DNA of 64,000 nt from a virus. Below the pieces are notes generated by a model that was given only the letters and a program-made list of their open reading frames with translations, had not been told where the DNA came from and searched no databases. Position numbers and translations under genes: made by a program. The DNA lies in the IMG/VR virus record IMGVR_UViG_3300036846_001176, positions 1 through 64,000 of that record; one strand, given 5' to 3'. Shown piece after piece: positions 1 through 64,000 of this stretch; position 1 is the stretch's first letter, and every line of letters begins with the position of its first letter.

Positions 1-693
1 TCATGACCGGCCCCTCCCTTTGGTCCGCTTGCGCCTCGTCCTTGGATCCGCGGGTCCGGAGCGTCGTGCCCATCGGTGGGTGCCGAGATGATAGAAGGCA
101 CCGAGCTTGATGGGGACCGGTATGTAGAACGGATCGATCGGCATTTCTGTCGTATCGTCGCCCTTGGCCTTGAACAGCCCGATCAACAGCTTGTTGCGGC
201 CAGCGCGAAGGACCGAATAGGTCCCTTCGGTGGTCACCACGATGTACTGGTTCACGAGATCCGCAAGGATCCGGTCATAGCCGTCCGGCAGCGGTGGCGG
301 CGTGCCGCCTGTGCTGGCGAAGTAGGTAATTGCCATGGTGCCTGGGGAAACGTCGATCTCCAGGTCCTGGCCTTTCTTGTAGGTGGCGAGCGCGTCGGCG
401 ATCTCATGCATTTCGATGGGATCGCAGCCGTCGTCGCCGCCATAGGACTGCTGCTTGGCACTCCACCAATCGTTGAAACTCATCGCCGTCGGGTTGCATT
501 CGTTGGCGTAAACGATGAACGGCTTTTCGCCGTCCGGCGTGTTGTTCGCCATCAGATAGACGCCGTCGTCGCCGATCAGCCAGAGCTGCGGCTTTCGCTC
601 GGTCTGGCCATAGGTCAGCTGGAACGGCGCGGTTCCCGTGCGCAGCGCGTCGAGGATTTTCTCGACGCCTGCGCGGTCAAAGGTGAGCATCAT
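1..693 (-). CDS. DUF3085-like protein, 230 aa
   Basis: Complete leftward gene; its stop codon is the first triplet of the window. The N-terminal half has the pattern I associate with DUF3085: LIGDDGVYLMANN (about residues 40-52), then YANECNP, FNDWWSAK and YGGDDGCDPIEM. DUF3085 proteins occur in rhizobia and their phages; no function is known. The C-terminus is a basic tail rich in Arg/Lys, which suggests nucleic-acid contact (inference). Two ATG codons are adjacent at the start; AAGGA lies about 8 nt upstream. It is the last visible gene of the leftward operon that begins near 2.1 kb. Confidence 0.75.
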   Translation of the reverse strand: MMLTFDRAGVEKILDALRTGTAPFQLTYGQTERKPQLWLIGDDGVYLMANNTPDGEKPFIVYANECNPTAMSFNDWWSAKQQSYGGDDGCDPIEMHEIADALATYKKGQDLEIDVSPGTMAITYFASTGGTPPPLPDGYDRILADLVNQYIVVTTEGTYSVLRAGRNKLLIGLFKAKGDDTTEMPIDPFYIPVPIKLGAFYHLGTHRWARRSGPADPRTRRKRTKGRGRS

Positions 694-723
694 GGTTGAG
701 GTCCTTGTGTTGAGCAGCAGGCT

Positions 724-1344
724 TTAGTGCTTGTAGAGGTTGGCGATCTTGGCGCCGCCAAGCAGAGTGAGCACTTCGCGAGCGAACTCGCGTTGTGCAT
801 CTGTCGGCGGCGTAGGAGGCAGCAACTTCGCGAAGCGTCCCTCATAGCGGATGGGACCTTCTTCGCTATCGATGTCGAACTGCGTGACGCTGGACGGTTT
901 GCCGTCCGCACCGCGCTGGATCTCGCCTGAGGTCATGAGCGCCTGCAGCTCGCCGGCGTCGTCGCGGTAGTCCGTCGAGACCATGACGATCTCGATGCGG
1001 TCTTCCGCTTCCGACGGCGCCACGGCCTGGGCGCGTTCATTCAGTTGGTCTGCGGTCTCGCCGGGCAGTTGTCGCACCCGGCGTGACCATGCTTCGACGA
1101 GGAAGCTGATGCACTGGGCGTTGTAGATAACGCCAATGCACCGGACGAGCATGGCGGCGCGATCCTTGTCCTCCGGGCTCTGCCACATCGCGGGATAAAG
1201 CGCGGTGTGCTCGGGGCCGTGGATGACAAACAGCGGCCGCATTTCGCCGTATTCCATGAGTGCGCGCTTGCAGAACTCGTAATCCATTCGGTGCTGGTTG
1301 GCCCAGCGGTCGGGTCCGGCTTTAGCGCGGGGTGGTTTTCGCAT
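724..1344 (-). CDS. hypothetical protein, 206 aa
   Basis: Not recognised. A soluble alpha/beta-looking protein with EFCKRALMEYGE near the N-terminus, and a C-terminal part with alternating acidic and hydrophobic stretches. The start was chosen for AAGGAGAG just upstream of ATG. Its first codons overlap the 3' end of the gene at 1322-1543 by 23 nt, so translation is probably coupled. It belongs to the leftward run of small genes transcribed toward position 1. Confidence 0.7.
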   Translation of the reverse strand: MRKPPRAKAGPDRWANQHRMDYEFCKRALMEYGEMRPLFVIHGPEHTALYPAMWQSPEDKDRAAMLVRCIGVIYNAQCISFLVEAWSRRVRQLPGETADQLNERAQAVAPSEAEDRIEIVMVSTDYRDDAGELQALMTSGEIQRGADGKPSSVTQFDIDSEEGPIRYEGRFAKLLPPTPPTDAQREFAREVLTLLGGAKIANLYKH

Positions 1345-1543
1345 GGCTTCTCTCCTTGGTTGGGTCTTCGATGGAGACGGAAAAACTTTCGCCTTCGAAC
1401 ACTGCCGAACTTTCCAACAGCGCCAAGACGGCTTGCATGAAGGCACCGAACGGCAAGCCGTCCGCGCCATCACCGAGCAGGCAGAACTCTTGTCGAGCCT
1501 GCCTCCCGGCGCGGTTGTTGAAAGAAACGACAAATCTAACCAT
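1322..1543 (-). CDS. hypothetical protein, 73 aa
   Basis: Not recognised. The start MVRFVVSF is preceded by GGAGGG at good spacing, which favours it over longer readings of the frame. The middle is hydrophobic/helical (GAFMQAVLALLESSAVF) without a clear membrane segment. It overlaps its neighbours on both sides (8 nt with 1536-1802 and 23 nt with 724-1344), as expected in a tightly packed phage operon. Confidence 0.6.
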   Translation of the reverse strand: MVRFVVSFNNRAGRQARQEFCLLGDGADGLPFGAFMQAVLALLESSAVFEGESFSVSIEDPTKERSHAKTTPR

Positions 1544-1802
1544 CGCTGCCCTCCAAGGGTGGGAGTGACGCAGCATAGGCCTCGGCCTGCTCCAGCGTTT
1601 GGAAGGCATTCGTGGTGCCTGACACCGCATAGATCCGGCCGAACCGCGACGTGAATGGAAAGATGGACCGCCCGTTGACCACCTTGACGGTGATCGAGGC
1701 GAGCCATTGGTCGTGGGCTTCGTTGTAGCGCGCGGCGCCGATCGCTTCGACCAGGCGCGCGCGGGCGACTGGATCGTTCCAGTCGATGTTTGTTTCGGTC
1801 AT
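1536..1802 (-). CDS. hypothetical protein, 88 aa
   Basis: Not recognised. Begins MTETNIDWNDPVARARL; the middle (FGRIYAVSGTTNAFQTLEQAEAYAAS) looks like a small alpha/beta domain. Its ATG overlaps the stop of 1799-2119 as ATGA, so it is probably translated by coupling; no strong Shine-Dalgarno of its own is seen. Confidence 0.65.
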   Translation of the reverse strand: MTETNIDWNDPVARARLVEAIGAARYNEAHDQWLASITVKVVNGRSIFPFTSRFGRIYAVSGTTNAFQTLEQAEAYAASLPPLEGSDG

Positions 1803-2119
1803 GTGTGGATGCCCCAAACGGGCGGTGTTCCACCATGATAAATCAGCCCTCCATTGAGGACGTGTTGCCCGCGCCCATCGGGCGACGGGTCTTGGATGAT
1901 CGCCCAGTCGATCGACGTGAGGTCGTGGTGACTGGGCACGATGCTGGCCACGCGGTGCGTGCCAGGAGGGGTGCTTGCGAGATATCTGGCGCAAAGCTCC
2001 AGCAGCCGACCCAGGCCTTCACGGAACATCCGGTAGTCCTGGCCGTCGGAATATTGTTTGAAAAACGCATCCAGCCGCTCGGGAGCGAGGATCTGGATGC
2101 GCGATGTGGGTTCTGACAT
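1799..2119 (-). CDS. hypothetical protein, 106 aa
   Basis: Not recognised. First gene of the leftmost operon and the one carrying the three-way-junction leader at 2126-2187; GGAAAGG in that leader is its Shine-Dalgarno. Promoter 2342-2372 lies upstream. The protein is acidic to neutral with a helical N-terminal half (LAPERLDAFFKQYSDG) and a His-rich, Gly-rich C-terminus. Confidence 0.65.
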   Translation of the reverse strand: MSEPTSRIQILAPERLDAFFKQYSDGQDYRMFREGLGRLLELCARYLASTPPGTHRVASIVPSHHDLTSIDWAIIQDPSPDGRGQHVLNGGLIYHGGTPPVWGIHT

Positions 2120-2125
2120 TGGGTA

Positions 2126-2187
2126 TGCCTTTCCGCCGGAGTACAGCCGGCTTCTCTGCCGGTCACCCGTCATGGGGCCGGGAGGCA
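2126..2187 (-). ncRNA. three-way-junction leader A (cis-regulatory RNA)
   Basis: Read on the minus strand: closing strand TGCCTCC, hairpin A, single strand GGCAGAGA, hairpin B (GCCGG/CCGGC with loop CTGTACT), closing strand GGAAAGGCA, then ATG of the gene at 2119. The closing stem holds the Shine-Dalgarno. One of about 18 copies in the window that share the plan but not the stem sequences. Confidence 0.7.
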
Positions 2188-2207
2188 TTGTCAAAGGTAG
2201 GGAAATC

Positions 2208-2323
2208 TGGCACAGCGGTGTGTGCCAAGGCGAGGCTGGGCAACGCCCGGCAAGGCACGGCATGGCGAGGCTTGACCTGGCAGGCCCGGCTGCCGCCTCT
2301 CGGATCTGCCTCCGAGAGGCGGC
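2208..2323 (+). repeat. GGC-pentamer element R1
   Basis: Starts with the palindrome TGGCACA...TGTGCCA (2208-2227), continues as a short degenerate (NNGGC)n array (aaggc, gaggc, cgggc, catgg and similar), and ends in a 12-bp hairpin, GCCGCCTCTCGG/CCGAGAGGCGGC (2292-2323). The hairpin may also act as a terminator for the gene at 2370-2636 or as a structured 5' leader for promoter 2342-2372. Shortest of seven such elements and without the conserved hairpin loop. Confidence 0.55.
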
Positions 2324-2341
2324 TCTGCCCGCAAGTCGCTC

Positions 2342-2372
2342 TTTATATGGTGATTTTGCCGCCGCGTTTTCA
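2342..2372 (-). promoter_or_regulatory. leftward promoter P1
   Basis: Minus strand: TGAAAA, 19-bp spacer ending AAAATCACCA, then TATAAA. The -35 match is the weakest of the eight-member family, but spacer length and the AAAATCnCCA block agree. It would drive the operon starting with 1799-2119. Confidence 0.5.
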
Positions 2373-2636
2373 GTCGGCGACGGCAGGGTTTTCCTGATCC
2401 GGCACTGCCACGCTGGGCTTGCGGCAGGCCACGCAGCGCCGCGCGTGCGGGCGCTTCCAGCAGTGTCCGGTGACCACCGTGAACTGGCTGTGGCAATCCG
2501 GGCAGACGCTACGCCAGTCGATGCAGGTGACCAGTTTGCCCTCGACGTTGGTGAACTGGCGCACCCCGATCGGCCAGTAGCGCTGGCCTTGGTGCAGGAC
2601 GTGAAACCCCTGGGGGAACCCGGTTCCTCCGCTCAT
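2370..2636 (-). CDS. zinc-ribbon protein, 88 aa
   Basis: Contains CPDCHSQF and, about 20 residues later, CVACRK, a four-cysteine zinc ribbon with a CxxH-like hydrophobic core between the pairs. Function unknown. The start overlaps the stop of 2633-2980 (ATGA). Likely the last gene of the leftward operon that runs from the SSB/ERF region, with hairpin 2292-2323 behind it. Confidence 0.7.
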   Translation of the reverse strand: MSGGTGFPQGFHVLHQGQRYWPIGVRQFTNVEGKLVTCIDWRSVCPDCHSQFTVVTGHCWKRPHARRCVACRKPSVAVPDQENPAVAD

Positions 2637-2980
2637 GGCATATCCTCCGGATCGAATGCGTCACGCCGGCGCCGGCGCCACTCGCCCAGGGTGTGGGCGA
2701 ACTGCTCGCGGAGCTCGAAGTCGTGCGGCTGGAACTGAATGCGCCGGTAGAGCGTGTTCAGTTCGCGGATGGTAGGGTTCAGCGGGTGGTCACGCCCCCA
2801 GGCGACCTCGTTGGGACGGAGGCCGACATCGGCGTGGGTGACCTCGTGCTGGCGCCACATGCCGCAGTGATAGTTGGGATGGACGGTGCGCGACTGCCTG
2901 GCGCACCAGCCGGCGGCGCGCCGCTCGGACGGGCTGGCGGCGCGGGTGCGGCGGAAGTTCGTGCAGTCCATGCAGGGCAT
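2633..2980 (-). CDS. putative zinc-binding protein, 115 aa
   Basis: N-terminal CMDC, then a lone Cys (GWCARQ) and HPNYHCGMWRQHE suggest one zinc site in the first 50 residues. The second half has ELREQFAHTLGEW followed by an Arg run. Not recognised. Its start shares one base with the stop of 2980-3159 (TGATG), so translation is coupled. Confidence 0.65.
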   Translation of the reverse strand: MPCMDCTNFRRTRAASPSERRAAGWCARQSRTVHPNYHCGMWRQHEVTHADVGLRPNEVAWGRDHPLNPTIRELNTLYRRIQFQPHDFELREQFAHTLGEWRRRRRDAFDPEDMP

Positions 2981-3159
2981 CAGGGCGGCTCCTGTGCCTC
3001 GGCCAGCAGCCGGCGCGCGAGGTCGCAGAGCACCTTGTTGGTGGCGTCGGTCTCGCCGGTCAGCATGACCCACTCGTTGCGATCGGTGCCGGTCCACATG
3101 CCGCCGCGATGCAGCAGCAGGACGGCGCGGGCGAGGCGCTCGAGGGGCGTCAGCCTCAT
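2980..3159 (-). CDS. hypothetical protein, 59 aa
   Basis: Small basic helical protein (MRLTPLERLARAVLLLHRGG at the start). Not recognised. Linked by 1-4 nt overlaps to genes on both sides, which supports its reality despite its size. Confidence 0.6.
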   Translation of the reverse strand: MRLTPLERLARAVLLLHRGGMWTGTDRNEWVMLTGETDATNKVLCDLARRLLAEAQEPP

Positions 3160-3545
3160 CGCCGGCCCGGCTCGGCTATGTCGCGCTGGCGCTTGTCGGC
3201 GTGGATGGTGCGCCAGACGTCGACCTTCTGCTGGGCGGCGGCGCGCTTGGCCTTGAGTTCCTCGGCCAGCACCTGGGCGTCGTACTGTTCCTCGACCGCC
3301 TTGGCGAAGGCATTCGAGATGCGCGCCTCGGCCTGCCGGCGGGCGTCGCTCTTCTGCGTGCTGACCATCACGCCGGCCGCCTCGATCATCCTGAGCCGGT
3401 AGGCGGCGCGATCGGCGGCGGCGATCGCCACGGCATAGTCGTGCGCGATATGGTCGGCGAACTGCATCGCCTCGTAGCACTCCTCGTCGGTGACGAGGTC
3501 GGTGATCGGCTCGACGTCCCGGTAGCGGGGGGAGCGGGCGCTCAC
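3156..3545 (-). CDS. helical hypothetical protein, 129 aa
   Basis: Almost entirely helical with heptad-like Ala/Glu/Arg patterns from about residue 55 (ARRQAEARISNAFAKAVEEQ and following), probably a coiled coil. Not recognised. Sits between two ATGA junctions in the operon leading away from ssb. Confidence 0.65.
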   Translation of the reverse strand: MSARSPRYRDVEPITDLVTDEECYEAMQFADHIAHDYAVAIAAADRAAYRLRMIEAAGVMVSTQKSDARRQAEARISNAFAKAVEEQYDAQVLAEELKAKRAAAQQKVDVWRTIHADKRQRDIAEPGRR

Positions 3546-3763
3546 GGGTCACCCTTCTGCAGGGCGCGCTCGTTCCAGCCCATCGCCCATGACAGGCGCT
3601 CGATGGTCGGCGTGCCGGCGGGGCCGTGGGGGTTCTCGTGGAACCCCTGGCGGCCACGGTGGGCGATGACGCCGTCCGCGAAGGCGTCGAGGTCGAGGTC
3701 GCGGACGGTCATCTCGCCCTTCTTGTTGAGCGCCTGATGGAAGGCGTCCTCGCTCTCGGTCAT
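3542..3763 (-). CDS. hypothetical protein, 73 aa
   Basis: Not recognised. Acidic start (MTESEDAFHQALNKKGEM), then a segment like those in some phage early proteins (LDLDAFADGVIAHRG). The short gap to the next upstream gene (3792) and the ATGA overlap downstream place it in the ssb operon. Confidence 0.6.
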   Translation of the reverse strand: MTESEDAFHQALNKKGEMTVRDLDLDAFADGVIAHRGRQGFHENPHGPAGTPTIERLSWAMGWNERALQKGDP

Positions 3764-3791
3764 CGAGGGAACTCCGATAGTGGTCGCGGCA

Positions 3792-4043
3792 TCAGACGGT
3801 ACCCCCGCCCCACTCGCGGCCTGCCGCCAGTTCCTCGCGCAACCGCTCGATCGCCACCGAATAGACTTCCCCGGCGCGCATGACGTAGCGGCGTTCGCCG
3901 GTGTCAGGGTGCTCGAACTCCCAGAGCATGCCGGGCCGCGGCTCGCAGATCGTGAAGCCGAGCCGCTGCATCACCGAGAGGAACACCTGCTCGGCCATGG
4001 CGCCGCGGCGGGCCGCGCGGGCTGACGATGACATCATTGCCAT
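3792..4043 (-). CDS. hypothetical protein, 83 aa
   Basis: Not recognised. Core EFEHPDTGERRYVMRAGEVY suggests a small beta domain; a helix follows. Starts 5 nt after the ssb stop, so it is probably translated from the same message. ATG codons at 4043 and 4036 are both possible starts. Confidence 0.6.
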   Translation of the reverse strand: MAMMSSSARAARRGAMAEQVFLSVMQRLGFTICEPRPGMLWEFEHPDTGERRYVMRAGEVYSVAIERLREELAAGREWGGGTV

Positions 4044-4048
4044 ACCCG

Positions 4049-4684
4049 TCAGAACGGGATTTCGTCGTCAAGGTCCGCTGCGGCCTGCCGTGGGTTGCCC
4101 CAGGAGGGGCCTCTGCCGGTGCCATCGCCGGCAATGCTGCCCCCGCGAGGCTCGTCGCGGCCGGCACCGTTGGTCTCGCGCGGTGGAGCAGCGCGGCGGT
4201 CATCGCCCCGGCCACGGTCGCGGCCACGGTCGTCATCGCGGCCCCGGTCCCGGCCGCGGTCATCGCTGCGACCCCTGTCACGCCCTCGGTCGTCGTCGCG
4301 GCCACGGTCGCGGCCCCGATCGTCGCGGCCGTCGTCGCCGCGCGCGTCGAGCATCTGCAACTCGCCCCGGAAGCGCTGCAGCACGACCTCGGTCGTGTAG
4401 CGGTCAGCGCCGTCGCGGTCGGTCCACTTGCGGGTCTGCAGCGCGCCCTCGACGTAAACCTTGCTGCCCTTGCGCAGGTACTTTTCGGCGACGCCGCCGA
4501 GGTTCTCGTTCCAGATCACCACGTTATGCCACTCGGTGCGCTCCTGGCGGTCGCCTGAGCGATCCTTCCAGGTCTCGCTGGTGGCGAGGCGGAAGCTCAC
4601 CACCTTGTCGCCGTTGTTGGTCGAACGGACTTCCGGATCGGCGCCGAGGTTGCCAACGAGCGTCACCTTGTTGATGCCGGCCAT
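4049..4684 (-). CDS. ssb: single-stranded DNA-binding protein SSB
   Basis: N-terminal OB fold (residues 1 to about 112) begins MAGINKVTLVGNLGADPEVR and carries the usual SSB signatures: KVVSFRLATSETW, EWHNVVIW, VAEKYLRKGSKVYVEG. The C-terminus DLDDEIPF is the acidic tip that recruits replication and repair partners. The linker (about 113-165) is unusual: repeats of DDRGRDRGR, alternating acidic and basic, instead of the usual Gly/Gln/Pro linker. At 211 aa it is slightly longer than typical. It lies immediately downstream of the ERF gene, so both act on ssDNA during replication or recombination. Confidence 0.95.
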   Translation of the reverse strand: MAGINKVTLVGNLGADPEVRSTNNGDKVVSFRLATSETWKDRSGDRQERTEWHNVVIWNENLGGVAEKYLRKGSKVYVEGALQTRKWTDRDGADRYTTEVVLQRFRGELQMLDARGDDGRDDRGRDRGRDDDRGRDRGRSDDRGRDRGRDDDRGRDRGRGDDRRAAPPRETNGAGRDEPRGGSIAGDGTGRGPSWGNPRQAAADLDDEIPF

Positions 4685-4695
4685 GACGTTTCCTT

Positions 4696-5541
4696 TCAGG
4701 AGTTGAGCGAGGGGGGCTGGATCTGCCAGCGGCCTTCATAGGCGTCGGCCAGCCAGTGGTAAGTCGTGTCGCTGCACTGTCTGAGCATCGCGGCCTCATC
4801 GCGCCACAGCTTGTCGGCCTCGTCGCGGGTGTAGGCGCTGCTCATGCGCTCGGCGAAGGCGCGCACGCGGTCCTGGAAGTTGCCGGGGTTCTCGGGTGGC
4901 GCCCCGGGGTCGCGCGACGGCGGCTCGCCGGGCGGTGGGAACTCGCCATCGTCTGGTGGCGCGGCCTCGCGCGAGGGCATGTCGCCCGGGAAGTCGCTGG
5001 GCGGCGGGGGTGCCGATGGTGGGCGCATGTCGTCCGACGTGTCGTGGCCGTTGCCGCGCGGGGGTGGCTCGCGCACGTCCTCATCGCGTTCGATATCGTC
5101 AACGTCTGCGGGGATCTTGAAGAGTGCGATCTCGAATTGCTTCAATGCGGCCGTGAGGGTCTTATTCATTGCCTTATCGTCATAAGAACCTGCCCTGAAC
5201 TGGAACCGGCAGGAACCGGTGATAGAGCCGATGTTGAACACCGCTTCGCCATCGCAATGAGCGTCAAACTCGTACTTCACGAACAAAATGCCACCGAGCA
5301 CCGAGCGGGCCACCTCACGCGGCGACAGCACCAGCCGGTGCTTGATCATCGCATCCTGGATCTTTGCGGTGAGCACCGTCGCTTCGACGTAGTCGTACCT
5401 GTGCTCCTTGTTGCGGCCGGTCTTGGGGATCTTTGGGATGTCATGCATCACGCCGACAATCGCGGCGAAAACCTTGGGCGCACCCTCAGGTGGCATGAAG
5501 ACCGGCATACGGACGACGGCGGTTTCGGTCGTAACGCTCAT
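4696..5541 (-). CDS. erf: ERF-family single-strand annealing protein
   Basis: The N-terminal 170 residues match the ERF pattern: an early helix, YDYVEATVLTAKIQDAMIKH (like the YxYV...L..i...l..h motif), LSPREV, a central beta region, and DDKAMNKTLTAALKQ, where ERF proteins have DKA.nKA.T.A.k. The rest is a Pro/Asp-rich linker and a helical C-terminal domain (about 230-281). ERF proteins anneal complementary ssDNA with SSB; ssb is next door. The start at 5541 follows GGGGTG. Confidence 0.85.
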   Translation of the reverse strand: MSVTTETAVVRMPVFMPPEGAPKVFAAIVGVMHDIPKIPKTGRNKEHRYDYVEATVLTAKIQDAMIKHRLVLSPREVARSVLGGILFVKYEFDAHCDGEAVFNIGSITGSCRFQFRAGSYDDKAMNKTLTAALKQFEIALFKIPADVDDIERDEDVREPPPRGNGHDTSDDMRPPSAPPPPSDFPGDMPSREAAPPDDGEFPPPGEPPSRDPGAPPENPGNFQDRVRAFAERMSSAYTRDEADKLWRDEAAMLRQCSDTTYHWLADAYEGRWQIQPPSLNS

Positions 5542-5578
5542 GACACACCCCCAAACGACAGAACGCCGCACCCGGACC

Positions 5579-5749
5579 TTACGATCCGAATGCGGCGCCC
5601 AGGAGACCTCGAAGCCAGCCAATTAGCCAAGCCAGCGGCCAGAGAGCAATGCACCCCAACAAGGCGTAAGCGGCGGCCTGAGTAATCGCCTCGCCCACCC
5701 CTTCGCTGATTGACATCTTCCCCGGCCGCCGTCGACGTCGACCGGGCAT
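5579..5749 (-). CDS. small membrane protein, 56 aa
   Basis: A basic N-terminus (MPGRRRRRPGK) is followed by one or two hydrophobic segments (AAAYALLGCIALWPLAWLIG, then WLRGLLGAAF). The Arg cluster before the membrane segment predicts an N-in orientation. The start is supported by GAGGGT 6 nt upstream. First gene behind promoter P2. Function unknown. Confidence 0.6.
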   Translation of the reverse strand: MPGRRRRRPGKMSISEGVGEAITQAAAYALLGCIALWPLAWLIGWLRGLLGAAFGS

Positions 5750-5872
5750 AGCTACCCTCCATGGTCTCACGACACATATGGGTGTGCCGAGTTTTCACGG
5801 CGAGTGGGCGCGGCAAAGAAAGCTGGGGATAACCCGGGAACGACATCTGCCGACCTCCGATCAGGTGGTATG

Positions 5873-5902
5873 ATCCTATCCCGATTTTCCCATCCCAGGC
5901 AA
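5873..5902 (-). promoter_or_regulatory. leftward promoter P2
   Basis: Minus strand TTGCCT, 18-bp spacer ending AAAATCGGGA, TAGGAT. Lies between terminator 5916-5946 and the membrane-protein gene, so it should start the ERF-SSB operon. It keeps the AAAATC block but departs from CCA. Confidence 0.5.
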
Positions 5903-5915
5903 GAGGGCAAAATAA

Positions 5916-5946
5916 AAACCCCCGGGGCGCGCGGCCTCGGGGGTTT
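5916..5946 (-). terminator. rho-independent terminator
   Basis: Minus strand stem AAACCCCCG/CGGGGGTTT with a GC-rich interior, followed by TTTTTATTTT. It ends the methylase-like gene, whose stop is 3 nt upstream. Confidence 0.85.
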
Positions 5947-5948
5947 CC

Positions 5949-6698
5949 TCATAGCTCCTGGCGGATGCGCCAGCGGGCAACGCCAGGCACCGGCTCAGGG
6001 GTCTTGCCGGCAAGCCGGAGATCCCAGCGATCCGCCACGAAGCGTGGGGTCAGCCAGTAACTGAATTGCCTCTGCCGCAGGCTGTCACCGTGAAACACGG
6101 TGGCAGGCAGGCCTAGCAGCACCGCCTGGAGATATGTCATGTGCACGGCCGCGATGTCGATGTCGACCGCGGTGATGTGCAGTTGCTTGTGAGGGTCGAA
6201 GCCGGCCTCCTCGAAGGCCTGCGCGAACGCAAGCATCATGCCGCCGGCGCCGCATGCGGGCTCCATAAACGAGATGTAGCCCTGTGCCTTGACTTGTTCG
6301 CCCAACTTGTCGCGCGGCGCCATCGCCAGTCGTGCCATCATGTACGAGACCTGAAACGGGGTGTAGAACTGGCCAAGCCGCCCTTTCATTGCGTTGCTGC
6401 CCAGTTCCATCCGGGACATCAAGGTATGCAAAGGGGCCTCTCCCTTCGTCAGGGCAAGCGCCAGCATGGCAGTCATACTCGCCATGTCAGTGATCTCGTC
6501 CTCGGTGTAGCGCTTGGCTACCTCGACGTAGCGCAGTTCGCGCTCGGCGTACTGCGCGCGATCGCAGGTGTTGGCGTGGGCGATGGCCGCCAGCTCAAGC
6601 CAGTCGTAGAAGACCTGGTCGATGCGGTGGCGGTGGTCGAACGACTTCAACGTGTGCGCCAGCTTCTCCAGAGGCTGGCGCGCAGCGGAGTGGATCAT
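5949..6698 (-). CDS. N6-adenine methylase-like protein lacking a visible catalytic motif
   Basis: Resembles the HsdM-type N6-adenine methylase core: GQFYTPFQVSYMMA (about residue 108), the SAM-binding motif I MEPACGAGGMMLAFA (about 143-157), and AVDIDIAAVHM with the motif II acidic residue. After GDSL, where these enzymes have the NPPF/NPPY catalytic motif, this protein reads RQRQFSYWLTPRF and ends soon after. At 249 aa it may bind SAM or DNA without methylating, or be a shortened relative. Start 6698 is internal to a longer frame and fits the leader hairpin upstream. Confidence 0.7.
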   Translation of the reverse strand: MIHSAARQPLEKLAHTLKSFDHRHRIDQVFYDWLELAAIAHANTCDRAQYAERELRYVEVAKRYTEDEITDMASMTAMLALALTKGEAPLHTLMSRMELGSNAMKGRLGQFYTPFQVSYMMARLAMAPRDKLGEQVKAQGYISFMEPACGAGGMMLAFAQAFEEAGFDPHKQLHITAVDIDIAAVHMTYLQAVLLGLPATVFHGDSLRQRQFSYWLTPRFVADRWDLRLAGKTPEPVPGVARWRIRQEL

Positions 6699-6715
6699 TG
6701 TGATTGCCTCTTCTG

Positions 6716-6762
6716 CCCGGGCTTGATTACCCGGAGCCTCGGCTCCTCTGCGGAGCACGAGG
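6716..6762 (-). promoter_or_regulatory. variant structured leader
   Basis: Two hairpins on the minus strand: CCTCG...CGAGG, then CCGGG...CCCGG, followed by GCAGAAGAGG as a likely Shine-Dalgarno. It shares CCCGGGCAGAAGARG with the leader at 11196-11224 and may be a reduced form of the three-way-junction leader, lacking its closing stem. Confidence 0.4.
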
Positions 6763-6767
6763 TTCGG

Positions 6768-6980
6768 CTATTTCGGTTTGAGGCTACCCTTGACGGTATG
6801 CGAAACGGAAAACTCCGACAGCACCTCGAGTATGTCCTCGGCAGACGGCATGCGCCGCTGCTGGATCAGTGTGTTGAGCTCGCGTAAGGCGTCGGTGACT
6901 TCCAGCCGCTTGCGCAGCAGCAACTGCTCGAGCAGTTCGTGGAGCGCACGCGTCGTGGCAGACCTCTCAGGTTTCGTCAT
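6768..6980 (-). CDS. helical hypothetical protein, 70 aa
   Basis: Not recognised. Helical and charged, with Leu-rich ALHELLEQLLLRKRLEV, which may form a coiled coil or dimer. Preceded by leader C, whose closing strand GAAAGC supplies the ribosome site. Confidence 0.65.
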   Translation of the reverse strand: MTKPERSATTRALHELLEQLLLRKRLEVTDALRELNTLIQQRRMPSAEDILEVLSEFSVSHTVKGSLKPK

Positions 6981-6986
6981 AGCCGT

Positions 6987-7043
6987 GCTTTCTCCCGGAA
7001 ACAGCCGGGTTCTCTGCCGACCATCACAGTGATGGCCGAAAGC
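6987..7043 (-). ncRNA. three-way-junction leader C
   Basis: Closing stem GCTTTC/GAAAGC (7038-7043 with 6987-6992), hairpin A CCATCA/TGATGG, conserved GGCAGAGA strand, hairpin B CCCGG/CCGGG with loop CTGTTT. Ends just before the start codon of 6768-6980. Confidence 0.75.
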
Positions 7044-7048
7044 CGGGG

Positions 7049-7291
7049 CTACTTGCGCAGCGCCCGGTGGATATGCCGCGCATAGACCGCCACCGATTTC
7101 CAGTAAGCGGCCATCGGCGCCTTGTTGCGGTACCAGGCCCGCACCGAGCGCTCCTGGGCGTCCTCGCTGATCTCCTTGAGGAGCTCGGCGATCGCCAGGC
7201 GGGCGGGCTCGGGCAGTGCCCGCACCTTGCGCAGCGCCGGCAGCGCCAGGATCGGGTTGCGGATCTCGGCGCGGTTGGAACGCTGTTCCAT
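7049..7291 (-). CDS. hypothetical protein, 80 aa
   Basis: Not recognised. Basic and helical (ALPEPARLAIAELLKEISED, then Trp/Tyr/Arg-rich SVRAWYRNK and YARHIHRALRK). The start ATG at 7291 follows leader D. Confidence 0.65.
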   Translation of the reverse strand: MEQRSNRAEIRNPILALPALRKVRALPEPARLAIAELLKEISEDAQERSVRAWYRNKAPMAAYWKSVAVYARHIHRALRK

Positions 7292-7297
7292 CAGGGA

Positions 7298-7349
7298 TCT
7301 TTCACCGGTGATCAGACCGGCTCTCTGCCGCTTGCGGTCAAGCGAGAGA
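7298..7349 (-). ncRNA. three-way-junction leader D
   Basis: Closing stem TCTCTC/GAAAGA with one mismatch, hairpin A GCTTG/CAAGC, GGCAGAGAG, hairpin B CCGGT/ACCGG with loop CTGATC. Precedes 7049-7291. Confidence 0.7.
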
Positions 7350-7374
7350 CGCCTGCGCTGTGCAGGCGTCCGGA

Positions 7375-7599
7375 TCACCATTGCCAGTTCGACGGCAGCA
7401 GCGCGTAAAGGGCGTCGCAGTGCTCCTCGAGCCGAGTGGCAAACGTTGTCTTGCCCTCTGCACGGAGGATCATTGCGCGGTGTTTGGTCACCGCGTAATC
7501 GCGCAGCGTGGTGGCGTGCCGGGCGAATTCTGCGAGGTCCTCGGGCATCATGCCGTCGAGGTTGGTATTGTCCAGATTGTAGGCGAATTCCTTTGGCAT
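7375..7599 (-). CDS. hypothetical protein, 74 aa
   Basis: Not recognised. Helical with EFARHATTLRDYAVTKHRAM and a Trp-rich end (LLPSNWQW). Preceded by leader E; AAGGAAAC in the leader is the likely Shine-Dalgarno. Confidence 0.65.
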   Translation of the reverse strand: MPKEFAYNLDNTNLDGMMPEDLAEFARHATTLRDYAVTKHRAMILRAEGKTTFATRLEEHCDALYALLPSNWQW

Positions 7600-7610
7600 A
7601 TATGGTGTTT

Positions 7611-7659
7611 CCTTGCGCCGGTATAAGCCGGCTCTCTGCCGCCCATCATGGGCGATAGG
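7611..7659 (-). ncRNA. three-way-junction leader E
   Basis: Hairpin A GCCCAT/ATGGGC, conserved GGCAGAGAG, hairpin B CCGGC/GCCGG with loop TTATAC; the closing stem is reduced to CCT/AGG. Precedes 7375-7599. Confidence 0.6.
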
Positions 7660-7685
7660 GCCCCGCCTTTCACGGGGCCGCGTGG

Positions 7686-8045
7686 TCAGTCATAGGCGAA
7701 CACGACGCCAAACGTGGTGAACGACGCGTAGGCGCAGGCCTGCACCTGAGAGCCGTCGTCGCGCCGCACGAACGCCCCGCAGTGATACGGGTTGTACGTC
7801 ACGGCGCGCCTGGTAAGGCCGTCGGGGATGACATCGACGATCTCGCCGATCGCCCAGGCATGCACCTCGCGCACCCCGTTGCGGACAACGCGGTCGCGGC
7901 CTGACTGAGACACGTGGAAGTGGACGCCGGCGAGCAGGACCAGGCGGCGATGGTCGATGACCAGGCCGTAGCTCCTGCCCGTCCGGCTGGGGATGGCGAT
8001 CGACCAGTCGCCGCGGTTCTTGTTGCGATAAATAGCAACCGCCAT
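7686..8045 (-). CDS. hypothetical protein, 119 aa
   Basis: Not recognised. Mostly beta-strand-like (SYGLVIDHRRLVLLAGVHFH and HAWAIGEIVDVIP), ending in aromatic residues. The start at 8045 follows CAGGG. It is one of few genes in this stretch without a three-way-junction leader and probably shares the message with 8054-8278. Confidence 0.65.
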   Translation of the reverse strand: MAVAIYRNKNRGDWSIAIPSRTGRSYGLVIDHRRLVLLAGVHFHVSQSGRDRVVRNGVREVHAWAIGEIVDVIPDGLTRRAVTYNPYHCGAFVRRDDGSQVQACAYASFTTFGVVFAYD

Positions 8046-8053
8046 CGCCCTGG

Positions 8054-8278
8054 TCAGGGGGCAGGCGGCTTGCGTGGGTTGGGGCGCTCAATGGTTCGGT
8101 CGCGCGGCCTGTGGTTCAAGTCCGCAGTTTCCTCGCCGCGTTTAAAGCGACGGATTTTGGCGTCGATCTCGGCGCGGTTGGCGCGAATGAAGGCCTGCTT
8201 GCTTTGCCGGTGTTGTTTCCACCAGCGATACAGGCCCTCCTCATTGTCGATCCATTGGGCTCGGTCCGTGTCGTTCAC
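8054..8278 (-). CDS. hypothetical basic protein, 74 aa
   Basis: Not recognised. Very basic, with WWKQHRQSKQAFIRANRAEI in the N-terminal half and a disordered Arg/Pro-rich tail. A nucleic-acid-binding role would fit but is inference. Preceded by leader F. Confidence 0.65.
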   Translation of the reverse strand: MNDTDRAQWIDNEEGLYRWWKQHRQSKQAFIRANRAEIDAKIRRFKRGEETADLNHRPRDRTIERPNPRKPPAP

Positions 8279-8284
8279 GGATGC

Positions 8285-8340
8285 CTCCTAGCGCCGGCAA
8301 TCAGGCCGGCTCTCTGCCGCCCTTTAATGGGCGGTAGGAG
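8285..8340 (-). ncRNA. three-way-junction leader F
   Basis: Closing stem CTCCTA/TAGGAG (8335-8340 with 8285-8290), hairpin A CCGCCC/GGGCGG, GGCAGAGAG, hairpin B CCGGC/GCCGG with loop CTGATT. The closing stem differs in sequence from other copies yet still pairs. Confidence 0.75.
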
Positions 8341-8341
8341 A

Positions 8342-8563
8342 TCAGAGTTTGCCGCGCGGACGGCGGCGTGAGGTGCCATGCTCGATCAGGCGCCGGTAGC
8401 TCCGGTCGGTGATCCGCAGGCTCTTGCCGATCAGGATGCCCTCCAGGTGGCCATAGTGCACCAGGCGGCGAACAGTCGACATCGACACATCGAGGCCAGC
8501 GGCAACCTCGGGTATCCGGTGCAGGTCTTGGCTGACAGCTGGTCGTGTTTTGATGGTTCCCAT
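8342..8563 (-). CDS. helix-turn-helix (excisionase/MerR-like) protein
   Basis: IPEVAAGLDVSMSTVRRLVH followed by GILIGKSLRITDRSYRRLIE is the winged-helix DNA-binding pattern of excisionase/MerR-type HTH_17 domains (helix-turn-helix at about residues 20-40, wing at about 45-60). Probably a DNA-binding regulator or recombination directionality factor; no integrase is in the window. The start at 8563 is the first ATG that removes an upstream overlap; a longer form from 8689 is possible. Confidence 0.7.
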   Translation of the reverse strand: MGTIKTRPAVSQDLHRIPEVAAGLDVSMSTVRRLVHYGHLEGILIGKSLRITDRSYRRLIEHGTSRRRPRGKL

Positions 8564-8654
8564 GGCCTGGGGTGATGACGTGAGGCCATCCGGCCATGCA
8601 AGTGAAATCTGCTGCAAAAATTCCGCCTGTTTTGTCGTAGCAACGACGCGCCCC

Positions 8655-8978
8655 TCAGGACGCGTCGTCGTCGGTGTTGATGGGATCAAAGGGTGGCGGC
8701 ACCAGAATGTAGCGGGGCCGCAGCAGCGGGTGGATTTCGTATTCGGTCACGAGCGACCTGGATGTGAAATCCGGACGCCCAAGAATGGTCTGGACGCTGC
8801 CGTTTCGGAAGAACCCGCAGTGGTAGAACGTGCGATACTCGTCCGGGATGTCATCGGCGTACTCCGCCTTTGGCATGGGCCGAGGCTTCGGTTCCTCCAC
8901 CTGGCGTTCATCGCGAGCGTTGGCGACCCGTTCCAGGGTCTGGCGCAGCTTCCTCGGATACCGCTTCGGTTTGGCCAT
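8655..8978 (-). CDS. hypothetical protein, 107 aa
   Basis: Not recognised. Basic N-terminus (MAKPKRYPRKLRQTLERVAN), then YRTFYHCGFFRNGSVQTILG. Ends in an Asp run. Preceded by leader G. Confidence 0.65.
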   Translation of the reverse strand: MAKPKRYPRKLRQTLERVANARDERQVEEPKPRPMPKAEYADDIPDEYRTFYHCGFFRNGSVQTILGRPDFTSRSLVTEYEIHPLLRPRYILVPPPFDPINTDDDAS

Positions 8979-8982
8979 AGGG

Positions 8983-9039
8983 CCTCCCTTGCGCCGGTGA
9001 CAGCCGGCTCTCTGCCGCCCTGGCAGGGCGGTAGGGAGG
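8983..9039 (-). ncRNA. three-way-junction leader G
   Basis: Closing stem CCTCCCT/AGGGAGG, 7 bp; hairpin A CCGCCCT/AGGGCGG; GGCAGAGAG; hairpin B CCGGC/CCGG with loop TGTCA. One of the clearest copies. Confidence 0.8.
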
Positions 9040-9077
9040 GTCGCCCCACGGACGCTGTCCGCGGGGTCCCCAAGGGA

Positions 9078-9899
9078 TCACAGTCGCTCTGCGATCTCCT
9101 TGATGATGGTGGCGTTGTACCGCCGGACCTCCTGCTCGATCGTGCCGAGGTCAGGGAACATCTGTCGCAACTGACCGATCTGCTGATCGATATGCGCGAC
9201 GAGCTCCGTCTCGCCTTTGGCGGCGAAGCTCTCCCTGACCGTGGTGTGTTCGACCAGGGCCTTGGCGGCAAACGGGCGTAAGATAGCGCGGGGATGCCCC
9301 ATCGGGTCCCGCTCCAGTCCGCTGATCGCCTCGCGGCGGATCGATGTGCAGATGTCCTGGTAGGCAGCATAGAGCCGCCCGCCGGGCTGGATCACATCCT
9401 CATCGGGGATCAGTTTCCAACCGTCCTTTTCACGGTCCTTGACCACCCGTTCCTTGGAGACCCGCTCGATGTCAGCGAGCGTGTCGACCGAGGCCCATTG
9501 GAACACCTCGAGGTATTCCGGCGGGGATCGGTCCAAAAGCATATTTCCTAACGCATGCGCAACTTCTGCGCGGCCGACCATCTCCCCCGGCTTGCCGCCT
9601 CCGAAGGCGATCAAGGCACGTTGGTTGTAGGCGAGCCGCTCGACATCGTGCACGCGTTCGAAATGCCGTTGGTTGGGATCCGTCCGCCAGGCCACGAGGG
9701 GCCCGGCAAGGGCAGCGATCTGGTTATGACCAAGGGGTGCTGAGTGACCGAGCATGCTATGTAAATCTCTAAACATAGCAAGTGCAGGACCAGGGACACC
9801 AAAGCGAGCGCATTCGGCCAGCACTAACTGGAAGAAATCGCTCTGTGTAGCGGACAATGAAAGCGGGTTGCGGAGCATCTGTGCGATGTCCATTGCCAT
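9078..9899 (-). CDS. hypothetical protein, 273 aa
   Basis: Not recognised. Largest unknown of the left arm: a helical N-terminal part (DFFQLVLAECARFG), a middle with YNQRALIAFGGGKPGEM, and a C-terminal helical domain ending in a likely coiled coil (IDQQIGQLRQMFPD, EVRRYNATIIKEIAERL). Start 9899 is set by leader H. Confidence 0.7.
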   Translation of the reverse strand: MAMDIAQMLRNPLSLSATQSDFFQLVLAECARFGVPGPALAMFRDLHSMLGHSAPLGHNQIAALAGPLVAWRTDPNQRHFERVHDVERLAYNQRALIAFGGGKPGEMVGRAEVAHALGNMLLDRSPPEYLEVFQWASVDTLADIERVSKERVVKDREKDGWKLIPDEDVIQPGGRLYAAYQDICTSIRREAISGLERDPMGHPRAILRPFAAKALVEHTTVRESFAAKGETELVAHIDQQIGQLRQMFPDLGTIEQEVRRYNATIIKEIAERL

Positions 9900-9903
9900 C
9901 GTG

Positions 9904-9963
9904 TGTCTTTCTGCCCGAGACAGCGGGCTCTCTGCCGACCACCACAATGATGGCCGAAAGACA
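9904..9963 (-). ncRNA. three-way-junction leader H
   Basis: Closing stem TGTCTTTC/GAAAGACA, 8 bp; hairpin A pairs CCATCAT with GTGGTGG (G-U pairs); GGCAGAGAG; hairpin B CCCGC/GCGGG-type with loop TGTCT. Precedes 9078-9899. Confidence 0.8.
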
Positions 9964-9987
9964 CGGATTACTTGATTGAATGGAGTG

Positions 9988-10103
9988 CAGGACCCGGAGT
10001 GGTACTCCTGGGTCCTGCGTCGCCGGGCCTGCCGCGCCATGCCTTGTTCGGCCGAGCCCTGTCCAGGCTCGCCATGCCCTGACAAATGCAGTCTAGAGGC
10101 ATG
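9988..10103 (-). repeat. GGC-pentamer element R2
   Basis: Inverted relative to R1: hairpin CAGGACCC/GGGTCCTG (9988-10017), then (GCCNN)n to about 10081, then a weak ATGC/GCAT palindrome. The hairpin also lies behind gene 10126-10680 and could stop its transcription. The hairpin loop is not the conserved one. Confidence 0.5.
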
Positions 10104-10125
10104 GGCCGTAAAAGCAAGGCCGGCA

Positions 10126-10680
10126 TCAGTCCGGCTCCATAAAGCACCATGCGGGTTGGTCGTCGGGAGCTACGTTCGTGAGCAGGACGCAGCCGCCGAC
10201 ACCGATGGTGCCGTCGTCATCCGCCACGATCCACCTGAATAGAAGCTCGTTAAGTTTCTCCTGAAATTCTTTGTCTTCACGGATCAGTCTGTTAACGATC
10301 TCCATAACTTCAGTCGTGGTCTTGGCTTTGACGTTCAGCCTCAACCTGAGCGGACCGCCCATGTTGAGCTCCATCACGATCTGATAGAGGTGCGGCGCCA
10401 AGTCTTCCGGCGTCATCACCTTCTGCTCGCTCATGCGTTTCCAGTCGACCAGCGTGATGGCCTGGTCGTAGAGCAGTTCGAAGCTCAGATCGTCGTCGCC
10501 CTCGGCAGCCGGCTTGATGATCACCTCGCCGGTGTTCAGACCGACCAGCGTGACCGCCGCCTGCATCGCCGCATTGAGGACCATCGCCGAGTTGTCCTTG
10601 TCGATCCCCATCCGCATCAGGATGTGGTGCTCGACAGGCATCGGCTTGCCCTGGCCATGGCGGTACACCGACATGATCAT
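10126..10680 (-). CDS. hypothetical protein, 184 aa
   Basis: Not recognised. Alpha/beta protein with NSAMVLNAAMQAAVTLVG and FELLYDQAITLVDWKRM; the C-terminal third is helical (TTTEVMEIVNRLIREDKEF). The start overlaps the stop of 10677-11180 as ATGA, so both are translated from one message. Confidence 0.7.
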   Translation of the reverse strand: MIMSVYRHGQGKPMPVEHHILMRMGIDKDNSAMVLNAAMQAAVTLVGLNTGEVIIKPAAEGDDDLSFELLYDQAITLVDWKRMSEQKVMTPEDLAPHLYQIVMELNMGGPLRLRLNVKAKTTTEVMEIVNRLIREDKEFQEKLNELLFRWIVADDDGTIGVGGCVLLTNVAPDDQPAWCFMEPD

Positions 10681-11180
10681 GGGCGGCCTCGCCGCGGCTG
10701 GGCGTTGCGGTCGAAGAGTTCCAGACGCGGGAAGACGTTGACGACGTCCACGTCCTTGACCGACATCGGGTTCTGCATCTGCAGGCTTTCAACGAAAGCG
10801 CGCAGATCGTTGGGATCGACGATGCAGTCGAACCCCCATTTGGGCCAGCTGAGCGATCCCAGCATGACCTCAGTAATGACGTGTTTGGCCTCCATCTCGG
10901 AGGATGCCCGGCACTTAACCTGCGCCGGGAGTTCGAACACCAGGCTCACTCGTGCCTGGTAATCGATGATCGGCAGCTCGCGCTGCCGGTTGGGGGGTGG
11001 GTCGGCGTAGCGGACCTTGGCGGGCCCATCGGTGAGCTCGACCAGGACCTCGCGACCCTGGGCCAGCTCGCGCATGACGCGGCCGGCGTGTTTGGGTTCT
11101 CGCAGTTGACCCAGCATGGTGTGGGTCCTGACTTGAACGACGTCGCCAGAGTGTCTCTGGACGACCAGGAATAGGGCCAT
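10677..11180 (-). CDS. hypothetical protein, 167 aa
   Basis: Not recognised. Beta-rich N-terminus (MALFLVVQRHSGDVVQVRTH), then ELPIIDYQARVSLVFELPAQ. First gene downstream of promoter P3, with a short hairpin leader (11196-11224). Probably one of the first early genes transcribed leftward. Confidence 0.7.
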   Translation of the reverse strand: MALFLVVQRHSGDVVQVRTHTMLGQLREPKHAGRVMRELAQGREVLVELTDGPAKVRYADPPPNRQRELPIIDYQARVSLVFELPAQVKCRASSEMEAKHVITEVMLGSLSWPKWGFDCIVDPNDLRAFVESLQMQNPMSVKDVDVVNVFPRLELFDRNAQPRRGRP

Positions 11181-11195
11181 TGGTTGGTTCCTTCT

Positions 11196-11224
11196 TCTGC
11201 CCGGGACGGCGGGATGCCGCCCGG
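11196..11224 (-). promoter_or_regulatory. variant structured leader
   Basis: Hairpin CCGGG...CCCGG with an inner CGGC/GCCG, then GCAGAAGAAGGA carrying the Shine-Dalgarno. Same short form as 6716-6762. Confidence 0.4.
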
Positions 11225-11301
11225 AGACCGCAAAAGGGGTTTCAGGAACCTGTGAAGAGTTTCCCCTGTGGGTAACTCTGTGGATGGTGGGGATGACTGA
11301 G

Positions 11302-11332
11302 CTTATATGGCGATTTTCGCCATACGCATCAA
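11302..11332 (-). promoter_or_regulatory. leftward promoter P3
   Basis: Minus strand TTGATG, 19-bp spacer ending AAAATCGCCA, TATAAG. Best-matching member of the family. It drives 10677-11180 and probably more of the left arm. The rest of 11181-11677 holds hairpins and the start of the rightward leader region; no other gene is seen. Confidence 0.7.
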
Positions 11333-11414
11333 GGCGATAGCCTAGTGCGGTGGGTTGGAATTTCGGATTGCCCGACGACAGAATTGGCGCTAGGGTCGGC
11401 GCCTTCCAAAAGGA

Positions 11415-11445
11415 GAAGGCCGGGAAGTAGGACCCCCCGGCCTTC
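11415..11445. terminator. 10-bp hairpin, possible terminator
   Basis: Perfect stem GAAGGCCGGG/CCCGGCCTTC with an 11-nt loop, in the gap between divergent transcription units. No strong T-run follows on either strand. A second inverted repeat, CGGTGTGA/TCACACCG, spans 11460-11491 and could be an operator for the rightward genes. Confidence 0.4.
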
Positions 11446-11677
11446 GGTTTGGGAAGTTACGGTGTGAGGTTTCTGAGGCCATATCACACCGCGGAAGCGT
11501 CAGGGCTTGGTTGGTTGAGCAGTCCCTGTTGACGGCCGAGGATGTCGCGGCGTCGCCAGTTATATAAGCGTCGCAGAAACAACCGGCAAGCGCTTTCACG
11601 GTTCGGTCTACCTCCACACCGGGAAATTTTGTGTGACGGACTTCGATCCGTCATCTCGCGGTCGGGAGGAATATATT

Positions 11678-11794
11678 GTGAACACGCCGGTAACATCGAT
11701 TTCCTGCCAACCCGTTTCAAAGCTACGCGCAAAACTTGCCTACGGCGATGTGCTGCACAACCGGGAGTGCCGGTGGGGAGGGCCGCATGGATGA
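11678..11794 (+). CDS. possible leader peptide, 38 aa
   Basis: GTG start preceded by GGGAGGAA at good spacing. The 38-codon frame ends in TGA that overlaps the ATG of the Prim-Pol gene (ATGA). The peptide is basic (KLRAKLAYGDVLHNRECRW). It is either a real small protein or a translational coupler for the primase. The AT-rich atatatt before the start and a GACGGA/TCCGTC hairpin just upstream suggest regulation. Confidence 0.5.
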   Translation: MNTPVTSISCQPVSKLRAKLAYGDVLHNRECRWGGPHG

Positions 11795-12585
11795 GCGGGC
11801 GCCACGACGACGTCATGCGGATGGCGCAGGCGCTGGCCCGCAACGCCGGCTATGCCGTGTTCCCGGTGGGCGAGGACAAAAAGCCGTTCCCCCGCAGCCG
11901 GGGGTTCAAGGACGCCTCCAAGGATCCCGATGAGATCGCCGGGCTCTGGCGGCGCTGGCCGGGACCGCTGATCGGCATCGCCACCGGAGGGATCTCCAAC
12001 CGCATCGTGCTTGACCTCGACGCCAAGCACGACACCGCCCGCGCCTTCTGGCACACCTACCGCAAGCGCCTGCCCACCACCTTCTGCCAACGCACCAGGG
12101 GTGGCGGCTTTCACTTCTACTTCCGAGCCACCGCCCAGGTGCGCTGCTCCACCGGCCGCAACGATGCGGGCTTTCTCGGGGTCGATGTGCGGGGCGATGG
12201 CGGCTACGTCGTCAGCTGGCTCGCCGCCGGCTTTCCGGTTCTCTGCGAAGAACGCCCCACCGCATGGCCCGACTGGCTCACCGAGTTGGTGCAGCCGCGG
12301 CCGCCACCACCCCGGCGTGCCGAACCCTGGACCCCGCCCGAGCAGGCCTCCGCCGGCTTCGTGCGCGCCACCATCATCGGGTTGGTGCGATCCCTGGCCG
12401 AAACCAAGGAGGGCAACCGCAATGCCCACACCAACTGGAGCGCCTACCACCTGCGGGACCACATCCGCGCCGGTCACCTGACCCGCCGTGAGGCGGAGGC
12501 CGCCATCACCGAGGCCGCCCGCGCCACCGGGCTGCAAGACCGCGAGATCGCGCTCACCATCAACTCCGCCCTGAAGGGGGTGTGA
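11791..12585 (+). CDS. bifunctional primase-polymerase (Prim-Pol) domain protein
   Basis: Matches the N-terminal Prim-Pol family of phage and plasmid replication proteins: AGYAVFPVGEDKKPF near the start, the metal-binding IVLDLDAKH (DxD, about residues 70-78), and RTRGGGFHFYF with the catalytic His. After about residue 185 there is a Pro-rich linker and a helical C-terminal domain that may contact the helicase. The preferred start at 11791 has GGGGAGGG upstream; the frame stays open further 5'. The helicase gene begins 2 nt after its stop, so primase and helicase form one unit. Confidence 0.85.
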   Translation: MSGRHDDVMRMAQALARNAGYAVFPVGEDKKPFPRSRGFKDASKDPDEIAGLWRRWPGPLIGIATGGISNRIVLDLDAKHDTARAFWHTYRKRLPTTFCQRTRGGGFHFYFRATAQVRCSTGRNDAGFLGVDVRGDGGYVVSWLAAGFPVLCEERPTAWPDWLTELVQPRPPPPRRAEPWTPPEQASAGFVRATIIGLVRSLAETKEGNRNAHTNWSAYHLRDHIRAGHLTRREAEAAITEAARATGLQDREIALTINSALKGV

Positions 12586-12586
12586 G

Positions 12587-13966
12587 ATGAGCGGCAATGG
12601 CGATGGCCATGGCAATGACCCGTACGACGATTTCGACGTGCCACCACCGTCGGAGGACTACCAGGAGGCCCATGGCTGGCGCGACGGCAAGCCGTCGCCG
12701 GAGACCGAGCGCGCCAAGGCCAAGCCCAACGGCAAGTACCATGGCCCTGAACCAGAGGGGGCGGACAAGGACGAGGTCCAACTCGACCAGATCTTCGAAT
12801 GGTCGGAAGACGCCTGGGACATCGCGGCCATTCCGCGCCGGCCATGGGTCGCACCGCCCTACCTCATGCGCCGCCAGATCACCCTGCTGCACGGGCCCGG
12901 CGGCGCCAGCAAGTCGCTGATCACCGTCTACTGGGCGATCGCGCTGGTGCTCGGCCGGCCATTCGGCCGGCTCGACCCGATCGGGCCGAAGCGGGTGCTG
13001 CTCGCCAACTTCGAGGATGACGAGGACGAACAGAAGCGCCGGATCAGCGCCGCCCTCGACTACTTCGGCGCCACCCCGGCCGATCTCGCCGGCAAGCTGC
13101 GCCGGGTCTATCTCGGCAAGAAGAGCGACGCGACCATGTTCACCCTGAGCCTGCTCGGCCAGGTGACCACCACCACGCCATGGGAGGCTTTCCTATGGCA
13201 TTGCAAGACCTTCCGCCCTGACGTTGTCAGCCTCGATCCGTTCATAGCGGTCAATGCCGCGGGCGAGAGCAACAATGAGGCGATGCGGCGGGTGATGACG
13301 ATCTTCCGCACCAGCATGCTGATGCCGTTCGAGTGCGCCTTTCTGCTCGCCCATCACGATGTCAAAGGCTCGGATGACGACACCGCCTCCGAGACCGCCA
13401 GCGCGCGCGGCGCCGGCGATATCACCAATGCCGTCCGCTTCGAGCTTGCGGTGCGCCGGATGACGTCTTCCCAGGCCGAGAGCTTCGGTATCGAGCCCGA
13501 CAAGCGCACGCCGTTCTTTCGGTTGGGCTCGGAGGACAGCAAGCGCAACTACGCCGCACCCGCTGCGGCCGAATGGTTCGAGCGCGACGAGCGCGACATC
13601 AACGAGGAGATGGTGGTGATCTGCCGGCCATGGGAGCCGCCCGATGGCCGGCTTGACCCGGATCAGGCTGCGGCGATCGAGGCCGACATCGCCAAGGGGT
13701 GGTCGAACGGCAAGGAGACCATGCCCTGGTCGCCGCTGCTAGGCGACAACACCCGATCGGTGGCAGCGTTGCTCGAGCGCCATGGGCTCATCACCCGGGC
13801 GACCCAACGGCAGGCACTGCGACAGCTCATGCGAAAGCACGGCGTGACCAAGGCGCCCTTCAGACGACCCGGCCATGGCACCAACGAGCGCAACGGCCTG
13901 CGCACGGCCAATGGCGATCCGCACAACTTTGAGTGGAAAGACCAGGATATGGAGGCTGGCGGATGA
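12587..13966 (+). CDS. RepA/AAA_25-type replicative helicase
   Basis: Walker A HGPGGASKS at about residues 101-109; LLANFEDDEDEQKRR; Walker B DVVSLDPFIAVN with the acidic residue; then LLAHHDVKG and ASARGAGDITNAVRFE as sensor/arginine-finger regions of RecA-like hexameric helicases. The C-terminal 90 residues look like a winged helix (LRQLMRKHGVTKAPFRR). With the Prim-Pol immediately upstream this is the replisome core of the phage. The iteron-like region follows its stop codon. Confidence 0.85.
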   Translation: MSGNGDGHGNDPYDDFDVPPPSEDYQEAHGWRDGKPSPETERAKAKPNGKYHGPEPEGADKDEVQLDQIFEWSEDAWDIAAIPRRPWVAPPYLMRRQITLLHGPGGASKSLITVYWAIALVLGRPFGRLDPIGPKRVLLANFEDDEDEQKRRISAALDYFGATPADLAGKLRRVYLGKKSDATMFTLSLLGQVTTTTPWEAFLWHCKTFRPDVVSLDPFIAVNAAGESNNEAMRRVMTIFRTSMLMPFECAFLLAHHDVKGSDDDTASETASARGAGDITNAVRFELAVRRMTSSQAESFGIEPDKRTPFFRLGSEDSKRNYAAPAAAEWFERDERDINEEMVVICRPWEPPDGRLDPDQAAAIEADIAKGWSNGKETMPWSPLLGDNTRSVAALLERHGLITRATQRQALRQLMRKHGVTKAPFRRPGHGTNERNGLRTANGDPHNFEWKDQDMEAGG

Positions 13967-14154
13967 CGGCGACCAACCTTGTCAGAGTTGGTCGAAAGTT
14001 GGTCGCAAGTTGGTCGGCGACCAACTTCTTCCAGGGCCCCCGTACGGACCAAGTTGGTCGACCTGGTTGGTCGGCCAAACTTGGTCGCCCATCCGGGGGC
14101 CCTGGTCGCAAACTTGGTCGGATTTGGGGTCGCGCTGACAACCACCGGGGGTAG
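13963..14154 (+). CDS. doubtful ORF within the iteron region, 63 aa
   Basis: ATG overlaps the helicase stop as ATGA, the junction type used by most genes here, but nearly all of the frame is the 11-bp TTGGTCG repeat read through, giving a low-complexity basic peptide (GRKL repeated). Either a small real protein or an accident of the repeats; I favour the latter. Confidence 0.25.
   Translation: MTATNLVRVGRKLVASWSATNFFQGPRTDQVGRPGWSAKLGRPSGGPGRKLGRIWGRADNHRG
13969..14122 (+). repeat. iteron-like repeats, possible replication origin
   Basis: At least eight copies of TTGGTCG or its complement CGACCAA in 155 bp. Three are in direct 11-bp phase (AGAGTTGGTCG, AAAGTTGGTCG, CAAGTTGGTCG) and are followed by an inverted copy. 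A 12-bp perfect inverted repeat, CCAGGGCCCCCG (14031-14042) and CGGGGGCCCTGG (14094-14105), encloses four further copies. Arrays like this next to primase/helicase genes are typical initiator-binding sites; an operator array is the alternative. Confidence 0.6.
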
Positions 14155-14294
14155 CGCAACCAGGAAGAGAAGGGAGATTGGTCGGCCACGCCGCGCTTGA
14201 CGGCAGATGGTCGACAGGGTCCGATGGGCGGGCCGACCCGGAGCCTCAACTCCCCGGGCCAGCCCTGACCAACCCACGCAATGGAGCTGCGCAG

Positions 14295-14834
14295 ATGGCT
14301 GAGCCAAGATCACCTCACCGGACGGCCCATCGCAATACGCCGAGCGCCTGGGGCGACGCCGCCCAAGACCGGGACGCCGGTCACGATGCTTTCCAGGCCG
14401 ACGTCTACCGGTACTGGATCAACAACATAGGCAACGAAGCTGCGGTTCTGACGCGACATATCCGCGACCAAGAATTCACCTTCGTCGTCGATAAGGTCCG
14501 CATCGAATTCCCATTCACCGAGAATGGCCGACTGATCGGGTTCGCTGACGTCGCAGTTCAACTATTATCCGGTCACGTGCCGTGGTGGCTCTACTTTGAA
14601 ATCAAGCCACGGATCGGTTCCGTCGGTGCGCTCATCAGGCAATGCAGGGCGACAGAAGTGCTCGTTAGGCGATCGGGTAACAACGGCGCCGGATGGCGGG
14701 AGAATTTCCAGGTCCTTGCGACCGTCTATCAGGATGATCCGAAGCTAGCGTTGTTGCAGGAACTGTACGGCGAGGTTTGGACCCGACTGCGACCAACGGA
14801 ACCTTTGATGGCCGAACCTGACACCCTAACCTGA
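14295..14834 (+). CDS. putative PD-(D/E)XK nuclease, 179 aa
   Basis: FADVAVQ (Asp, about residue 84) followed after a turn by WWLYFEIKPR (ExK) and VGALIRQCRA (Gln/Arg helix) is the restriction-endonuclease-like fold pattern. The N-terminal 60 residues contain helix-rich QADVYRYWINN. It could be a recombination, repair or host-DNA-attacking nuclease. Start 14295 was chosen because the upstream extension is Pro/Gly-rich and non-conserved in appearance. Confidence 0.6.
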   Translation: MAEPRSPHRTAHRNTPSAWGDAAQDRDAGHDAFQADVYRYWINNIGNEAAVLTRHIRDQEFTFVVDKVRIEFPFTENGRLIGFADVAVQLLSGHVPWWLYFEIKPRIGSVGALIRQCRATEVLVRRSGNNGAGWRENFQVLATVYQDDPKLALLQELYGEVWTRLRPTEPLMAEPDTLT

Positions 14835-14919
14835 CAATCCGACTTGTCAGATCGTCAGGCCAATCCGTCAGGCCACTTCGTCACCCCGATGGCCGACCTC
14901 AACCAGCCAGGAGGCTCAC

Positions 14920-15138
14920 GTGAAACGCATCGACGTTCCCATCAGCGCCCTCTACATCCGGGTGCCACGCTCCCTGCATCGCCAACTCAAGCAGGCCGCC
15001 AAGGCCGCCAACCAGTCGCTGAACACCTACCTCGTCGATATCATCAACGAGGAACTTGATGGCCGACTGACCCAGAGAGGCCGAGCCAATGCCCGATCCC
15101 GCTTGGTGGCACCAGAAAACCAGCCGGTGGACCGATGA
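14920..15138 (+). CDS. ribbon-helix-helix DNA-binding protein
   Basis: ALYIRVPRSLHRQLKQAAKA followed by NQSLNTYLVDIINEEL is the Arc/HicB/CopG pattern: a short strand, then two helices, dimerising to bind DNA. GTG start with AGGAGG. The C-terminal tail of about 25 residues overlaps the next gene by 50 nt. Probably a local repressor. Confidence 0.75.
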   Translation: MKRIDVPISALYIRVPRSLHRQLKQAAKAANQSLNTYLVDIINEELDGRLTQRGRANARSRLVAPENQPVDR

Positions 15139-15481
15139 GGTGATGGCCGGCATCACCCAACGCATCGATGCCGGCGAACGGGTGAGCGTCATCGCCCGTG
15201 AGTTCACCGTCTCCCCACACCGGCTGCGCGACGTGGTGCACCGCTACCACCGCCGGCAGGCCTCCCGGGCAGCCCACGCCAGATACGACGCCCACCTCGC
15301 CCGCCTCCTGGTCGATCCGGAATACGCCAGGCCTTACGCCGAGGAGGACGACGTTGAGCGTGAGGAGCGAATGGCCAGGGCAAAGCAGGAGGCCGAGGCC
15401 AACGCAGAACGCCTGAAAGCCTACCGCGCCTATGCCGACGAGCACGATGGCCGAATGTGGGATCCGGCCTCGATCCGCTAG
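15089..15481 (+). CDS. helix-turn-helix protein with a coiled-coil tail, 130 aa
   Basis: Residues about 20-55, ITQRIDAGERVSVIAREFTV then SPHRLRDVVHRYHRR, look like a transposase/Hin-type HTH. From about residue 90 a charged Ala/Glu/Arg helix (EREERMARAKQEAEANAERL) forms a likely coiled coil. Unknown role; perhaps DNA packaging or regulation. Confidence 0.65.
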   Translation: MPDPAWWHQKTSRWTDEVMAGITQRIDAGERVSVIAREFTVSPHRLRDVVHRYHRRQASRAAHARYDAHLARLLVDPEYARPYAEEDDVEREERMARAKQEAEANAERLKAYRAYADEHDGRMWDPASIR

Positions 15482-15556
15482 ACCGTCATGGCCGACCTCA
15501 CACCCGCCTGTGCTAGCCTCGCCGTGACGTCCTGATCCGCTGAGAGGAGCTCCAGC

Positions 15557-16972
15557 ATGTCCGACCGTTCAGACCGAGGCCGCAGCCCCACCGCGCAAGC
15601 CGCCCTCGCCCCCGAAGTCTCGCCCGACGGCGCCCGCATCAACACCCCCACGGGCTGGCTCATCGATGCCGACGGCAATCGGTTCTCCTTGGTCCGCACC
15701 GCCGACAAAGGCATGCAGATCCGCATCAACGCGTTCGTGGATCAGATCACGCAGTACGTCCTCGCCCTGCAGATGCAGGACGGCACCTGCTACCAGGAAA
15801 CCTCGACCTCCGGCTGGTACGTCTACGGCGGCGCGCCAGGCAACTGGACCAGCAGCCCTGCACCCCCCGGCAGTGGCGCTGGGGGTGGCGGCGGTGGTGG
15901 CGGCGGTGGCCCCACCCCGCCAGTCTCCGGCGGCCTCACCGTGCGCAATGGCCGTGTCGTCGACGACAAGGGCAACGACGTGCACCTGCGTGGGCCAAAT
16001 CTCAGGTTCATGAATTGGCCGGACAACCAGAACTCGGTGATGATGCATCCGATCGCCGATCGGCAGCGTTGCCTGCCGGTGCTCGACACCCTGCCCGGCA
16101 TGAACGTCGTCAGGTTCGATGCCTTCGAAAGTATGACCCAGTTCGACGCCGCATCGCCGCAGAACATCATTCCCTACATCGATGCCATCGTGAACAACGG
16201 CGTGTTCTGCGAGGTCGAGTGCCACATCTATCCCACCCTGCTGCAGGGCGGCGACCTCGAGCGCGTCTGCGGCTGGTACTCGCAACTCGCCCGCCACTAC
16301 AAAGACAATCCGAAAGTCATCTGGGGCACGCAGAATGAACCCGGCGGCGGGCCGGATGGTGAAATCAACCGGATCTACGATGCTATCCGAAACGAGGGCA
16401 ATCAGAATTTGATCCTGATGTGCCCGGAAGGCGGATGGTCGTGGTCGAACATGAACCCGGTCAACTACCAGCGCCTGCGCAATGTCGCTTGGGATTTCCA
16501 CTACTACGGCTGGATCCCCAACTATTCCATGGACCCCGCCGTCAACGATCAGGTCCTGCTCGACAACTACAACGGCTCGCTGCGCTTCCAGTCGGCCGAC
16601 GGCAACATCCCGATGTTCGTCGGCGAATTCAGTCCATGCGGCTTCCAGAACTCGAACGCGATTTTCGTGGAAAACGCCTTCTGGATGGACCCCAACGGCC
16701 TCTTGGTCATCGATAGCGTCTACCGCGCGCCGTTCCTCTCGGGTTGGATGCAATGGTTCTGGAATACCCCGGAGACCTCGGCCAGCAACGGGATCGGATT
16801 TTTGCTGAAACCGGATGGCAATTACAACGGCAGCGCCGTTACCGATCACGGCGGCAAGCAGATGGTCGAAGCGCTCCGCCGCGGCTCGCCGGCGGCCGCC
16901 TCGGCTAGCGCCCAAAGCGACGCCAGCGCCGCCGCCGTCGATCAGCGCCAGACCCAGACCAGGGGCCGCTAA
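15557..16972 (+). CDS. glycoside hydrolase family 5 (cellulase-like)
   Basis: From about residue 130 the protein follows GH5: LRGPNLRFMNW, VVRFDAF, KVIWGTQNEPGGG with the acid/base Glu (about E261) in the NEP motif, WDFHYYGWIP, and MFVGEFSPCG with the nucleophile Glu (about E357), then WMQWFW. The N-terminal 110 residues are a separate beta module joined by a run of about ten Gly. The tail is Ala/Ser/Gln-rich. No signal peptide. GH5 enzymes cleave beta-1,4-glucans; a role in degrading host exopolysaccharide or cellulose is likely. Its place in the replication arm rather than the tail genes is unusual. GAGAGGAG precedes the start. Confidence 0.85.
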   Translation: MSDRSDRGRSPTAQAALAPEVSPDGARINTPTGWLIDADGNRFSLVRTADKGMQIRINAFVDQITQYVLALQMQDGTCYQETSTSGWYVYGGAPGNWTSSPAPPGSGAGGGGGGGGGGPTPPVSGGLTVRNGRVVDDKGNDVHLRGPNLRFMNWPDNQNSVMMHPIADRQRCLPVLDTLPGMNVVRFDAFESMTQFDAASPQNIIPYIDAIVNNGVFCEVECHIYPTLLQGGDLERVCGWYSQLARHYKDNPKVIWGTQNEPGGGPDGEINRIYDAIRNEGNQNLILMCPEGGWSWSNMNPVNYQRLRNVAWDFHYYGWIPNYSMDPAVNDQVLLDNYNGSLRFQSADGNIPMFVGEFSPCGFQNSNAIFVENAFWMDPNGLLVIDSVYRAPFLSGWMQWFWNTPETSASNGIGFLLKPDGNYNGSAVTDHGGKQMVEALRRGSPAAASASAQSDASAAAVDQRQTQTRGR

Positions 16973-16976
16973 GTCC

Positions 16977-17222
16977 TTGGCGCAAAAGTCTGACGAGGAA
17001 AAACCGGGGTCTGCTTGTTACGTTTGCGGACAGTCAAATGCCCACTTCGGCTATGGCCGTCCGCTCACGCCCTGGCCGGAAATCCGCTGGGTCTGTAGCA
17101 CCCATCGGACCGACATGGTCGTCATGATCGCACGCCGCCGACAGGGAGCTCCCGATGTTCCGCCCGCGCTCCCTGTTGCGTCGCCTCACCGACCGGCCGT
17201 TCGATCGCTCCATGGCCGGTAA
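16977..17222 (+). CDS. putative zinc-finger protein, 81 aa
   Basis: CYVCGQ and, 25 residues later, WVCSTH make a CxxC...CxxH site. The only start in frame before the first Cys pair is a TTG 4 nt after the GH5 stop, with AGGGG upstream. The C-terminus overlaps the next gene by 68 nt. The frame looks coding but the start is uncertain. Confidence 0.45.
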   Translation: MAQKSDEEKPGSACYVCGQSNAHFGYGRPLTPWPEIRWVCSTHRTDMVVMIARRRQGAPDVPPALPVASPHRPAVRSLHGR

Positions 17223-17409
17223 GCCACCCTTCACCGTCACCGTGACGCGCCAGGAGACCGGCGCGCGCGCCTCCGCCGAGTTCAGCGCCGACACCCTGCA
17301 GGGCGCGTTCGAGGCCGCGATCGGCGAGTGCCAGCGCATTGGCTGGCTGCAAGCCGAGCTGCTCTCACCGGAGCCGTCCGAGCAACCCAAGCCAAGGAAC
17401 CCGTCATGA
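17155..17409 (+). CDS. hypothetical protein, 84 aa
   Basis: Not recognised. Core FTVTVTRQETGARASAEFSA with DTLQGAFEAAIGE looks like a small beta-beta-alpha unit; a related pattern (FSVSVVGPDGAGATLVRHLD) occurs in 17695-18018, suggesting duplication. AGGGAG precedes the ATG. The stop overlaps the next gene as ATGA. Confidence 0.6.
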   Translation: MFRPRSLLRRLTDRPFDRSMAGKPPFTVTVTRQETGARASAEFSADTLQGAFEAAIGECQRIGWLQAELLSPEPSEQPKPRNPS

Positions 17410-17690
17410 GCGACCGCCCCGACCGTCCCGATCAGCCGACGCCCACGCCCACGCCGACGCCGACGTCCCCGCTCCCGCCTGGTCAGCGCCCGCCGGGCCA
17501 GGTCCCGCCGGGCCAGCCCCAGCCGGGCGAGCCCGGTCAGCCGCGTCGCGACGATCAGCCCGATCCGTCCGACGAACCCGTTCCCGTGCCCACCGAGCCG
17601 CCGGCGCCGACCCCGCCGCCGCCCGATCCCAACATCCCGCCGGCGCGCGAGGCGCCAGCGCCCGGCGAACCCCAGCCGCCCGCCGCCTGA
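17406..17690 (+). CDS. proline-rich low-complexity protein, 94 aa
   Basis: About half the residues are Pro, with PTPTPTPTP and PPGQ repeats and scattered acidic residues; intrinsically disordered. No domain. ATGA start overlap supports expression. Compare the Pro/Gly-rich protein at 34296-35006. Confidence 0.55.
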   Translation: MSDRPDRPDQPTPTPTPTPTSPLPPGQRPPGQVPPGQPQPGEPGQPRRDDQPDPSDEPVPVPTEPPAPTPPPPDPNIPPAREAPAPGEPQPPAA

Positions 17691-17694
17691 GCCC

Positions 17695-18018
17695 GTGGGC
17701 CGACTGACCGAGTATCTCCGGAGCCTCGATCCGGACACGCCGCCTGCGGCCTCCCCAGCCCCGGGAAACGCCATCCCATCCAATGAGATGACGTCCCAGG
17801 AGATGGAGAGGCCGCAGTTCAGCGTCTCGGTCGTCGGCCCCGACGGCGCCGGCGCCACCCTCGTCCGCCACCTCGACGCCGACACCGCCGGCCACTGGGC
17901 GCGGCGCGTCATGCGCTCGGTCGACGCCCAACTCGGCCTGATCGAATACATCCTGATCACCGACAGCGCCGGCCACTGCTCCTGGGCCTGGCACGCCCGC
18001 CGCGGCGTGCTGCCCTGA
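17695..18018 (+). CDS. hypothetical protein, 107 aa
   Basis: Not recognised. A disordered N-terminus of about 35 residues, then FSVSVVGPDGAGATLVRHLD and a helix (HWARRVMRSVDAQLG). Similar in layout to 17155-17409. GTG start 4 nt after the previous stop; its stop overlaps the next start (TGATG). Confidence 0.6.
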   Translation: MGRLTEYLRSLDPDTPPAASPAPGNAIPSNEMTSQEMERPQFSVSVVGPDGAGATLVRHLDADTAGHWARRVMRSVDAQLGLIEYILITDSAGHCSWAWHARRGVLP

Positions 18019-18176
18019 TGGCCGGCAAGCCCCCCTCGATTACCTGCCCGCGCTGCGGCCTGACCAGCTACCTCCCGATGGACATCGTCGAGGGCTACTG
18101 CGCCAGGTGCCACGCCTGGACCTCGCCACCCGCGGAAAGTTCCCGACGTCGGGAAGTTCTCCGCAGCCGGTCCTGA
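18018..18176 (+). CDS. small zinc-ribbon protein, 52 aa
   Basis: Two CxxC pairs 17 residues apart, ITCPRCGLTSYLPMD and GYCARCHAW, give a compact zinc ribbon, followed by an Arg/Ser-rich tail. The ATG overlaps the previous stop (TGATG). Small zinc ribbons of this type are frequent in this phage; the role is unknown. Confidence 0.7.
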   Translation: MAGKPPSITCPRCGLTSYLPMDIVEGYCARCHAWTSPPAESSRRREVLRSRS

Positions 18177-18182
18177 CCACCC

Positions 18183-18704
18183 ATGGCCAGCAGGATGGCC
18201 GAGCCCGATCGCAAGCGCCTCGCGCAGCTGCTCGGCATGGTCGGTAGCACCCAGGACGGCGAGGCCCTCAACGCCGCCCGCCTCGCCCACCGCATGGTGC
18301 AGCGCCTCAACCTGTCATGGGCCGATGTCCTCGATCCGCCGCCGCCGGTCTCCACCGCGGTTGACCTGGAGAGCTACAATCGCGGTCTCGCGCAGGGCTA
18401 CCAGCGCGGCCTCGAGGCCGGCCTGCAGGCGTGGCGCATGTCGGCCAAGCCACCCGGCCCACACCAGGCATGGGGCGCGCGGCCGCCGCCTCCACCGGAG
18501 CCGGAGGTGCCGGAGCAGCAGCCCTGGCAGCGCGAGGCCAGCGAGTTGCTCGAGGCGTTCCCGTTCCCGCTCACGCTCACCCGCTGGGAGCGCGAGTTCC
18601 TCGGTGCCATCGAAGCCCGTGCCTACCCGCTTACTCCGAAGCAGCAGGCACGGATGGCCGAGATCCGCGAGAAGTGCGCGCGCGCTTCACCGGTCGGCGG
18701 CTGA
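18183..18704 (+). CDS. DUF2786-like phage protein, 173 aa
   Basis: Residues about 10-48 (RLAQLLGMVGSTQDGEALNA, then ARLAHRMVQRLNLSWADVL) match the N-terminal pattern of a family common in rhizobial genomes and phages, related to DUF2786. A Tyr/Gly helix (YNRGLAQGYQRGLEAGLQAW), a Pro-rich linker and a helical end follow. Function unknown. The last 74 nt overlap the convergent VRR-NUC gene. Confidence 0.65.
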   Translation: MASRMAEPDRKRLAQLLGMVGSTQDGEALNAARLAHRMVQRLNLSWADVLDPPPPVSTAVDLESYNRGLAQGYQRGLEAGLQAWRMSAKPPGPHQAWGARPPPPPEPEVPEQQPWQREASELLEAFPFPLTLTRWEREFLGAIEARAYPLTPKQQARMAEIREKCARASPVGG

Positions 18705-19128
18705 ACTCGAACGTCGCCTGTTGCGGTGGAAACTCCCTCAGCGTGTGCGGGATCTTCTCCGCTTCGACCACGTCCCAGAACTCGCGCGGGTTGCGCACTA
18801 CGCTCACCGTGTGACCCATCTCGATCAGCCGCGCATGCATCGCGGGCTGCGCGCCTGTGAGGTCGGTGCGCAGGTGCCATAGCGTCCGTTCGAGTTTGAC
18901 CTCGATCCAGTGCAGCCGCGCCGTCGGCAACACCAGCAGCAGATCCGGCAGCCCTTCGACCAGCCCCATCCGGGTGATCAACCGCAGCGTCTCCGGCGTG
19001 CGATAGCTGCCGTTGCCGGTCATCGCCAGGATCGCGTGTTCCGGCTTCACATGCCCGGCGAACAGCTCCACCAGGTAGATCTGCAGCCGGGTCTCGTACT
19101 GGTTGCGCCGGGGCGGCGCGGTGTTCAC
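18631..19128 (-). CDS. VRR-NUC nuclease
   Basis: GLVEGLPDLLLVLPTARLHW followed by IEVKLE, then Gln (GAQPAMHARLIEMGHTVSVV) and FWDVVE is the VRR-NUC pattern: GxPD, ExK, Q...H...G of a PD-(D/E)XK nuclease (catalytic Asp about 62, Glu/Lys about 76-78). Phage members are Holliday-junction or flap-type nucleases. The GTG start overlaps the stop of the upstream regulator gene by 4 nt, so the two are one operon. It converges with 18183-18704. Confidence 0.85.
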   Translation of the reverse strand: MNTAPPRRNQYETRLQIYLVELFAGHVKPEHAILAMTGNGSYRTPETLRLITRMGLVEGLPDLLLVLPTARLHWIEVKLERTLWHLRTDLTGAQPAMHARLIEMGHTVSVVRNPREFWDVVEAEKIPHTLREFPPQQATFEFSRRPVKRARTSRGSRPSVPAASE

Positions 19129-19490
19129 GCCGCCTTCGCCTTGCGCTTGCGCCGCGGCCGGCTGTTCTTCGAGCCACGCGGCCGGCCAGGCCCGCGCCGG
19201 CCGGGGAAGCTGAAGGTCTCGCCGCGCCGGTGCGCCTGCGCCCGCTCGACCAGCGACGCCAGATGCTGCAGCGTGTCCATCTTCGGCCGCCACTCCGGAT
19301 CGGTCAGCTTCAAGAGGCTGTTCTTGTGCACACCGCTGACCTGCTCGAGCATGCCAAGCGTGTAGCCGTGCTTGTTGCGCAGGAAGGTCGCCGCCCGGCG
19401 GATCTCGTCGAGCAGCGTGAGGCCACGGTCGACATAGGCCTCGATCCGGTGGCTGAATGAGGGTGGGCTCAAGGTCGCCGTCGTATCCAT
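19125..19490 (-). CDS. HTH protein with AT-hook
   Basis: An N-terminal HTH of Cro/CI type (YTLGMLEQVSGVHKNSLLKL) and, after a helix, GRRGPGRPRGSKN, a classical AT-hook, with a Lys/Arg tail. The start at 19490 is preferred (GTG at 19496 is an alternative). It faces gene 19549 across a 50-bp gap, which is where a regulator would bind to control itself and its divergent neighbour. Confidence 0.7.
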   Translation of the reverse strand: MDTTATLSPPSFSHRIEAYVDRGLTLLDEIRRAATFLRNKHGYTLGMLEQVSGVHKNSLLKLTDPEWRPKMDTLQHLASLVERAQAHRRGETFSFPGRRGPGRPRGSKNSRPRRKRKAKAA

Positions 19491-19548
19491 GACCACGGGG
19501 ATGTAAGGAGTATCGGGTGCTTTGTCGATTGTGACTGTTACCTAAACG

Positions 19549-20034
19549 ATGGCCGCCTACCGTCGCAAACCGGTGCGGGCCGCGAGGGCCGAGCTGGTCT
19601 GGCGCGATGGGCGATGTATTGCCACCGTTCCGACGGTCGGGCCGACGCCCGAAAGGCTCGCCAAGGGCGACGTGGTCGGCCGGCGTGCGTTGCAGCGGAA
19701 CGTGATCGAGGAGATCGGCGACGCCGGCGAGCTCGGCGAGGACGTCGCTCAACTCGCCGCGGCGGCTGAGTGGTTCACCACGCAGGCGCACTTGGCACAG
19801 GTGCGTGGGCGGATGGTCTATTCGCAGTTGGTGACGGAACTGCCGACCAGTGCTTCGGCCGAGAAGGTGCGCGCACGCCAACTTCTAGCGCGGGCGTGCG
19901 GGGTGCTTGGGCATGATGCGTGGAGCATTTTGTCTGATACGCTGGTGTGGGACAGCCCGATCCGTGGCCCCGAGCGGCGGGCCATGTTTCGCATGGCGCT
20001 GCGCGCGCTCAGCAAGGCGTTGACGGCCACCTGA
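19549..20034 (+). CDS. hypothetical protein, 161 aa
   Basis: Not recognised. A basic start (MAAYRRKPVRAARAEL), then helices (AQLAAAAEWFTTQAHLAQVR, SAEKVRARQLLARACGVLGH). The only rightward gene between the VRR-NUC operon and the repeat R3; divergent from the AT-hook regulator. Confidence 0.6.
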   Translation: MAAYRRKPVRAARAELVWRDGRCIATVPTVGPTPERLAKGDVVGRRALQRNVIEEIGDAGELGEDVAQLAAAAEWFTTQAHLAQVRGRMVYSQLVTELPTSASAEKVRARQLLARACGVLGHDAWSILSDTLVWDSPIRGPERRAMFRMALRALSKALTAT

Positions 20035-20040
20035 AAACGC

Positions 20041-20584
20041 TGCACATATTGTTGTGCTAGGCTCGTCTAGGCATGTCCTGGCTCGGCAAGGCGTGGCAGG
20101 GCAGGCAGCGCACGGCGGGGCTTGGCCCGGCAACGCAGGGCTCGGCATGGCAGGCACGGCTAGGCTCGGCATGTCAGGGCGCGCCTAGGCATGGCGGGGC
20201 AGGCGGGGCTGGGCTCGGCGAGGCACGTCGCGGCGAGGCTGGGCTCGGCAGGCACGGTTAGGCTTGCCACGGCCAGCCGCGGCACGGCACGGCAGGCTAG
20301 GCTCGGCAACGCGAGGCGCGACGAGGCGCGGCATGGCAGGCGAGGCTTGGCGTGGCTAGGCGCGACAGGGCCCGGCACGGCAGGCTAGGCGCGCCAAGGC
20401 AAGGCAGGGCGCGGCGTGCCCAGGCTCGGCTAGGCAAGGCAGGCGCGCCCTGGCACGGCAAGGCGCGGCGCGCCCAGGCTCGGCTAGGCAGGCAAGGCTT
20501 GGCCTGGCACGACGGGGCTGGGCGCGGCATGGCAGGGCACGGCCGGCACAGCGTTTCGGCAACGGTTCACCGGTCCGGAAACGC
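20041..20584 (+). repeat. GGC-pentamer element R3
   Basis: Palindrome TGCACA...TTGTGC (20041-20057), about 480 bp of degenerate (NNGGC)n with variable NN, then a terminal hairpin GCGTTTC/GGAAACGC (20551-20584) with the conserved loop GCAACGGTTCACCGG. The 5-bp phase is not a multiple of three, so all frames read as low-complexity Ala/Arg/Gly/Pro peptides; none is a credible gene. Confidence 0.75.
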
Positions 20585-20634
20585 AAAAAACCCCCAGCCA
20601 GTCCAGGGGTTCGTTAACCTGGACTAGCTGGGGG
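20585..20634 (-). terminator. strong rho-independent terminator
   Basis: Minus strand stem CCCCCAGCTAGTCCAGG/CCTGGACTGGCTGGGGG, 17 bp with one G-U pair, followed by TTTTTT. It ends the structured RNA transcribed from P4. Confidence 0.9.
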
Positions 20635-21306
20635 TGAGTTACGGCAGGCACGATGCCTGCCGAGCCATACGGGCGAGATTTTGGGGGTCTCACCGCATGG
20701 CATGGGAATTCGGTTGAGGTTCTGGCGAAGGCCGGGAGGCACTGTATCCTCAAGTCCGGGCGACGCCTCGTCTGCCTGCCGTGAGTTCCCTCACAAGGCA
20801 GAGCCTCTAGCCGCACCGCCCCATCTGGCGACGCCCACAGCCGTGGGCGAAGCTCAAACTGGCAGCCCCCCACAGGCCAAAGGCAGGGGTTGTGTCATTT
20901 GCCTGCCGTGAAGCAGGCGTGGCTTGACGCTGGGAGCGATGCGACATCGAGCAACTCGCCGACTGGATGGGCCAAAAGCGCACCCACCGGCACCACGTGA
21001 CTGGCATCGGTCCCTAGATCACAAGGATAGGGCTCTGCCGGGTGGTCGTGGCATCAGCTTGCTGCGAGCCTGCCCATAGTCGAAGCCGTGGGCAGGGATC
21101 GTTCGAGGGTTTAGGCAGGATGGTGGCAGCCACCCATTAGTGCCTGGTTCGCGCCGCTTAGGCTTGCCACGGCTATGCGAAATTCCTTTTGGTTTCCTCC
21201 CTCGACGGGATCCGATCAAGTCACCGGGCAACCGGGCCCGGAGCATCTTATCGCGGCGAAGGCCGCTATCGCCACTGACGGGAGCGAAGACGTCCGCTTG
21301 ATCACT
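20635..21306 (-). ncRNA. putative structured non-coding RNA, about 0.7 kb
   Basis: A 670-nt stretch with no credible gene, bounded by promoter P4 and a strong terminator on the same strand. It folds into many local hairpins: CCTGCCCA/TGGGCAGG (21069-21096), GGTGG/CCACC (21122-21134), GCCTGC/GCAGGC (20901-20918), CGCCCAC/GTGGGCG (20832-20849), CTGCCT+GTGAG/CTCAC+AGGCAG (20772-20801) capped by a GGAA tetraloop on the minus strand, and GGCAGGCA/TGCCTGCC (20643-20661). A GNRA cap on this strand supports leftward transcription. Not tmRNA, RNase P or a recognised intron by eye. Confidence 0.6.
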
Positions 21307-21312
21307 ACGGGA

Positions 21313-21343
21313 CTGATATGGTTATCCGTCCCGCAGTCATCAA
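21313..21343 (-). promoter_or_regulatory. leftward promoter P4 (drives ncRNA)
   Basis: Minus strand TTGATG, 19-bp spacer ending GGATAACCA, TATCAG. Expected start near 21306, directly before the structured region. No start codon with a ribosome site follows it. Confidence 0.65.
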
Positions 21344-21367
21344 GTGTATTCCGTAACAAAAATGCGG

Positions 21368-21964
21368 CTACAGCTCTGCAAAGTGCTGTACCGATTGCTC
21401 GGGATGGCCGAATGGGTTGAACACCATTCGCACCCCGAGCGGCTCGGCGAGGAATTCAAACGTCGCCGAGCCCGGCATGTGCCGGAGGTCGTGCAGGTTG
21501 AGAAACGCAAGGGTCAGCTTGCGCGCCATGTGCAGCAGGTCCCCCGTGGTCACACGTGGCAGCCGATCGGGTTCGTCTGCCGTCATCGGATCGTCCTGGG
21601 GCTCAACGAGCCCGGAGGACAGTGCATGTCTGCTTGTCCAGTTGGCGCCCCATGGGCGCGGCTGGAACGAAATGGTGGCAGCGCCGGCGTCGCGGAATGT
21701 GACGATCGCGCGCTGGCTGTCGGCTACGCGGGCAAATGCCGCGAGGATGGCTAGGCCGAGGTCAATCGCCTCGGTGTAGGCTTTGGGCTTTGGCTTCGCT
21801 TTGCGGAGCCGGTCGTAGTGCATCGGCATGCGGAGGGCGAGCAGTGCTCGCTCATGTGCCGCCCACAGCGCGTTCATGGGCCGGTTCGTCACCGGCAGTG
21901 CGTTGTGGAACTGCTTGGTCTCCTGCAATGCATCAACGATGCGCTCGACATGAGGGTTTGGCAT
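21368..21964 (-). CDS. hypothetical protein, 198 aa
   Basis: Not recognised. Helical N-terminal half (RIVDALQETKQFHNALPVTN, AHERALLALRMPMHYDRLRK), a Lys-rich KAKPKPKAY linker, then an alpha/beta C-terminal half (ATISFQPRPWGANW, FEFLAEPLGVRMVFNPFG). Start 21964 fits leader I. Last protein gene before the ncRNA promoter. Confidence 0.7.
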   Translation of the reverse strand: MPNPHVERIVDALQETKQFHNALPVTNRPMNALWAAHERALLALRMPMHYDRLRKAKPKPKAYTEAIDLGLAILAAFARVADSQRAIVTFRDAGAATISFQPRPWGANWTSRHALSSGLVEPQDDPMTADEPDRLPRVTTGDLLHMARKLTLAFLNLHDLRHMPGSATFEFLAEPLGVRMVFNPFGHPEQSVQHFAEL

Positions 21965-21971
21965 GGATCTG

Positions 21972-22030
21972 CCTTTCGCGCCCAATGGCAGGGGCGTTCT
22001 CTGCCCCACGCCATTATGACGTGGGAAAGG
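21972..22030 (-). ncRNA. three-way-junction leader I
   Basis: Closing stem CCTTTC-type (GAAAGG 3' strand, 21972-21977 with 22025-22030), hairpin A CCACG/CGTGG, GGCAGAGA, hairpin B CGCCCC/GGGCG with loop TGCCAT. GAAAGG is 7 nt from the ATG of 21368-21964. Confidence 0.75.
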
Positions 22031-22474
22031 TCAGGGTCGTTTTTCGGTCCAGGTCTTGAACTCGCGGAGCTGCTCGGGATCGAGCCAGTCCCAGCGTCCC
22101 TCGAAGCGGATCGCGCGGTCGTCGATCGTCAGGAAGGCGGGAGGTTTCTGGTTGGTAAACTCCAGGAGAATGAGATCTGCCCGGCGTGCGTGCAGCAGCC
22201 GCAGGAACGGTGAAGCTTCGCTCGGAAAATCGGTAATTTGCCAGCCTTCCTGGAAGGCGTGTCCACCGATCCAGACTGCCATTTCTTTGATGCTGTCCGG
22301 GTCTTTCGAGCGTGAGCTGTAAACGACCAGGCGGAAGTGCTTGCCGGCCTTGTGGGCCCAATCGAGAAACCCTGGCGTCACGGTGCCGTAGAGCTCGCCG
22401 TTCTGCCAGCCTCGCTCATAGCTGTGGATTACGCCATCAAAGTCGAGACAGATGACCGGACGATCGCTTGGCAT
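22031..22474 (-). CDS. HAD-superfamily phosphatase-like protein, 147 aa
   Basis: VICLDFDGVIHSY at residues 6-18 is HAD motif I (DxDG); FRLVVYSSRS gives motif II; FLTIDDRAIRF gives motif IV (DD). Short HAD proteins of this type in phages act as nucleotide or polynucleotide phosphatases. No cap domain. The leader (22481-22503) keeps AAAGGC and a CCGT/ACGG hairpin but not the full junction. Element R4 lies just upstream. Confidence 0.75.
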   Translation of the reverse strand: MPSDRPVICLDFDGVIHSYERGWQNGELYGTVTPGFLDWAHKAGKHFRLVVYSSRSKDPDSIKEMAVWIGGHAFQEGWQITDFPSEASPFLRLLHARRADLILLEFTNQKPPAFLTIDDRAIRFEGRWDWLDPEQLREFKTWTEKRP

Positions 22475-22513
22475 GGCGTGGCCTTTCGTGCCGTTGACGG
22501 ACGATGAAAACAC

Positions 22514-22683
22514 TGCACATTATCTTGGACCAGGCTCGGCATGGCAAGTTCCGGCTCGGCGTGGCAGGGAGTGGCCCGGCTAGGCACGGCAGGCGTGGCG
22601 GGGCCTGGCTCGTCCGGGCAAGGCACGGCGTGGCGCGGCCGGCACGGCAAGCCCCGCGGCAACGGTTCACCGGCCGCGGGGCA
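22514..22683 (+). repeat. GGC-pentamer element R4
   Basis: Starts TGCACATTATC..., about 130 bp of (NNGGC)n, then hairpin GCCCCGCGG/CCGCGGGGC (22652-22683) with the conserved loop. Directly follows the stop of 22690-22899 on the minus strand. GAAAAC precedes the first palindrome arm, as in R3. Confidence 0.75.
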
Positions 22684-22689
22684 CCTCCC

Positions 22690-22899
22690 TTAGAACGCTA
22701 GCAGCAGCAACTGCTCGGCGCCGTACACGGAACGTTGGCCACACGCCTCGCACTTGTAGCGCTCGGCATCCGGTTCACAACCTTCCGCGTCGGCGCCGCA
22801 ATCGATGCAAAAACCTGGATTGTCCAGGTCCAGCAAACCTTGCTCAGCCGCCTGCTGGACGCGTTCCTGGGTCAGGCTCGGGTGGAGTTTCAGTGCCAT
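22690..22899 (-). CDS. zinc-ribbon protein, 69 aa
   Basis: FCIDCGADAEGCEPDAERYK followed by CEACGQR forms a zinc ribbon with an extra Cys, as in DksA/TraR-type fingers. The N-terminal 25 residues are a helix (SLTQERVQQAAEQGLLDLDN). A small DksA/TraR-like regulator is possible. Preceded by leader J. Confidence 0.7.
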   Translation of the reverse strand: MALKLHPSLTQERVQQAAEQGLLDLDNPGFCIDCGADAEGCEPDAERYKCEACGQRSVYGAEQLLLLAF

Positions 22900-22905
22900 G
22901 TGGTG

Positions 22906-22964
22906 GCCTTTCGCCGGAGTACAGCCGGCTCTCTGCCGTGCTGCGTTGGTGCAGCACGAAAGGC
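22906..22964 (-). ncRNA. three-way-junction leader J
   Basis: Closing stem GCCTTTC/GAAAGGC, hairpin A GTGCTG/CAGCAC with loop CACCAACG, GGCAGAGAG, hairpin B GCCGG/CCGGC with loop CTGTACT. Canonical copy; GAAAGG is 7 nt from ATG. Confidence 0.85.
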
Positions 22965-22989
22965 GGGTTGACAGCTTTCGTAAATATAG

Positions 22990-23101
22990 AACATGATGAT
23001 GTGTCCTCGCCTGGCGAGGCAAGGCCTGTCCGGGCCAGACGCGGCGCGACTTGGCACGGCGCGGCAGGCTTGAGGAACCCCGCAGCTGTAGCCGCGGGGT
23101 T
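22990..23101 (+). repeat. GGC-pentamer element R5
   Basis: A degenerate ACATGATGATGT palindrome, about 65 bp of (NNGGC)n, and a terminal hairpin AACCCCGC/GCGGGGTT (23076-23101). The hairpin lacks the conserved loop and doubles as a terminator for 23116-23583. Confidence 0.55.
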
Positions 23102-23115
23102 CTTCGTTTGCGCGG

Positions 23116-23583
23116 TCAGCCGTGAAACGCTGCGTGGCGCAATTTTTCTAACAGACCTTCGGCGATTTGCGCTGTCAGCGCGGGGCATTCGCTGGTGGTC
23201 GCGTTCATGAGCAGCTTGGCCAGGACCTTGGCCTCGACCTCGGTGACCGGGAGCATGGTCGTGAGGTAGACTGGCGGCTCGATGGTGACCTGGCCGGCGA
23301 ACAAATAGTCCTCGGCGCCTGCATCTTCAGGCTTCATGCCTGATGCGTTGTCGAAGCAGTTTTCCAACACGCAATCAGCGGCCTCCGCCAACTCAGGCGA
23401 GAGCTCGATCGAGAGCGGCCAGGTGGCCGTGTCGGTCGCGTTGCCGATCAGTGTCTGGAGGTCATCGAGGTGCAGGGCGCGGTCGGCTTCTCCGTTGTCC
23501 GCCGCGACCTCGCTCATGCCTTCGGCCATGGAGCAGAACACCTTTGCGGCGCGAAGATCGGCGATCGTTAAGCTGTGGCTCAT
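23116..23583 (-). CDS. hypothetical protein, 155 aa
   Basis: Not recognised. Helical and acidic (LRAAKVFCSMAEGMSEVAAD; ELAEAADCVLENCFDNASG; VEAKVLAKLLMNATTSE). ATGA overlap with the upstream gene shows coupling. Ends at hairpin 23076-23101. Confidence 0.65.
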   Translation of the reverse strand: MSHSLTIADLRAAKVFCSMAEGMSEVAADNGEADRALHLDDLQTLIGNATDTATWPLSIELSPELAEAADCVLENCFDNASGMKPEDAGAEDYLFAGQVTIEPPVYLTTMLPVTEVEAKVLAKLLMNATTSECPALTAQIAEGLLEKLRHAAFHG

Positions 23584-23774
23584 GAGCAGTAGCCTTCGGC
23601 TACGAGCTCGATCACGACGGCGCGCCCGTCTGGGATACGCCGTTCGTGTGCTGATAGGCACTGTTCGAGCGCCTCGATGGCATCGAGGGCTCCGCTGGCT
23701 GCGTCATCTGCTGGACAACCAGGCTTAGGATGACAGAATTGCAGCAGCGTTCTGAGTGCGGTTTGGGGATCCAT
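23580..23774 (-). CDS. hypothetical protein, 64 aa
   Basis: Not recognised. Begins MDPQTALRTLLQFCHPKPG, helical middle (ASGALDAIEALEQCLSAHE). Start set by leader K; the stop overlaps the next start (ATGA). Confidence 0.6.
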   Translation of the reverse strand: MDPQTALRTLLQFCHPKPGCPADDAASGALDAIEALEQCLSAHERRIPDGRAVVIELVAEGYCS

Positions 23775-23780
23775 GTGGAT

Positions 23781-23838
23781 GCCTTTCGCCGGAGACAGCC
23801 GGCTCTCTGCCGTGGCGCGTTGGTGCGACACGAAAGGC
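23781..23838 (-). ncRNA. three-way-junction leader K
   Basis: Closing stem GCCTTTCG/CGAAAGGC, hairpin A with loop CACCAACG, GGCAGAGAG, hairpin B GCCGG/CCGGC with loop CTGTCT. Canonical copy. Confidence 0.85.
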
Positions 23839-23848
23839 ACAAACGAAA

Positions 23849-23879
23849 AGCCCCGCCTCGCAGAGGCGAGAACGGGGCT
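23849..23879 (-). terminator. rho-independent terminator
   Basis: Minus strand AGCCCCG/CGGGGCT with inner CTCG/CGAG, followed by TTTT. Ends 23898-24122. Confidence 0.8.
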
Positions 23880-23897
23880 GAGTTTCGTGTTTGACGG

Positions 23898-24122
23898 CTA
23901 GTGGGGCGGGGGTTCGCCGCGTGCCCAGCTAGCCAGCAAGGCGTAATGCGCAGCTCGGGCGGCTGCGATGATCCTTGGGTTTTCGGTGTGACCGGCGGCT
24001 CCGACGCGCGCCTTCGAGCTGCGGATCTTTTGACCCCAGCCCTTGAACTGCTTGTCGTAGTGACGGTCGTAGGCGGCGATCACGTCCCAAGGGCGACGTG
24101 TGTAGCCTCTAGCTCTTGGCAT
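23898..24122 (-). CDS. hypothetical basic protein, 74 aa
   Basis: Not recognised. Very basic (MPRARGYTRRPWDVIAAYDR; YDKQFKGWGQKIRSSKARVG). Promoter P5 and a degenerate leader lie upstream; AGGAGATAATA precedes the ATG. Confidence 0.65.
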   Translation of the reverse strand: MPRARGYTRRPWDVIAAYDRHYDKQFKGWGQKIRSSKARVGAAGHTENPRIIAAARAAHYALLASWARGEPPPH

Positions 24123-24169
24123 TATTATCTCCTGTGTGGCGGGGCATATTGATTATCTCCCTCGCCGTA

Positions 24170-24212
24170 CCGCGGTATCAGCCGCGGCTCTCATGCACCC
24201 GGATGGGTTGCA
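24170..24212 (-). promoter_or_regulatory. degenerate three-way-junction leader L
   Basis: Keeps hairpin A (TGCA-CCC/GGG-TGCA), a TGAGAG strand and hairpin B (CCGCGG/CCGCGG with CTGATA), but has no closing stem and lies about 50 nt from the ATG, so it cannot cover the ribosome site. Confidence 0.45.
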
Positions 24213-24217
24213 CATAG

Positions 24218-24247
24218 CATATATGGTAATAACTGAACACATTGCAA
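24218..24247 (-). promoter_or_regulatory. leftward promoter P5
   Basis: Minus strand TTGCAA, 18-bp spacer ending GTTATTACCA, TATATG. Drives 23898-24122. Confidence 0.6.
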
Positions 24248-24281
24248 TATACGCAATAAACCGACACCAGAAAAGCCGAAA

Positions 24282-24302
24282 ACCCCCTGGGGCACAGGGG
24301 GT
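24282..24302 (-). terminator. rho-independent terminator
   Basis: Minus strand ACCCCCT/AGGGGGT, then TTTTCGGCTTTT. Ends 24310-24609 and separates it from promoter P5. Confidence 0.85.
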
Positions 24303-24309
24303 CTTGGGG

Positions 24310-24609
24310 TTAGTAACAAACGTAATGTCCCCACCGGTTCCAGTAGCAATACTCGGGGGTGGAGGCAGCGCTGGCGGCAGCTGCGCCGACCAGGAGGACG
24401 CCGAGGGCGATGCCACCGATCGTCTTGGCGACGTTCGAGTTGGCTTCGTCCTGGTTGATTTTCTCTTGGATGGGCACAAGCTGGCAGGCTTGTTGGTTGC
24501 CGATGCCACAGGCGGTGCGGAGTTGTCCGAGCCGTTGGATGTTGGCTTCGCTCGCGCAGCCGGCGAGCATGGCAAGCACCAGCGCGAGGCTGATGGTTTT
24601 CTTAAACAT
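24310..24609 (-). CDS. small lipoprotein, 99 aa
   Basis: Signal peptide MFKKTISLALVLAMLAGCAS with lipobox LAGC (Cys about 18). A second hydrophobic, Gly/Ala-rich segment lies at about residues 62-84 (IGGIALGVLLVGAAAASAAS), then an aromatic end. Exported and lipid-anchored; candidate superinfection-exclusion protein or outer-membrane spanin, though spanins are normally Pro-rich and sit near lysis genes, which this does not. Confidence 0.75.
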   Translation of the reverse strand: MFKKTISLALVLAMLAGCASEANIQRLGQLRTACGIGNQQACQLVPIQEKINQDEANSNVAKTIGGIALGVLLVGAAAASAASTPEYCYWNRWGHYVCY

Positions 24610-24616
24610 GTGGAAT

Positions 24617-24669
24617 GCTTTCTACGCCCAAACAGGGACGCTCTCTGCCCCGTTGGATGTTCGGGGAAG
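24617..24669 (-). ncRNA. three-way-junction leader M
   Basis: Hairpin A CCCCG/CGGGG, GGCAGAGAG, hairpin B GTCCC/GGGC with loop TGTTT; the closing stem is weak (CTT/AAG). Precedes the lipoprotein gene. Confidence 0.6.
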
Positions 24670-24691
24670 TTAATTGACGATGATGGAAAAT

Positions 24692-24790
24692 GGCACATAC
24701 AATGCTGTGCTATGGCATGGCTTGGCAACGCCGGCCATGGCACGGCAGGGCAGGCATGGCATCCCGCGGCGACGGTTCACCGGCCGCGGG
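24692..24790 (+). repeat. GGC-pentamer element R6
   Basis: Palindrome GGCACA...TGTGC (24692-24710), about 50 bp of (NNGGC)n, then hairpin CCCGCGG/CCGCGGG (24763-24790) with loop CGACGGTTCACCGG. Sits between an orphan leader and the lipoprotein leader. Confidence 0.75.
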
Positions 24791-24800
24791 GTCACTCTGT

Positions 24801-24858
24801 GCTTTCACGCCCGAACAGGGGCGTTCTCTGCCCTCCGGCGTTGGTGCTGGAGGAAAGC
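24801..24858 (-). ncRNA. orphan three-way-junction leader N
   Basis: A canonical copy (closing stem GCTTTC/GAAAGC, hairpin A CTCC-loop-GGAGG, GGCAGAGAA, hairpin B GCCCC/GGGC with TGTTC) but no start codon follows. Element R6 begins 11 nt downstream, so the gene it controlled seems to have been lost or replaced. Confidence 0.75.
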
Positions 24859-24863
24859 CACCC

Positions 24864-25067
24864 TTAACGGGTGGTCGTCTTGCTTGGCGGGAACAGGTCC
24901 GGCCTGGCAGCGGCCAGGTCGCGGAGTGCCCGCACGATTGCGTTGCCAACGCGGACCGAGGGGACTTCGAGGTCAAACATTCCGTCGTAACCGGAGCACT
25001 TGACGCGGTAGCCCGTCGGCCTGATGCCGATGAGGCTGATCAGGTTGGCGATTTCGCGCTTGTTCAT
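24864..25067 (-). CDS. hypothetical protein, 67 aa
   Basis: Not recognised. MNKREIANLISLIGIRPTGY at the start, then FDLEVPSVRVGNAIVRALRD. ATGA overlap with the upstream gene. Confidence 0.6.
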   Translation of the reverse strand: MNKREIANLISLIGIRPTGYRVKCSGYDGMFDLEVPSVRVGNAIVRALRDLAAARPDLFPPSKTTTR

Positions 25068-25378
25068 TTGCGCGCCTTGAGGATTTCTTGGACGTTGGCG
25101 TCCAGGTCGTCCATGACCTTTTGTGTTGCCGCCCGCAAGTCCGTTTTGAACTTGTCGAGGAAGGCTTGGTCGATGTGGAATGGGTTCTTGGGTTCGTCAA
25201 CGATCTCGTTGACGTCGGTCGCCTCATCGTAAGTGGCGACCAGGTGCTTCTGCATGAACTCGTGATCCTCAGTGAATTCTTCGAGGGTCTCGCGTGCAGA
25301 GGCGGTGACGAGGTCTGGCGCGTCTATGGTGAAGACGTGCACATGGACGGTGTTAACCGTGACCTTGAACTTTGGCAT
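25064..25378 (-). CDS. hypothetical protein, 104 aa
   Basis: Not recognised. A beta-strand start (MPKFKVTVNTVHVHVFTIDA), then an acidic helical region and a basic coiled end (KTDLRAATQKVMDDLDANVQ). Preceded by leader O. Confidence 0.65.
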   Translation of the reverse strand: MPKFKVTVNTVHVHVFTIDAPDLVTASARETLEEFTEDHEFMQKHLVATYDEATDVNEIVDEPKNPFHIDQAFLDKFKTDLRAATQKVMDDLDANVQEILKARK

Positions 25379-25384
25379 TGTGTA

Positions 25385-25437
25385 GCCTTTCGCATCCTAT
25401 CAGGGATGCACTCTGCCGGATCGGTGATCCGAAAGGC
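25385..25437 (-). ncRNA. three-way-junction leader O
   Basis: Closing stem GCCTTTC/GAAAGGC, hairpin A GGATC/GATCC, GGCAGAG, hairpin B GCATCC/GGATGC with loop CTGATA. The hairpin B stem is unlike the CCGG type, a good covariation case. Confidence 0.85.
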
Positions 25438-25443
25438 GCCCGC

Positions 25444-25629
25444 TCAATGAACGGGCTGCTCGTAAAACCATTTACCGGTTTGTCCCGAGCTGAGGGTGAA
25501 TACACCGGAGCGCTGGTTGTTGTTGATCTGCGCCTCGATGGTGGCTCGCATTTCTGCGATCTCCTCGACATCCTCGCCATCGACAGTGTCGACTTCGATG
25601 ATGATGGATAGAGGGTGAGTTTCGTGCAT
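25444..25629 (-). CDS. hypothetical protein, 61 aa
   Basis: Not recognised. IIIEVDTVDGEDVEEIAEMR is an acidic strand-helix unit; the C-terminus is beta-like (SGVFTLSSGQTGKWFYEQ). Preceded by leader P. Confidence 0.6.
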   Translation of the reverse strand: MHETHPLSIIIEVDTVDGEDVEEIAEMRATIEAQINNNQRSGVFTLSSGQTGKWFYEQPVH

Positions 25630-25636
25630 GGTTGGT

Positions 25637-25698
25637 GCCTTTCGCATCCATGAGTAGGGATGCTTTCTACCCGCCAGCGTTGGTGCTGGCGGAAAGGC
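25637..25698 (-). ncRNA. three-way-junction leader P
   Basis: Closing stem GCCTTTC/GAAAGGC, hairpin A CCGCCAG/CTGGCGG with loop CACCAACG, junction GGTAGAAAG (diverged), hairpin B GCATCC/GGATGC with loop CTACTCAT. Confidence 0.8.
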
Positions 25699-25704
25699 GC
25701 CCGC

Positions 25705-25932
25705 TTATTCAGCGGGCCGTAGTTTGCGATCCTCCGTTTCGATCACATTGGCCATAAGCCGGTTGGCTTCGGCCACCCCGGCATTCCACGCGTCCTGTCG
25801 CGTTGGATGCAGGCCAGGCATGTAATGGCCGATGGCTCGGGTGCGGGGATTGCTTAATGAAACAACAACGATGAAGCCTTCGCCGCGCCGCTCGACGCGG
25901 ATCGTGGCAACCAGGCTGTCGGTATCGCTCAT
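25705..25932 (-). CDS. hypothetical protein, 75 aa
   Basis: Not recognised. A beta start (SLVATIRVERRGEGFIVVVS), then a helix (QDAWNAGVAEANRLMANVIE). Preceded by leader Q. Confidence 0.6.
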   Translation of the reverse strand: MSDTDSLVATIRVERRGEGFIVVVSLSNPRTRAIGHYMPGLHPTRQDAWNAGVAEANRLMANVIETEDRKLRPAE

Positions 25933-25939
25933 GGTGTTT

Positions 25940-25997
25940 CCTTTCACGACCAGACAGGGTCGCTCTCTGCCACGCAGCGTTGGTGCTGCGTGAAAGG
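25940..25997 (-). ncRNA. three-way-junction leader Q
   Basis: Closing stem CCTTTCAC/GTGAAAGG, hairpin A CACGCAG/CTGCGTG with loop CACCAACG, GGCAGAGAG, hairpin B CGACC/GGTCG with loop CTGTCT. Confidence 0.85.
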
Positions 25998-26005
25998 CGC
26001 CCGCG

Positions 26006-26245
26006 CTAGGCGGGCTGGTCGTCGGTAAATTCGGCCTCCCAGCTTGACGCGGCGAGATAGGACAGACGTGCCCCCGCAATCGCGAGGTCTCTGTTGGCCA
26101 TCTTCGTCGAGAAAAGAATGATGTGACCGGTATCGTGGTCGACTATGCAAATGACGACGCCGGCGTTTGTCGGCACCTCCGCGACGGCGCTCTCAAGCAG
26201 ATGCTTGGGGCTCGTCCATTTGCCGCGGATGGGTTCAACACTCAT
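26006..26245 (-). CDS. hypothetical protein, 79 aa
   Basis: Not recognised. ESAVAEVPTNAGVVICIVDH and GHIILFSTKM look like two strand pairs; a helix follows (RDLAIAGARLSYLAAS). Preceded by leader R. Confidence 0.6.
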   Translation of the reverse strand: MSVEPIRGKWTSPKHLLESAVAEVPTNAGVVICIVDHDTGHIILFSTKMANRDLAIAGARLSYLAASSWEAEFTDDQPA

Positions 26246-26252
26246 AGTGTTT

Positions 26253-26309
26253 CCTTTCACGACCAGACAGGGTCGATCTCTGCCCCTCAGCGTTGATGCG
26301 AGGGATAGG
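26253..26309 (-). ncRNA. three-way-junction leader R
   Basis: Closing stem reduced (CCT/AGG), hairpin A around CATCAACG, GGCAGAGA, hairpin B CGACC/GGTCG with loop CTGTCT, identical to leader Q in hairpin B, suggesting a recent duplication of the leader. Confidence 0.7.
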
Positions 26310-26361
26310 CGCCACGCCCGTTTCAGTCCGCTGTGCGGAGTACTTCGGTGCGTGGCACTTG

Positions 26362-26448
26362 CTACATGTAATAATCAGCGACCAAGCAACCGGCGATGAG
26401 CACCCAGGCCCACCACGGAAAACTTAGCGCGGTTGCGAAGAAGACCAT
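26362..26448 (-). CDS. tiny membrane peptide, 28 aa
   Basis: ATG preceded by AAAGGAGG at ideal spacing. The peptide is one Trp/Phe-rich transmembrane helix (PWWAWVLIAGCLVADYY). No three-way-junction leader. Sits between terminator 26481-26517 and leader R. Role unknown; toxin-like or inner-membrane modulator is possible. Confidence 0.6.
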   Translation of the reverse strand: MVFFATALSFPWWAWVLIAGCLVADYYM

Positions 26449-26480
26449 CTGGTCCTCCTTTCGCTTGAGGTGAAATGACA

Positions 26481-26517
26481 AACGCCCCAACCCCTTCTTA
26501 TTCAGGGTTGGGGCGTT
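26481..26517 (-). terminator. rho-independent terminator
   Basis: Perfect 13-bp stem AACGCCCCAACCC/GGGTTGGGGCGTT with an 11-nt loop, 6 nt past the stop of 26524-26841. Symmetrical, and TTTGTCATTT follows on the minus strand. Confidence 0.85.
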
Positions 26518-26523
26518 CGTGTG

Positions 26524-26841
26524 TTACGCAGCTGCTGCGGCAGGGTGCTCGGAGTTGGCCTGTGAGGCACGCTGTGCGTCCCGGGCCTTCTTGAACTCCT
26601 CGAACTCACGCTTTTCGGCGTCCTGATCGGCAGCAGCTTCCCGCCAAGTGCGGCGGACGTAGTCGGTGGTCGACGAAGTCGCATTCGAGACGAGACCGAC
26701 GAGCTTGACCGCACCGTAAACGGTGCCGCCAATCACGACGGCGCCGGCCACCCAAGTGGTGGCGCGGCCAACGTCCTTAAGACCTTGCTCGAACCCCCAG
26801 CTAGCAGCGCTGCTGACGGTCGAAGTGACGTAATCGAACAT
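26524..26841 (-). CDS. membrane-anchored protein, 105 aa
   Basis: Not recognised. Residues about 28-55 (ATTWVAGAVVIGGTVYGAVK and following) form one transmembrane segment. The C-terminal half is a highly charged helix (TWREAAADQDAEKREFEEFK), then an Ala tail. Expressed from P6. Confidence 0.65.
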   Translation of the reverse strand: MFDYVTSTVSSAASWGFEQGLKDVGRATTWVAGAVVIGGTVYGAVKLVGLVSNATSSTTDYVRRTWREAAADQDAEKREFEEFKKARDAQRASQANSEHPAAAAA

Positions 26842-26849
26842 TTGGTAGT

Positions 26850-26921
26850 CCTTTCTGATTTCGCCGGATTGATGGAGCCCGGCATGTCTCCCTCACCGAT
26901 CTGGCATTTTGCCTCGGTGAG
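26850..26921 (-). promoter_or_regulatory. reduced leader S
   Basis: Hairpin A CTCACCGA/TCGGTGAG, GGAGACAT, hairpin B GCCGG/CCGGC, then AGAAAGGAC. The closing stem is missing because transcription from P6 should begin about at hairpin A. Confidence 0.5.
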
Positions 26922-26927
26922 ATATCA

Positions 26928-26982
26928 GATATATAGGGATTTGTAACGAAATTACAATGGTTTATGCAACGAAACGTTGCAT
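26928..26982 (-). promoter_or_regulatory. leftward promoter P6 with upstream palindrome
   Basis: Minus strand TTGTAA, 18-bp spacer ending CAAATCCCTA, TATATC (26928-26957). Just upstream of the -35 is ATGCAACG/CGTTGCAT with a 3-nt spacer (26964-26982), a probable operator. Confidence 0.6.
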
Positions 26983-27039
26983 TTTCAATGATTTATGCCT
27001 CGCCGGCCCTGCTTATGCTGCAGAGCCGGTTACGGGCGT

Positions 27040-27447
27040 TCAGTGCCCGTTCGACGCGTGATAAAGGTTGCGCAGTGCGCAGCGCAGCCGAAAACGCTGT
27101 TCTGCAGGCACAGCCTCGTTGAGGGTGAGGTTGATGGCGCTGCGGAATGCGTCTCTCCTGGTTCGCAGGAATTCGATGATGTCCACGGGGAAATCATCCT
27201 CGGCCAGCAGGGCGCACAGCACAGTGTCATTGCGTGCGTTGCGCGCTTTCCGCGTCGAGCGGATGTTGTTGATAACCGCGCGACCTTCCTCCTGCGCCAG
27301 CTGGTAGCCGGCGGTGATCACGATGGCTGCTCCGACAATTCCGGCGGCTTTCGCCATATTGCCGAGCGTCGGTGCCATCGCTGACCTTGAGGAGCTGTAA
27401 AGCCCGCTCGAAGGGTGTCGCAACGTATCCTGCATGGTAAAGCTCAT
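27040..27447 (-). CDS. hypothetical protein, 135 aa
   Basis: Not recognised. One hydrophobic helix (MAKAAGIVGAAIVITAGYQL, about residues 31-50) and a basic/acidic helical C-terminal part (RFRLRCALRNLYHASNGH end). Resembles 26524-26841 in layout. Preceded by leader T. Confidence 0.65.
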   Translation of the reverse strand: MSFTMQDTLRHPSSGLYSSSRSAMAPTLGNMAKAAGIVGAAIVITAGYQLAQEEGRAVINNIRSTRKARNARNDTVLCALLAEDDFPVDIIEFLRTRRDAFRSAINLTLNEAVPAEQRFRLRCALRNLYHASNGH

Positions 27448-27458
27448 TGAGCTTTCCT

Positions 27459-27517
27459 TCCTTTCACCGGAGACAGCCGGTTCTCTGCCGTGCCGCGGGG
27501 ATCGCGACACGAAAGGA
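27459..27517 (-). ncRNA. three-way-junction leader T
   Basis: Closing stem TCCTTTC/GAAAGGA, hairpin A around GTCGCGATCCCCGCGGCAC, GGCAGAGAA, hairpin B CCGGC/CCGG with loop TGTCT. Confidence 0.8.
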
Positions 27518-27562
27518 TGTGGGGTTGGTTGAATGGGCCTCGGCCTGGACCGAGGCCACCAT

Positions 27563-27769
27563 TCAATATCGATAGCACCACCCATCATGGCCGGATTGAA
27601 AGCCATGAGGGCATGATGTGTAGTTTTGTGGCCTGCTCTGATCTTGCTGGCGGGCGGCGTTGTGCATTTCCATCTGGGTGATCATCAGCGCGAAAAACGC
27701 GATGACCGCTATCGATGGAAGGCCGACGACCACCATCAGAACGATCTGCAGTGGTGAAAACTTGCGCAT
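27563..27769 (-). CDS. small membrane protein, 68 aa
   Basis: One N-terminal transmembrane helix (LQIVLMVVVGLPSIAVIAFF), then a hydrophilic part with two Cys (SCPHGF...GWCYRY) that could form a disulfide outside the cytoplasm. Function unknown. Preceded by leader U. Confidence 0.65.
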   Translation of the reverse strand: MRKFSPLQIVLMVVVGLPSIAVIAFFALMITQMEMHNAARQQDQSRPQNYTSCPHGFQSGHDGWCYRY

Positions 27770-27774
27770 GTGAG

Positions 27775-27835
27775 TGCCTTTCACGCCCATGATGGGCGCT
27801 TTCTACCCGGTCAGCGGGATGCTGCCGGAAAGGCA
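27775..27835 (-). ncRNA. three-way-junction leader U
   Basis: Closing stem TGCCTTTC/GAAAGGCA, hairpin A CCGGCAG/CCGG-type, junction GGTAGAAAG, hairpin B GCCCA/TGGGC with loop TCA. GAAAGG is 7 nt from ATG. Confidence 0.8.
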
Positions 27836-27891
27836 TTGGGGTGCGAGACGGTCCAGACGTACTGGACCGCTCGATGGGATGCCGGACGCCC

Positions 27892-28137
27892 CTACTCCCT
27901 TCGCGAGCGCCGGTCGTGATTGTCCGTGATGAAGTACTGGCCGATCCGTCGGCCAGCGATGTTCAAAGGGCCGCCTCCGGTCGGTATTCCGCCGGCGGCC
28001 AAGGCCCCGCTCACTCTGTCAGCGAACTCGCCGTCAAACACCAGCCTCACGGAGGCGGTGGAGTTTCTCGGGCGTACGACGACTTCCACGTGACGATGGT
28101 CGTTCGCCGGTGGGGCGTATTGTGGGGATCTGGGCAT
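27892..28137 (-). CDS. hypothetical protein, 81 aa
   Basis: Not recognised. HRHVEVVVRPRNSTASVRLV and FDGEFADRVSGALAAGGIPT suggest a small beta domain. It has a plain leader: strong AGGAGG and a short GGTTTC/GAAACC hairpin. First gene after promoter P7. Confidence 0.65.
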   Translation of the reverse strand: MPRSPQYAPPANDHRHVEVVVRPRNSTASVRLVFDGEFADRVSGALAAGGIPTGGGPLNIAGRRIGQYFITDNHDRRSRRE

Positions 28138-28250
28138 GGTGCCCTCCTGTGTATGATTTCGCGGTTTCCGAGAGAAACCTGCTGAACTCGCCCCTGGTTG
28201 GTTAACGACTGCGTCTCAGTCGAAGGGCTATCGGCACAGGATATGCTTCT

Positions 28251-28281
28251 CATATATGGGGATTTTGTTGCATAAATACAA
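28251..28281 (-). promoter_or_regulatory. leftward promoter P7
   Basis: Minus strand TTGTAT, 19-bp spacer ending AAAATCCCCA, TATATG. Placed just after the terminator of 28314-28559. Confidence 0.7.
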
Positions 28282-28285
28282 GCAA

Positions 28286-28309
28286 AGGGCGCCCCCGTGA
28301 GGGCGCCCT
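28286..28309 (-). terminator. rho-independent terminator
   Basis: Minus strand AGGGCGCCC/GGGCGCCCT, 9 bp, followed by TTTGCTTGTATTT. Ends 28314-28559. Confidence 0.8.
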
Positions 28310-28313
28310 CGTC

Positions 28314-28559
28314 CTACTCGACCGTTGGCTCACCAACCGCCCTGGCAATCGCGTTGTGCAGCTCCTTCGGGTCGCCGATATCGACAACGACGACCCCCTC
28401 TGGGGGTGCAGCGTCGGCACCGGTGATGGTGTATCCGTTGGTGTGGAGCAGGCTGGTGATCGCCTCGAGCTTGTTGATCAGCTGGATCTTGCCGTTCAGC
28501 AGATCCTGGATGGTGGTCACGATGAGATGGTCGTCCATTGGGACGATCGGGTTCTTCAT
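28314..28559 (-). CDS. hypothetical protein, 81 aa
   Basis: Not recognised. Helical start (LIVTTIQDLLNGKIQLINKL), then VVVVDIGDPKELHNAIARAV. ATGA overlap with the upstream gene. Confidence 0.65.
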   Translation of the reverse strand: MKNPIVPMDDHLIVTTIQDLLNGKIQLINKLEAITSLLHTNGYTITGADAAPPEGVVVVDIGDPKELHNAIARAVGEPTVE

Positions 28560-28834
28560 GTGGGTTTCTCCTTGGACTTGCCGCGCTTGGGCCGGCGGTC
28601 GGCCGGATCGTCGTTGCGCCAGTGGGTCTTCCAGTTGCCGATCGTCTGGTGCTTGAACGTGATCGGACCGGACAGTTCGGCCGCACTGATCTTGCCGATG
28701 ATGCGCGCCAGGACTTGGACCATCATGGGTCCGAAGTTCTTGCCCTGGAATACCTCGTTCTCGCAGTCGACGTAGACGGTGAAGCGCTTGCGCTCCTCCC
28801 CCTCGGGCGGCGTGTCCTTGTGTTTTTTGGGCAT
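28556..28834 (-). CDS. hypothetical protein, 92 aa
   Basis: Not recognised. Basic ends (MPKKHKDTPPEGEERKR and RPKRGKSKEKPT), a central alpha/beta part (FTVYVDCENEVFQGKNFGPM). AAGGAAA precedes the ATG. Promoter P8 lies upstream, back to back with the rightward terminase gene. Confidence 0.65.
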   Translation of the reverse strand: MPKKHKDTPPEGEERKRFTVYVDCENEVFQGKNFGPMMVQVLARIIGKISAAELSGPITFKHQTIGNWKTHWRNDDPADRRPKRGKSKEKPT

Positions 28835-28904
28835 GAGGATTTCCTTATGAAAAGCGCCCGGCCGCGAACGGTCCAGGCGCTGGGTGCCGAGTATTCGGCA
28901 CAGC

Positions 28905-28935
28905 ATAATATGGTGATTAAACCGGTGGATCGCAA
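28905..28935 (-). promoter_or_regulatory. leftward promoter P8
   Basis: Minus strand TTGCGA, 19-bp spacer ending TTTAATCACCA, TATTAT. A GTGCCGA/TCGGCAC palindrome (28884-28902) sits just downstream. Its -35 touches the start codon of the divergent small-terminase-like gene. Confidence 0.6.
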
Positions 28936-29999
28936 TGTCGCTTGAGTTCCATAGCCTGCCGCTCGACGTGCGCCAGCAGGCCCGCGTGGTGTACGAAACC
29001 GAGCGCATCGGCTTTCAAACGCTCGCCAAGCGGTTCGGCACCAACCACGACACGCTGCACGTGCTGGCCGCCAGGGAAGGCTGGAAGGCGTTTCAGGACG
29101 GGATGGACGATATCGCCGAAGATGTGGAGGTCGCGATCATGACGCAGCAACTGCCCCATCCGGCGCCCGACCAGGTGCCGCCGCATCGGGCAACGCGAAG
29201 GGGGCGCCCAATGCGGGGCAGGGACGACGCCCAGCGGGCTCTCAACGCCAAGGCGATCGAGGCGGCCCGCCGGCTGTACCGGCCCGGCCAGACCAACATG
29301 TCAGACCTGGCGCGCACGCTCAATGTCGGGCGCAAGGTGCTCTACAACGCGCGCAAGCTCGAGCGCTGGGACCAGGCGTCGCCCAAGTCCGACCCGAGCG
29401 TCCCGGCGGTCGAGGTGCTCGGGCCGGGCGAGGATCCGCAGAAGACCCAGATGCGCGTGGCCCTGGCGGCGATCCGGGCGAGCATGACGGTCAACCAGAT
29501 CCGCCAGCTCGAGCGCTACGACGCCCTGCTCGGCCGGTACTGGCACTGGCTGGAGTGCTATCTGGCGCCGCACGAGCACGTCGACGTCAGCGGGATGAAC
29601 GCGGACGAGGCTGCTGAGAAGGTGGCGATGACGCAGCGGCAGGCGCTGGGCATGCTCACGCCGACCGATCGGGACAGCCTCACCGGCGTGGTCAAAACCC
29701 TCAGCGACGCTCTGTTCAGATCGATCGAATTGAAGCGCCAGGTCGCCGGCCTGGACAAGGTGGCGCTGCTGCGACCTGGGATGGAGCCTGGGGATCCGGC
29801 AACCGCGATGGACGGCCCGGAACTGATCAACGTCGACGACTTGTCGACCGCGGACCTGCGGGCGGTGCGCGCGGGGATGGAGCTCCTGGAGCGCCACCGG
29901 CGCGATCGGCGCGAGGTGCCGATGCCACCGGCGCCGGACACGATCGACGACCTGCTGGGCCCGGAGCCGCAGGTCGTCGAGCCGACGATCCCGCGCTAG
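28935..29999 (+). CDS. putative terminase small subunit, 354 aa
   Basis: Two HTH-like regions, residues about 12-48 (YETERIGFQTLAKRFGTNHD) and about 105-145 (AIEAARRLYRPGQTNMSDLA, then RTLNVGRKVLYNARKLERW), as in small terminases that bind pac/cos DNA. The C-terminal two thirds are helical with a long dimerisation region. It is longer than most (usual 150-200 aa). The large terminase is 5.3 kb downstream, an unusual separation. The call rests on domain layout. Confidence 0.55.
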   Translation: MSLEFHSLPLDVRQQARVVYETERIGFQTLAKRFGTNHDTLHVLAAREGWKAFQDGMDDIAEDVEVAIMTQQLPHPAPDQVPPHRATRRGRPMRGRDDAQRALNAKAIEAARRLYRPGQTNMSDLARTLNVGRKVLYNARKLERWDQASPKSDPSVPAVEVLGPGEDPQKTQMRVALAAIRASMTVNQIRQLERYDALLGRYWHWLECYLAPHEHVDVSGMNADEAAEKVAMTQRQALGMLTPTDRDSLTGVVKTLSDALFRSIELKRQVAGLDKVALLRPGMEPGDPATAMDGPELINVDDLSTADLRAVRAGMELLERHRRDRREVPMPPAPDTIDDLLGPEPQVVEPTIPR

Positions 30000-30007
30000 G
30001 GCGGGGT

Positions 30008-30976
30008 GGGGCGCAGCCGGTGAACCGTTGCTGCGCCCCTCAGGCTATGCCGGCCGGGCCGTGCCTCGGCGTGCCTTGCCCTGCCTCGCCACGCCTGCCG
30101 TGCCTAGACGAGCCTTGCCCAGCCATGCCCTGCCTGCCGTGCCCCGCCGCGCCGAGCGTTGCCCTGCGCTGCCGTGCCGAGCCTGCCGTGCCGAGCCACG
30201 CGAGGCCCGGACGCGCCGTGCCTCGCCACGCCTGCCATGCCTCGACCTGCCGCGCGGAGCCATGCCGTGCCACGCGATGCCGAGCCTGCCGGGCCCTGCC
30301 TCGCGCGGCCGCGCCGCGCCATGTCGCGCCAAGCCATGCCGAGCCTGCCTTGCCCTGACATGCCCTGCCGAGCCGGGCCTGGACTTGCCACGCCTGCCAA
30401 GCCGCGCCTTGGCGTGACGCGCCCAGCCTTGCCATGCCCGCCGTGCCCAGCCATGCCGCGTCGTGCCGGGCCATGCGATGCCGCGCCTAGCCTGCCGTGC
30501 CAAGCCAGGCCGGGACACGCCCGACCACGACCTGCCATGCGCTGACATGCCTGCCGCGCCGGGCCACGCCTCGCCACGCCGGAACGGGCCATGCCATGGC
30601 GCGCCATGCCTGCCCCGCCTTGCCGAGCCCTGCCGTGCCTAGCGGCGCCGAGCCCCGCCCCGCCTGGCCTGCCTTGCCGAGCCGTGCCACGCCGTGCGTT
30701 GCCGAGCCATGACCTGCCAAGCCTCGCCTGCCGTGACGGGACTTGCCTTGACCTGCCACGCCTCGCCACGCCTGCCGAGCCGTGCCACGCCATGCCCTGA
30801 CGAGCCGTGCGTTGCCATGCCTGCCGAGCCACGCCGAGACGTGCCTTGGCTTGTCTCGCCATGACGCGCCTCGTCGTGCCTGCCAAGCCATGCCCTGCCA
30901 GGCCTTACCGCGACTGGGGAGGCCATGCCGTGCCACGCCTGCCAAGGTGCACCTGCCATCAAGCCGGCGCAGGTGC
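30008..30976 (-). repeat. GGC-pentamer element R7 (0.9 kb)
   Basis: Inverted copy: hairpin GGGGCGCAG/CTGCGCCCC (30008-30039) with the complementary conserved loop, about 900 bp of degenerate (GCCNN)n, and a palindrome GCACCTGC/GCAGGTGC (30949-30976) at the far end. Largest element in the window. No credible gene inside; all six frames run open as Ala/Arg/Gly/Pro/Cys low complexity. Confidence 0.8.
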
Positions 30977-31465
30977 GTGCTCTGCCCCGCCCGGTGGCAT
31001 GCGCCGTTGGCGAGGTGGGGTAATACGGGCCGCAGCCGCCCGCTTCCGACGTGGACGGACAGCGTCCGCCGCACGCCAGACCTGGGCCAGCTCCTCCAGG
31101 AGCTGGTACTTGCGCTTGAGCCGCTCGAGTTCTTGCAGCGCGTCATCCATCATGACCTCCCGCAGGCTGCGGGTGGCAACCACGGTGGTGGTCTCGCGGT
31201 AGCCGCCGCCGTTGGCCCGATCCACCGTAAGCGAAATGAATTCGTGCGTGCCACTGGCGACGATGATGTGCATGCTGATTAGCTGCCGCGCCTGCCACAG
31301 CCGGTGCTCATGGGCGGCAATGCTGTCGTCCCACTGAAACCGGCTGTGCAGCCCCGACTTCGGATGACGCTGCGCCCACTCCACCACCGGCTCGGCGTGG
31401 ATCAGACCCTTGTCATCCTTCAGACGGAGCAGTTCGGCACGGATCTGCCGTCGTGTCGCGGGCAT
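30959..31465 (-). CDS. hypothetical protein, 168 aa
   Basis: Not recognised. Helical start (MPATRRQIRAELLRLKDDKG), HSRFQWDDSIAAHEHRLWQA in the middle, a beta part, and a coiled coil (DALQELERLKRKYQLLEELA) before a basic tail. Its stop lies inside the R7 palindrome. TGATG link with the upstream gene. Confidence 0.65.
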   Translation of the reverse strand: MPATRRQIRAELLRLKDDKGLIHAEPVVEWAQRHPKSGLHSRFQWDDSIAAHEHRLWQARQLISMHIIVASGTHEFISLTVDRANGGGYRETTTVVATRSLREVMMDDALQELERLKRKYQLLEELAQVWRAADAVRPRRKRAAAARITPPRQRRMPPGGAEHAPAPA

Positions 31466-32310
31466 CAGTCGGCAATCCGGAAGCGGCCCCAATCACGGCC
31501 GTTCGACTTGGGCGAGTTCGGCCGCCCCTCGCCGATGCCGACCTGCAGCCCGGCCCGGAGCATGAGGTTGCCGATGTCGGTAGGGTTGTACTGATCCGCA
31601 TCCCAGGTCACCCTGACCACGGCGCGCCACTGGGTCCACATCGGCCGCCACCGGATGTCGGCGCCGCCGTAGGGGTTGCGCACCGGGCCTTTGTGCGGGG
31701 CGGGATCGCCGAGGATCCTGACCAGCGGCGTCATGTCCTCAGGGTCGTAGCCGTCGGCTTCGACGAAAATCGACAATTTCGCGTGTTGCATTGTTACGCC
31801 GACGAGACGGCAGGCATCGATCATGGCCGAGCGAAATGCTGGCGCCGGAATGCCGAGCCAGCCTTCCGCCGAGCGGTGCATGGCGCTCTTGTAGTTTTCA
31901 TCGAAGTCCTTCGGCTTGCGCACCTTCTTGCCGCGCGCCTGCTGGCCGGCACGTTGGGTGTCCTCGATGATCCCCTGCGCCTTTTGGGTGAACTTGTTCT
32001 GCACGTAAGGCGTCACGCCAACGACGGTGATGGAGGCGGTGGTCAGGTTCGGCGGCTTGATGGCCACCTTCTGCTGCTTGCCGCCCACCAGCAGAGCGGC
32101 CATTTCGCCCTGATTGAGCGGCGGGATCTTCACCTTCGCCACCCGGCCGCGGCCGCGACGCTCCGGCTCGGCTGGCGCGCGGGTGACCTTGGGTGGCCGC
32201 CCCCGGCGGCGCGGTGCCGGATCCGGCAGGGCGAGTTTTCCGACGAGGATCGTCGGCTCCACACTGCCGTTGCCGCGGCCGCGTTTCGTCGTTTTGGTCT
32301 CGAGCAGCAT
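31465..32310 (-). CDS. conserved phage protein, 281 aa
   Basis: The core (about 85-281) follows a family frequent in tailed phages: TTASITVVGVTPYVQNKFTQ, AEGWLGIPAPAFRSAMIDAC, ADIRWRPMWTQWRAVVRVTW and VGIGEGRPNSP near the end. No assigned function that I know; its strand-rich, Gly-terminated layout recalls RAMP-like folds but that is speculation. The N-terminal 80 residues are a basic tail with RRRGRPPK. AAGGAAA precedes the start. Confidence 0.65.
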   Translation of the reverse strand: MLLETKTTKRGRGNGSVEPTILVGKLALPDPAPRRRGRPPKVTRAPAEPERRGRGRVAKVKIPPLNQGEMAALLVGGKQQKVAIKPPNLTTASITVVGVTPYVQNKFTQKAQGIIEDTQRAGQQARGKKVRKPKDFDENYKSAMHRSAEGWLGIPAPAFRSAMIDACRLVGVTMQHAKLSIFVEADGYDPEDMTPLVRILGDPAPHKGPVRNPYGGADIRWRPMWTQWRAVVRVTWDADQYNPTDIGNLMLRAGLQVGIGEGRPNSPKSNGRDWGRFRIAD

Positions 32311-32344
32311 CGTGTTTTCCTTGGTTGGTGGTTGAGGATCAGGC

Positions 32345-32827
32345 TCAGGCCCTCCCTGTGCCGACCACGCGAAGCAAGCGTAGGTCGGCGGCAAAGGTCT
32401 GACGGTAGTAATCGAGAATTTTGGCCTGCAGATCAGGCTTGGTCGTGCACGCCTTGCACAGGCAACTGGTGACGATATCCATGCCCTCAGCCGTGTTGGC
32501 GCGCATGGCATCGAGGCTCGGCCGCAGGATGATGAACCGCCAGGGCGGCAGGGTCGCGGTGAAGCCGACGTCGCAGAGCAGGCAGATCGTCTGGCTAGGT
32601 CGGTTTTCGATCTCCTTCAGCGCCTGTTCCACCAACCGGCAGTCGGCGCGGATGTCGGCATCGGCCTTGGCCTGGCCGAGCATGATCGGCAGGAAGGTCT
32701 CCGGGCCATAGAAATGGATTTCCCATACCCCCTGCCCGACCGTCTGAATGCCCTGCAGAGCCGCTTGCAGACGGGTTTTCGTCTGGACTGGTTCGCCCAG
32801 GTCGCGCTTGCGCTTTGCCTCGCCCAT
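32345..32827 (-). CDS. hypothetical protein with cysteine pairs, 160 aa
   Basis: Begins MGEAKRKRDLG. CLLC (about 82-85) and CLCKAC (about 122-127) could bind zinc. Not recognised. TAATG overlap with the Gp157 gene. Confidence 0.6.
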   Translation of the reverse strand: MGEAKRKRDLGEPVQTKTRLQAALQGIQTVGQGVWEIHFYGPETFLPIMLGQAKADADIRADCRLVEQALKEIENRPSQTICLLCDVGFTATLPPWRFIILRPSLDAMRANTAEGMDIVTSCLCKACTTKPDLQAKILDYYRQTFAADLRLLRVVGTGRA

Positions 32828-33396
32828 TAGGACACCTTGACCACGAGGAACGGCGCGCCGTTGCGCAGTTCGGCGCCCTCGATCACCTCGCCGTCGGTGA
32901 CCATCGCGTCGTTGAGCGCCTTCTTGTCGATCACCTTGGGTGGCTGGATCCAGAACCGGTCGGGGATTTTCTTCTCGTCGATGACCTGGGCGCCCTGCCT
33001 GCCGCCCTGCACGCGCGCATCGGCCACGGTTGAGCGGAATTTCCCGCCCGGGAAGAGCTCGGGGAGTTCGATCATGATGTTCAGCACCGCGTTGCGGCAG
33101 GCCTCGGCCTTGCGCAGCCGGCGGCGCCGGCGCTCGGTGAGGTTCTTCTCGCGCTCCTCGATCATAGCCGCCTCGTGGCGCGCCTCGTCGCCGGCGAGCA
33201 GCAGCGCCTGCATGATCTTCGGCACATTGGCGCCGGCGCCTTTCAGCACCTCCATGAGCTGTGCGGCGTCGGTTTCCGGATCCATCTCATCCGGCTTCTC
33301 GGGCAGCGCGCTGAGTTGCTGCAGCGCGATTTCCATCATTTTCATAACCTGCCATCCGGACGGCGCGTCGACCGGTGACTTCAGTGTTTCCGACAT
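32827..33396 (-). CDS. Gp157-family protein, 189 aa
   Basis: A long helical N-terminal half with a coiled coil (EREKNLTERRRRRLRKAEAC) and a C-terminal beta part (FRSTVADARV, IPDRFWIQPPKVIDKKALND, GEVIEGAELRNG) match the siphovirus Gp157 family, reported in streptococcal phages to confer phage resistance when expressed in the host. The role here may be early DNA metabolism. Confidence 0.75.
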   Translation of the reverse strand: MSETLKSPVDAPSGWQVMKMMEIALQQLSALPEKPDEMDPETDAAQLMEVLKGAGANVPKIMQALLLAGDEARHEAAMIEEREKNLTERRRRRLRKAEACRNAVLNIMIELPELFPGGKFRSTVADARVQGGRQGAQVIDEKKIPDRFWIQPPKVIDKKALNDAMVTDGEVIEGAELRNGAPFLVVKVS

Positions 33397-33408
33397 GCGA
33401 ACTCCTGC

Positions 33409-33657
33409 TTATTGGACGGTTTTGCCTTCGCTAGACATGGCTTCCTGGTAGGTTTTGGTGAGCATTTTGGTCATCAGGAGAAAGCTCACTTCGGCGTTGT
33501 TGCCGTAGGTGAACACCTGATCTGCCAGATGCATCATCAAGGCGATGGCCGCGTGGTTCCGGTAGATCCCATCGATCCCATTGAGCTTCGTGATCAGGCC
33601 GTTCATTAACCGCGTGACATCCTCGGCGATCTCGGGTGGAATGTTTGACGGCATCAT
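33409..33657 (-). CDS. hypothetical protein, 82 aa
   Basis: Not recognised. Helical (MNGLITKLNGIDGIYRNHAA; LLMTKMLTKTYQEAMSSEGK). First gene of the leftward Gp157 block; divergent from 33689. Confidence 0.6.
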   Translation of the reverse strand: MMPSNIPPEIAEDVTRLMNGLITKLNGIDGIYRNHAAIALMMHLADQVFTYGNNAEVSFLLMTKMLTKTYQEAMSSEGKTVQ

Positions 33658-33688
33658 AGCCTATCCAAAAGGGACGAATTTACGCACT

Positions 33689-33913
33689 ATGACCATGCCG
33701 GCTTGTCAGTCAATGGCCGAATTGGCCGCGAAATTCGCGCAGCGTCGCTGCCGCTGTGGCCAGCCTGCCGTTGTGGTGCGCCCGGGACGCGATGAATTGC
33801 GGCAAATGTTCCTGCTTTCGCGGGCGGTTCCTGATCGCAATCTTTGTGCCTATCATGCTGGGCTACTCGGCAATTCGGAGGCTGCCCGCGCGTCGTCGGG
33901 GCAGGATAATTGA
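33689..33913 (+). CDS. putative zinc-binding protein, 74 aa
   Basis: QRRCRCGQPAVVV and, later, NLCAYHAG give a CxC...C..H site. Helical start (MTMPACQSMAELAAKFAQ). First gene of the rightward late region. The Shine-Dalgarno is weak. Confidence 0.5.
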   Translation: MTMPACQSMAELAAKFAQRRCRCGQPAVVVRPGRDELRQMFLLSRAVPDRNLCAYHAGLLGNSEAARASSGQDN

Positions 33914-33915
33914 GC

Positions 33916-34299
33916 ATGGCACTTGTCGCGCCTCCGTCACGCACCGTCGTTCCTGAAACGCCATCCGCTGATGGTGTGTTCGAGCGACGGCGCGAATTAC
34001 TGCGCCAGAAGGTCGAAGGAATGGACTGGGCCATGCAGGCCGCCATCCGGCCATTTGCGTTGTTCAGCCAACCCTTGGCCGCGGCGCTGCGGGCCACCAA
34101 TGTCGATGGCCAGCCGATGCTCACCGAGCAGCAGTTCCAGGACATTCTGGGCGGCTTCGAGCGACTGACTTCGAAAATCGACGAACTCAAGGTAGACGTG
34201 CTCGACGAACTGGAGAAGCTGTTCGCGCTGACCGGCCAGAGCATGCCGGTAAACCTGAGGCAAGACTTCACACGAACCCAAGGGAAGGACCCGACATGA
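33916..34299 (+). CDS. hypothetical protein, 127 aa
   Basis: Not recognised. Helical, with IRPFALFSQPLAAALRATNV in the middle and an acidic coiled-coil-like end (LTSKIDELKVDVLDELEKLF). ATGA overlap with the next gene. Confidence 0.65.
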   Translation: MALVAPPSRTVVPETPSADGVFERRRELLRQKVEGMDWAMQAAIRPFALFSQPLAAALRATNVDGQPMLTEQQFQDILGGFERLTSKIDELKVDVLDELEKLFALTGQSMPVNLRQDFTRTQGKDPT

Positions 34300-35006
34300 C
34301 GACTGTTGTCATCCGCAACGCGACGATCACCGGCGATATCGACATGGGCACGGGCGGTACCGGGCCGGTTGATCCTGGTTATGGCATGCCGACGCCGCCC
34401 TCACAGATTTGGGGCGGTCGCCCGCCCGCCGGTAATTGGCCTGGCTGGGGGCCGCCGCCAGCGTGGTGGCCGGGATTTCCCGCGCACCCGATCCCGCCCA
34501 CCGTCTGGCCGAACCCGCCCGGAGGTGGCGGTCAGCCTCCCGGTGGCGGTCAGCCGCCGCTCGGCACCTGGGGTGGTTCCTCGCCATGGCCGGGCTACGC
34601 CACCCCACCGATCTACACGCCTCCGCCCGGCATCTGGGGCGGCCCGATCGACCCGTATCCGGATATCGGCTTGCCGCCGTGGCAGCCGCCGCCGGGCGGG
34701 CCGCCTGGTGAAAAGCCACCGAGTTCCGGTTCGAGTGGCCACTGGGAGTGGGGCTGGAGCTTCGGCATAGGTTGGCATCCGGTGTACGTGCCGGGCGACA
34801 AACCGACGCCGATCCCACCGCCGGGAGGGGGCGGTGGAAATGGCGGTCCGCCGCACATCTCCGGTGGTCCGATCGATCCGTATCCCGACATCGGCGGGCC
34901 GGGACCGCAGCCGCCAACGGGTGGCGGACAGCCTCCTGGCGGCAACCAGCCGCCACAGGTGCAGCACCCGGACGTGGGTATTCCACACCCAACGCCAGAA
35001 CTCTGA
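34296..35006 (+). CDS. proline/glycine/tryptophan-rich protein, 236 aa
   Basis: After a short strand (MTTVVIRNATITGDIDMG) nearly everything is Pro, Gly and Trp, with two copies of GGPIDPYPDIG and several GGGQPP repeats; disordered or fibrous. Possibly a virion surface or fibre-like component. A hairpin with a TTCG loop follows. Confidence 0.65.
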   Translation: MTTVVIRNATITGDIDMGTGGTGPVDPGYGMPTPPSQIWGGRPPAGNWPGWGPPPAWWPGFPAHPIPPTVWPNPPGGGGQPPGGGQPPLGTWGGSSPWPGYATPPIYTPPPGIWGGPIDPYPDIGLPPWQPPPGGPPGEKPPSSGSSGHWEWGWSFGIGWHPVYVPGDKPTPIPPPGGGGGNGGPPHISGGPIDPYPDIGGPGPQPPTGGGQPPGGNQPPQVQHPDVGIPHPTPEL

Positions 35007-35019
35007 TCGACGATGGAGA

Positions 35020-35041
35020 CGCGCCCTTCGGGGCGCGCCTT
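35020..35041. terminator. terminator between convergent genes
   Basis: GCGCCC/GGGCGC stem with a TTCG tetraloop, between the rightward 34296-35006 and the leftward 35077-35289. No long T-run. Confidence 0.55.
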
Positions 35042-35076
35042 CAATCAATGACACCGAGTTGGGCGGGAAATCTCGA

Positions 35077-35289
35077 TCAACGCTTGTCGTGCATGCCAGG
35101 CGTTATATCGACCACGTTGACCACGGCGGCAGCGCCATTGGCCGCACGGGCCGCCGCCACCTGGGTCTCGATCGGCACCGTGACATACGGGAAGGCCAGA
35201 GCATTGCCGCCCGCCTCGCGCTGCCAGATGTGCAGCGCCACGCGATCGATGACGCGGGCCCAGAAATCAACCGGTGCAGGGGGGATCAT
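35077..35289 (-). CDS. hypothetical protein, 70 aa
   Basis: Not recognised. VDFWARVIDRVALHIWQREA, then ALAFPYVTVPIETQVAAARA. A single leftward gene inside the rightward late region; GGAGAC precedes the start. The opposite strand is less protein-like. Confidence 0.55.
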   Translation of the reverse strand: MIPPAPVDFWARVIDRVALHIWQREAGGNALAFPYVTVPIETQVAAARAANGAAAVVNVVDITPGMHDKR

Positions 35290-35306
35290 GCAGGTCTCCG
35301 TGGCTG

Positions 35307-36809
35307 ATGCCGTTTGACGCCAATGCCACCGAAGCCTTTCTGTCGAAGCGTGTCGAGGCCGAGCGCGAGCTAGGCCGCCGCAGCTTCTACGATTTTTATC
35401 AGATGAGCTGGCCGATTATCGATGCCGCTCAGTTCGTTCCTGGCAAACATATCCGGGTCATCAGCTATCATCTGCAGCTTGCCGCCCGCCGCGAGATCCG
35501 CAAGCTGCTGATCTGCATCCCGCCGCGCTACTCGAAATCGCTGCTGTGCAGCGTCGCCTTTCCGGCCTGGGTGTGGACCTGGTGGCCGAGCGCCAAGTTC
35601 ATCACCTGCAGCTTCGATCAACGTCTGGCGGGTCGCGATAGCCTCGCCACACGCCGCCTGGTCGAGCACCCCTGGTATCGCGCGCGCTGGCCCGAGGTAC
35701 GCCTGCAGCGCGACCAGAACCAGAAGATGTTCTACCAGACCACCGCCGGCGGTCAGCGCTTCGTCGGCTCACCCCAAACAGGCGTTACCGGGCACGGCGC
35801 CGATTTCGCCGAGTTCGACGATCCGCACGATGTGGTCAACGCGGAGAGCGAGGCCGATCGTATCCGGGCGATCTCGTTCTGGTTCGAAAGCATGAGCTCG
35901 CGGTTCAACGATCCCGAGCAGGGCGTGTCGATCGTTGTCGGCCAACGGGTGAACCAAAGCGACGTGCAGGGCGAGTGCATTCGCCGCGGCTACCACCACG
36001 TCATCCTGCCGGCGCGCTACGAGCCCGACCATCCGGAGCGGCACGGCTACGACTGGCGCAAGACGCCGGGCGAGCCGCTGTGGCCGGAGAAGTTCACCGA
36101 CGGCGTACTTGAGGGGCTGTGGGAGACGCTGCGCGACTACGCCGTCGCCGGCCAGCAGCAGCAGCGCCCGACCGCGCGCGAGGGTGGGCTCTTTAAGCGC
36201 GAGTGGTTCGAGATCGTCGACACCATGCCCGACGAGATCACCTGGGCGCGCGGCTGGGACTGGGCGGGTACGGAGAAGTCGATCAAGGCCGACCCCGACT
36301 GGTCGGTGGGCGTGAAGCTCGGCAAGCACAACGCCACCAATGTCATCTACATCGCCTCGGTGGTGCGGTTTCGCGCGGATCCGGGCGGCGTGCAGCAGCG
36401 GGTCAAGGCGGTGGCCCAGCAGGACGGCCCAGCCACCAAGGTCGCCATCCCGCAGGATCCGGCCCAGGCCGGCAAGTTCCAGGCCCAGCAATACGTCACC
36501 CAGGTGCTGCCCGGCTATCCGGTGACGGCGATCCCGCAGTCGGCCACCAAGATGGACCGCGCCGATCCGTTCGCCGCGCAGTGCAAGATGGGCAACGTGA
36601 AGATCTACCGGGCCAACTGGAACGATATGTTCCTCGATGAGCTGACCTCGTTCCCTGCGGGATCGCACGACGACCAGGTCGACGCCGTGGCGCTCGGCTA
36701 CATGCTGCTGATGGACAACACCACCGGCATCCTCGACTTCATGCGCCAATCGGCATTGGCCTCGCGCGCGCCGATGGTAGCGGTTCCGACATGGCACCCG
36801 TCGCCATGA
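35307..36809 (+). CDS. terL: terminase large subunit
   Basis: ATPase domain: Walker A variant CIPPRYSKSLLCSV (about 70-83), FITCSFDQRLAGRDS, FVGSPQTGVTGHGADFAEFD with the Walker B acidic residues, then SIVVGQRVNQSDVQGEC. RNase H-like nuclease domain from about 310: ITWARGWDWAGTEKS, and GSHDDQVDAVALG near the C-terminus with catalytic acids. Length 500 aa is normal. The start is uncertain; GTG at 35274 would add 11 residues. Packages DNA into the prohead with the portal at 41985. Confidence 0.9.
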   Translation: MPFDANATEAFLSKRVEAERELGRRSFYDFYQMSWPIIDAAQFVPGKHIRVISYHLQLAARREIRKLLICIPPRYSKSLLCSVAFPAWVWTWWPSAKFITCSFDQRLAGRDSLATRRLVEHPWYRARWPEVRLQRDQNQKMFYQTTAGGQRFVGSPQTGVTGHGADFAEFDDPHDVVNAESEADRIRAISFWFESMSSRFNDPEQGVSIVVGQRVNQSDVQGECIRRGYHHVILPARYEPDHPERHGYDWRKTPGEPLWPEKFTDGVLEGLWETLRDYAVAGQQQQRPTAREGGLFKREWFEIVDTMPDEITWARGWDWAGTEKSIKADPDWSVGVKLGKHNATNVIYIASVVRFRADPGGVQQRVKAVAQQDGPATKVAIPQDPAQAGKFQAQQYVTQVLPGYPVTAIPQSATKMDRADPFAAQCKMGNVKIYRANWNDMFLDELTSFPAGSHDDQVDAVALGYMLLMDNTTGILDFMRQSALASRAPMVAVPTWHPSP

Positions 36810-37060
36810 CGCCGGAGCTCTGGGCGGTCACCCTGGTGGTGGTCGGCCTGGTGCTGGTCGTCGTGATCCAGGATCTGCGGCTGGCCGGGCTTCGCCGCCG
36901 CCACGCCAACCTGGCGGCGGAGACCATCCAGATACTGCGGCTGCACCAGGATTACCTTGCCGGCCTCGATGCGCGGCTCCGCGCGCTCGGCTCGCGCACC
37001 CCGAGCGACCAGCCGATCCCGACCGCCGACGAGATGGCCGAGGGGCGGTGGCAGCGATGA
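36791..37060 (+). CDS. small membrane protein, 89 aa
   Basis: One N-terminal transmembrane helix (LWAVTLVVVGLVLVVVIQDL) followed by a helical, coiled-coil-like region (LRRRHANLAAETIQILRLHQ). The layout fits an inner-membrane spanin (Rz-like), and the next gene encodes a Cys/His peptidase-like protein, so this pair could be the lysis cassette. Overlaps terL by 19 nt. Confidence 0.6.
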   Translation: MAPVAMTPELWAVTLVVVGLVLVVVIQDLRLAGLRRRHANLAAETIQILRLHQDYLAGLDARLRALGSRTPSDQPIPTADEMAEGRWQR

Positions 37061-37440
37061 TGACCCGGTTCATGGCCGAGCAGCCGGAGCTCTACCGCGG
37101 CACCTCCGTGGGTGACGGCAACTGCATCGCTTTCGTCCGGCGGGTGGCACGGATGCCGGACCCCCAGCGCTGGCGCCGCGGTCCCAGGGTGCGCGGCGGC
37201 GATCTGAGCCCGGGCACCGTGATCGCCACGTTCACCTCGAACGGCACCTACGGCAACCAGCTCGATGGCCGCTCCCACGCTGCCATCCTGATCGCCGAGA
37301 ACAGCGACGGGCTGCTGGTGTGGGACCAGTGGTTCGGCCAGACGGTGCACCAGCGGGTGATCCGGTTTCGCGGCGGCCAGGGCGAGGCGATCAACGACGG
37401 CGACCAGTTCTTTGCCATCCAGGCCGTGGCCGATGCATGA
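37057..37440 (+). CDS. BPSL0067-family (Cys-His hydrolase-like) protein, 127 aa
   Basis: GDGNCIAFVRRVARMPDPQR with a candidate catalytic Cys, RSHAAILIAENSDGLLVWDQ with His, and WFGQTVHQRVIRFRGG match the BPSL0067 family, related to NlpC/P60-CHAP type amidases/peptidases. A role in peptidoglycan cleavage (endolysin) is plausible. ATGA overlap with the membrane-protein gene supports a functional pair. Confidence 0.7.
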   Translation: MMTRFMAEQPELYRGTSVGDGNCIAFVRRVARMPDPQRWRRGPRVRGGDLSPGTVIATFTSNGTYGNQLDGRSHAAILIAENSDGLLVWDQWFGQTVHQRVIRFRGGQGEAINDGDQFFAIQAVADA

Positions 37441-37475
37441 TAACCCGCACATTGCCATGGGCTTGGAGGATTACG

Positions 37476-37841
37476 ATGAGCGAGACGTACGAGGCCGACG
37501 CGAAGTTCCGGGTGTTCGAGAACGCCGCCAAGGCTGGGCTGCTGGTGCGGATCCACTACATGCAGACGGTGCCAAAGGACCCGGCGCTGCCCGAGCACAT
37601 CCGTGAGCAGGGCATCCGGACCATCATGGACGGCTACCCGGTGGCGCTGTCGAAGACCGAGCTGTCGATCTCGCAGGCTGGCGCCCAGGGGCTTGAGCCG
37701 GCCGACCTGGCAGCGCTGCGCAAGGTGGTGCCGCTCAGGACCATCCCGCGCGATCGGGTGCTCAGCGTGAACCTGATCGGCGAAACGACAGCATCGCTGC
37801 CAAAGACCGACGAGGACTGGAAGCCGCCGGAAGCGGCCTGA
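37476..37841 (+). CDS. hypothetical protein, 121 aa
   Basis: Not recognised. AKFRVFENAAKAGLLVRIHY, then LSKTELSISQAGAQGLEPAD. TTGGAGGA precedes the ATG. Probably one of the accessory genes between terL and portal. Confidence 0.65.
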   Translation: MSETYEADAKFRVFENAAKAGLLVRIHYMQTVPKDPALPEHIREQGIRTIMDGYPVALSKTELSISQAGAQGLEPADLAALRKVVPLRTIPRDRVLSVNLIGETTASLPKTDEDWKPPEAA

Positions 37842-37844
37842 TTG

Positions 37845-38162
37845 ATGCCCTCGCAGACCGGGATCATAGAGCGCTGGCGGGAGCTCACCCTGCGGTGCGA
37901 GGTCTTGGCCGCGCGCTGCATGGCCGATCCCGCCGTCGCGGCCCTCGAGGGGATCGAGCCCGAATACGAGACGGGAGACGAGTTCGCGACCTTCGGCGGC
38001 CGCGGCGAACGCCAGCCGCGGAACGAACTGGCCGCCTGGTTGCGTGGCACCACGCGAAGGCATATAAATCAGTCCATCTGGCAATACCGGATAATCGAAA
38101 CGATTGGCGGCCAGGTGTATCTCGCGCTGATCGCCTTTAACGGGGAGGACGAAGTCCCGTGA
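37845..38162 (+). CDS. hypothetical protein, 105 aa
   Basis: Not recognised. Helical start (IIERWRELTLRCEVLAARCM) and a beta end (IIETIGGQVYLALIAFNGED). GTGA overlap with the next gene. Confidence 0.6.
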   Translation: MPSQTGIIERWRELTLRCEVLAARCMADPAVAALEGIEPEYETGDEFATFGGRGERQPRNELAAWLRGTTRRHINQSIWQYRIIETIGGQVYLALIAFNGEDEVP

Positions 38163-38497
38163 GCACAGGGGCAGACGGCCACAGCGATGGCGCCTACGAG
38201 TTCGACTGCCAGGACTGTGGCCGTCACGTCATCATGTTCATGCGGGGCGGCAACAGTCCCACGCACTGCTCTAGCTGCGCGTGGGTCAATGAGTTCATTG
38301 AGGGCGCCGAGCAAGCCGAGGTGCGCCAGTTGTTGGGCGTTCCGCTCAAGTCTTCGCTTCATGAAGTGCTACGGCCCACGCCGCGGGAGGCCTATCGCGA
38401 CGACAGCTATCTGCCGCGCCATTGTGACCGCTGCCAGAAGGTGTATCGCGGGCCGGCGGTCTATTGCTCGCTCGACTGCGCCATGGCCGATGCCTGA
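38159..38497 (+). CDS. double zinc-ribbon protein, 112 aa
   Basis: CQDCGRHV with CSSCAW (first ribbon) and CDRCQKVYRG with CSLDC (second ribbon). GTG start, ATGA-type junction upstream. Similar small zinc proteins follow. Function unknown. Confidence 0.7.
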   Translation: MSTGADGHSDGAYEFDCQDCGRHVIMFMRGGNSPTHCSSCAWVNEFIEGAEQAEVRQLLGVPLKSSLHEVLRPTPREAYRDDSYLPRHCDRCQKVYRGPAVYCSLDCAMADA

Positions 38498-38810
38498 GAA
38501 CACCGGCGCTGGCCGGCGGGGTGACATGCTGCGTCAGGTGGCCGAAGCGGTCCGGCGACGCAAATACGCCCAGGACGGCTTTAACCGCTACCAGCGCGAT
38601 GGTCTGAACCCGGCCTGGATCAGTTGCGGGTTCTGCTCGGGCCAGACGATCTTCCTTCAGGCCCAATTTCGCCAGCACATCTGTTGCGTGATGTGCGGTG
38701 CCCAGATGATTGCAACGAGGAAGATGAACCAACGGACTTTGACGCCCATGGTGGTGATGGAAGCGATCACGCCGGGGCCGCCCTACCGGGAGTGGAGTTG
38801 GGATCCGTGA
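38490..38810 (+). CDS. zinc-ribbon protein, 106 aa
   Basis: ISCGFCSGQTIFLQAQFRQH followed by CCVMCGAQM gives CxxC...CxxC. The N-terminus is basic and helical (LRQVAEAVRRRKYAQDG). Overlaps the previous gene by 8 nt. Confidence 0.65.
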   Translation: MPENTGAGRRGDMLRQVAEAVRRRKYAQDGFNRYQRDGLNPAWISCGFCSGQTIFLQAQFRQHICCVMCGAQMIATRKMNQRTLTPMVVMEAITPGPPYREWSWDP

Positions 38811-38977
38811 TCCTGTTGAGCGCGTGGCCGACGCTCCCGGAGATCGAGGCGGCCATCGAGAAGAACGTGAGGTTCTTCGTCGACCTCGACCTGGCGGGAG
38901 ATCGCGAGAAGCAGGCGGCGCAGATCGCCTTGGCGGCCCAATCGGTGCTGAGATTGTTCCAGGCCTACCAGCGATAG
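38807..38977 (+). CDS. hypothetical protein, 56 aa
   Basis: GTG start overlapping the previous stop (GTGA). Helical, acidic (LPEIEAAIEKNVRFFVDLDL; KQAAQIALAAQSVLRLFQAY). Not recognised. Confidence 0.55.
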   Translation: MILLSAWPTLPEIEAAIEKNVRFFVDLDLAGDREKQAAQIALAAQSVLRLFQAYQR

Positions 38978-38988
38978 GAGCACCACGC

Positions 38989-39234
38989 ATGATCAAGGCC
39001 ACGGCAAAGCACAATGGCCGGGACGCCCTCCTGGTGGGCTTGTCATTTGCCAACCTCGACAGGTTTCGCGCCGAGCCGGCTGACACGTACATCACCATCA
39101 AGGGCGATGAACTCGGCCTGTCGCATGACGTGATCATCTTCTCGGGCCGCACCGAGGCCGACCTGCTCGACCTGCTGAGTTCGGGTTTCAGGGAAACCAC
39201 CAAGGTGGCGGTTGCCGACAGGCTGAAGAACTAG
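38989..39234 (+). CDS. hypothetical protein, 81 aa
   Basis: Not recognised. MIKATAKHNGRDALLVGLSF and YITIKGDELGLSHDVIIFSG look like a small alpha/beta fold. AGGAG precedes the ATG. Confidence 0.6.
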   Translation: MIKATAKHNGRDALLVGLSFANLDRFRAEPADTYITIKGDELGLSHDVIIFSGRTEADLLDLLSSGFRETTKVAVADRLKN

Positions 39235-39236
39235 CG

Positions 39237-39557
39237 ATGAGCGACAAGCCGATCTACCGCTTCGCGGTCATGCTGGTGATGGAGACGGATGACCCGCGGC
39301 TGGCGCCCGAAGCGATCAATCAGGCGATGACCAGCGCCGATAGTGTCACGGCGCTGCGCGGTGCCTTGATCGAGCATCTGCCGGGTGCCGTGCGGCGGGT
39401 CGCCGCGGTGTTTCCGGTCGAGCACGCCGAGGCGCTGGTGCTGCTGCACGAGGCGGTCGGCGACGAAATCGCACAATCCCTGCGCGCGAAGGGGATCGAT
39501 GTCGACGTCAGCTTTAACCGGCCGCCTGCCGACTATGTGCCGCCGACGACGGAGTGA
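39237..39557 (+). CDS. hypothetical protein, 106 aa
   Basis: Not recognised. YRFAVMLVMETDDPRLAPEA start; helices in the middle (TALRGALIEHLPGAVRRVAA). Two nt from the previous stop. Confidence 0.6.
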   Translation: MSDKPIYRFAVMLVMETDDPRLAPEAINQAMTSADSVTALRGALIEHLPGAVRRVAAVFPVEHAEALVLLHEAVGDEIAQSLRAKGIDVDVSFNRPPADYVPPTTE

Positions 39558-39560
39558 ACG

Positions 39561-39839
39561 GTGACCACCCGCTTCAAGCCCTGGATGTGCAGCGAGTGTG
39601 GCCACGTCATGGATGCGGCATCGCATCTGACCAAGGAGGTCGAGCCGAAGGAGGGCGACTTTTCGATCTGCATCAACTGCGGCAAGCCGTATCGGCTAGC
39701 TGGCTGGAAGTGGCGGCCGGCAACGTCGGCCGACCTGGCAGAGCTGCCTCCGGAAAGCCGGCGCGAACTCGCCATGCTGCAGGCCGCCCGCGACATGGCG
39801 GGGCTCGGCGATCTCAGAGAACGCGGTGGCCGGGCATGA
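39561..39839 (+). CDS. zinc-ribbon protein, 92 aa
   Basis: WMCSECGHVMDAASHL and FSICINCGKPYRL give CxxC...CxxC. A helical C-terminus. GTG start; ATGA junction to the next gene. Confidence 0.65.
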   Translation: MTTRFKPWMCSECGHVMDAASHLTKEVEPKEGDFSICINCGKPYRLAGWKWRPATSADLAELPPESRRELAMLQAARDMAGLGDLRERGGRA

Positions 39840-40042
39840 CCGACGAATTCGTCAAACAGACCTGCCGCCCAGGCGCTGGCGCTGCGTCCTGCCGCTACCT
39901 CTCTATGGGCGCTCGCGGCTGGGGTTGCGAGAAGCTGACGGCGATGAAGGCGTATCTGGACCGCCGGGTCGCGTCTGGCACGTTCACCGCGCAGGGCGAT
40001 AACTGTCCAGGTGTGGCGCAAAACGACGGGGTGGGAGGATGA
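39836..40042 (+). CDS. hypothetical cysteine-containing protein, 68 aa
   Basis: TCRPGAGAASCRYLSMGARG, then GWGCEKL and DNCPGV: four Cys that might bind a metal. Not recognised. ATGA at both ends. Confidence 0.55.
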   Translation: MTDEFVKQTCRPGAGAASCRYLSMGARGWGCEKLTAMKAYLDRRVASGTFTAQGDNCPGVAQNDGVGG

Positions 40043-40251
40043 TCTGGCTGGCCATCTTAGCGGCGGCCTGCGTCGCGCTATCCGTGGGCAACCTGCTGAT
40101 TTTGGTCATCCTGTCCCGCCGCCTTCGGCAGGTCATGCGGTTGCGCAACGTGCTGCTGCATCTCTGCGTCGACACCTGGGTTGCCGGTCCCTGGGCGACG
40201 CAAGCGCTGCGTCCGTTCATGACGATCACCACCCACGACCGGCTGCGATAA
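40039..40251 (+). CDS. small membrane protein, 70 aa
   Basis: An N-terminal transmembrane helix (AILAAACVALSVGNLLILVI), then a basic and hydrophobic part (RRLRQVMRLRNVLLHLCVDT). N-out/C-in by the Arg cluster. Holin-like or accessory. Confidence 0.6.
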   Translation: MIWLAILAAACVALSVGNLLILVILSRRLRQVMRLRNVLLHLCVDTWVAGPWATQALRPFMTITTHDRLR

Positions 40252-40265
40252 ACAAGGAACCAGCG

Positions 40266-40502
40266 ATGCAACTGCACCCATCGACGTTCGAATACCTGAT
40301 GCCGACCGAGGCGCAGAAGGCGCAGATGCAGCGCTGCCGCAACGCGTTCTCGATGTTCGTCTCCCTGATCGACCAGGAACTGCCGAACGGCCCGGACAAA
40401 ACCTTCGTGCTGCGCCAGCTGCGTGACACTGCGATGTGGTGCAACGTTGCGATCACGAGGCATGCCGATGGGGCACCGCGTGGCGACGACAACGCTTTCT
40501 GA
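40266..40502 (+). CDS. Acb2/Tad1-hairpin-like protein, candidate anti-CBASS sponge
   Basis: Sequence layout agrees with the small helical-hairpin family that includes Acb2 and Tad1: MPTEAQKAQMQRCRNAFSMF, LIDQELPNGPDKTFVLRQLR, then TAMWCNVAITRHADGAPR. Characterised members bind cyclic oligonucleotides and block CBASS or Thoeris signalling. At 78 aa it is the right size. AAGGAACC precedes the ATG. The match is from memory of family patterns; no catalytic motif exists to test it. Confidence 0.55.
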   Translation: MQLHPSTFEYLMPTEAQKAQMQRCRNAFSMFVSLIDQELPNGPDKTFVLRQLRDTAMWCNVAITRHADGAPRGDDNAF

Positions 40503-40821
40503 CCGGCCGCGCTCGCACGAGCATCGCCGCTTCGTCGGCTCGCTGCGCTGCATGGTCTGCTACGCCGATCCGCCCTCCGACGCGCACCACCTGAAGTTCC
40601 AGCAGCCTCGGGCGATGAGCCTGAAAGCCGGCGACCAATGGACGGTGCCGCTCTGTCGGCGCTGTCACACCCTCGTTGAGCTCGCCGGCGACGAGGCCGG
40701 ATGGTGGCGTTCCCTCGAAATCGATCCTATCCCGCTGGCGACCGAATTGTGGCAGCTTTCGCTGGAACGAACCGGAGGAACGGTCGATGGATCTGCACCT
40801 ACAGGAACCAGCGGTGGTTGA
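40468..40821 (+). CDS. HNH/DUF968-like nuclease, 117 aa
   Basis: LRCMVCYADPPSDAHHLKFQ (CxxC and HH) and VPLCRRCHTLVELAG (CxxCH) follow the HNH pattern of DUF968/NinG-type phage proteins, with GWWRSLEID after it. Likely a recombination or structure-specific nuclease. Overlaps the Acb2-like gene by 35 nt. ATG 40468 is favoured by GAGG. Confidence 0.7.
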   Translation: MGHRVATTTLSDRPRSHEHRRFVGSLRCMVCYADPPSDAHHLKFQQPRAMSLKAGDQWTVPLCRRCHTLVELAGDEAGWWRSLEIDPIPLATELWQLSLERTGGTVDGSAPTGTSGG

Positions 40822-40972
40822 GCGGACGATCTTCGTCGAACAGGGCGACGGACCCAATCAGCAGATGAAGGTGGTCGTCACCGGCGCCTTCGACGCCACC
40901 ATGCTCGAGGCGCTGGCCAACTTCGTGACCCGCCAGAAGCGGCGCATGGGCCGCCAGGAGAAACCGTCGTGA
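40787..40972 (+). CDS. hypothetical protein, 61 aa
   Basis: Not recognised. MKVVVTGAFDATMLEALANF in the middle, a basic end. GGAGGAA precedes the start. GTGA junction to the next gene. Confidence 0.55.
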   Translation: MDLHLQEPAVVERTIFVEQGDGPNQQMKVVVTGAFDATMLEALANFVTRQKRRMGRQEKPS

Positions 40973-41151
40973 CGATTATTCTGGTCATCCTGATCATTCT
41001 GCTCGTCTGCGGTGGTGGTTGGGGCTATCGCGCCGGCTGGTACGGCGGCCCTGCTGGCGGCTTTGGCGGCCCCGTCGGCATCATCCTGGTGGTCGTGCTG
41101 CTCCTGCTGATCTTCGGCGCCATCGGCGGCCCGCATTATCATTGGTGGTAA
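40969..41151 (+). CDS. small two-helix membrane protein, 60 aa (DUF3309-like)
   Basis: Two transmembrane helices (TIILVILIILLVCGGGWGY and VGIILVVVLLLLIFGAIGG) separated by a Gly-rich turn, as in DUF3309. A holin is possible by size and topology. GTG start overlaps the previous stop. Confidence 0.6.
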   Translation: MTIILVILIILLVCGGGWGYRAGWYGGPAGGFGGPVGIILVVVLLLLIFGAIGGPHYHWW

Positions 41152-41481
41152 ATGCCCTACGTCATGGAAATCGCCGCTGATCCGGTGCCGCTCAACGATG
41201 ACGACCAGGCCAAGCACCTGATCGATCTGGTGAGGGGCCGAGCGCCCATGCGCTTCCTCAAGCGCTTCGATCCGGAGGCAAATGGCGGCCTGGGCGAGGT
41301 GGTCATGACCAACGACCTCACCCAGGCCATGCTGTTCCAATCCGTCGGGGATGTCCTGTCGCTGTGGAACACCCAGTCCGCCACTGTCCCGTTCCGTGAT
41401 GACGGCAAGCCGAACAAGCCGATGACCGCCTTCACCATCTCCCCGCGCCAGGTCACGGCGCATCGGACCGGCTTTGTCTGA
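41152..41481 (+). CDS. hypothetical protein, 109 aa
   Basis: Not recognised. KHLIDLVRGRAPMRFLKRFD, then TNDLTQAMLFQSVGDVLSLW. Directly abuts the previous stop codon. Confidence 0.6.
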   Translation: MPYVMEIAADPVPLNDDDQAKHLIDLVRGRAPMRFLKRFDPEANGGLGEVVMTNDLTQAMLFQSVGDVLSLWNTQSATVPFRDDGKPNKPMTAFTISPRQVTAHRTGFV

Positions 41482-41650
41482 GCCGAAACCCGACAGCGCC
41501 GAGGCGCTGCCGTTCCCGCTGTCGGGTCGTCCGCGCTGTGCCAAACGCCCCCATTTGGAATGCATCGACGGGTGTGAATACGGCCTGGCGGGCCCGTGCG
41601 GGCACGATGCGGCCGGCGTCCCCACTGTTGAAATGACCGGAACCGCGTGA
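41474..41650 (+). CDS. possible small cysteine-rich protein, 58 aa
   Basis: A TTG-started frame overlapping the previous stop, with GRPRCAKRPHLECIDGCEYG and PCGHD: four Cys and two His. It looks coding by composition, but the start is non-standard and has no clear Shine-Dalgarno. Confidence 0.35.
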   Translation: MSEPKPDSAEALPFPLSGRPRCAKRPHLECIDGCEYGLAGPCGHDAAGVPTVEMTGTA

Positions 41651-41702
41651 CTATGGTCCCCCCAGGGCCGGCGCTTGCCGGCGTTCCCGGGGGAAACCGC
41701 CG

Positions 41703-41984
41703 ATGCCGGACCCGCTTTATTCCGACCGCTGGACGCAGATGTTCCTCGTGACGCCCTCGCCTGGACCGCTCACCGGACCGAACCTGCCACAGCGTAATGC
41801 GCCAACGGGCAATGTGACCTCGGCCTCCGGCTTCATGGTCGATGTGGCTGGCACGGTCACCATCGAGCCGCTGAACAGCACGGTCCCGGTGACCATCCCG
41901 GTGCAACCCGGCGTGCAGTACCACATCGCGTTCAAACGGCTGCTCGCGGTGGGCACCGTGACCACCGTGTGGGGCGCGCGCTAG
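41703..41984 (+). CDS. hypothetical protein, 93 aa
   Basis: Not recognised. A beta-rich C-terminal part (SGFMVDVAGTVTIEPLNSTV, PVTIPVQPGVQYHIAFKRLL) resembles small head or fibre-associated proteins. GGGGGAAA precedes the ATG. It ends where portal begins. Confidence 0.6.
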   Translation: MPDPLYSDRWTQMFLVTPSPGPLTGPNLPQRNAPTGNVTSASGFMVDVAGTVTIEPLNSTVPVTIPVQPGVQYHIAFKRLLAVGTVTTVWGAR

Positions 41985-43778
41985 GTGGCGCTGACGCCAT
42001 CATCCTGGCAGTCCCCCAACCGTCCCTGGAACGTGCCAGGCCTGAACCGCGACAATGCGCAATCACGGCCGATCGACCCAGGGTTGATCCAGCGGATTTC
42101 CGGCCAGGTGCGGAACTGGTTCGGCCTGAACCAACCGGGATCCACCGAGCTGCCATTCTTCCCGCCGGGGCGGCCGCTGGATCCGGTGGCGCCAGGCGCC
42201 GGTGGCCGGCGCTTCGACTATCCCACCAGCACCAATACGATCTACACGCCGCGGTCCTACGAGCCGATCAGCTTCGACCTGCTGCGCTGCATCGCCGATC
42301 CGGCGCTGGGCGGCTACGACCTGATCCGGCTGGCGGTGGAAACCCGCAAAGACCAGATCGGCAACCTCAAGAAATCCATCCTGCCGCGCAAGACCAACGA
42401 CATGGACACGCGGCCGAAGGCCGATGCGCGGTGCGAGAAGCTCGAGAAGATCTTCGAGCGGCCCGACGGCGAGACCGACTGGCAGCAATGGGTCGCGCAA
42501 CTGACTGAGGAACACCTGGTCATCGATGCGGCGACGCTGATCCGCAAGAAGGCGCGCGACGGGTCGACCATCGGCATCGAATTGATCGACGGCGCCACCA
42601 TCAAGCCGCTGCTGAACTACGATGGCCGGATGCCGACCGAAGGCCCGGCATTCCAGCAGGTGCTGAAGGGCATCGTCGCAGCCGACTTTACCAAGGATGA
42701 GATGCTCTACGCGCCCAGAAACCGGCGCGTGCACAAGGTCTACGGCATGAGCTGCGTCGAGCAGGTGCTGGTGACGGTGAACATCGGCCTGCGGCGCCAG
42801 GCGCAGCAGCTTGCCTACTTCACTGACGGCACCATCCCCGACGCGGTCTGGCAGGTGCCGACGACCTGGTCGACGCAGCAGATCGCCGAGTTCCAGGCCT
42901 ACTGGGACACCATCGTCAACGATGCGGTAACGCGGCGTAAAATGCGCTTTGCCCCGGGCGGCGTGACGCCGGTGATGACGCGGCCGCCGGAGGCGTTGGT
43001 CGATCAGTTCGACGAGTGGCTGGCCCGCATCATCGCGTTTGCCTTCTCGCTCCCGCCGACCCCGTTCGTGCGCCTGGTCAACCGCGCGACCGGCGAGACG
43101 ATGTACGAGGAGGCGCTGCAGGAAGGCCTGATGCCGCTGATGCAGTGGATCAAGGGCCTGATCGACAGCATCATCAAGAACTGGTTCGGCTTCGACGACA
43201 TCGAGATGGTCTGGGACGATGTGCGCAAGATCGACCCGGCCGAGAAAGAGCAGCGCGACGTCGTCCTGGCCAACGAGGGCGCGATCAGCCTCGACGACAT
43301 CCGCTCCGAGCGCGGCATGGAGCCGCTGGGCGTTCCGGCGTTCATCAAGGGCATCGGCCCGATGGGCTTTATGAGCATCGAGGGCGTCAAAAAGGTCATC
43401 GCCAACGGGTGGGACGTCACCGGCCTGCCGCAGGTTCAGCCGGGGATGGAAGGCGCCGGCGTAGCTGGTGCTGGCCCTGACGGCCAGAACGTCGACCAAC
43501 TCGTCGAAGGCCTGCCGCCAGAGATCCTCGAGGCGCTGGGGATCGATCCCACCGAGGTTGGCGGGGGCGCCCTGGCGCAGCAGGCCGCGCCCGGTGGCAC
43601 CGACTTCGGCGGCGGCACCCAGACCGGGCCACCGCCGGACAGCGCCGGCGATCAGGTCACCTCGCCTGGCGGCAACGTCGTGCCGTTCCACCAGCATCCC
43701 GGCGTGCGCGCGGCCCTGGCCGAAGGCGAGCGGCAGGCGCGGCATCATGCAGCGAGGATGAAGGGCGGCCAGCGATGA
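41985..43778 (+). CDS. portal protein, 597 aa
   Basis: Typical portal features: YEPISFDLLRCIADPALGGY and IRLAVETRKDQIGNLKKSIL in the N-terminal third, YGMSCVEQVLVTVNIGLRRQ, WLARIIAFAFSLPPTPFVRL, then DDIEMVWDDVRKIDPAEKEQ and ANEGAISLDDIRSERGMEPL in the clip/stem to wing regions. The C-terminal 120 residues are Gly/Gln-rich. GTG start right after the previous stop. Forms the dodecameric ring for DNA entry. Confidence 0.88.
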   Translation: MALTPSSWQSPNRPWNVPGLNRDNAQSRPIDPGLIQRISGQVRNWFGLNQPGSTELPFFPPGRPLDPVAPGAGGRRFDYPTSTNTIYTPRSYEPISFDLLRCIADPALGGYDLIRLAVETRKDQIGNLKKSILPRKTNDMDTRPKADARCEKLEKIFERPDGETDWQQWVAQLTEEHLVIDAATLIRKKARDGSTIGIELIDGATIKPLLNYDGRMPTEGPAFQQVLKGIVAADFTKDEMLYAPRNRRVHKVYGMSCVEQVLVTVNIGLRRQAQQLAYFTDGTIPDAVWQVPTTWSTQQIAEFQAYWDTIVNDAVTRRKMRFAPGGVTPVMTRPPEALVDQFDEWLARIIAFAFSLPPTPFVRLVNRATGETMYEEALQEGLMPLMQWIKGLIDSIIKNWFGFDDIEMVWDDVRKIDPAEKEQRDVVLANEGAISLDDIRSERGMEPLGVPAFIKGIGPMGFMSIEGVKKVIANGWDVTGLPQVQPGMEGAGVAGAGPDGQNVDQLVEGLPPEILEALGIDPTEVGGGALAQQAAPGGTDFGGGTQTGPPPDSAGDQVTSPGGNVVPFHQHPGVRAALAEGERQARHHAARMKGGQR

Positions 43779-44392
43779 GCGAGCCGGTCATGAAGCTGGT
43801 GGGGATCGTCGTCAACATTGGCGAATACCAGCAGATCTTCGACATCCGGGACTTGAGCGTCCAGGAGGGGTTGTGGATCGTCTATCAGCTGAACCAGCGG
43901 ATCTATCAGCTGCAGAAGCTGCGGTCGCCGAACAGCAAGATCATTTACCCGGGCGGCAAGAAGCGGGACATGCAGTTGCTGCCCGCGCTGATCGAGGAGC
44001 GAAAGCTCGGCGAGATTTTCGAAAACGGAGATCTTCGCAGGATCGAGCTGAAGACCGAGAACTGGCAGTGGTCGCAGACCGGCAACGTCTGCGTTGAGCA
44101 CGAAAGCTACGGTCGCCCGTCCGGCATCGCGGCAACCGATGCGACGTGCTGGACGCAGCAATTGTGCCGTGATGGCAAGACGCTGCTCTGGCTGATGTTT
44201 CCCCACGCGTCGTTGCTGGCGTTGGTGGAGCAGGCCAAGCGTAACCGCGGCAAGCGAGAAGGCGGTGATGACCATCAGTCGAAGATGACGGTGGTGCCGC
44301 TGTCGGAAATCCTGCGCTGGCTGCGCGGATCCTCCTCATGGTCGCTGACCTCGCCGTGGCAGTACGGTCGCTGCGCGCACTGCGGAAAATGA
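43775..44392 (+). CDS. hypothetical protein, 205 aa
   Basis: Not recognised. LVGIVVNIGEYQQIFDIRDL, then a Gln/Tyr-rich helix (VYQLNQRIYQLQKLRSPNSK), WSQTGNVCVEHESYGRPSG, and a Trp-rich end with CAHCGK. ATGA overlap with portal, so it may be a head-assembly factor. Confidence 0.65.
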   Translation: MSEPVMKLVGIVVNIGEYQQIFDIRDLSVQEGLWIVYQLNQRIYQLQKLRSPNSKIIYPGGKKRDMQLLPALIEERKLGEIFENGDLRRIELKTENWQWSQTGNVCVEHESYGRPSGIAATDATCWTQQLCRDGKTLLWLMFPHASLLALVEQAKRNRGKREGGDDHQSKMTVVPLSEILRWLRGSSSWSLTSPWQYGRCAHCGK

Positions 44393-44395
44393 GCC

Positions 44396-47332
44396 ATGGT
44401 GTTAAAGCGTGACACCAAGCCACTGACCGAGGCCGAGCACCGCCAGCGACAGGAGGCGGCCGAGGCGTCGGCCAAGGCCAGGCACCGCGCGGAAACCGCG
44501 CCGTCGGTGCAGCAGGGCTCGACCGGCACCCCCTCTCGCGCAGCCGTCGGATTATTCCGCCAGGGCCAGTCGCGTCCCGGCGGCGGCCGGGCCGGGGGTG
44601 GCCTGTGGGACACCCGCACCTCCGAGGCGACGCTCGGCTCGGTCAACGCTCGTTTCCGGCTGCACTTTCCGGACGCCTACCGCGGTGAGCCACACGAACT
44701 GGCGCCGCCGGTCAAAGGGCGCCCGCTGGTGGCCGAAGGCCTGGGCGAGCCGATGCCGGGCAAGAAGATCGGCGGCTCGCGCTACCGGGCCGTGGGCGCG
44801 CAGCTCCACCGCGACCTGGTGATCGAGAACCCCGGCACCTTCACCGAGGCGCTCCGCCACCCGAAGATGCGGGAGATCCTGCAGCGCTCGATTGGTGTGG
44901 TGCGTGAGCACCAGGCGGGCACCGTCGAGCGGGGCTACAAGGAGCGCCTGATCCCGCCGACGACGCCGAGGGGGCTGGCGGCGCGGGCCTACAAGCACGC
45001 CGCCCTGATGGCCCTGCACCGGGCGGGCGTCGGCGATTACGACTTCCACATGGATCCGGAGGCCAAGCGGCAGTTCCGCGGGCTCGAGCGGTTCATGCGA
45101 TTTGCGCATAGGCGGGTGTTCGACCGGCTGCACACCGAGGCGCCGGCGGCGACGTACGAGCCCTTCAAGCAGCAATTCGGCCAGCCCTTCCGGTCTCGCA
45201 AGCGGGGACGACTGATGGACGTGCCACGGTATCGCATGAGGCCCAACGAGAGATTTGTGAAGCTGGCCAAGGGCTGGACCAACGCGACAGGGGTGATCCA
45301 CTCCCCCGGGCGCGGCCCGACCGATCAGGGCGACCAGGGTCACCAGCCGATCGACGTCACACGTGAAACATTGGACAGGATTGCTGGCGCATCCCGCAAG
45401 CTGCGGTTCAGCCCCAAACTGCACGTGAAGCACGCCGCCCGCCAGGTCGAGCACCACCTGCTCGGCAAGCGCTGGGACAACACCAAGCACCCTCGTGAGC
45501 ACACCGGGCAGTTCGCTTCCAAGACCGCCGAGCGGGTCGGCGGCTTTGCCGGGGGTGGTGTGGGCGCAGCCGGCGGCACCTATCTCGGCTACCGCCACGG
45601 CGCGGACGCCGGCGCCTGGCTGGGCCGCAAGACCGGCATCGCCTATGGCCGGGCAGCTGACGCCATCCGCGGCAAACGCGGCATTGCCTCGCAGGCCGCC
45701 GAGAGCGCCGAAATGGCGGGCGCCAGGATCGGCCGCCACCTAGGCCACAACCGCGGCATGCTGCTCGGCGCCGCGCTGGTCGGCATCCCGTCGGCGCTGG
45801 CCGGTCGGTATGTCGGGGCCAAGCTCGACCGGCTGCTCAGCCGCCGGCGGGCCAAAAAGGCTGGCAAGCTCGAGCAGTGGCGCCGGCTCAACGAGGGCAT
45901 CTCGGTACGACCAACCTCGCGGAAGCAACTCAAGCACGCCTTCCGCAACGCCCGGAGTGCCAGCGGCAAGATCGGCGCCGCGCATGCGTTCGTTCGCGGC
46001 GAGCTCGGCAAGAGGGCGTCTGCAGCGCAAATAGCTCCACCGATCGCTTTTGCGATGCAGCCGGACCCGGAACTGCGCAAGGTCAGCGGCAGCTTCTCGC
46101 TGTCCGACCCGTTCTCCGAGCCACAGTTTGGCGACTACACCTCGAGCCCGGCCATGATGCTGCGCCGCGCCATGCGCCCGCGCATGCGCCACCGCCGCGC
46201 CACCCTGCGGCTCAACACCCAGCGCGGCCTGCGCCATGCGCTGTCCGGCGGCGTTACCCGTCAGGAGCGCTGGCAGCTCGGTGCCGGTAGCGGCTTCGGC
46301 AAGGGTGAGGCGCTGGACAAGTCGTTTGGCTCGATCGCCGGGTCGGCCATCAAGCTCGGCACAAAAGTTGGTCGCGGACTTGGTCGCGGTGCCGTCCGCG
46401 CCGGCCAGGAAGCCAAGGCGACCTGGAAGGAAGAGGGCATCAAGTCGGCGCTCGCTCCCGCCCACGTGGCGGGCCGGATGGCCGGCGCCGCGGTCGGGGG
46501 CGCGCGCGGAGCCAAGATCGGCGGCGCGGCCGGGCTGGCCTCCGACTACGTGCCGCTTGCCTACACGGCGTACAGTCTTGGTCGCCAAGCCATGAAGCCG
46601 CCGGAGCCAAAGCCGCTCGGCAAGGGCGTCATCGGCGATGCCGCCAACCTTGGTCGGCGGATCTCGAGCCGGGTGTTCGCCCATCCGCGCGTGGTTGCCG
46701 CGGTGGACGAGGCCAGGGCACTCGGCGGCCTTATGCCGAAAACGCATGGCTACCGCTTGGGCCGCACGATGGGCGCCGCGATCGGCGGCGAGCGTGGCGC
46801 CAGGATCGGCGGCCATGTTGGTCGTGCTGCCGGCCTGGCGCCGGTTGCGCTGGTCGGGGGCGGCCTGATCGCCAGCCGCAAGAAGCGCGACGAAGCGATC
46901 AACGAGAAGATCAAGCAGTTCCAGCACGTGGCCGATCCGCTGCTTGGCAAGGCGTTCGGCCCTGCGACGATCGTCCGCGCCGTGCACAAACCGATCGCGG
47001 CGCTTTCGCGTCATATCGTTCGGGGCGCGCGCAAGCATCCCGCGATCGCCGGCTTGGCGGCCGGTGCCGCGGCATTGCCGGCGGCGCATTACCTGCAGCG
47101 CCATCCCGGCGAGCGGACGATGATGGGCGCCGTTGCCGGCGGTCTCCTGGCTGCCCGGCTCTCGCGCGGACGCAGCGCGGCGAAGTTGCTAAGATCAGGG
47201 ATCGGTAAGGTTCGGGCCTCGCGGACGGCTGTCGCCGCGGGTGCAGCGTTGGGAGGAGCGACAGCGGCATCCGCAGGTGTGCTCGGTCGGCATAACCGGT
47301 TCGAGGATCTGCCCAATCCCGCCAACCCTTAG
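44396..47332 (+). CDS. giant head-module protein with glycine zippers, 978 aa
   Basis: Not recognised as a whole. N-terminal TEAEHRQRQEAAEA (shared with 49112-51256), a middle with HPREHTGQFASK (about 365-376, shared pattern with 56663-61456), then at least four Gly-zipper hydrophobic stretches such as GFAGGGVGAAGGTYLGYRHG, AAVGGARGAKIGGAAGLASD and GAAIGGERGARIGGHVGRAA. Strongly basic. Such segments can insert in membranes; an internal (ejected) virion protein is the best guess. Confidence 0.6.
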   Translation: MVLKRDTKPLTEAEHRQRQEAAEASAKARHRAETAPSVQQGSTGTPSRAAVGLFRQGQSRPGGGRAGGGLWDTRTSEATLGSVNARFRLHFPDAYRGEPHELAPPVKGRPLVAEGLGEPMPGKKIGGSRYRAVGAQLHRDLVIENPGTFTEALRHPKMREILQRSIGVVREHQAGTVERGYKERLIPPTTPRGLAARAYKHAALMALHRAGVGDYDFHMDPEAKRQFRGLERFMRFAHRRVFDRLHTEAPAATYEPFKQQFGQPFRSRKRGRLMDVPRYRMRPNERFVKLAKGWTNATGVIHSPGRGPTDQGDQGHQPIDVTRETLDRIAGASRKLRFSPKLHVKHAARQVEHHLLGKRWDNTKHPREHTGQFASKTAERVGGFAGGGVGAAGGTYLGYRHGADAGAWLGRKTGIAYGRAADAIRGKRGIASQAAESAEMAGARIGRHLGHNRGMLLGAALVGIPSALAGRYVGAKLDRLLSRRRAKKAGKLEQWRRLNEGISVRPTSRKQLKHAFRNARSASGKIGAAHAFVRGELGKRASAAQIAPPIAFAMQPDPELRKVSGSFSLSDPFSEPQFGDYTSSPAMMLRRAMRPRMRHRRATLRLNTQRGLRHALSGGVTRQERWQLGAGSGFGKGEALDKSFGSIAGSAIKLGTKVGRGLGRGAVRAGQEAKATWKEEGIKSALAPAHVAGRMAGAAVGGARGAKIGGAAGLASDYVPLAYTAYSLGRQAMKPPEPKPLGKGVIGDAANLGRRISSRVFAHPRVVAAVDEARALGGLMPKTHGYRLGRTMGAAIGGERGARIGGHVGRAAGLAPVALVGGGLIASRKKRDEAINEKIKQFQHVADPLLGKAFGPATIVRAVHKPIAALSRHIVRGARKHPAIAGLAAGAAALPAAHYLQRHPGERTMMGAVAGGLLAARLSRGRSAAKLLRSGIGKVRASRTAVAAGAALGGATAASAGVLGRHNRFEDLPNPANP

Positions 47333-47344
47333 TAGGAGGCTCCT

Positions 47345-47875
47345 ATGGCTACCGCCATGCTTCTCGCTCCGACCGCCAACGCCCCGTACCTGACGCGGCT
47401 CGGCAATACCTACACGGCCGACGAATACGGCGTGATCCGCGACGTGCCGTCAGGCACCGAGGTGACCGATCTGCAGTCGATGGGCTGCTCGCTGGTCCAG
47501 CCAGGTCGCTACCCGATCTTCGCGCTGAGCGGTGCGGACATGACCAAGACCACCGACCAGCAATTCTCCAGCACGCTTGGTCCGGCCAACTGGTATTCGC
47601 TTTCCAAGGTCGTCATCACCGGCGCCACCGGGCCGATCACGTCGGTGGTCGGCGGCATCTACACCCAGCCGGAAAAGGGTGGCGAAGCGGTGGTGGCTGA
47701 TGGCCAGAACTTCGCGTTGGATGGCGCCACCGAGGGCGAGATGGTGGTGGCAACACTGGCACCGATCTGCGCCACGCAGTGCTTCAAGGGGCCGCTCTAC
47801 CTGTCGCTGAGCACGCCGCTGAGCGAGCACGAAACCTGCGACATCTTCGTCTACGGCGACGTGATGGCGCTGTAG
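47345..47875 (+). CDS. putative head decoration-like protein, 176 aa
   Basis: Beta-rich (LGNTYTADEYGVIRDVPSGT; YSLSKVVITGATGPITSVVG; ALDGATEGEMVVATLAPICA). Resembles the small, all-beta head-stabilising or decoration proteins, but no specific family is recognised. TAGGAGGCTCCT precedes the ATG: a strong ribosome site, consistent with high expression. Confidence 0.5.
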   Translation: MATAMLLAPTANAPYLTRLGNTYTADEYGVIRDVPSGTEVTDLQSMGCSLVQPGRYPIFALSGADMTKTTDQQFSSTLGPANWYSLSKVVITGATGPITSVVGGIYTQPEKGGEAVVADGQNFALDGATEGEMVVATLAPICATQCFKGPLYLSLSTPLSEHETCDIFVYGDVMAL

Positions 47876-47914
47876 GCGCCGCAACCAACCGATCGAGCCA
47901 ACAAGGAGATCGCG

Positions 47915-48319
47915 ATGAGTGGAACCCGAACCGGCACGCAGCCGCCTGCCGCACCTCCGCCGCCCGCCACGCCACCCGCTGCCACTCAGCCTGCCGGCCA
48001 GACGCAGGCCCAGGTAGAGGGCGATGCGCGCGAAGCACAGGGCCAGGGCAGTGGCGCACCAACCAACGGCAACGGCGCACCAACCAACGGCTCCGATGCA
48101 ACAGGCAACCTGGAAGAGCGGCTGAACAAAGGCCTCGAGCGCATCACCGCGTTCCTCGACAAGGCCGCGGCGAGCGCCCGCGGCGAAGAGGAAGAGGAAC
48201 CGGCCGAGGCTAAGCTCCGCAGGGAAGCCATGGACCGGCTGGAGAAGGTCATGGCGCACCTGAACGCCGCGTCGATGGAGCTTGGCCAACTCCGCAGCAA
48301 GATCGGCTCGACCCAGTAG
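47915..48319 (+). CDS. coiled-coil protein with disordered N-terminus, 134 aa
   Basis: First 65 residues Pro/Ala/Thr/Gln-rich, then a coiled coil (EERLNKGLERITAFLDKAAA) with an acidic EEEEEP patch. Scaffold-like in composition but short. AAGGAGA precedes the start. Confidence 0.6.
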   Translation: MSGTRTGTQPPAAPPPPATPPAATQPAGQTQAQVEGDAREAQGQGSGAPTNGNGAPTNGSDATGNLEERLNKGLERITAFLDKAAASARGEEEEEPAEAKLRREAMDRLEKVMAHLNAASMELGQLRSKIGSTQ

Positions 48320-48321
48320 CC

Positions 48322-48741
48322 ATGGCCGATCCGCCCAAACCCGCGCCACCAGCACGGGTCGCCGCCACCGCCGGCGATCGGGGCTATGTGCCTGACTTCG
48401 ATCCCGGCAAATCGAGCCTGACCGGCGAGAAGGTCCAGGTTGTCCCGGTGATGCAGCGCCAGGGCGACGTGGCCTCGCCGGCCATGGTCGAGGGCATCAC
48501 GATCCGCCCGGCCAAGGTGATGACCGCCGCCGAGGCGCGCAACACCATGGCGCGCATCATCACCGACATGCTGGTGTGGATCGACGGCTGGCCGCACGAC
48601 CTTCACGGCGAAGAGGCCTATGTGCTGGAGATCTTCCGGGAGATCGCCACGCGGCGGAAACTGCGCACCCAGGCGGGGTTGCACGACCAGGACATCGTGG
48701 CCGACGACATCGACAAAGCGCACTACGAGCCAAAGCCATGA
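48322..48741 (+). CDS. hypothetical protein, 139 aa
   Basis: Not recognised. A disordered start, VQVVPVMQRQGDVASPAMVE, then a helical domain (AARITDMLVWIDGW-like region and EAYVLEIFREIATRRKLRTQ). ATGA overlap with the next small gene. Confidence 0.6.
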   Translation: MADPPKPAPPARVAATAGDRGYVPDFDPGKSSLTGEKVQVVPVMQRQGDVASPAMVEGITIRPAKVMTAAEARNTMARIITDMLVWIDGWPHDLHGEEAYVLEIFREIATRRKLRTQAGLHDQDIVADDIDKAHYEPKP

Positions 48742-48806
48742 ACGTCGTCGTTGTCCTGCTCGGGGTGATCATCGTCATGCTGGTGCGCTATCACGTCGCC
48801 TGGTAG
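48738..48806 (+). CDS. tiny membrane peptide, 22 aa
   Basis: ATGA overlap with the upstream stop. The whole peptide is one Val-rich transmembrane helix (MNVVVVLLGVIIVMLV) with a short basic end. Similar in kind to 26362-26448. Possibly a membrane modulator; unknown. Confidence 0.5.
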   Translation: MNVVVVLLGVIIVMLVRYHVAW

Positions 48807-48810
48807 GCGT

Positions 48811-48951
48811 CTGTTCCACTGGCTACGCCATCTGCTGCACCTCCAGCCGATCGAGGTCGTCACGGAGCGGCGCAACGGTGATCTCTGGATCGGCGCGCGC
48901 TGCGTGATCTGCGGCCGCACCGCGGGCTGGCATCACGCGCGGTTTCGCTGA
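48811..48951 (+). CDS. possible small zinc protein without canonical start, 46 aa
   Basis: The frame encodes LRHLLHLQPIEVVTERRNGD and ARCVICGRTAGWHHARF, a convincing small Cys/His protein, but between the preceding in-frame stop and the coding part there is no ATG, GTG or TTG; CTG at 48811 is the only near-start. Either a CTG start, or a frame disrupted at the junction with 48738-48806. Confidence 0.35.
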   Translation: MFHWLRHLLHLQPIEVVTERRNGDLWIGARCVICGRTAGWHHARFR

Positions 48952-49111
48952 CCGCTGCCGGTCGGGGGATCAATCCCGACCTCCCATGTTGGATTTTCAC
49001 GGGACCGCGCCGGCCGGCCTTTCCTGGTCCGCACTGCCAGGCGGTATCGGCCGACACGAGGCAGTGGTGGAATGTTGCAATCATTAGAGCTTTCCGGCAA
49101 AACTTGACCCA

Positions 49112-51256
49112 ATGCGGCCAGAGAGCCGCTTTTTTTGTGGGGAACCGCCGACGTTGCTTCTTGCCAAGCATACGCCCGGGCAACCTCTCTCAGAAGCTGA
49201 ACACCGCCAGCGGCGCGAGGCCGCGCGCGCGCGATGGGCGGCAGCCGGCAAGACTGCGGCGATCGGCGCGGTCGGCGGCGGCCTCATCGGTGGCTTCCGC
49301 GGCGCTATCCTGAGTGGTGGCAGCGAACGCGCAGCGTCCCTCGCAGCGAGCGCCGAAGGCCTGCGCCAAGCCTATGTCGCGCGCGCTGCCGAGGAAGCCA
49401 GGCGCCGCGACAAGCGCGATGTCGTCCAGCGCTTTTACGAACGCCAGATGCGCCAGACGCCGGAAGCCGAGGCGCAGACCACGCTGGCCGAGGCGATCGA
49501 AAGCCTGCGCAACCCCTATGCCCGCGCCCAGCGACCGGCGCGGCGCCCGGTACGCGAGCCGCCGATCGTCGGCAACACCACCAACCACCTGGTCTATACG
49601 CGCCTGGTCTGGAAGGCCGAGCGCAATCTGAAGCTCGCCCGCAACAAGATCGAGGCTCTGGTGCGGGCCAACATGGCCGCCGGCGACGACCGCGAGGCGG
49701 CCGAAGCGGAACCGACCGTGCGCAGACTGCGCGTCGAACTCGCCTCGACCGAACGCGAACTCAAAGACCTCAAGCGGCTGCGGGATCGGGCCGCCACCAT
49801 CCAGTCGCGTGCCGAGCACACCCGTACGCCGACCAGGCGGCGCGGCAAGGAGATCGCCGAGCCGAAGACCCAGCGGGTGAAGGCGAACGTGGTGCGCCAG
49901 ACCCGGGGTGGCGAAAAGGAGGAGATCGAGGCCGGCCGCGGCCGCACGGAACGCGCGGATCTACGGGCCGAACTGGAGCGCCGGCTTGCCCAGCACGACA
50001 TCAAAACCGAGCGCTTCAAGGCAGCCGCCGAGCGGCGCACCATCACCGAGACCGCCGAGGCGGTACGGCAGAACCTGCTGTCCGGCCATTACCACTCGCA
50101 GATCCTGCGCCGGGCCGGCCGGGGCGCGCTGATCGGTGCCGTCGCCGGCCTGACCACCGCCGGGGTGGCCCTGCTCGCGCATCACGTGGCGACCGCCGGG
50201 CGTCGCCGGGCCACCGCTGTGCATAACCCTGTGGGTCCCGTGCATAAAACCGGGGACCTCCCGCATAATCCGGGCATGTCGCTTTTTGCTCCCTCATTTG
50301 AGGGGCCGAAAAGTGACATGCTCGCCAAGGCCGAGCCGCCGCGCGACACGCCGGAAGGCCAGATGGGCCCCGATCTGGCGGGCGTCTATCGCCGCTGGAT
50401 CGACCGTCTGCTCGGCCATGGCGATGACCCGGTCAATATCGGCGACGGCCTGGTCGAGGCGCTCGGCCCGGGCATCACCGAGGCCTTTGCCCAGGGCCTG
50501 ATCACCCCGCCGATCACCGGGCCCGAGCATCCGGACTATCGCATCGATGTCGACTTCGACCTGCTGAACCCGGCGCAGTTGCGCCACATCGCCGAATACA
50601 GCCTCGACCGCATCGTCGAGTTGACCGACGCCCAGCGCGAGACCATCCGCGACGCGCTGCGCGAGCAGAGCGTGCTGCAGGGTATCGGCCCCAAGGACGT
50701 CGCCCGCACCATCAAGGAAGCGATCGGCCTGACCACCTACCAGCGTGGCGTGGTCGCGTCCTTCCGCCGGCAGCTCGAGCAGCTCGATCCGCGCGCGCTG
50801 GAGCGCCAGCTCCGCGACAAGCGCTACGACCGCACGCTGTCGGCGGCGATCGCGGCCAACACGCCGCTCAGCGCCGAGCAGATCGACACCATGGTCGATG
50901 CCTACCATCGCAAGATGCTGGCGCTGCGGTCGCAGACCATCGCCCGCACCGAGGCGCTGCGTGCCACCTCCTACGGCGGCCTGGCGCGCGCGCAGGAGGT
51001 GCTCGACCGGCATCCCGAGCTCGAGGTGACCAAGAAGTGGCTGGCCACCGAGGATAACCGCACGCGGCCCACCCACCGCGACCTCGATGGTCGCGAGGTC
51101 GACGGCATGCTCGGGCATTTCGTGACCAGCGCCGGCCATCCGATCCGCTGGCCGCTCGATGAGACCGCGCCGGCCGACGAGGTCATCAATTGCCGCTGCA
51201 CCCTTCGCTACATCTTCAAGCCGAAGCGGGGCCAGCAACTGGCCGTCAACGCTTAA
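49112..51256 (+). CDS. Mu F-like minor head protein with long N-terminal extension, 714 aa
   Basis: The C-terminal 300 residues are the phage Mu F-like head-morphogenesis domain: IARTEALRATSYGGLARAQE, KKWLATEDNRTRPTHRDLDG and VINCRCTLRYIF. The N-terminal 400 residues start with SEAEHRQRREAARARW (like 44396-47332), contain a Gly zipper (AAIGAVGGGLIGGFRGAILS), long charged coiled coils and a second zipper (GRGALIGAVAGLTTAGVALL). So the usual 250-400 aa protein has been extended by an ejection-protein-like part. No good Shine-Dalgarno before the start. Confidence 0.8.
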   Translation: MRPESRFFCGEPPTLLLAKHTPGQPLSEAEHRQRREAARARWAAAGKTAAIGAVGGGLIGGFRGAILSGGSERAASLAASAEGLRQAYVARAAEEARRRDKRDVVQRFYERQMRQTPEAEAQTTLAEAIESLRNPYARAQRPARRPVREPPIVGNTTNHLVYTRLVWKAERNLKLARNKIEALVRANMAAGDDREAAEAEPTVRRLRVELASTERELKDLKRLRDRAATIQSRAEHTRTPTRRRGKEIAEPKTQRVKANVVRQTRGGEKEEIEAGRGRTERADLRAELERRLAQHDIKTERFKAAAERRTITETAEAVRQNLLSGHYHSQILRRAGRGALIGAVAGLTTAGVALLAHHVATAGRRRATAVHNPVGPVHKTGDLPHNPGMSLFAPSFEGPKSDMLAKAEPPRDTPEGQMGPDLAGVYRRWIDRLLGHGDDPVNIGDGLVEALGPGITEAFAQGLITPPITGPEHPDYRIDVDFDLLNPAQLRHIAEYSLDRIVELTDAQRETIRDALREQSVLQGIGPKDVARTIKEAIGLTTYQRGVVASFRRQLEQLDPRALERQLRDKRYDRTLSAAIAANTPLSAEQIDTMVDAYHRKMLALRSQTIARTEALRATSYGGLARAQEVLDRHPELEVTKKWLATEDNRTRPTHRDLDGREVDGMLGHFVTSAGHPIRWPLDETAPADEVINCRCTLRYIFKPKRGQQLAVNA

Positions 51257-51269
51257 TCAGGAGAGAGCC

Positions 51270-52838
51270 ATGGCAGTCGATCCCGCCCAGATCCAGGCCA
51301 CCCTCGATGGCGAACTGGCCAAGTTCGTCGAAGCCGCCGGCAGTCCCGAGCGCCAGGCAGAGGTGCTGATCAAGATCGGCTTCTACCGCCAGGAACTCGC
51401 CAAGCAGGCCGACATGCTGTCGAGCGTCGATGACGATCTCGCCATCGAGGTGGCCGAGCAGTGGTTCGGCGAGGGCGACGAGTTGCTCAAGCGGGCGGTG
51501 TGGAATGCCTCGGCGGGCTCTGAGGAAATCCCGCTGCGCAAGCAGGCGCCGGTGCCGGAGGCCGAGCAGGCGCTCGCCAAGATGGTCGACGAGTGCCAGA
51601 CCGACAACGCCCGCGCGCTGCTGCTGCACAAGATCGGCAGCTACACGCGCGAGATGAACGACATGGTCGATGCGCTGCAGGGCCAGCCCGATGCGCGGGT
51701 CAACGAAGTGGTGACCGCGTGGCTGACCGCCGATCCCGGTGAGACGGCGTTGAAGAAGAACGTGCTCACCGCGGGCATGCCATCGTCCGGCAGGCGCCTC
51801 TACGGCAACGGCGTCGATGGCGATGGCGATCCGGTCAAGGAGACGATCGGCAACGCCTCAAGCCATGTCGGCAATGAGCTCGACGGCAGCGAGAAGGGTT
51901 CCGATCAGGCCATCCGGCGGACAATTCCGCGACGTCCGACCGGTGAGGGAGCGGGGAAGCGGGTTCGTGGCAGCTTCCCCGCACCCAACCAGCGTGACGG
52001 CGAAACGCCGAGCCCTGGCTCGGGTCCGAACGACACCGGCGACGGTGGCGTCAATCCCGAGATCATCCGCCGCAAGGGCACCACGGGCGGCCTTGGCAGC
52101 GTGAAGGGCGCCGATGCCGAGAGCAACGCGACGGTCACGCAGGACAGCACCCATGGCACGAACCAGTGGGGCGGTCAGAGCGGCGGCAAGAACCGCAAGC
52201 GGAGCAACGAGAGCGACCAGGGCGTGCACACCGCGCAGAAGGCCGAGTTCATCGCCGACCTGATGAAGATCGCGCCGGACGAGATGGTCGATGCGATCCT
52301 CGAGCTACCGGAAGATGACCAGGACCTCGCCGCCGGCGTAGCCGCCAACCATGCGGCGGACCTGCTGGCCTGGACGGGCCTAGTGCCTGAGGGTGGGCTT
52401 GCCAAGCGGGCGCTCGATGCCTCCGTCACCGAATGGCTGGAGGAGGATCCCGACCAGATCCAGCTGAAGAAGTGGGTGGCCGAGGCGTTGACCACCGCCG
52501 AGGAAATCCCGCTCGATCTCGGCAAGGCGATCATCGAATGGGAGCCGGCGGGGCCGCAGTTCACGGTGCGGCGCGAGGTCGGCAAGAGCGAGGTCGGGGG
52601 CGGATTGCGGAAGCTCGGTCCCGGCGGCCAGTTGGCACGCACTGCGGCGATCGTAACGGGCGCGCATTTGGGCGCCGGTGCGGCGGTCGGTGCTGCTGTC
52701 GCTGCCGGCCACAAATTCAAGAAGGCGCCGAAGCACACGCTCGCCCATCATCTCGGCTACAGCATGCTGTTCAACCCGGTCGCCTACGGCGGCTATCGAG
52801 CAGGTCGCGCGATCGGTCAGCGCCCGCGGGGGGATTAA
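51270..52838 (+). CDS. head-module protein, 522 aa
   Basis: Not recognised. Two helical repeats (SPERQAEVLIKIGFYRQELA; TDNARALLLHKIGSYTREMN) precede a disordered Gly/Asn/Thr region (about 200-320), then ILELPEDDQDLAAGVAANHA (same words in 61453-63006) and a Gly/Ala zipper near the end (AHLGAGAAVGAAVAAGHKFK) with YRAGRAIG. CAGGAGAGAG precedes the start. Confidence 0.6.
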   Translation: MAVDPAQIQATLDGELAKFVEAAGSPERQAEVLIKIGFYRQELAKQADMLSSVDDDLAIEVAEQWFGEGDELLKRAVWNASAGSEEIPLRKQAPVPEAEQALAKMVDECQTDNARALLLHKIGSYTREMNDMVDALQGQPDARVNEVVTAWLTADPGETALKKNVLTAGMPSSGRRLYGNGVDGDGDPVKETIGNASSHVGNELDGSEKGSDQAIRRTIPRRPTGEGAGKRVRGSFPAPNQRDGETPSPGSGPNDTGDGGVNPEIIRRKGTTGGLGSVKGADAESNATVTQDSTHGTNQWGGQSGGKNRKRSNESDQGVHTAQKAEFIADLMKIAPDEMVDAILELPEDDQDLAAGVAANHAADLLAWTGLVPEGGLAKRALDASVTEWLEEDPDQIQLKKWVAEALTTAEEIPLDLGKAIIEWEPAGPQFTVRREVGKSEVGGGLRKLGPGGQLARTAAIVTGAHLGAGAAVGAAVAAGHKFKKAPKHTLAHHLGYSMLFNPVAYGGYRAGRAIGQRPRGD

Positions 52839-52844
52839 CCCGCC

Positions 52845-55800
52845 ATGGACGGCTTCACCTTCTTCCTGCCGCTGACCAAGGCGGATCAAGAGAAGCGCCT
52901 GGTCTGGGGCCGTGCGGCCGTCGAGGAACCCGACAAGTCGCGCGAGATCATGGACTACACATCGGCCAAGCCGGAGTTCCAGAAATGGAGCGACGGCTAC
53001 GCCAAGGCCACGCTCGGCAAGAGCTTCGGCAACGTGCGCGCGATGCACAACCCGAGGCACCTGGCCGGCAAGATCGCTGAGATCATCTACAACGATCAGG
53101 CCAAGGCGGTGGATGTCTGCGTCAAAGTGCTGGACCCGGTCGACTGGCAGAAGGTCGAGGAGGGTGGCTACACCGGGTTCAGCATCGGCGGCGGGTATTT
53201 GAAAAAGTGGACCGACCAGCCCTCCGGCTGCACGCGCTACACGCCCCGCATCCAGGAGATCAGCTTCGTCGACAGTCCGTGCATTCCTTCGGCGCGGATC
53301 ATGGAGATGCAGAAGCAGGACGGCTCGACCGAAGAGGTGCGCTTGCGCGGTGTCGCGCGCTCGTTTGCCGAGCTGCTGCCACCACCGACGTTCGGCGATC
53401 TGCATAAGTCAGGAGGAGCGTGGCGCCATCTGGCTGCCGGCGCTGTGGGTGAAACCGCCGGCAGTGCCGCAGGCTCGATGATTGGCGGGGAAAACATCGG
53501 CTCCAACATTGGCGGACAGCTCGGTGGTGCGGCTGGTAGTGCAATCGGGTCAGCCTTCGGCCCGGTTGGCACGTTTGCGGGTGGGACGCTCGGGAGCCTT
53601 GCCGGCTCAGCGATCGGCGGCGCGATCAGCGGTGGCAAGAAGAAAAAGCCGAAGGTGCCGGATCCAGACGACGATGACGACGACATGGGCAAGGCCGGCT
53701 ATTCCGGCATGCGCGGCGTCACCGGCATCGTGCGGCCGCCGAAGAAGCTTCGTCCGGGTGGCAGCATGTTCAAGATCCATCCCGGCATCATCCGCGCGGC
53801 CGCGACCGGTGCGCTGCATGGCGCCAAGATCGCGCGCCGCTATGCGCCGCATGCCGCTCTCATTGGCGCAACCCTTGGCGGCAAGGCTGCCTTCCATGCC
53901 TCGCGCCGCATCGGTGGCCGCATTGCCGACCGCATGATGGAGGCCAATGTCCGCCGCGCCCGGATCTTCGAGGGCATGCACGGGCACTGGCACAAGCCTG
54001 GGCCGCCCTCATCGAGCAGGGCGCTGGTGGTGCATGGCGCCAGTACGCACGACTTTGCCAGGCGGTTGAGCGAGAAGCAGATGCACCACCTGCTCGCCGG
54101 TGCGGGAGCTGCGATGATCGGCGGCGCTGGGGTGGGCGGGGCCACTGGCTATTTCGGCACTAGGCATGCCAGCCGGCGCGCGGAGCGGGCGCTGACGCCG
54201 CGACCACGGCGCATCGCGCGCAAGCAGGAATTGATCGATCGACTGAGCAAGGCGGCTGCGCCCTCGGTGGCGCGCCGAGGGGCGCGGCTGGCAGCGGAAG
54301 CCGCTGCTCTCGGTCTTGGTGTCGGCGTTGGCGCCGCGGCGGCCAATAGGTTCCACGCGCCGGAGCCGAAGCCCTGGAAGCACCACCTACTCTATACCGC
54401 GACGCTCGGGCCAGCCTATGGCGGGTATCTCGCCGGCCGCTACACCGCCGGCTTTCGCGATCGAAAGCCGGACACCGAGGTCACCAAGGCCGAGTACGAA
54501 GGCTCAGCCGCGGATGAGCGCGAGGACCGGCGTGGCGCGCGTCGCATGGGCATGACGCTCGCCCAGTACGAGCGCACGGCGCGCGATCGGCGCGAGGACG
54601 CTGCCGGTGAGCGCCGGATGGGCAAGGCAGCGCTTGGTGGGTATCAGCAGGGCTATGACGACGCGGAGAACGCTGCCGAGGGCACCGAGTTGGCCAATAG
54701 CGCGTTCCGCACAGCCGGCAATTTGTACGGCAAGTTGACCGGCAAAAAGCCGGCGCCGGGCACACAGGGCGCCGTCGAGAAGGTTTCGTTCGGCGCTGTT
54801 GCACCAACGCTGCGCACGATCGGCCGGAGCCTCCGTGCCGCACCACTGAAGACGACACGCCAGTTGGGCGGAGCGGCGGTTGGCCTGGCCGGACGCGCCG
54901 CCCGGCGCAATCCTGCGGCCACCTTCGCGGCCGGCGGCCTGACCGGTGCCGCGCTGGCGCCGTCAGGCAAACGCGAGGACGAAGCGCAGAAGTCCGAACT
55001 GGTCGACCTCGAGCAGCTGCGCAAGAACATCCTGCTGCAGGACGACAACACGGTGAGCCAGTGGCGCGCCGCGCGCTCCGATCAGTGGGAGCCCTCGCAC
55101 GCGCTCGACTTCAGCTATCACGATCCGAACGACCCGCATCAGGTGATGGCCGGCATGCCGGCGCAGGCCAAGGGACCGATGGAGCTCGCCGAGCCGATGG
55201 GCGACATGGCCAAGGCGACCTCGCCCGAGCAGCGCGCGAAAATTCACCAGACCATGCACGAGTTCAAGCATGGCCAGTTGCATTCGTTCCGCGCCGGCGT
55301 GCCGAAGCGGAAGATGCCGAAGGTGGCCAACCGCAAGCAGGCGATCGCCATTGCGCTCAACCAGGCGCGTCGGATGGGCAAAGGCGAGGATCCGATTTTC
55401 GTTGCCGCGCTGACCGATCGGCTGGAAAAGGCAAGCGCCACACGTGGGAAACTCGCCGCTCCCGATGAGCCAGGCAGCTACACGCACCGCAAGCCGGGTG
55501 GTGGAACTGCGTTGGAAAGGCTCGGCATACATCCAAGGCAGCTAGCGAACGCCGCTGCCAGAACGGGGGCCGAGTATGCCATGCCGCATGCGACGCTTGC
55601 CAATCACCCTGCTATGCATGCCGCGTACAGTGCCATGTATAACGCTGGCGCCGGCATGGCTGCGGGAAGAGCGGCAGGTCATCTGGCCAGCACTCTCCAT
55701 CTGACCTCGCCGATCGCGCAGCATGCCGCCGCCGAACTTTCCGCCACGGTCGAACGGCGGATGAAAAACCGCACGATGGAGAGCTCGCTCTCGCATCTCT

Positions 55801-56666
55801 CGCCGAAGGAACGCGAGCAGCGGGTGGCCGCGGCCAAGGCGCGGTGGCGCAAGGAAGGCCACCTCGACATGGAGGAGTACCACGACACACTGCACCGGCA
55901 CGCCTCCGAGGCGCTGCTCGGGCGCGAGAACAAGATGGCGCGCGTCAGCCAGGAGGCCGAGCACTTCTGGCAGAACGTGCATCACGCGCACGAAGCCTAC
56001 GACACGATGAAGCCACACACCGAGGAAGGCTCGCACATCATGATGGAGATCCCGCGGTCCGGCGGGATGCTGCACAACCCATCAGGCATCGGCCTCGAGC
56101 ACTTCAGTCGCTTCGGTCGGCCCAAGCACAAGATCTACCTCATGCACCCCGACGAGGTGGGTGACTGGATCAAGAAGCACGGCAAGGATGCCGGTGTGAA
56201 CAAGGCAGCGCCCTATGGCGTGGTCGAGCATTGGGATGAGCTGAACGAGGTGTCCGAACTCACCAACGAACAGCTCGAAAAGATATTTGGCTCCTCGCTG
56301 ATTGCCGCCGGCGCGAAACGCCTGATCGGCAGCCGGATCGGCCAGGCCGTGGGCGCCACCGCCAAGGATGTCGGCTCGCGCGTGGCCAGCAGCAGGGTCG
56401 GCCAGGCGGTGGGTGATACCGCCAGCGATGTCGGCAGCCGCATCGCCGCCAGCCCAGGCGGGCAAAAGGTCGCCGACGCTGCCAGCAACCTCAAAGGCCG
56501 GATCATCGGTCTGACCGCCCATCCAGCGTATCAGAGCACAGCAAGCGCGCTAAGCAGTCCGATGGGGCGTGCTGGGGTCAATGCGGCCGGGGCTGCCGCG
56601 GCTGGGTATGGTCTAGGACGCATGACGGGCGGCAGCAGCAAACCCGACGACGACGACGACCAGTGA
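52845..56666 (+). CDS. XkdF-like prohead protease fused to a >1000-residue tail
   Basis: Residues 1 to about 165 match XkdF-type prohead proteases: FFLPLTKADQEKRLVWGRAA, MHNPRHLAGKI (candidate catalytic His), GGYTGFSIGGGYLKKW (candidate Ser about 113), ISFVDSPCIPSARI. Then Gly-zipper segments (GSAAGSMIGGENIGSNIGGQ, IGSAFGPVGTFAGGTLGSLA and others), KIHQTMHEFKHGQLHSF with NRKQAIAIALNQARRMGK (DUF6496-like, about 800-850), a helical region, and more Gly-zippers near the C-terminus. At 1273 aa it is several times longer than any XkdF protease I know. Confidence 0.7.
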   Translation: MDGFTFFLPLTKADQEKRLVWGRAAVEEPDKSREIMDYTSAKPEFQKWSDGYAKATLGKSFGNVRAMHNPRHLAGKIAEIIYNDQAKAVDVCVKVLDPVDWQKVEEGGYTGFSIGGGYLKKWTDQPSGCTRYTPRIQEISFVDSPCIPSARIMEMQKQDGSTEEVRLRGVARSFAELLPPPTFGDLHKSGGAWRHLAAGAVGETAGSAAGSMIGGENIGSNIGGQLGGAAGSAIGSAFGPVGTFAGGTLGSLAGSAIGGAISGGKKKKPKVPDPDDDDDDMGKAGYSGMRGVTGIVRPPKKLRPGGSMFKIHPGIIRAAATGALHGAKIARRYAPHAALIGATLGGKAAFHASRRIGGRIADRMMEANVRRARIFEGMHGHWHKPGPPSSSRALVVHGASTHDFARRLSEKQMHHLLAGAGAAMIGGAGVGGATGYFGTRHASRRAERALTPRPRRIARKQELIDRLSKAAAPSVARRGARLAAEAAALGLGVGVGAAAANRFHAPEPKPWKHHLLYTATLGPAYGGYLAGRYTAGFRDRKPDTEVTKAEYEGSAADEREDRRGARRMGMTLAQYERTARDRREDAAGERRMGKAALGGYQQGYDDAENAAEGTELANSAFRTAGNLYGKLTGKKPAPGTQGAVEKVSFGAVAPTLRTIGRSLRAAPLKTTRQLGGAAVGLAGRAARRNPAATFAAGGLTGAALAPSGKREDEAQKSELVDLEQLRKNILLQDDNTVSQWRAARSDQWEPSHALDFSYHDPNDPHQVMAGMPAQAKGPMELAEPMGDMAKATSPEQRAKIHQTMHEFKHGQLHSFRAGVPKRKMPKVANRKQAIAIALNQARRMGKGEDPIFVAALTDRLEKASATRGKLAAPDEPGSYTHRKPGGGTALERLGIHPRQLANAAARTGAEYAMPHATLANHPAMHAAYSAMYNAGAGMAAGRAAGHLASTLHLTSPIAQHAAAELSATVERRMKNRTMESSLSHLSPKEREQRVAAAKARWRKEGHLDMEEYHDTLHRHASEALLGRENKMARVSQEAEHFWQNVHHAHEAYDTMKPHTEEGSHIMMEIPRSGGMLHNPSGIGLEHFSRFGRPKHKIYLMHPDEVGDWIKKHGKDAGVNKAAPYGVVEHWDELNEVSELTNEQLEKIFGSSLIAAGAKRLIGSRIGQAVGATAKDVGSRVASSRVGQAVGDTASDVGSRIAASPGGQKVADAASNLKGRIIGLTAHPAYQSTASALSSPMGRAGVNAAGAAAAGYGLGRMTGGSSKPDDDDDQ

Positions 56667-59600
56667 GCGGGCCCGTGTTCAATCCGGCGATCATCGAGAC
56701 ACTGCGCAAGCGCGTGGCGGCGCATAACGAGATCGTCGCCGGCCATCCGGATCATCAGGTCAAGCTCACGCGGGTGAAGAAGCTCTACAAGCGCTGGCAC
56801 TCGGGTCCGAACCCCGCCGGGCACGCGCTGGCCATGATCGATGGGCGCCTGCTGACCTTGCAGACCCAGGCGCTAGGCACGCTGGCCAAGGCGCGCGAGC
56901 CGTTCGATCCCGGCCGCCACCCGCGCGGCCGCGGCGGACGGTTCAGCGGCGGTGGTGGCGATGACGGCGATGGCGGCCAGCCGCCGGCGCCAGTTCCGTC
57001 CGACGATCCTCTGCTGCAGGCAGCGCAGACCCAGATCATCCCGGAAACCCGCTACAGCGTGATCTGGCCGAAGATCCTCGGCGCAGCTGGCCTTGCCGTC
57101 GGCGCGGGGGTTGGCGCGGTGGCCGATACAAGACTGCCCGGCCAGGGCGGCGGCAGCGTGCCGGATCGCATAGCTACCCACGTGCTCGAGCGCGTCGGCC
57201 GCGGCGGTGGCAAGCTCAGCGGGCGCGTTGCGGCGCTGCTCGCGGTGCGGCTGCCGATCCGCATGGCGCGCGGCGTGATCGGCCGGATCAACCGTGATTA
57301 CAGCATGGCGATCCCGCGGCCGCGGGCCGGCACCGAAGTGCGCTATCGGGCTGCCATCAGGGATGTGGGCGGCAAGGTCGGGGCATGGACCGGTCGCACC
57401 CTGGGCAACACCATGTCCTACCAATCGCTGCCGGCCGGCTACACGCGCCGCCTCGCCGAATTCGAAAGCAACGGCTCGCCGATCGCCGGCCACATCGCCG
57501 GCGGCATCGTCGGTATGGCGGTCCCTGGCCTGCCGATCGCCATGCGCCTGCACGACTGGCAGGAAGAGGCGGGCCCCTACATGGACACGGCGTTCCCGCG
57601 GCGCGTGCAGAAAGCCGTAGACGACCTCTGGAACGCACCCGAGGTGCTGGCCAAGCAGGCGGAACTGCTGGCGCTCGCCGGGGTGCCGGAATTGCGCAAA
57701 AGCGACGGTGCGCTCGACCTCGACCAACTGGAAAAGGCGATAGGCACGCAGGCGCTGCGCGGGCTGTTCAGCGTCATCCGCCGGCCACCGTCGATTTCCG
57801 GGATGTTCCGCCGGCCTGCCGCTGCGGCGGCGGCGGCAGCGGGAGGACCGGATACCGGCGCCTATCATGCCGCTGCCGGGGCGTTCGGGCGAGTGCGACC
57901 GCATGTCGCGGTGCCCAACAACCGCCTGGCGCGCGCGCTCTACATGGCCGGCCATGGGGTGGCGATTGCCGGCGCCGGCGCCGGTGTCGGCGCGCTGACC
58001 GGTGCCGGGCTGGCAGCGTTCGCCTCCGAGCATCCGCGCGATCCGCATACCGGGCAGTTCCGCACCAAGGGGCAGGCGGCGATCGCCGGGGCCAAGCGTG
58101 GCGCGCTGATCGGTGCCGGGATCGGCCTGACCGGCGGCGCGATCGCGGCCACCCAGGCGCAGCGCCGGCTGCTGCGCGAGGCCATCGAGCGGCTGCGCGG
58201 GCGCGCCACCACCAAGGTGACCACCGACGGCGTCACCAAAGACGTCAACCTGCACCAGCAGGCGCACGAGGAGGCCCAGGCCGCGGCGCGCACGGCCTAC
58301 GCGCATCAGTTCCACGATGAGCACCGACTGGGCCGGCAGCGCATTCCGGCGGCCGCCGCCAACGTGACCGGCGAGGACCACATCAAGCACATCGGCGCCG
58401 AACTGCAGCGCCACGCCGTTGAGACCTTCATGGCCGAGAAGGGCACGGCGATGCAGGCCGGTGCCAAGGTCTGGTATCGCCATCAACTCGAGGCCGGCTT
58501 CGAGGCCGCGGTCAGACGCGCGTTCGGCGAACTGCCCAAGGGGCAGCGCAGCATTCCGCGCAAGACGAAGTTCGGCACGCTGTTCGATGCGATCGACAAG
58601 CGCAAGCTGAAGCCCAATCAGCGCAAGCTCTGGAACAGCCTGGTCATCACCCGCCGCAAGGGCCTCAAGGACATCGAGGACGTCTATCGGGGCCGTTCCA
58701 GGGAGGTGCAGCGGCATGGCGCGACGTTGGGTCGGGAGATGCGCGAGCACGCGCATCTGACCGAGGTCTTGCCGACGATTTCCCATGACTGGGCGGCGCT
58801 GAAGAATTCCGAGCCGACGCTCGAGCAGATCCGCGAGTTCGCCAAGACGACGATGGGTCACACCGTGCGCTCGCAGAGCGTCGAGACCGCGATCGAGGAG
58901 GTCGACCACCGCATTCCGACCTGGCTGGAGGGTGCGACCGTCCGGCATACCGCGCTTGGGACCCAGATCGAACAGGACAAGGCAGCCTACAACGCGCTGA
59001 AGGCGGCGGCCGACCAGGGGTTCGATCCGCAGGAAGCGCAGACCATCGAGAACCCGTTCTCGACCAACAAGAAGAACCGGATGTTCGAGCCGCTGATCGG
59101 CGACATCCCGGGGCACCTGCAGAGGCTGCGCGAGGCAGCGGTCAAGCCGTTCCACGACGCGTTGGCAGCCGAGGTCGCGGCCGCGCACGGGCATCTCGGC
59201 GAGATGATCGACGCGACCGAAGCCTCGCTGCAGGCGCGCGCGACGGATCCCGGCGTGATCGAGCGGATGGCGCCCAAGATCATGGCGGCGATGGCGGGGC
59301 GCATGAAGCAGGCGGCGATCGACACCGCCAACCTGGCACGCGCGCACCGCGACAGCCTGTCCGGCACGATGCGCGACATCTACGACCAGGTGTATGTTCA
59401 CACCAATCCGACCAACGCCTGGGCGTCGGCCAAGAAGATGGCGATGAACGCCGCCGATTATGGCGAGAAAATCGGCGACTGGGTGCGCCGCAACCACAAG
59501 ATGATCTGGGGGCTGATCGGCATCGGCACCGCGGTCGGGGTCATCGACATGACCGCGCCGCGCGGCAAGCGGCTCAATATGCCGCGGCGGCCGAAGGACA

Positions 59601-61456
59601 TGGACGTCGTCTTCGAGGTGCCCGATCCGATCAAGCGGCCGGGCGAGGCGCTCTACGGGCTGTCCTATCGCGACACCAAGAACCGCGAGAAGTTCCTCTG
59701 GGGCACGCATATCCGCAACCGCGAAGGCACCGATTACGCGGACATTCCGCCGGGCGCCGAAGTCGAGCGGATAAAGGGCTCGCTGCGCAACTTCAGTGGC
59801 AGCGGTGGCGGCAAGATCAACGTGCAGGACGAGGCCGTGGTGCGGAAGGCCATGGCAGCGGTGGGCGCGAAGCTGAAAAAGGGCGGGCCGCCAGGGTTTG
59901 AGTTCGAGCACCGCGATCCGAACCAGACCGACGGTGACGCCAACCGCGCCGGCCAGGAGATCACCAACGCGCTCAACCGGACGCATATCCGCGAGAACCT
60001 GCGCAACGTGAAGGGCGACGAGGCGCACCCCGACGCCGACCCGTTCTGGCACTCGCTGGCGCAGATCTTTACCGGTGAGGGCAGCGGGCTCATGACGCTG
60101 CGGCAGCGCGCCGGCCTGCTGTTCGGCTTCCAGGACGTCAAGGCCAACCAACTCCGCCGCGGCATCCTGCCGAACGCATCAGCCTACCAGGGAAGCGACG
60201 CCACAAAGGTCGTTCCCGAGATCAGGAAGCTCATCAATATCGGCCGCTTGGCACCGCGCAACGCCGAGGAATACGGCAACATGCGACGGCTGATCTGGAT
60301 GAGCGGTCAGCGTGGTGTCGGCGGAAACGTGCAGAACAGCCTGGTCCAGGATCTGAACAGGGTCTGGACCAGGGCGCATCACAGCAATCCGCCGACCGAG
60401 GTCAGCGCTGCGACCACGCCGCCGCCAGGGGCGGCTGCCTCGCATCAGGCCAGGTTCGAGACGGAGTTCGTCAACATCCTCGACAGCATGCCGCAAGAAG
60501 ATCGCCCGCTGATGTGGCACGACGAACGGGATTTCCACGACGAGCTCTCGCAGATGTACATGTCCGAACGCACGCGCAGTCATGCGGCCGGGCAGGACGA
60601 CAATACCGCGCACCGCCATGCGATGGAGGTGATCAACGAGGCGCTCGACCGGTATCGCACCGTCGAACAGGCCGAACCGCTCGGCGATCTCTACAAGATG
60701 TTCGGCCTGACCAAGCTGCTGCCCGACCATCATCGCCAGCGCATGGGCCTGCCGCCGATTTCCGGCGCCTCCAGCGAGCAGCGCCTCGCTCAGCCGCAAC
60801 CAGCTTCGCCGGGGCCGATGCAGCCCGAGGAGTTCGCCCACCAGCGGCCGCCCGAGAGCCCGGGTATGGCGCCGACGCAGCCGTCGCGCCCGTCGGGGAC
60901 AGCGCACGTCCTTGGCCAGGTCGGCTCCTACGGCCTGTCGCAGGCCGGCTACGATGCGGTGCGTCATCTCACCGCGCATTTCATGCCGTCCGGCGGGATG
61001 GTCAGCCGGGCGATGAAGATCGGCCTGAACACCATCGGCGGCGGTGTCGGTGGTGGGGCATTGGGCGAAGCCGGCGGCCACGCGATTGGCCGCGCCATGG
61101 GCGACTATTCGCCGCAGCAGCGGCCCGACGACACCGGGACCATGGTCGGCCAGACGACCGGCACCCTGGCCCAGGTCGGCTTCAACATGGCGGCCCCGCG
61201 CATTGGCCGCTCGGCGGTCGGCCAGGCCATGCGGCGCGGTGTCACCGGCACCGTCGCGCGCGTGCTCGGCGGCGCGGTCGGCACGATGGCTGATCCCTGG
61301 ATCGGGCCATCGGGTACACTCATCGGCGCGACGCTGGCCGGCGCCCTGGCCGACGAGGGGGCGGACATCCTCTACCGCCACCTTCACCACTACGGCGAGC
61401 ATGTGCCGCAACATGCGCTCAAGACCCTCGGCCACCAGCGGCAGTCCGCGACATGA
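56663..61456 (+). CDS. giant head-module protein, 1597 aa
   Basis: Not recognised. FDPGRHPRGRGGRFSGG (about 76-92) is the HPRD..GQF-like motif seen in many head proteins; HPRDPHTGQFRTKGQAAIAG (about 458) repeats it, followed by a Gly-zipper (GALIGAGIGLTGGAIAATQA). The middle is long and helical; more zippers near the C-terminus (GGGVGGGALGEAGGHAIGRA; PSGTLIGATLAGALADEGAD). GTGA overlap with the previous gene. Probably an internal virion protein that enters the cell with DNA. No lysozyme motif visible. Confidence 0.6.
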   Translation: MSGPVFNPAIIETLRKRVAAHNEIVAGHPDHQVKLTRVKKLYKRWHSGPNPAGHALAMIDGRLLTLQTQALGTLAKAREPFDPGRHPRGRGGRFSGGGGDDGDGGQPPAPVPSDDPLLQAAQTQIIPETRYSVIWPKILGAAGLAVGAGVGAVADTRLPGQGGGSVPDRIATHVLERVGRGGGKLSGRVAALLAVRLPIRMARGVIGRINRDYSMAIPRPRAGTEVRYRAAIRDVGGKVGAWTGRTLGNTMSYQSLPAGYTRRLAEFESNGSPIAGHIAGGIVGMAVPGLPIAMRLHDWQEEAGPYMDTAFPRRVQKAVDDLWNAPEVLAKQAELLALAGVPELRKSDGALDLDQLEKAIGTQALRGLFSVIRRPPSISGMFRRPAAAAAAAAGGPDTGAYHAAAGAFGRVRPHVAVPNNRLARALYMAGHGVAIAGAGAGVGALTGAGLAAFASEHPRDPHTGQFRTKGQAAIAGAKRGALIGAGIGLTGGAIAATQAQRRLLREAIERLRGRATTKVTTDGVTKDVNLHQQAHEEAQAAARTAYAHQFHDEHRLGRQRIPAAAANVTGEDHIKHIGAELQRHAVETFMAEKGTAMQAGAKVWYRHQLEAGFEAAVRRAFGELPKGQRSIPRKTKFGTLFDAIDKRKLKPNQRKLWNSLVITRRKGLKDIEDVYRGRSREVQRHGATLGREMREHAHLTEVLPTISHDWAALKNSEPTLEQIREFAKTTMGHTVRSQSVETAIEEVDHRIPTWLEGATVRHTALGTQIEQDKAAYNALKAAADQGFDPQEAQTIENPFSTNKKNRMFEPLIGDIPGHLQRLREAAVKPFHDALAAEVAAAHGHLGEMIDATEASLQARATDPGVIERMAPKIMAAMAGRMKQAAIDTANLARAHRDSLSGTMRDIYDQVYVHTNPTNAWASAKKMAMNAADYGEKIGDWVRRNHKMIWGLIGIGTAVGVIDMTAPRGKRLNMPRRPKDMDVVFEVPDPIKRPGEALYGLSYRDTKNREKFLWGTHIRNREGTDYADIPPGAEVERIKGSLRNFSGSGGGKINVQDEAVVRKAMAAVGAKLKKGGPPGFEFEHRDPNQTDGDANRAGQEITNALNRTHIRENLRNVKGDEAHPDADPFWHSLAQIFTGEGSGLMTLRQRAGLLFGFQDVKANQLRRGILPNASAYQGSDATKVVPEIRKLINIGRLAPRNAEEYGNMRRLIWMSGQRGVGGNVQNSLVQDLNRVWTRAHHSNPPTEVSAATTPPPGAAASHQARFETEFVNILDSMPQEDRPLMWHDERDFHDELSQMYMSERTRSHAAGQDDNTAHRHAMEVINEALDRYRTVEQAEPLGDLYKMFGLTKLLPDHHRQRMGLPPISGASSEQRLAQPQPASPGPMQPEEFAHQRPPESPGMAPTQPSRPSGTAHVLGQVGSYGLSQAGYDAVRHLTAHFMPSGGMVSRAMKIGLNTIGGGVGGGALGEAGGHAIGRAMGDYSPQQRPDDTGTMVGQTTGTLAQVGFNMAAPRIGRSAVGQAMRRGVTGTVARVLGGAVGTMADPWIGPSGTLIGATLAGALADEGADILYRHLHHYGEHVPQHALKTLGHQRQSAT

Positions 61457-63006
61457 GCGGCGCCGGTGGCGGCATGACGACCGGTCCCGGAGGGTCGGGA
61501 GGCGGCTTCGCCCAGAGTTCGAACCCATTCGGGGGACTGAACAACACCGACCTGCGGCCCGGCCGCCGCAGACGACGTCAGCTGCTCAACACATCCTGGG
61601 TCACGCGCACAAAGGAGCCTGCCATGCGCAAGGATGTAGCTACCCTCGTCGACACGCTCCGCGACAGCGTGGCTGGTATCGTCGCGTCCGGTGCGCCGGA
61701 CATGGATCAGTTGCTGACCAAGAGCTTCGGCGAGTTCGGCGAAGCGCTCGGCGGCCAACTCGAGGAGGAATACGGCCCCGATCCCGAGCCGATCGGCGAA
61801 GGCCTCGACCATATCGCGCTGTTCGCCAACGGCCTCGCCAAGATGGCCGACAACATCGCCGCGATCAAAGGCGACGAGGACGTGCCGCTGCTCGACCGCT
61901 TCATCGATCATGGCGCGCTGGTGCTGAAGCAACTGGCCAACGACACCGCCGAACTGCCGGAGGACGACCAGGACATCGGCCGCGCCGAGGCCTCCGGCGA
62001 GTTGGTGAAGATCGAGGGCAGCTGGGGCGAGATGCTGGTGAAGAGCCAGTTGCCGGAGGAATACGCGGCCTATCTGACTGAGCCGCTCGACGTGCTGACC
62101 GAGATGGCGACGCTCGGCACCAGCCTCGTCGAGGACGCGCGCGACATGGCCGACGCGCTCCTGAAGCAGGACCCGGAGAGCATCCCGGAGGAACTGGTCG
62201 ACGCGTTGCCGCTGGTGTTCGAGAAGGCCGACAACCCGTTCCGGCGGAAGCGGCCCGACGATGCCCGCGACGGCGGCGGCCAGGACGACGATCCCGATGA
62301 TGGTCAGGATGACCAGCCGCAGGGCGGTGGCCGTCAAGCTGGCCCGCCGGGCCAGGGCGGTGGTCGTCAGGTTGGTCCGCCGGGCCAGGGCGCGCCTGGA
62401 CAGGACCCGGGTGACCAGGGCGGCGCGCCGGGCGACGACATGCCGCAGAACCCGGTCGAGACCATCACCAAGCTCGCCTCGATCATCGTGGTGATCGCCG
62501 GCTCGATGCAGCAGGCGATGGGCGGCGACATGGCAGGCCAGCAGGACCAGGCCGGCGGCCAGGGCGCCGATATTCGCAATGTCGGGTTGCAGCGCGGCGA
62601 GCCGTTGCTCGATCAGCCGCTGGCGAAGATCTTCGCCGGCGAGGCCGAGATCAACGCGCCTGGCATTGGCCAGATGACGCTGTTCGGCGCGATCGAGGAA
62701 CTCGCCAAGCTGCAAGACGCGGTGCCGGATCTGCGGAAGCAACTCGGCCAGAAAGACGAGGCATTCCGGTTGCTGAAGCAGCGCTTCGACGAACTGGCCG
62801 GCCAGCCGGTGCCGTCGCGTGGTGCGGCCAAGCCGGTCGCCGTCTCGAAGGGCGAGGACATGGGCGGCGGCGTGCCGTCGGTCGAGGCCGACGTGGCAAC
62901 GCTGGAGAAATTGGCCAAGGAGGGCGGCGAGGGCGGCGCCGCCGCGAAATTCCTGATCGGCCGCGTGCACCAGGCTGGCGGTTCGCCGCTGGTTCCGCCA
63001 AACTAG
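61453..63006 (+). CDS. acidic head-module protein, 517 aa
   Basis: Not recognised. Acidic helical N-terminal half (DMDQLLTKSFGEFGEALGGQ; AELPEDDQDIGRAEASGELV), a Gly/Gln/Asp repeat linker with GPPGQGGGRQ, then a C-terminal helical part (EELAKLQDAVPDLRKQLGQK). Composition and place just before the capsid gene fit a scaffold. ATGA overlap at 61453, but AAGGAGCC before ATG 61624 suggests a second or true start there. Confidence 0.6.
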   Translation: MSGAGGGMTTGPGGSGGGFAQSSNPFGGLNNTDLRPGRRRRRQLLNTSWVTRTKEPAMRKDVATLVDTLRDSVAGIVASGAPDMDQLLTKSFGEFGEALGGQLEEEYGPDPEPIGEGLDHIALFANGLAKMADNIAAIKGDEDVPLLDRFIDHGALVLKQLANDTAELPEDDQDIGRAEASGELVKIEGSWGEMLVKSQLPEEYAAYLTEPLDVLTEMATLGTSLVEDARDMADALLKQDPESIPEELVDALPLVFEKADNPFRRKRPDDARDGGGQDDDPDDGQDDQPQGGGRQAGPPGQGGGRQVGPPGQGAPGQDPGDQGGAPGDDMPQNPVETITKLASIIVVIAGSMQQAMGGDMAGQQDQAGGQGADIRNVGLQRGEPLLDQPLAKIFAGEAEINAPGIGQMTLFGAIEELAKLQDAVPDLRKQLGQKDEAFRLLKQRFDELAGQPVPSRGAAKPVAVSKGEDMGGGVPSVEADVATLEKLAKEGGEGGAAAKFLIGRVHQAGGSPLVPPN

Positions 63007-63031
63007 AACCTCGCTAGACACAAACCCCCTT

Positions 63032-63061
63032 GGGCCGCTCTGCCGGGCGGCCCGTTTTTTT
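63032..63061 (+). terminator. rho-independent terminator
   Basis: GGGCCG/CGGCCC stem followed by TTTTTTT, 25 nt after the stop of 61453-63006. It separates the giant-protein operon from the capsid gene. Confidence 0.85.
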
Positions 63062-63325
63062 CACTTGAAATGAGTGTCGCGTTCTGAAAACGCTGTGCCT
63101 TGGTGTTGAGCAGCACCTATTGGCCCGGTTCGCCCGCGGGATGGCCGCATGCCTGTTGCGTGCGGACCGGGTCATACACGCTCCCGTCTGTCGGTCTGAG
63201 CAACCGGCGCTGCCCTTTCCTCATGCCGCGGGGCACGGCGACCCGATGATCTGACGCACCGGCGCATGCGCGCTGGTCTGCCCGTTACACGCCGCGGATT
63301 GCGGGCGCGGCGGGATCTCTTATCC
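63062..63325 (+). other. non-coding region before the capsid gene
   Basis: 264 bp without a credible gene. It begins with TTGAAA (a possible -35) and holds GAAAACGCTGTGCC, close to the sequence that precedes pentamer elements R3 and R4 (GAAAACGCTGCACA), but no array follows. Probably contains a separate capsid promoter and a long 5' leader. Confidence 0.4.
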
Positions 63326-64000
63326 ATGTCAGGTAGCGTCTCAGAGAGCGTACGCCTTGTACGCGACATGATGGCGTCGAACGCGACAGGCGTCGGCGCA
63401 TCTCCACTGGCCAAAGCGTTTCTCCAACCGACCACCGCGACCACGGGTCTTCAGGTTTACGACCTTGAAGCGCCCGCCAAATTGCTCTATCCGGTGCTCA
63501 CACCGTTGCGTAACAAAATCCCCCGCGTGGGCGGTGGACGTGGTATCCAGGCTAACTGGCGTGCAATTACAGCTATCAATACCAGCAATATCAGTGCTGG
63601 TCTTGGCCAGGGTAACCGCGGCGGCGTGATGGACCAGACCATCAAAGAATACTTCGCAGCCTATCGCGGAATTGGCCTGGACAACTACGTCACCTTCGAA
63701 GCCGACATGAGCGCCGAAGGCTTCCAGGATCTGAAGTCGACCGCGGTGCAGAGCTTGCTCCGCGCGCTGATGATCCAGGAAGAGCGCATCCTGCTCGGCG
63801 GCAACGGCATCACCGGGCTCGGCACCACGCCGACACCGACGGTGACCGCGATCGGCTCGGGCGGCGCGATCGGCACCGGTATCACCGTGCAGGTCGGCTG
63901 CGTCGCGCTGACCATGGAAGGCAAGCGGCTCTCGACGATGGGCGCCGGCGTGCCGCAGCAGATCAGCCGCACCAACGCCGACGGCTCGACCGACGTCTAT
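63326..64000 (+). CDS. major capsid protein (5' part, cut by window end)
   Basis: Frame open from ATG 63326 to the window end, 225 codons. DLEAPAKLLYPVLTPLRNKI, GIQANWRAITAINTSNISAG, FEADMSAEGFQDLKSTAVQS, RALMIQEERILLGGNG and the Thr/Gly-rich region after it match HK97-fold capsid proteins (N-arm, E-loop region, start of spine helix). N-terminal codons are less GC-biased than neighbouring genes. Confidence 0.85.
   Translation, partial: MSGSVSESVRLVRDMMASNATGVGASPLAKAFLQPTTATTGLQVYDLEAPAKLLYPVLTPLRNKIPRVGGGRGIQANWRAITAINTSNISAGLGQGNRGGVMDQTIKEYFAAYRGIGLDNYVTFEADMSAEGFQDLKSTAVQSLLRALMIQEERILLGGNGITGLGTTPTPTVTAIGSGGAIGTGITVQVGCVALTMEGKRLSTMGAGVPQQISRTNADGSTDVY

Follow-up and report, generated by a model that had tools for sequence, protein, structure and literature searches.

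We asked what is encoded by an interval of an uncultured phage genome in which no credible gene is apparent over about 670 nt. The window analysed here comprises positions 1-64000 of a 104,559-base record of this phage, and the interval, 20585-21343, was read on both strands. An initial annotation, made by eye on this single sequence, had placed here a putative non-coding RNA, structured and equipped with a promoter and a terminator of its own. The coordinates held, with the element itself occupying 20584-21308 on the minus strand, and this reading is now supported independently by a comparison of three genomes, that is, by conserved position, promoter and terminator design, by the lack of a conserved frame and by many compensatory changes on the predicted strand. 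Its parts concerning transcription and function are inferred, not shown.

A putative transcription unit between two conserved genes

A terminase search yielded one close IMG/VR contig, G001 (85% protein identity), and a portal alignment added two more, G002 and G003. Both G001 (102.6 kb), syntenic with the window genome over most of its length, and the syntenic relative G002 (91.5 kb) carry the element, which in all three genomes lies between homologs of the same two genes. The upstream neighbour (21368-21964, minus strand) encodes a 198-aa protein of unknown family with homologs 54% identical in G001 and 48% in G002. The downstream convergent neighbour (19549-20034, plus strand) encodes 161 aa, also of unknown family (homologs 67% and 56% identical, respectively), and serves as a synteny marker. 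G003 is a 75 kb fragment without the element and without the flanking genes tested, and is therefore uninformative in this respect. Over its most conserved 196 bases the element is 78.5% identical between the window and G001, compared with about 70% for the neighbouring genes, which indicates that this non-coding stretch is held tighter than the adjoining coding DNA.

The predicted promoter (21315-21343, minus strand) consists of a -35 box TTGATG (21343-21338), a 17-nt spacer and a -10 box CATATC (21320-21315). Because just 3 of the 6 bases of CATATC agree with the sigma-70 consensus for this box, a consensus promoter scan missed it, and such a -10 box, poor by E. coli standards, counts against our reading. 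The exact pattern TTGA-N19-CATATC is present once in the window (0.01 copies expected) and recurs at the homologous site in both G001 and G002. The promoter proposed initially (P4, 21313-21343) thus held, as TTGATG-N17-CATATC conserved in both relatives. An imperfect dyad, CTTGATGACTGCGG / CCGTAGTGATCAAG, extends across the promoter (21300-21345), with a similar dyad in G001 and GACCGTT / AACGGTC in G002; it could conceivably be an operator.

All three units end in an intrinsic terminator. In the window it spans 20584-20635 on the minus strand and is composed of an 18-nt stem (20590-20607/20618-20635, 94% complementarity), the loop UUAACGAACC and U6, followed by GCGU; the 17-bp terminator with six T noted earlier was thereby confirmed. 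The stems are wholly different among the three genomes, with 16 pairs kept, 8 of them changed on both sides, while the loop is AACGAAC-like in every case and the tail TTTTTTGCGT is kept. AACGAAC was not found to be a common terminator loop within the window. From promoter and terminator positions, with the start inferred about 7 nt past the -10 box, predicted RNA lengths are about 725 nt in the window, 720 nt in G001 and 595 nt in G002. The element is thus likely a non-coding transcription unit that stands by itself, with a promoter and a strong intrinsic terminator of its own, although this is inferred from sequence comparison and transcription was not observed.

Two other explanations of the locus should be considered at this point. 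As for the first, the upstream gene might simply have a long 3' untranslated region that makes up the element and runs to the terminator of that operon, as the element lies on the same strand about 60 nt past the stop codon. Against this, a separate terminator-like hairpin (CCCTGCGAGAGATCCTCGCGGGGCGTTTTTT) is situated in G002 between the upstream gene and the element's promoter, so that the upstream gene ends in its own terminator-like hairpin and the element is not a 3' untranslated region in that genome. Furthermore, the promoter is conserved with fixed spacing, and a compensated multi-domain fold (see below) is not needed by a 3' untranslated region. We consider this explanation very unlikely. 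As for the second, the element might encode a short missed protein, since open reading frames of 40-130 aa overlap the region, the longest being up to 129 aa. A conserved frame, which according to the initial annotation would, together with ribosome footprints, have refuted the RNA reading, was looked for in the three genomes and not found: among stop-to-stop frames of at least 35 aa, none was kept in all three copies, only short pieces in shifting frames. The short frame matches follow nucleotide identity, and 1-nt indels occur within the best conserved part. The absence of a credible gene from about 670 nt therefore held, with no ORF conserved across relatives, and a short protein is all but excluded.

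Folding, strand and domain structure

The minus strand of the window element folds at -353 kcal/mol, compared with -311 +/- 7 kcal/mol for dinucleotide shuffles (z -5.8), and the z values for G001 and G002 are -9.4 and -7.2; no shuffle folded as well as the real RNA in any of the three genomes. The many hairpins seen initially thus correspond to folding beyond chance. A hairpin capped by GGAA, also pointed out then, is present (GUGAG-GGAA-CUCAC), but its loop is not conserved, G001 and G002 having other hairpins in its place. The antisense (plus) strand of the window has a z of -4.1, and the three-sequence consensus fold, when compared with column shuffles, reaches -7.8 in sense and -5.7 in antisense orientation.

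Covariation among relatives, suggested earlier as a check, was examined on the three copies and many compensatory changes were found. The hand-built structure comprises 84 pairs, 28 of which show compensatory changes. Its core contains 38 pairs with 91% of cells paired and 11 pairs changed on both sides; neither value was reached by any of 500 shuffles, and slid versions gave 0-2 compensated pairs. Outside the core, eight helices (P1, P6, P6a, P6b, P7, P8, P11 and P12) with 46 pairs are formed in 138 of 138 cells, and 17 of these pairs show a compensatory change. When the same helices were slid by 1-3 bases, only 34-49% of cells were paired and 0-3 pairs compensated. Their paired cells include 14 G-U and no A-C; as A-C corresponds to G-U on the other strand, it can be inferred that the minus strand is the selected RNA.

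From this we conclude that the element is very likely a real, selected structured RNA, and that its unit, strand, non-coding nature and secondary structure are probably correct as supported by genome comparison. It should be kept in mind that the three genomes represent one lineage, that each compensatory change is a single observation without a deep covariation statistic, and that the helices outside the core were hand-picked from the same three sequences. An alternative would be a DNA element, such as a replication origin or a packaging or binding region, with the hairpins acting as DNA. It is favoured by the dyad across the promoter in all three genomes and by the antisense strand also folding better than shuffles. 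Against it, the 14 G-U and absent A-C cells mark one selected strand, the sense consensus fold is the stronger one, promoter and terminator frame the structure, and a GC-skew change near 19 kb coincides with a switch in gene direction. This possibility therefore appears very remote.

The structured RNA, as we model it, starts with the 5' hairpin P1 (21269-21287, minus strand, as are all domains), UCGC-UCCCGUCAGUG-GCGA, the loop of which is nearly invariant while the closing pair is C-G, A-U or G-C in the three genomes. Core domain I (20948-21066), aligned over the three copies with its structure assigned by hand, has a 13-bp outer stem, a bulged stem CCAC-GAC/GUC-AC-GUGG and two hairpins, one with a C(U/A)UGU loop and the other with a GC-UUUUG-GCC loop. 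The covariance model of this domain, R1, scores 128, 126 and 104 bits on the three copies, with 17.8 bits as the next best match elsewhere in the examined sequence of those genomes. Domain II (20810-20945) is enclosed by P6 (20945-20933/20822-20810) and contains P6a, P6b, P7 (20918-20901) and P8 (20888-20868); a variable hairpin separates P8 from the 3' strand of P6. The helices of this domain all pair in the three genomes, with repeated compensatory changes. Domain III (20717-20806) is an apparent three-way junction P11/P12/P13 with an invariant joining strand, GCAGACGA (20775-20768). Several of the hand-built helices were recovered by a systematic scan for helices kept in three copies. The 5' third and the stretch ahead of the terminator are variable and not conserved. 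Finally, the P1 loop (GUYAG) could form a kissing pair with the P8 loop (UURGC), and the one change per loop in G002 is compensatory; being 1 of 114 listed stacks, this contact is a possible candidate only.

Comparison with known RNAs and search for further copies

Large structured RNAs known from phages are very few, and to our knowledge none of them has an established function. GOLLD and ROOL, both encoded by phages and of unknown function, are described as assembling into cages made of RNA alone (PMC12286853). An Rfam scan of the whole window, a check proposed with the initial annotation, returned no family at the gathering threshold. When the three copies were compared with Rfam using cmscan (E<=10 or 5), only unrelated sub-threshold matches at chance level appeared, and ARAGORN detected no tmRNA in the window. 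The initial impression of no match to GOLLD, ROOL, tmRNA, RNase P or introns was thus borne out by the Rfam scans, and an identity as ROOL, GOLLD, OLE, tmRNA, RNase P or an intron was rejected for want of an Rfam match.

Similarities in kind nevertheless exist. ROOL (Rumen-Originating, Ornate, Large; 659 nt for env-120), which is phage- or prophage-encoded and of unknown function (PMC12286853), is like the element large and non-coding, with a complex fold and conserved loops beside a variable stretch (PMC12286853). However, no ROOL match was found by Rfam in any of the three genomes, and while ROOL is often located near tRNA islands, the window has only one tRNA gene, at 51545, about 30 kb away. 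ROOL forms a homo-octameric nanocage, whereas self-assembly of the element is an inferred possibility without assembly data. GOLLD is likewise a large phage-encoded RNA of unknown function with a conserved and a more variable part (PMC12286853); it differs in that Rfam gave no match and that many GOLLD members are longer than 800 nt and situated close to tRNAs; the element is about 595-725 nt long and stands alone between two protein genes. The context typical of GOLLD and ROOL, proximity to tRNA islands, is therefore not met. OLE is similar in being about 600 nt long and multi-domain, and its palindromic loop (GGCC, GAUC or AGCU) pairs with a copy in a second chain (PMC12286853). The P8 loop of the element holds an OLE-like GGCC in two of the three genomes; in G002 it reads AGCC, which shows that the palindrome is not kept throughout, and no Rfam match to OLE was obtained. 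HEARO/omega RNA, retrons and group I/II introns are also large structured RNAs, though carried on mobile elements; here the adjoining genes encode no recognised nuclease or reverse transcriptase, no gene is interrupted and Rfam gave no match. The element thus probably qualifies as a large structured phage non-coding RNA (an independent unit without a conserved frame and with extensive covarying structure, its expression being inferred), and in all likelihood resembles GOLLD- and ROOL-type RNAs in kind while being a member of neither.

Further copies were not found. Neither blastn of the element copies against cultured phages nor blastn of the window core against plasmids gave a match, a pattern scan of a genome collection gave none, and no further relative emerged from IMG/VR pattern scans or from 92 genome searches. 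The latter were run as cmsearch with R1 and took in 49 genomes that carry related prophage genes and 43 from a single order, with some genomes shared between the two sets; 42 phage records related by their portal were searched likewise. Only two weak matches of 15-18 bits resulted, both in phage records and judged to be chance. Several candidates were rejected: the additional TTGA-N19-CATATC of G001 and the one of G003, which have unrelated sequence downstream, and IMG/VR pattern matches lying in unrelated sequence (L020-L026 and L032) or without a score with R1 (L216-L219 and L220-L234). We infer that the RNA likely represents a new family, which in these searches was confined to a single lineage of uncultured phages. 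Such lineage-limited RNAs are missed by Rfam-based annotation of viral contigs. An unrelated new family for which promoter and terminator are defined, and for which a structure is available from three genomes, provides a concrete object for probing, pull-down and cryo-EM, and allows one to ask whether large structured RNAs arose repeatedly in phages.

Possible modes of action and neighbouring elements

In the mechanism we propose, leftward transcription from the element's promoter would give a large non-coding RNA of several domains, about 0.6-0.7 kb long, which would work in trans during infection by virtue of its folded shape. A scaffold would be formed by the 5' hairpin, core domain I, domain II, the three-way-junction domain III and the terminator. 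Invariant unpaired pieces (the UCCCGUYAGUG, C(U/A)UGU and UUUUG loops, the AAGCYAY/AAAU internal loop and the GCAGACGA joining strand) would provide the surfaces that stabilise the fold or contact a partner. This partner could be further copies of the RNA, by analogy with GOLLD and ROOL, or a protein of phage or host origin, the neighbouring 198-aa protein being one candidate. Action as a folded object is inferred from the large size, the many domains and the conserved loops and joining strands, in place of one exposed antisense stretch. Since transcription, action in trans and the choice between a scaffold and a base-pairing regulator are all inferred, the scaffold mechanism may as easily prove wrong as right, and binding of the RNA to itself or to protein is likewise inferred, without binding or expression data. 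A bolder reading, possible at best as assembly is only inferred, is that of a third, unrelated class of 'ornate' phage RNA besides GOLLD and ROOL, self-assembling into an RNA-only particle; if true, RNA nanostructures would have evolved independently in phages. The unconserved 5' third and pre-terminator stretch are unlike a uniformly rigid particle and count against the scaffold mechanism.

Alternatively, the RNA could be a protein-bound component, or a decoy against host defence or a host machine, with a specific protein and not RNA copies as its partner. Conserved junction strands are typical of protein or tertiary contact sites, and the gene for the 198-aa protein of unknown family adjoins the RNA in each of the three genomes. 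On the other hand, neither adjoining gene was recognised as belonging to a nuclease, reverse transcriptase or toxin family, and adjacency alone is weak evidence for an upstream neighbour without a family or confident fold match: the 198-aa protein had no match in Pfam, PHROG or PDB, and its fold was predicted with low confidence. This alternative remains possible, and so, given the adjacency kept in three genomes and the lack of binding data, does the 198-aa protein as RNA partner.

A repeated 30-nt leader, GGCAG-AGA-[b]-CTGYC-n-[b']-GAAAGG, is found just ahead of start codons and reads as an H-type pseudoknot. On the window minus strand it starts at 27489, 26284, 25971, 23811, 22005, 9936 and 9016, and it also occurs at L012:18663 (+) and L207:9198 (-). 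Its second stem changes with compensation (ACCGG/CCGGT, CGACC/GGTCG, GCCCG/CGGGC and others), and shuffled windows contain the pattern 0-1 times; it is likely a shared translational control element.

The leaders bear on another alternative, a base-pairing regulator whose exposed parts would pair with them (GGCAGAGA...) or with host mRNAs, altering translation. In its favour, the leaders are a genuine repeated feature, and the GGCAGAG with which they begin is complementary to CUCUGCC in the 5' strand of P12. In the window genome, the mean duplex energy with the seven leaders beats 100 of 100 shuffled RNAs. However, this effect is not conserved, being equalled by 12 of 100 shuffles in G001 and by 46 of 100 in G002; CUCUGCC is itself paired in P12, a 700-nt fold is far bigger than base-pairing regulators need, and the only perfect complement to the conserved P1 loop within the window is the loop itself. 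A tie to the leader junctions, hinted at in the initial annotation, thus proved weak when tested, with 7-nt complementarity in two genomes and an imperfect one in the third, and we regard a base-pairing regulator as unlikely.

Some other features of the window were recorded. Long degenerate GGC-rich intergenic repeats (GGCACGGCAGGCTAGGCTCGG-like, TRF periods 15-98) are present at 20040-20560, 22540-22680 and 30048-30900, and also at L012 around 7980-8050; in G001 they are mostly located elsewhere, and in G002 the RNA has none next to it. The gene at 22031-22477 (minus strand), which lies upstream of the 198-aa gene, has a weak match, below the curated cut-off (E 3e-5), to the HAD domain of Swiss Army Knife RNA repair proteins. 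Finally, a phage gene at 15557-16972 (plus strand) contains a glycosyl hydrolase family 5 (cellulase) domain (E 3e-16).
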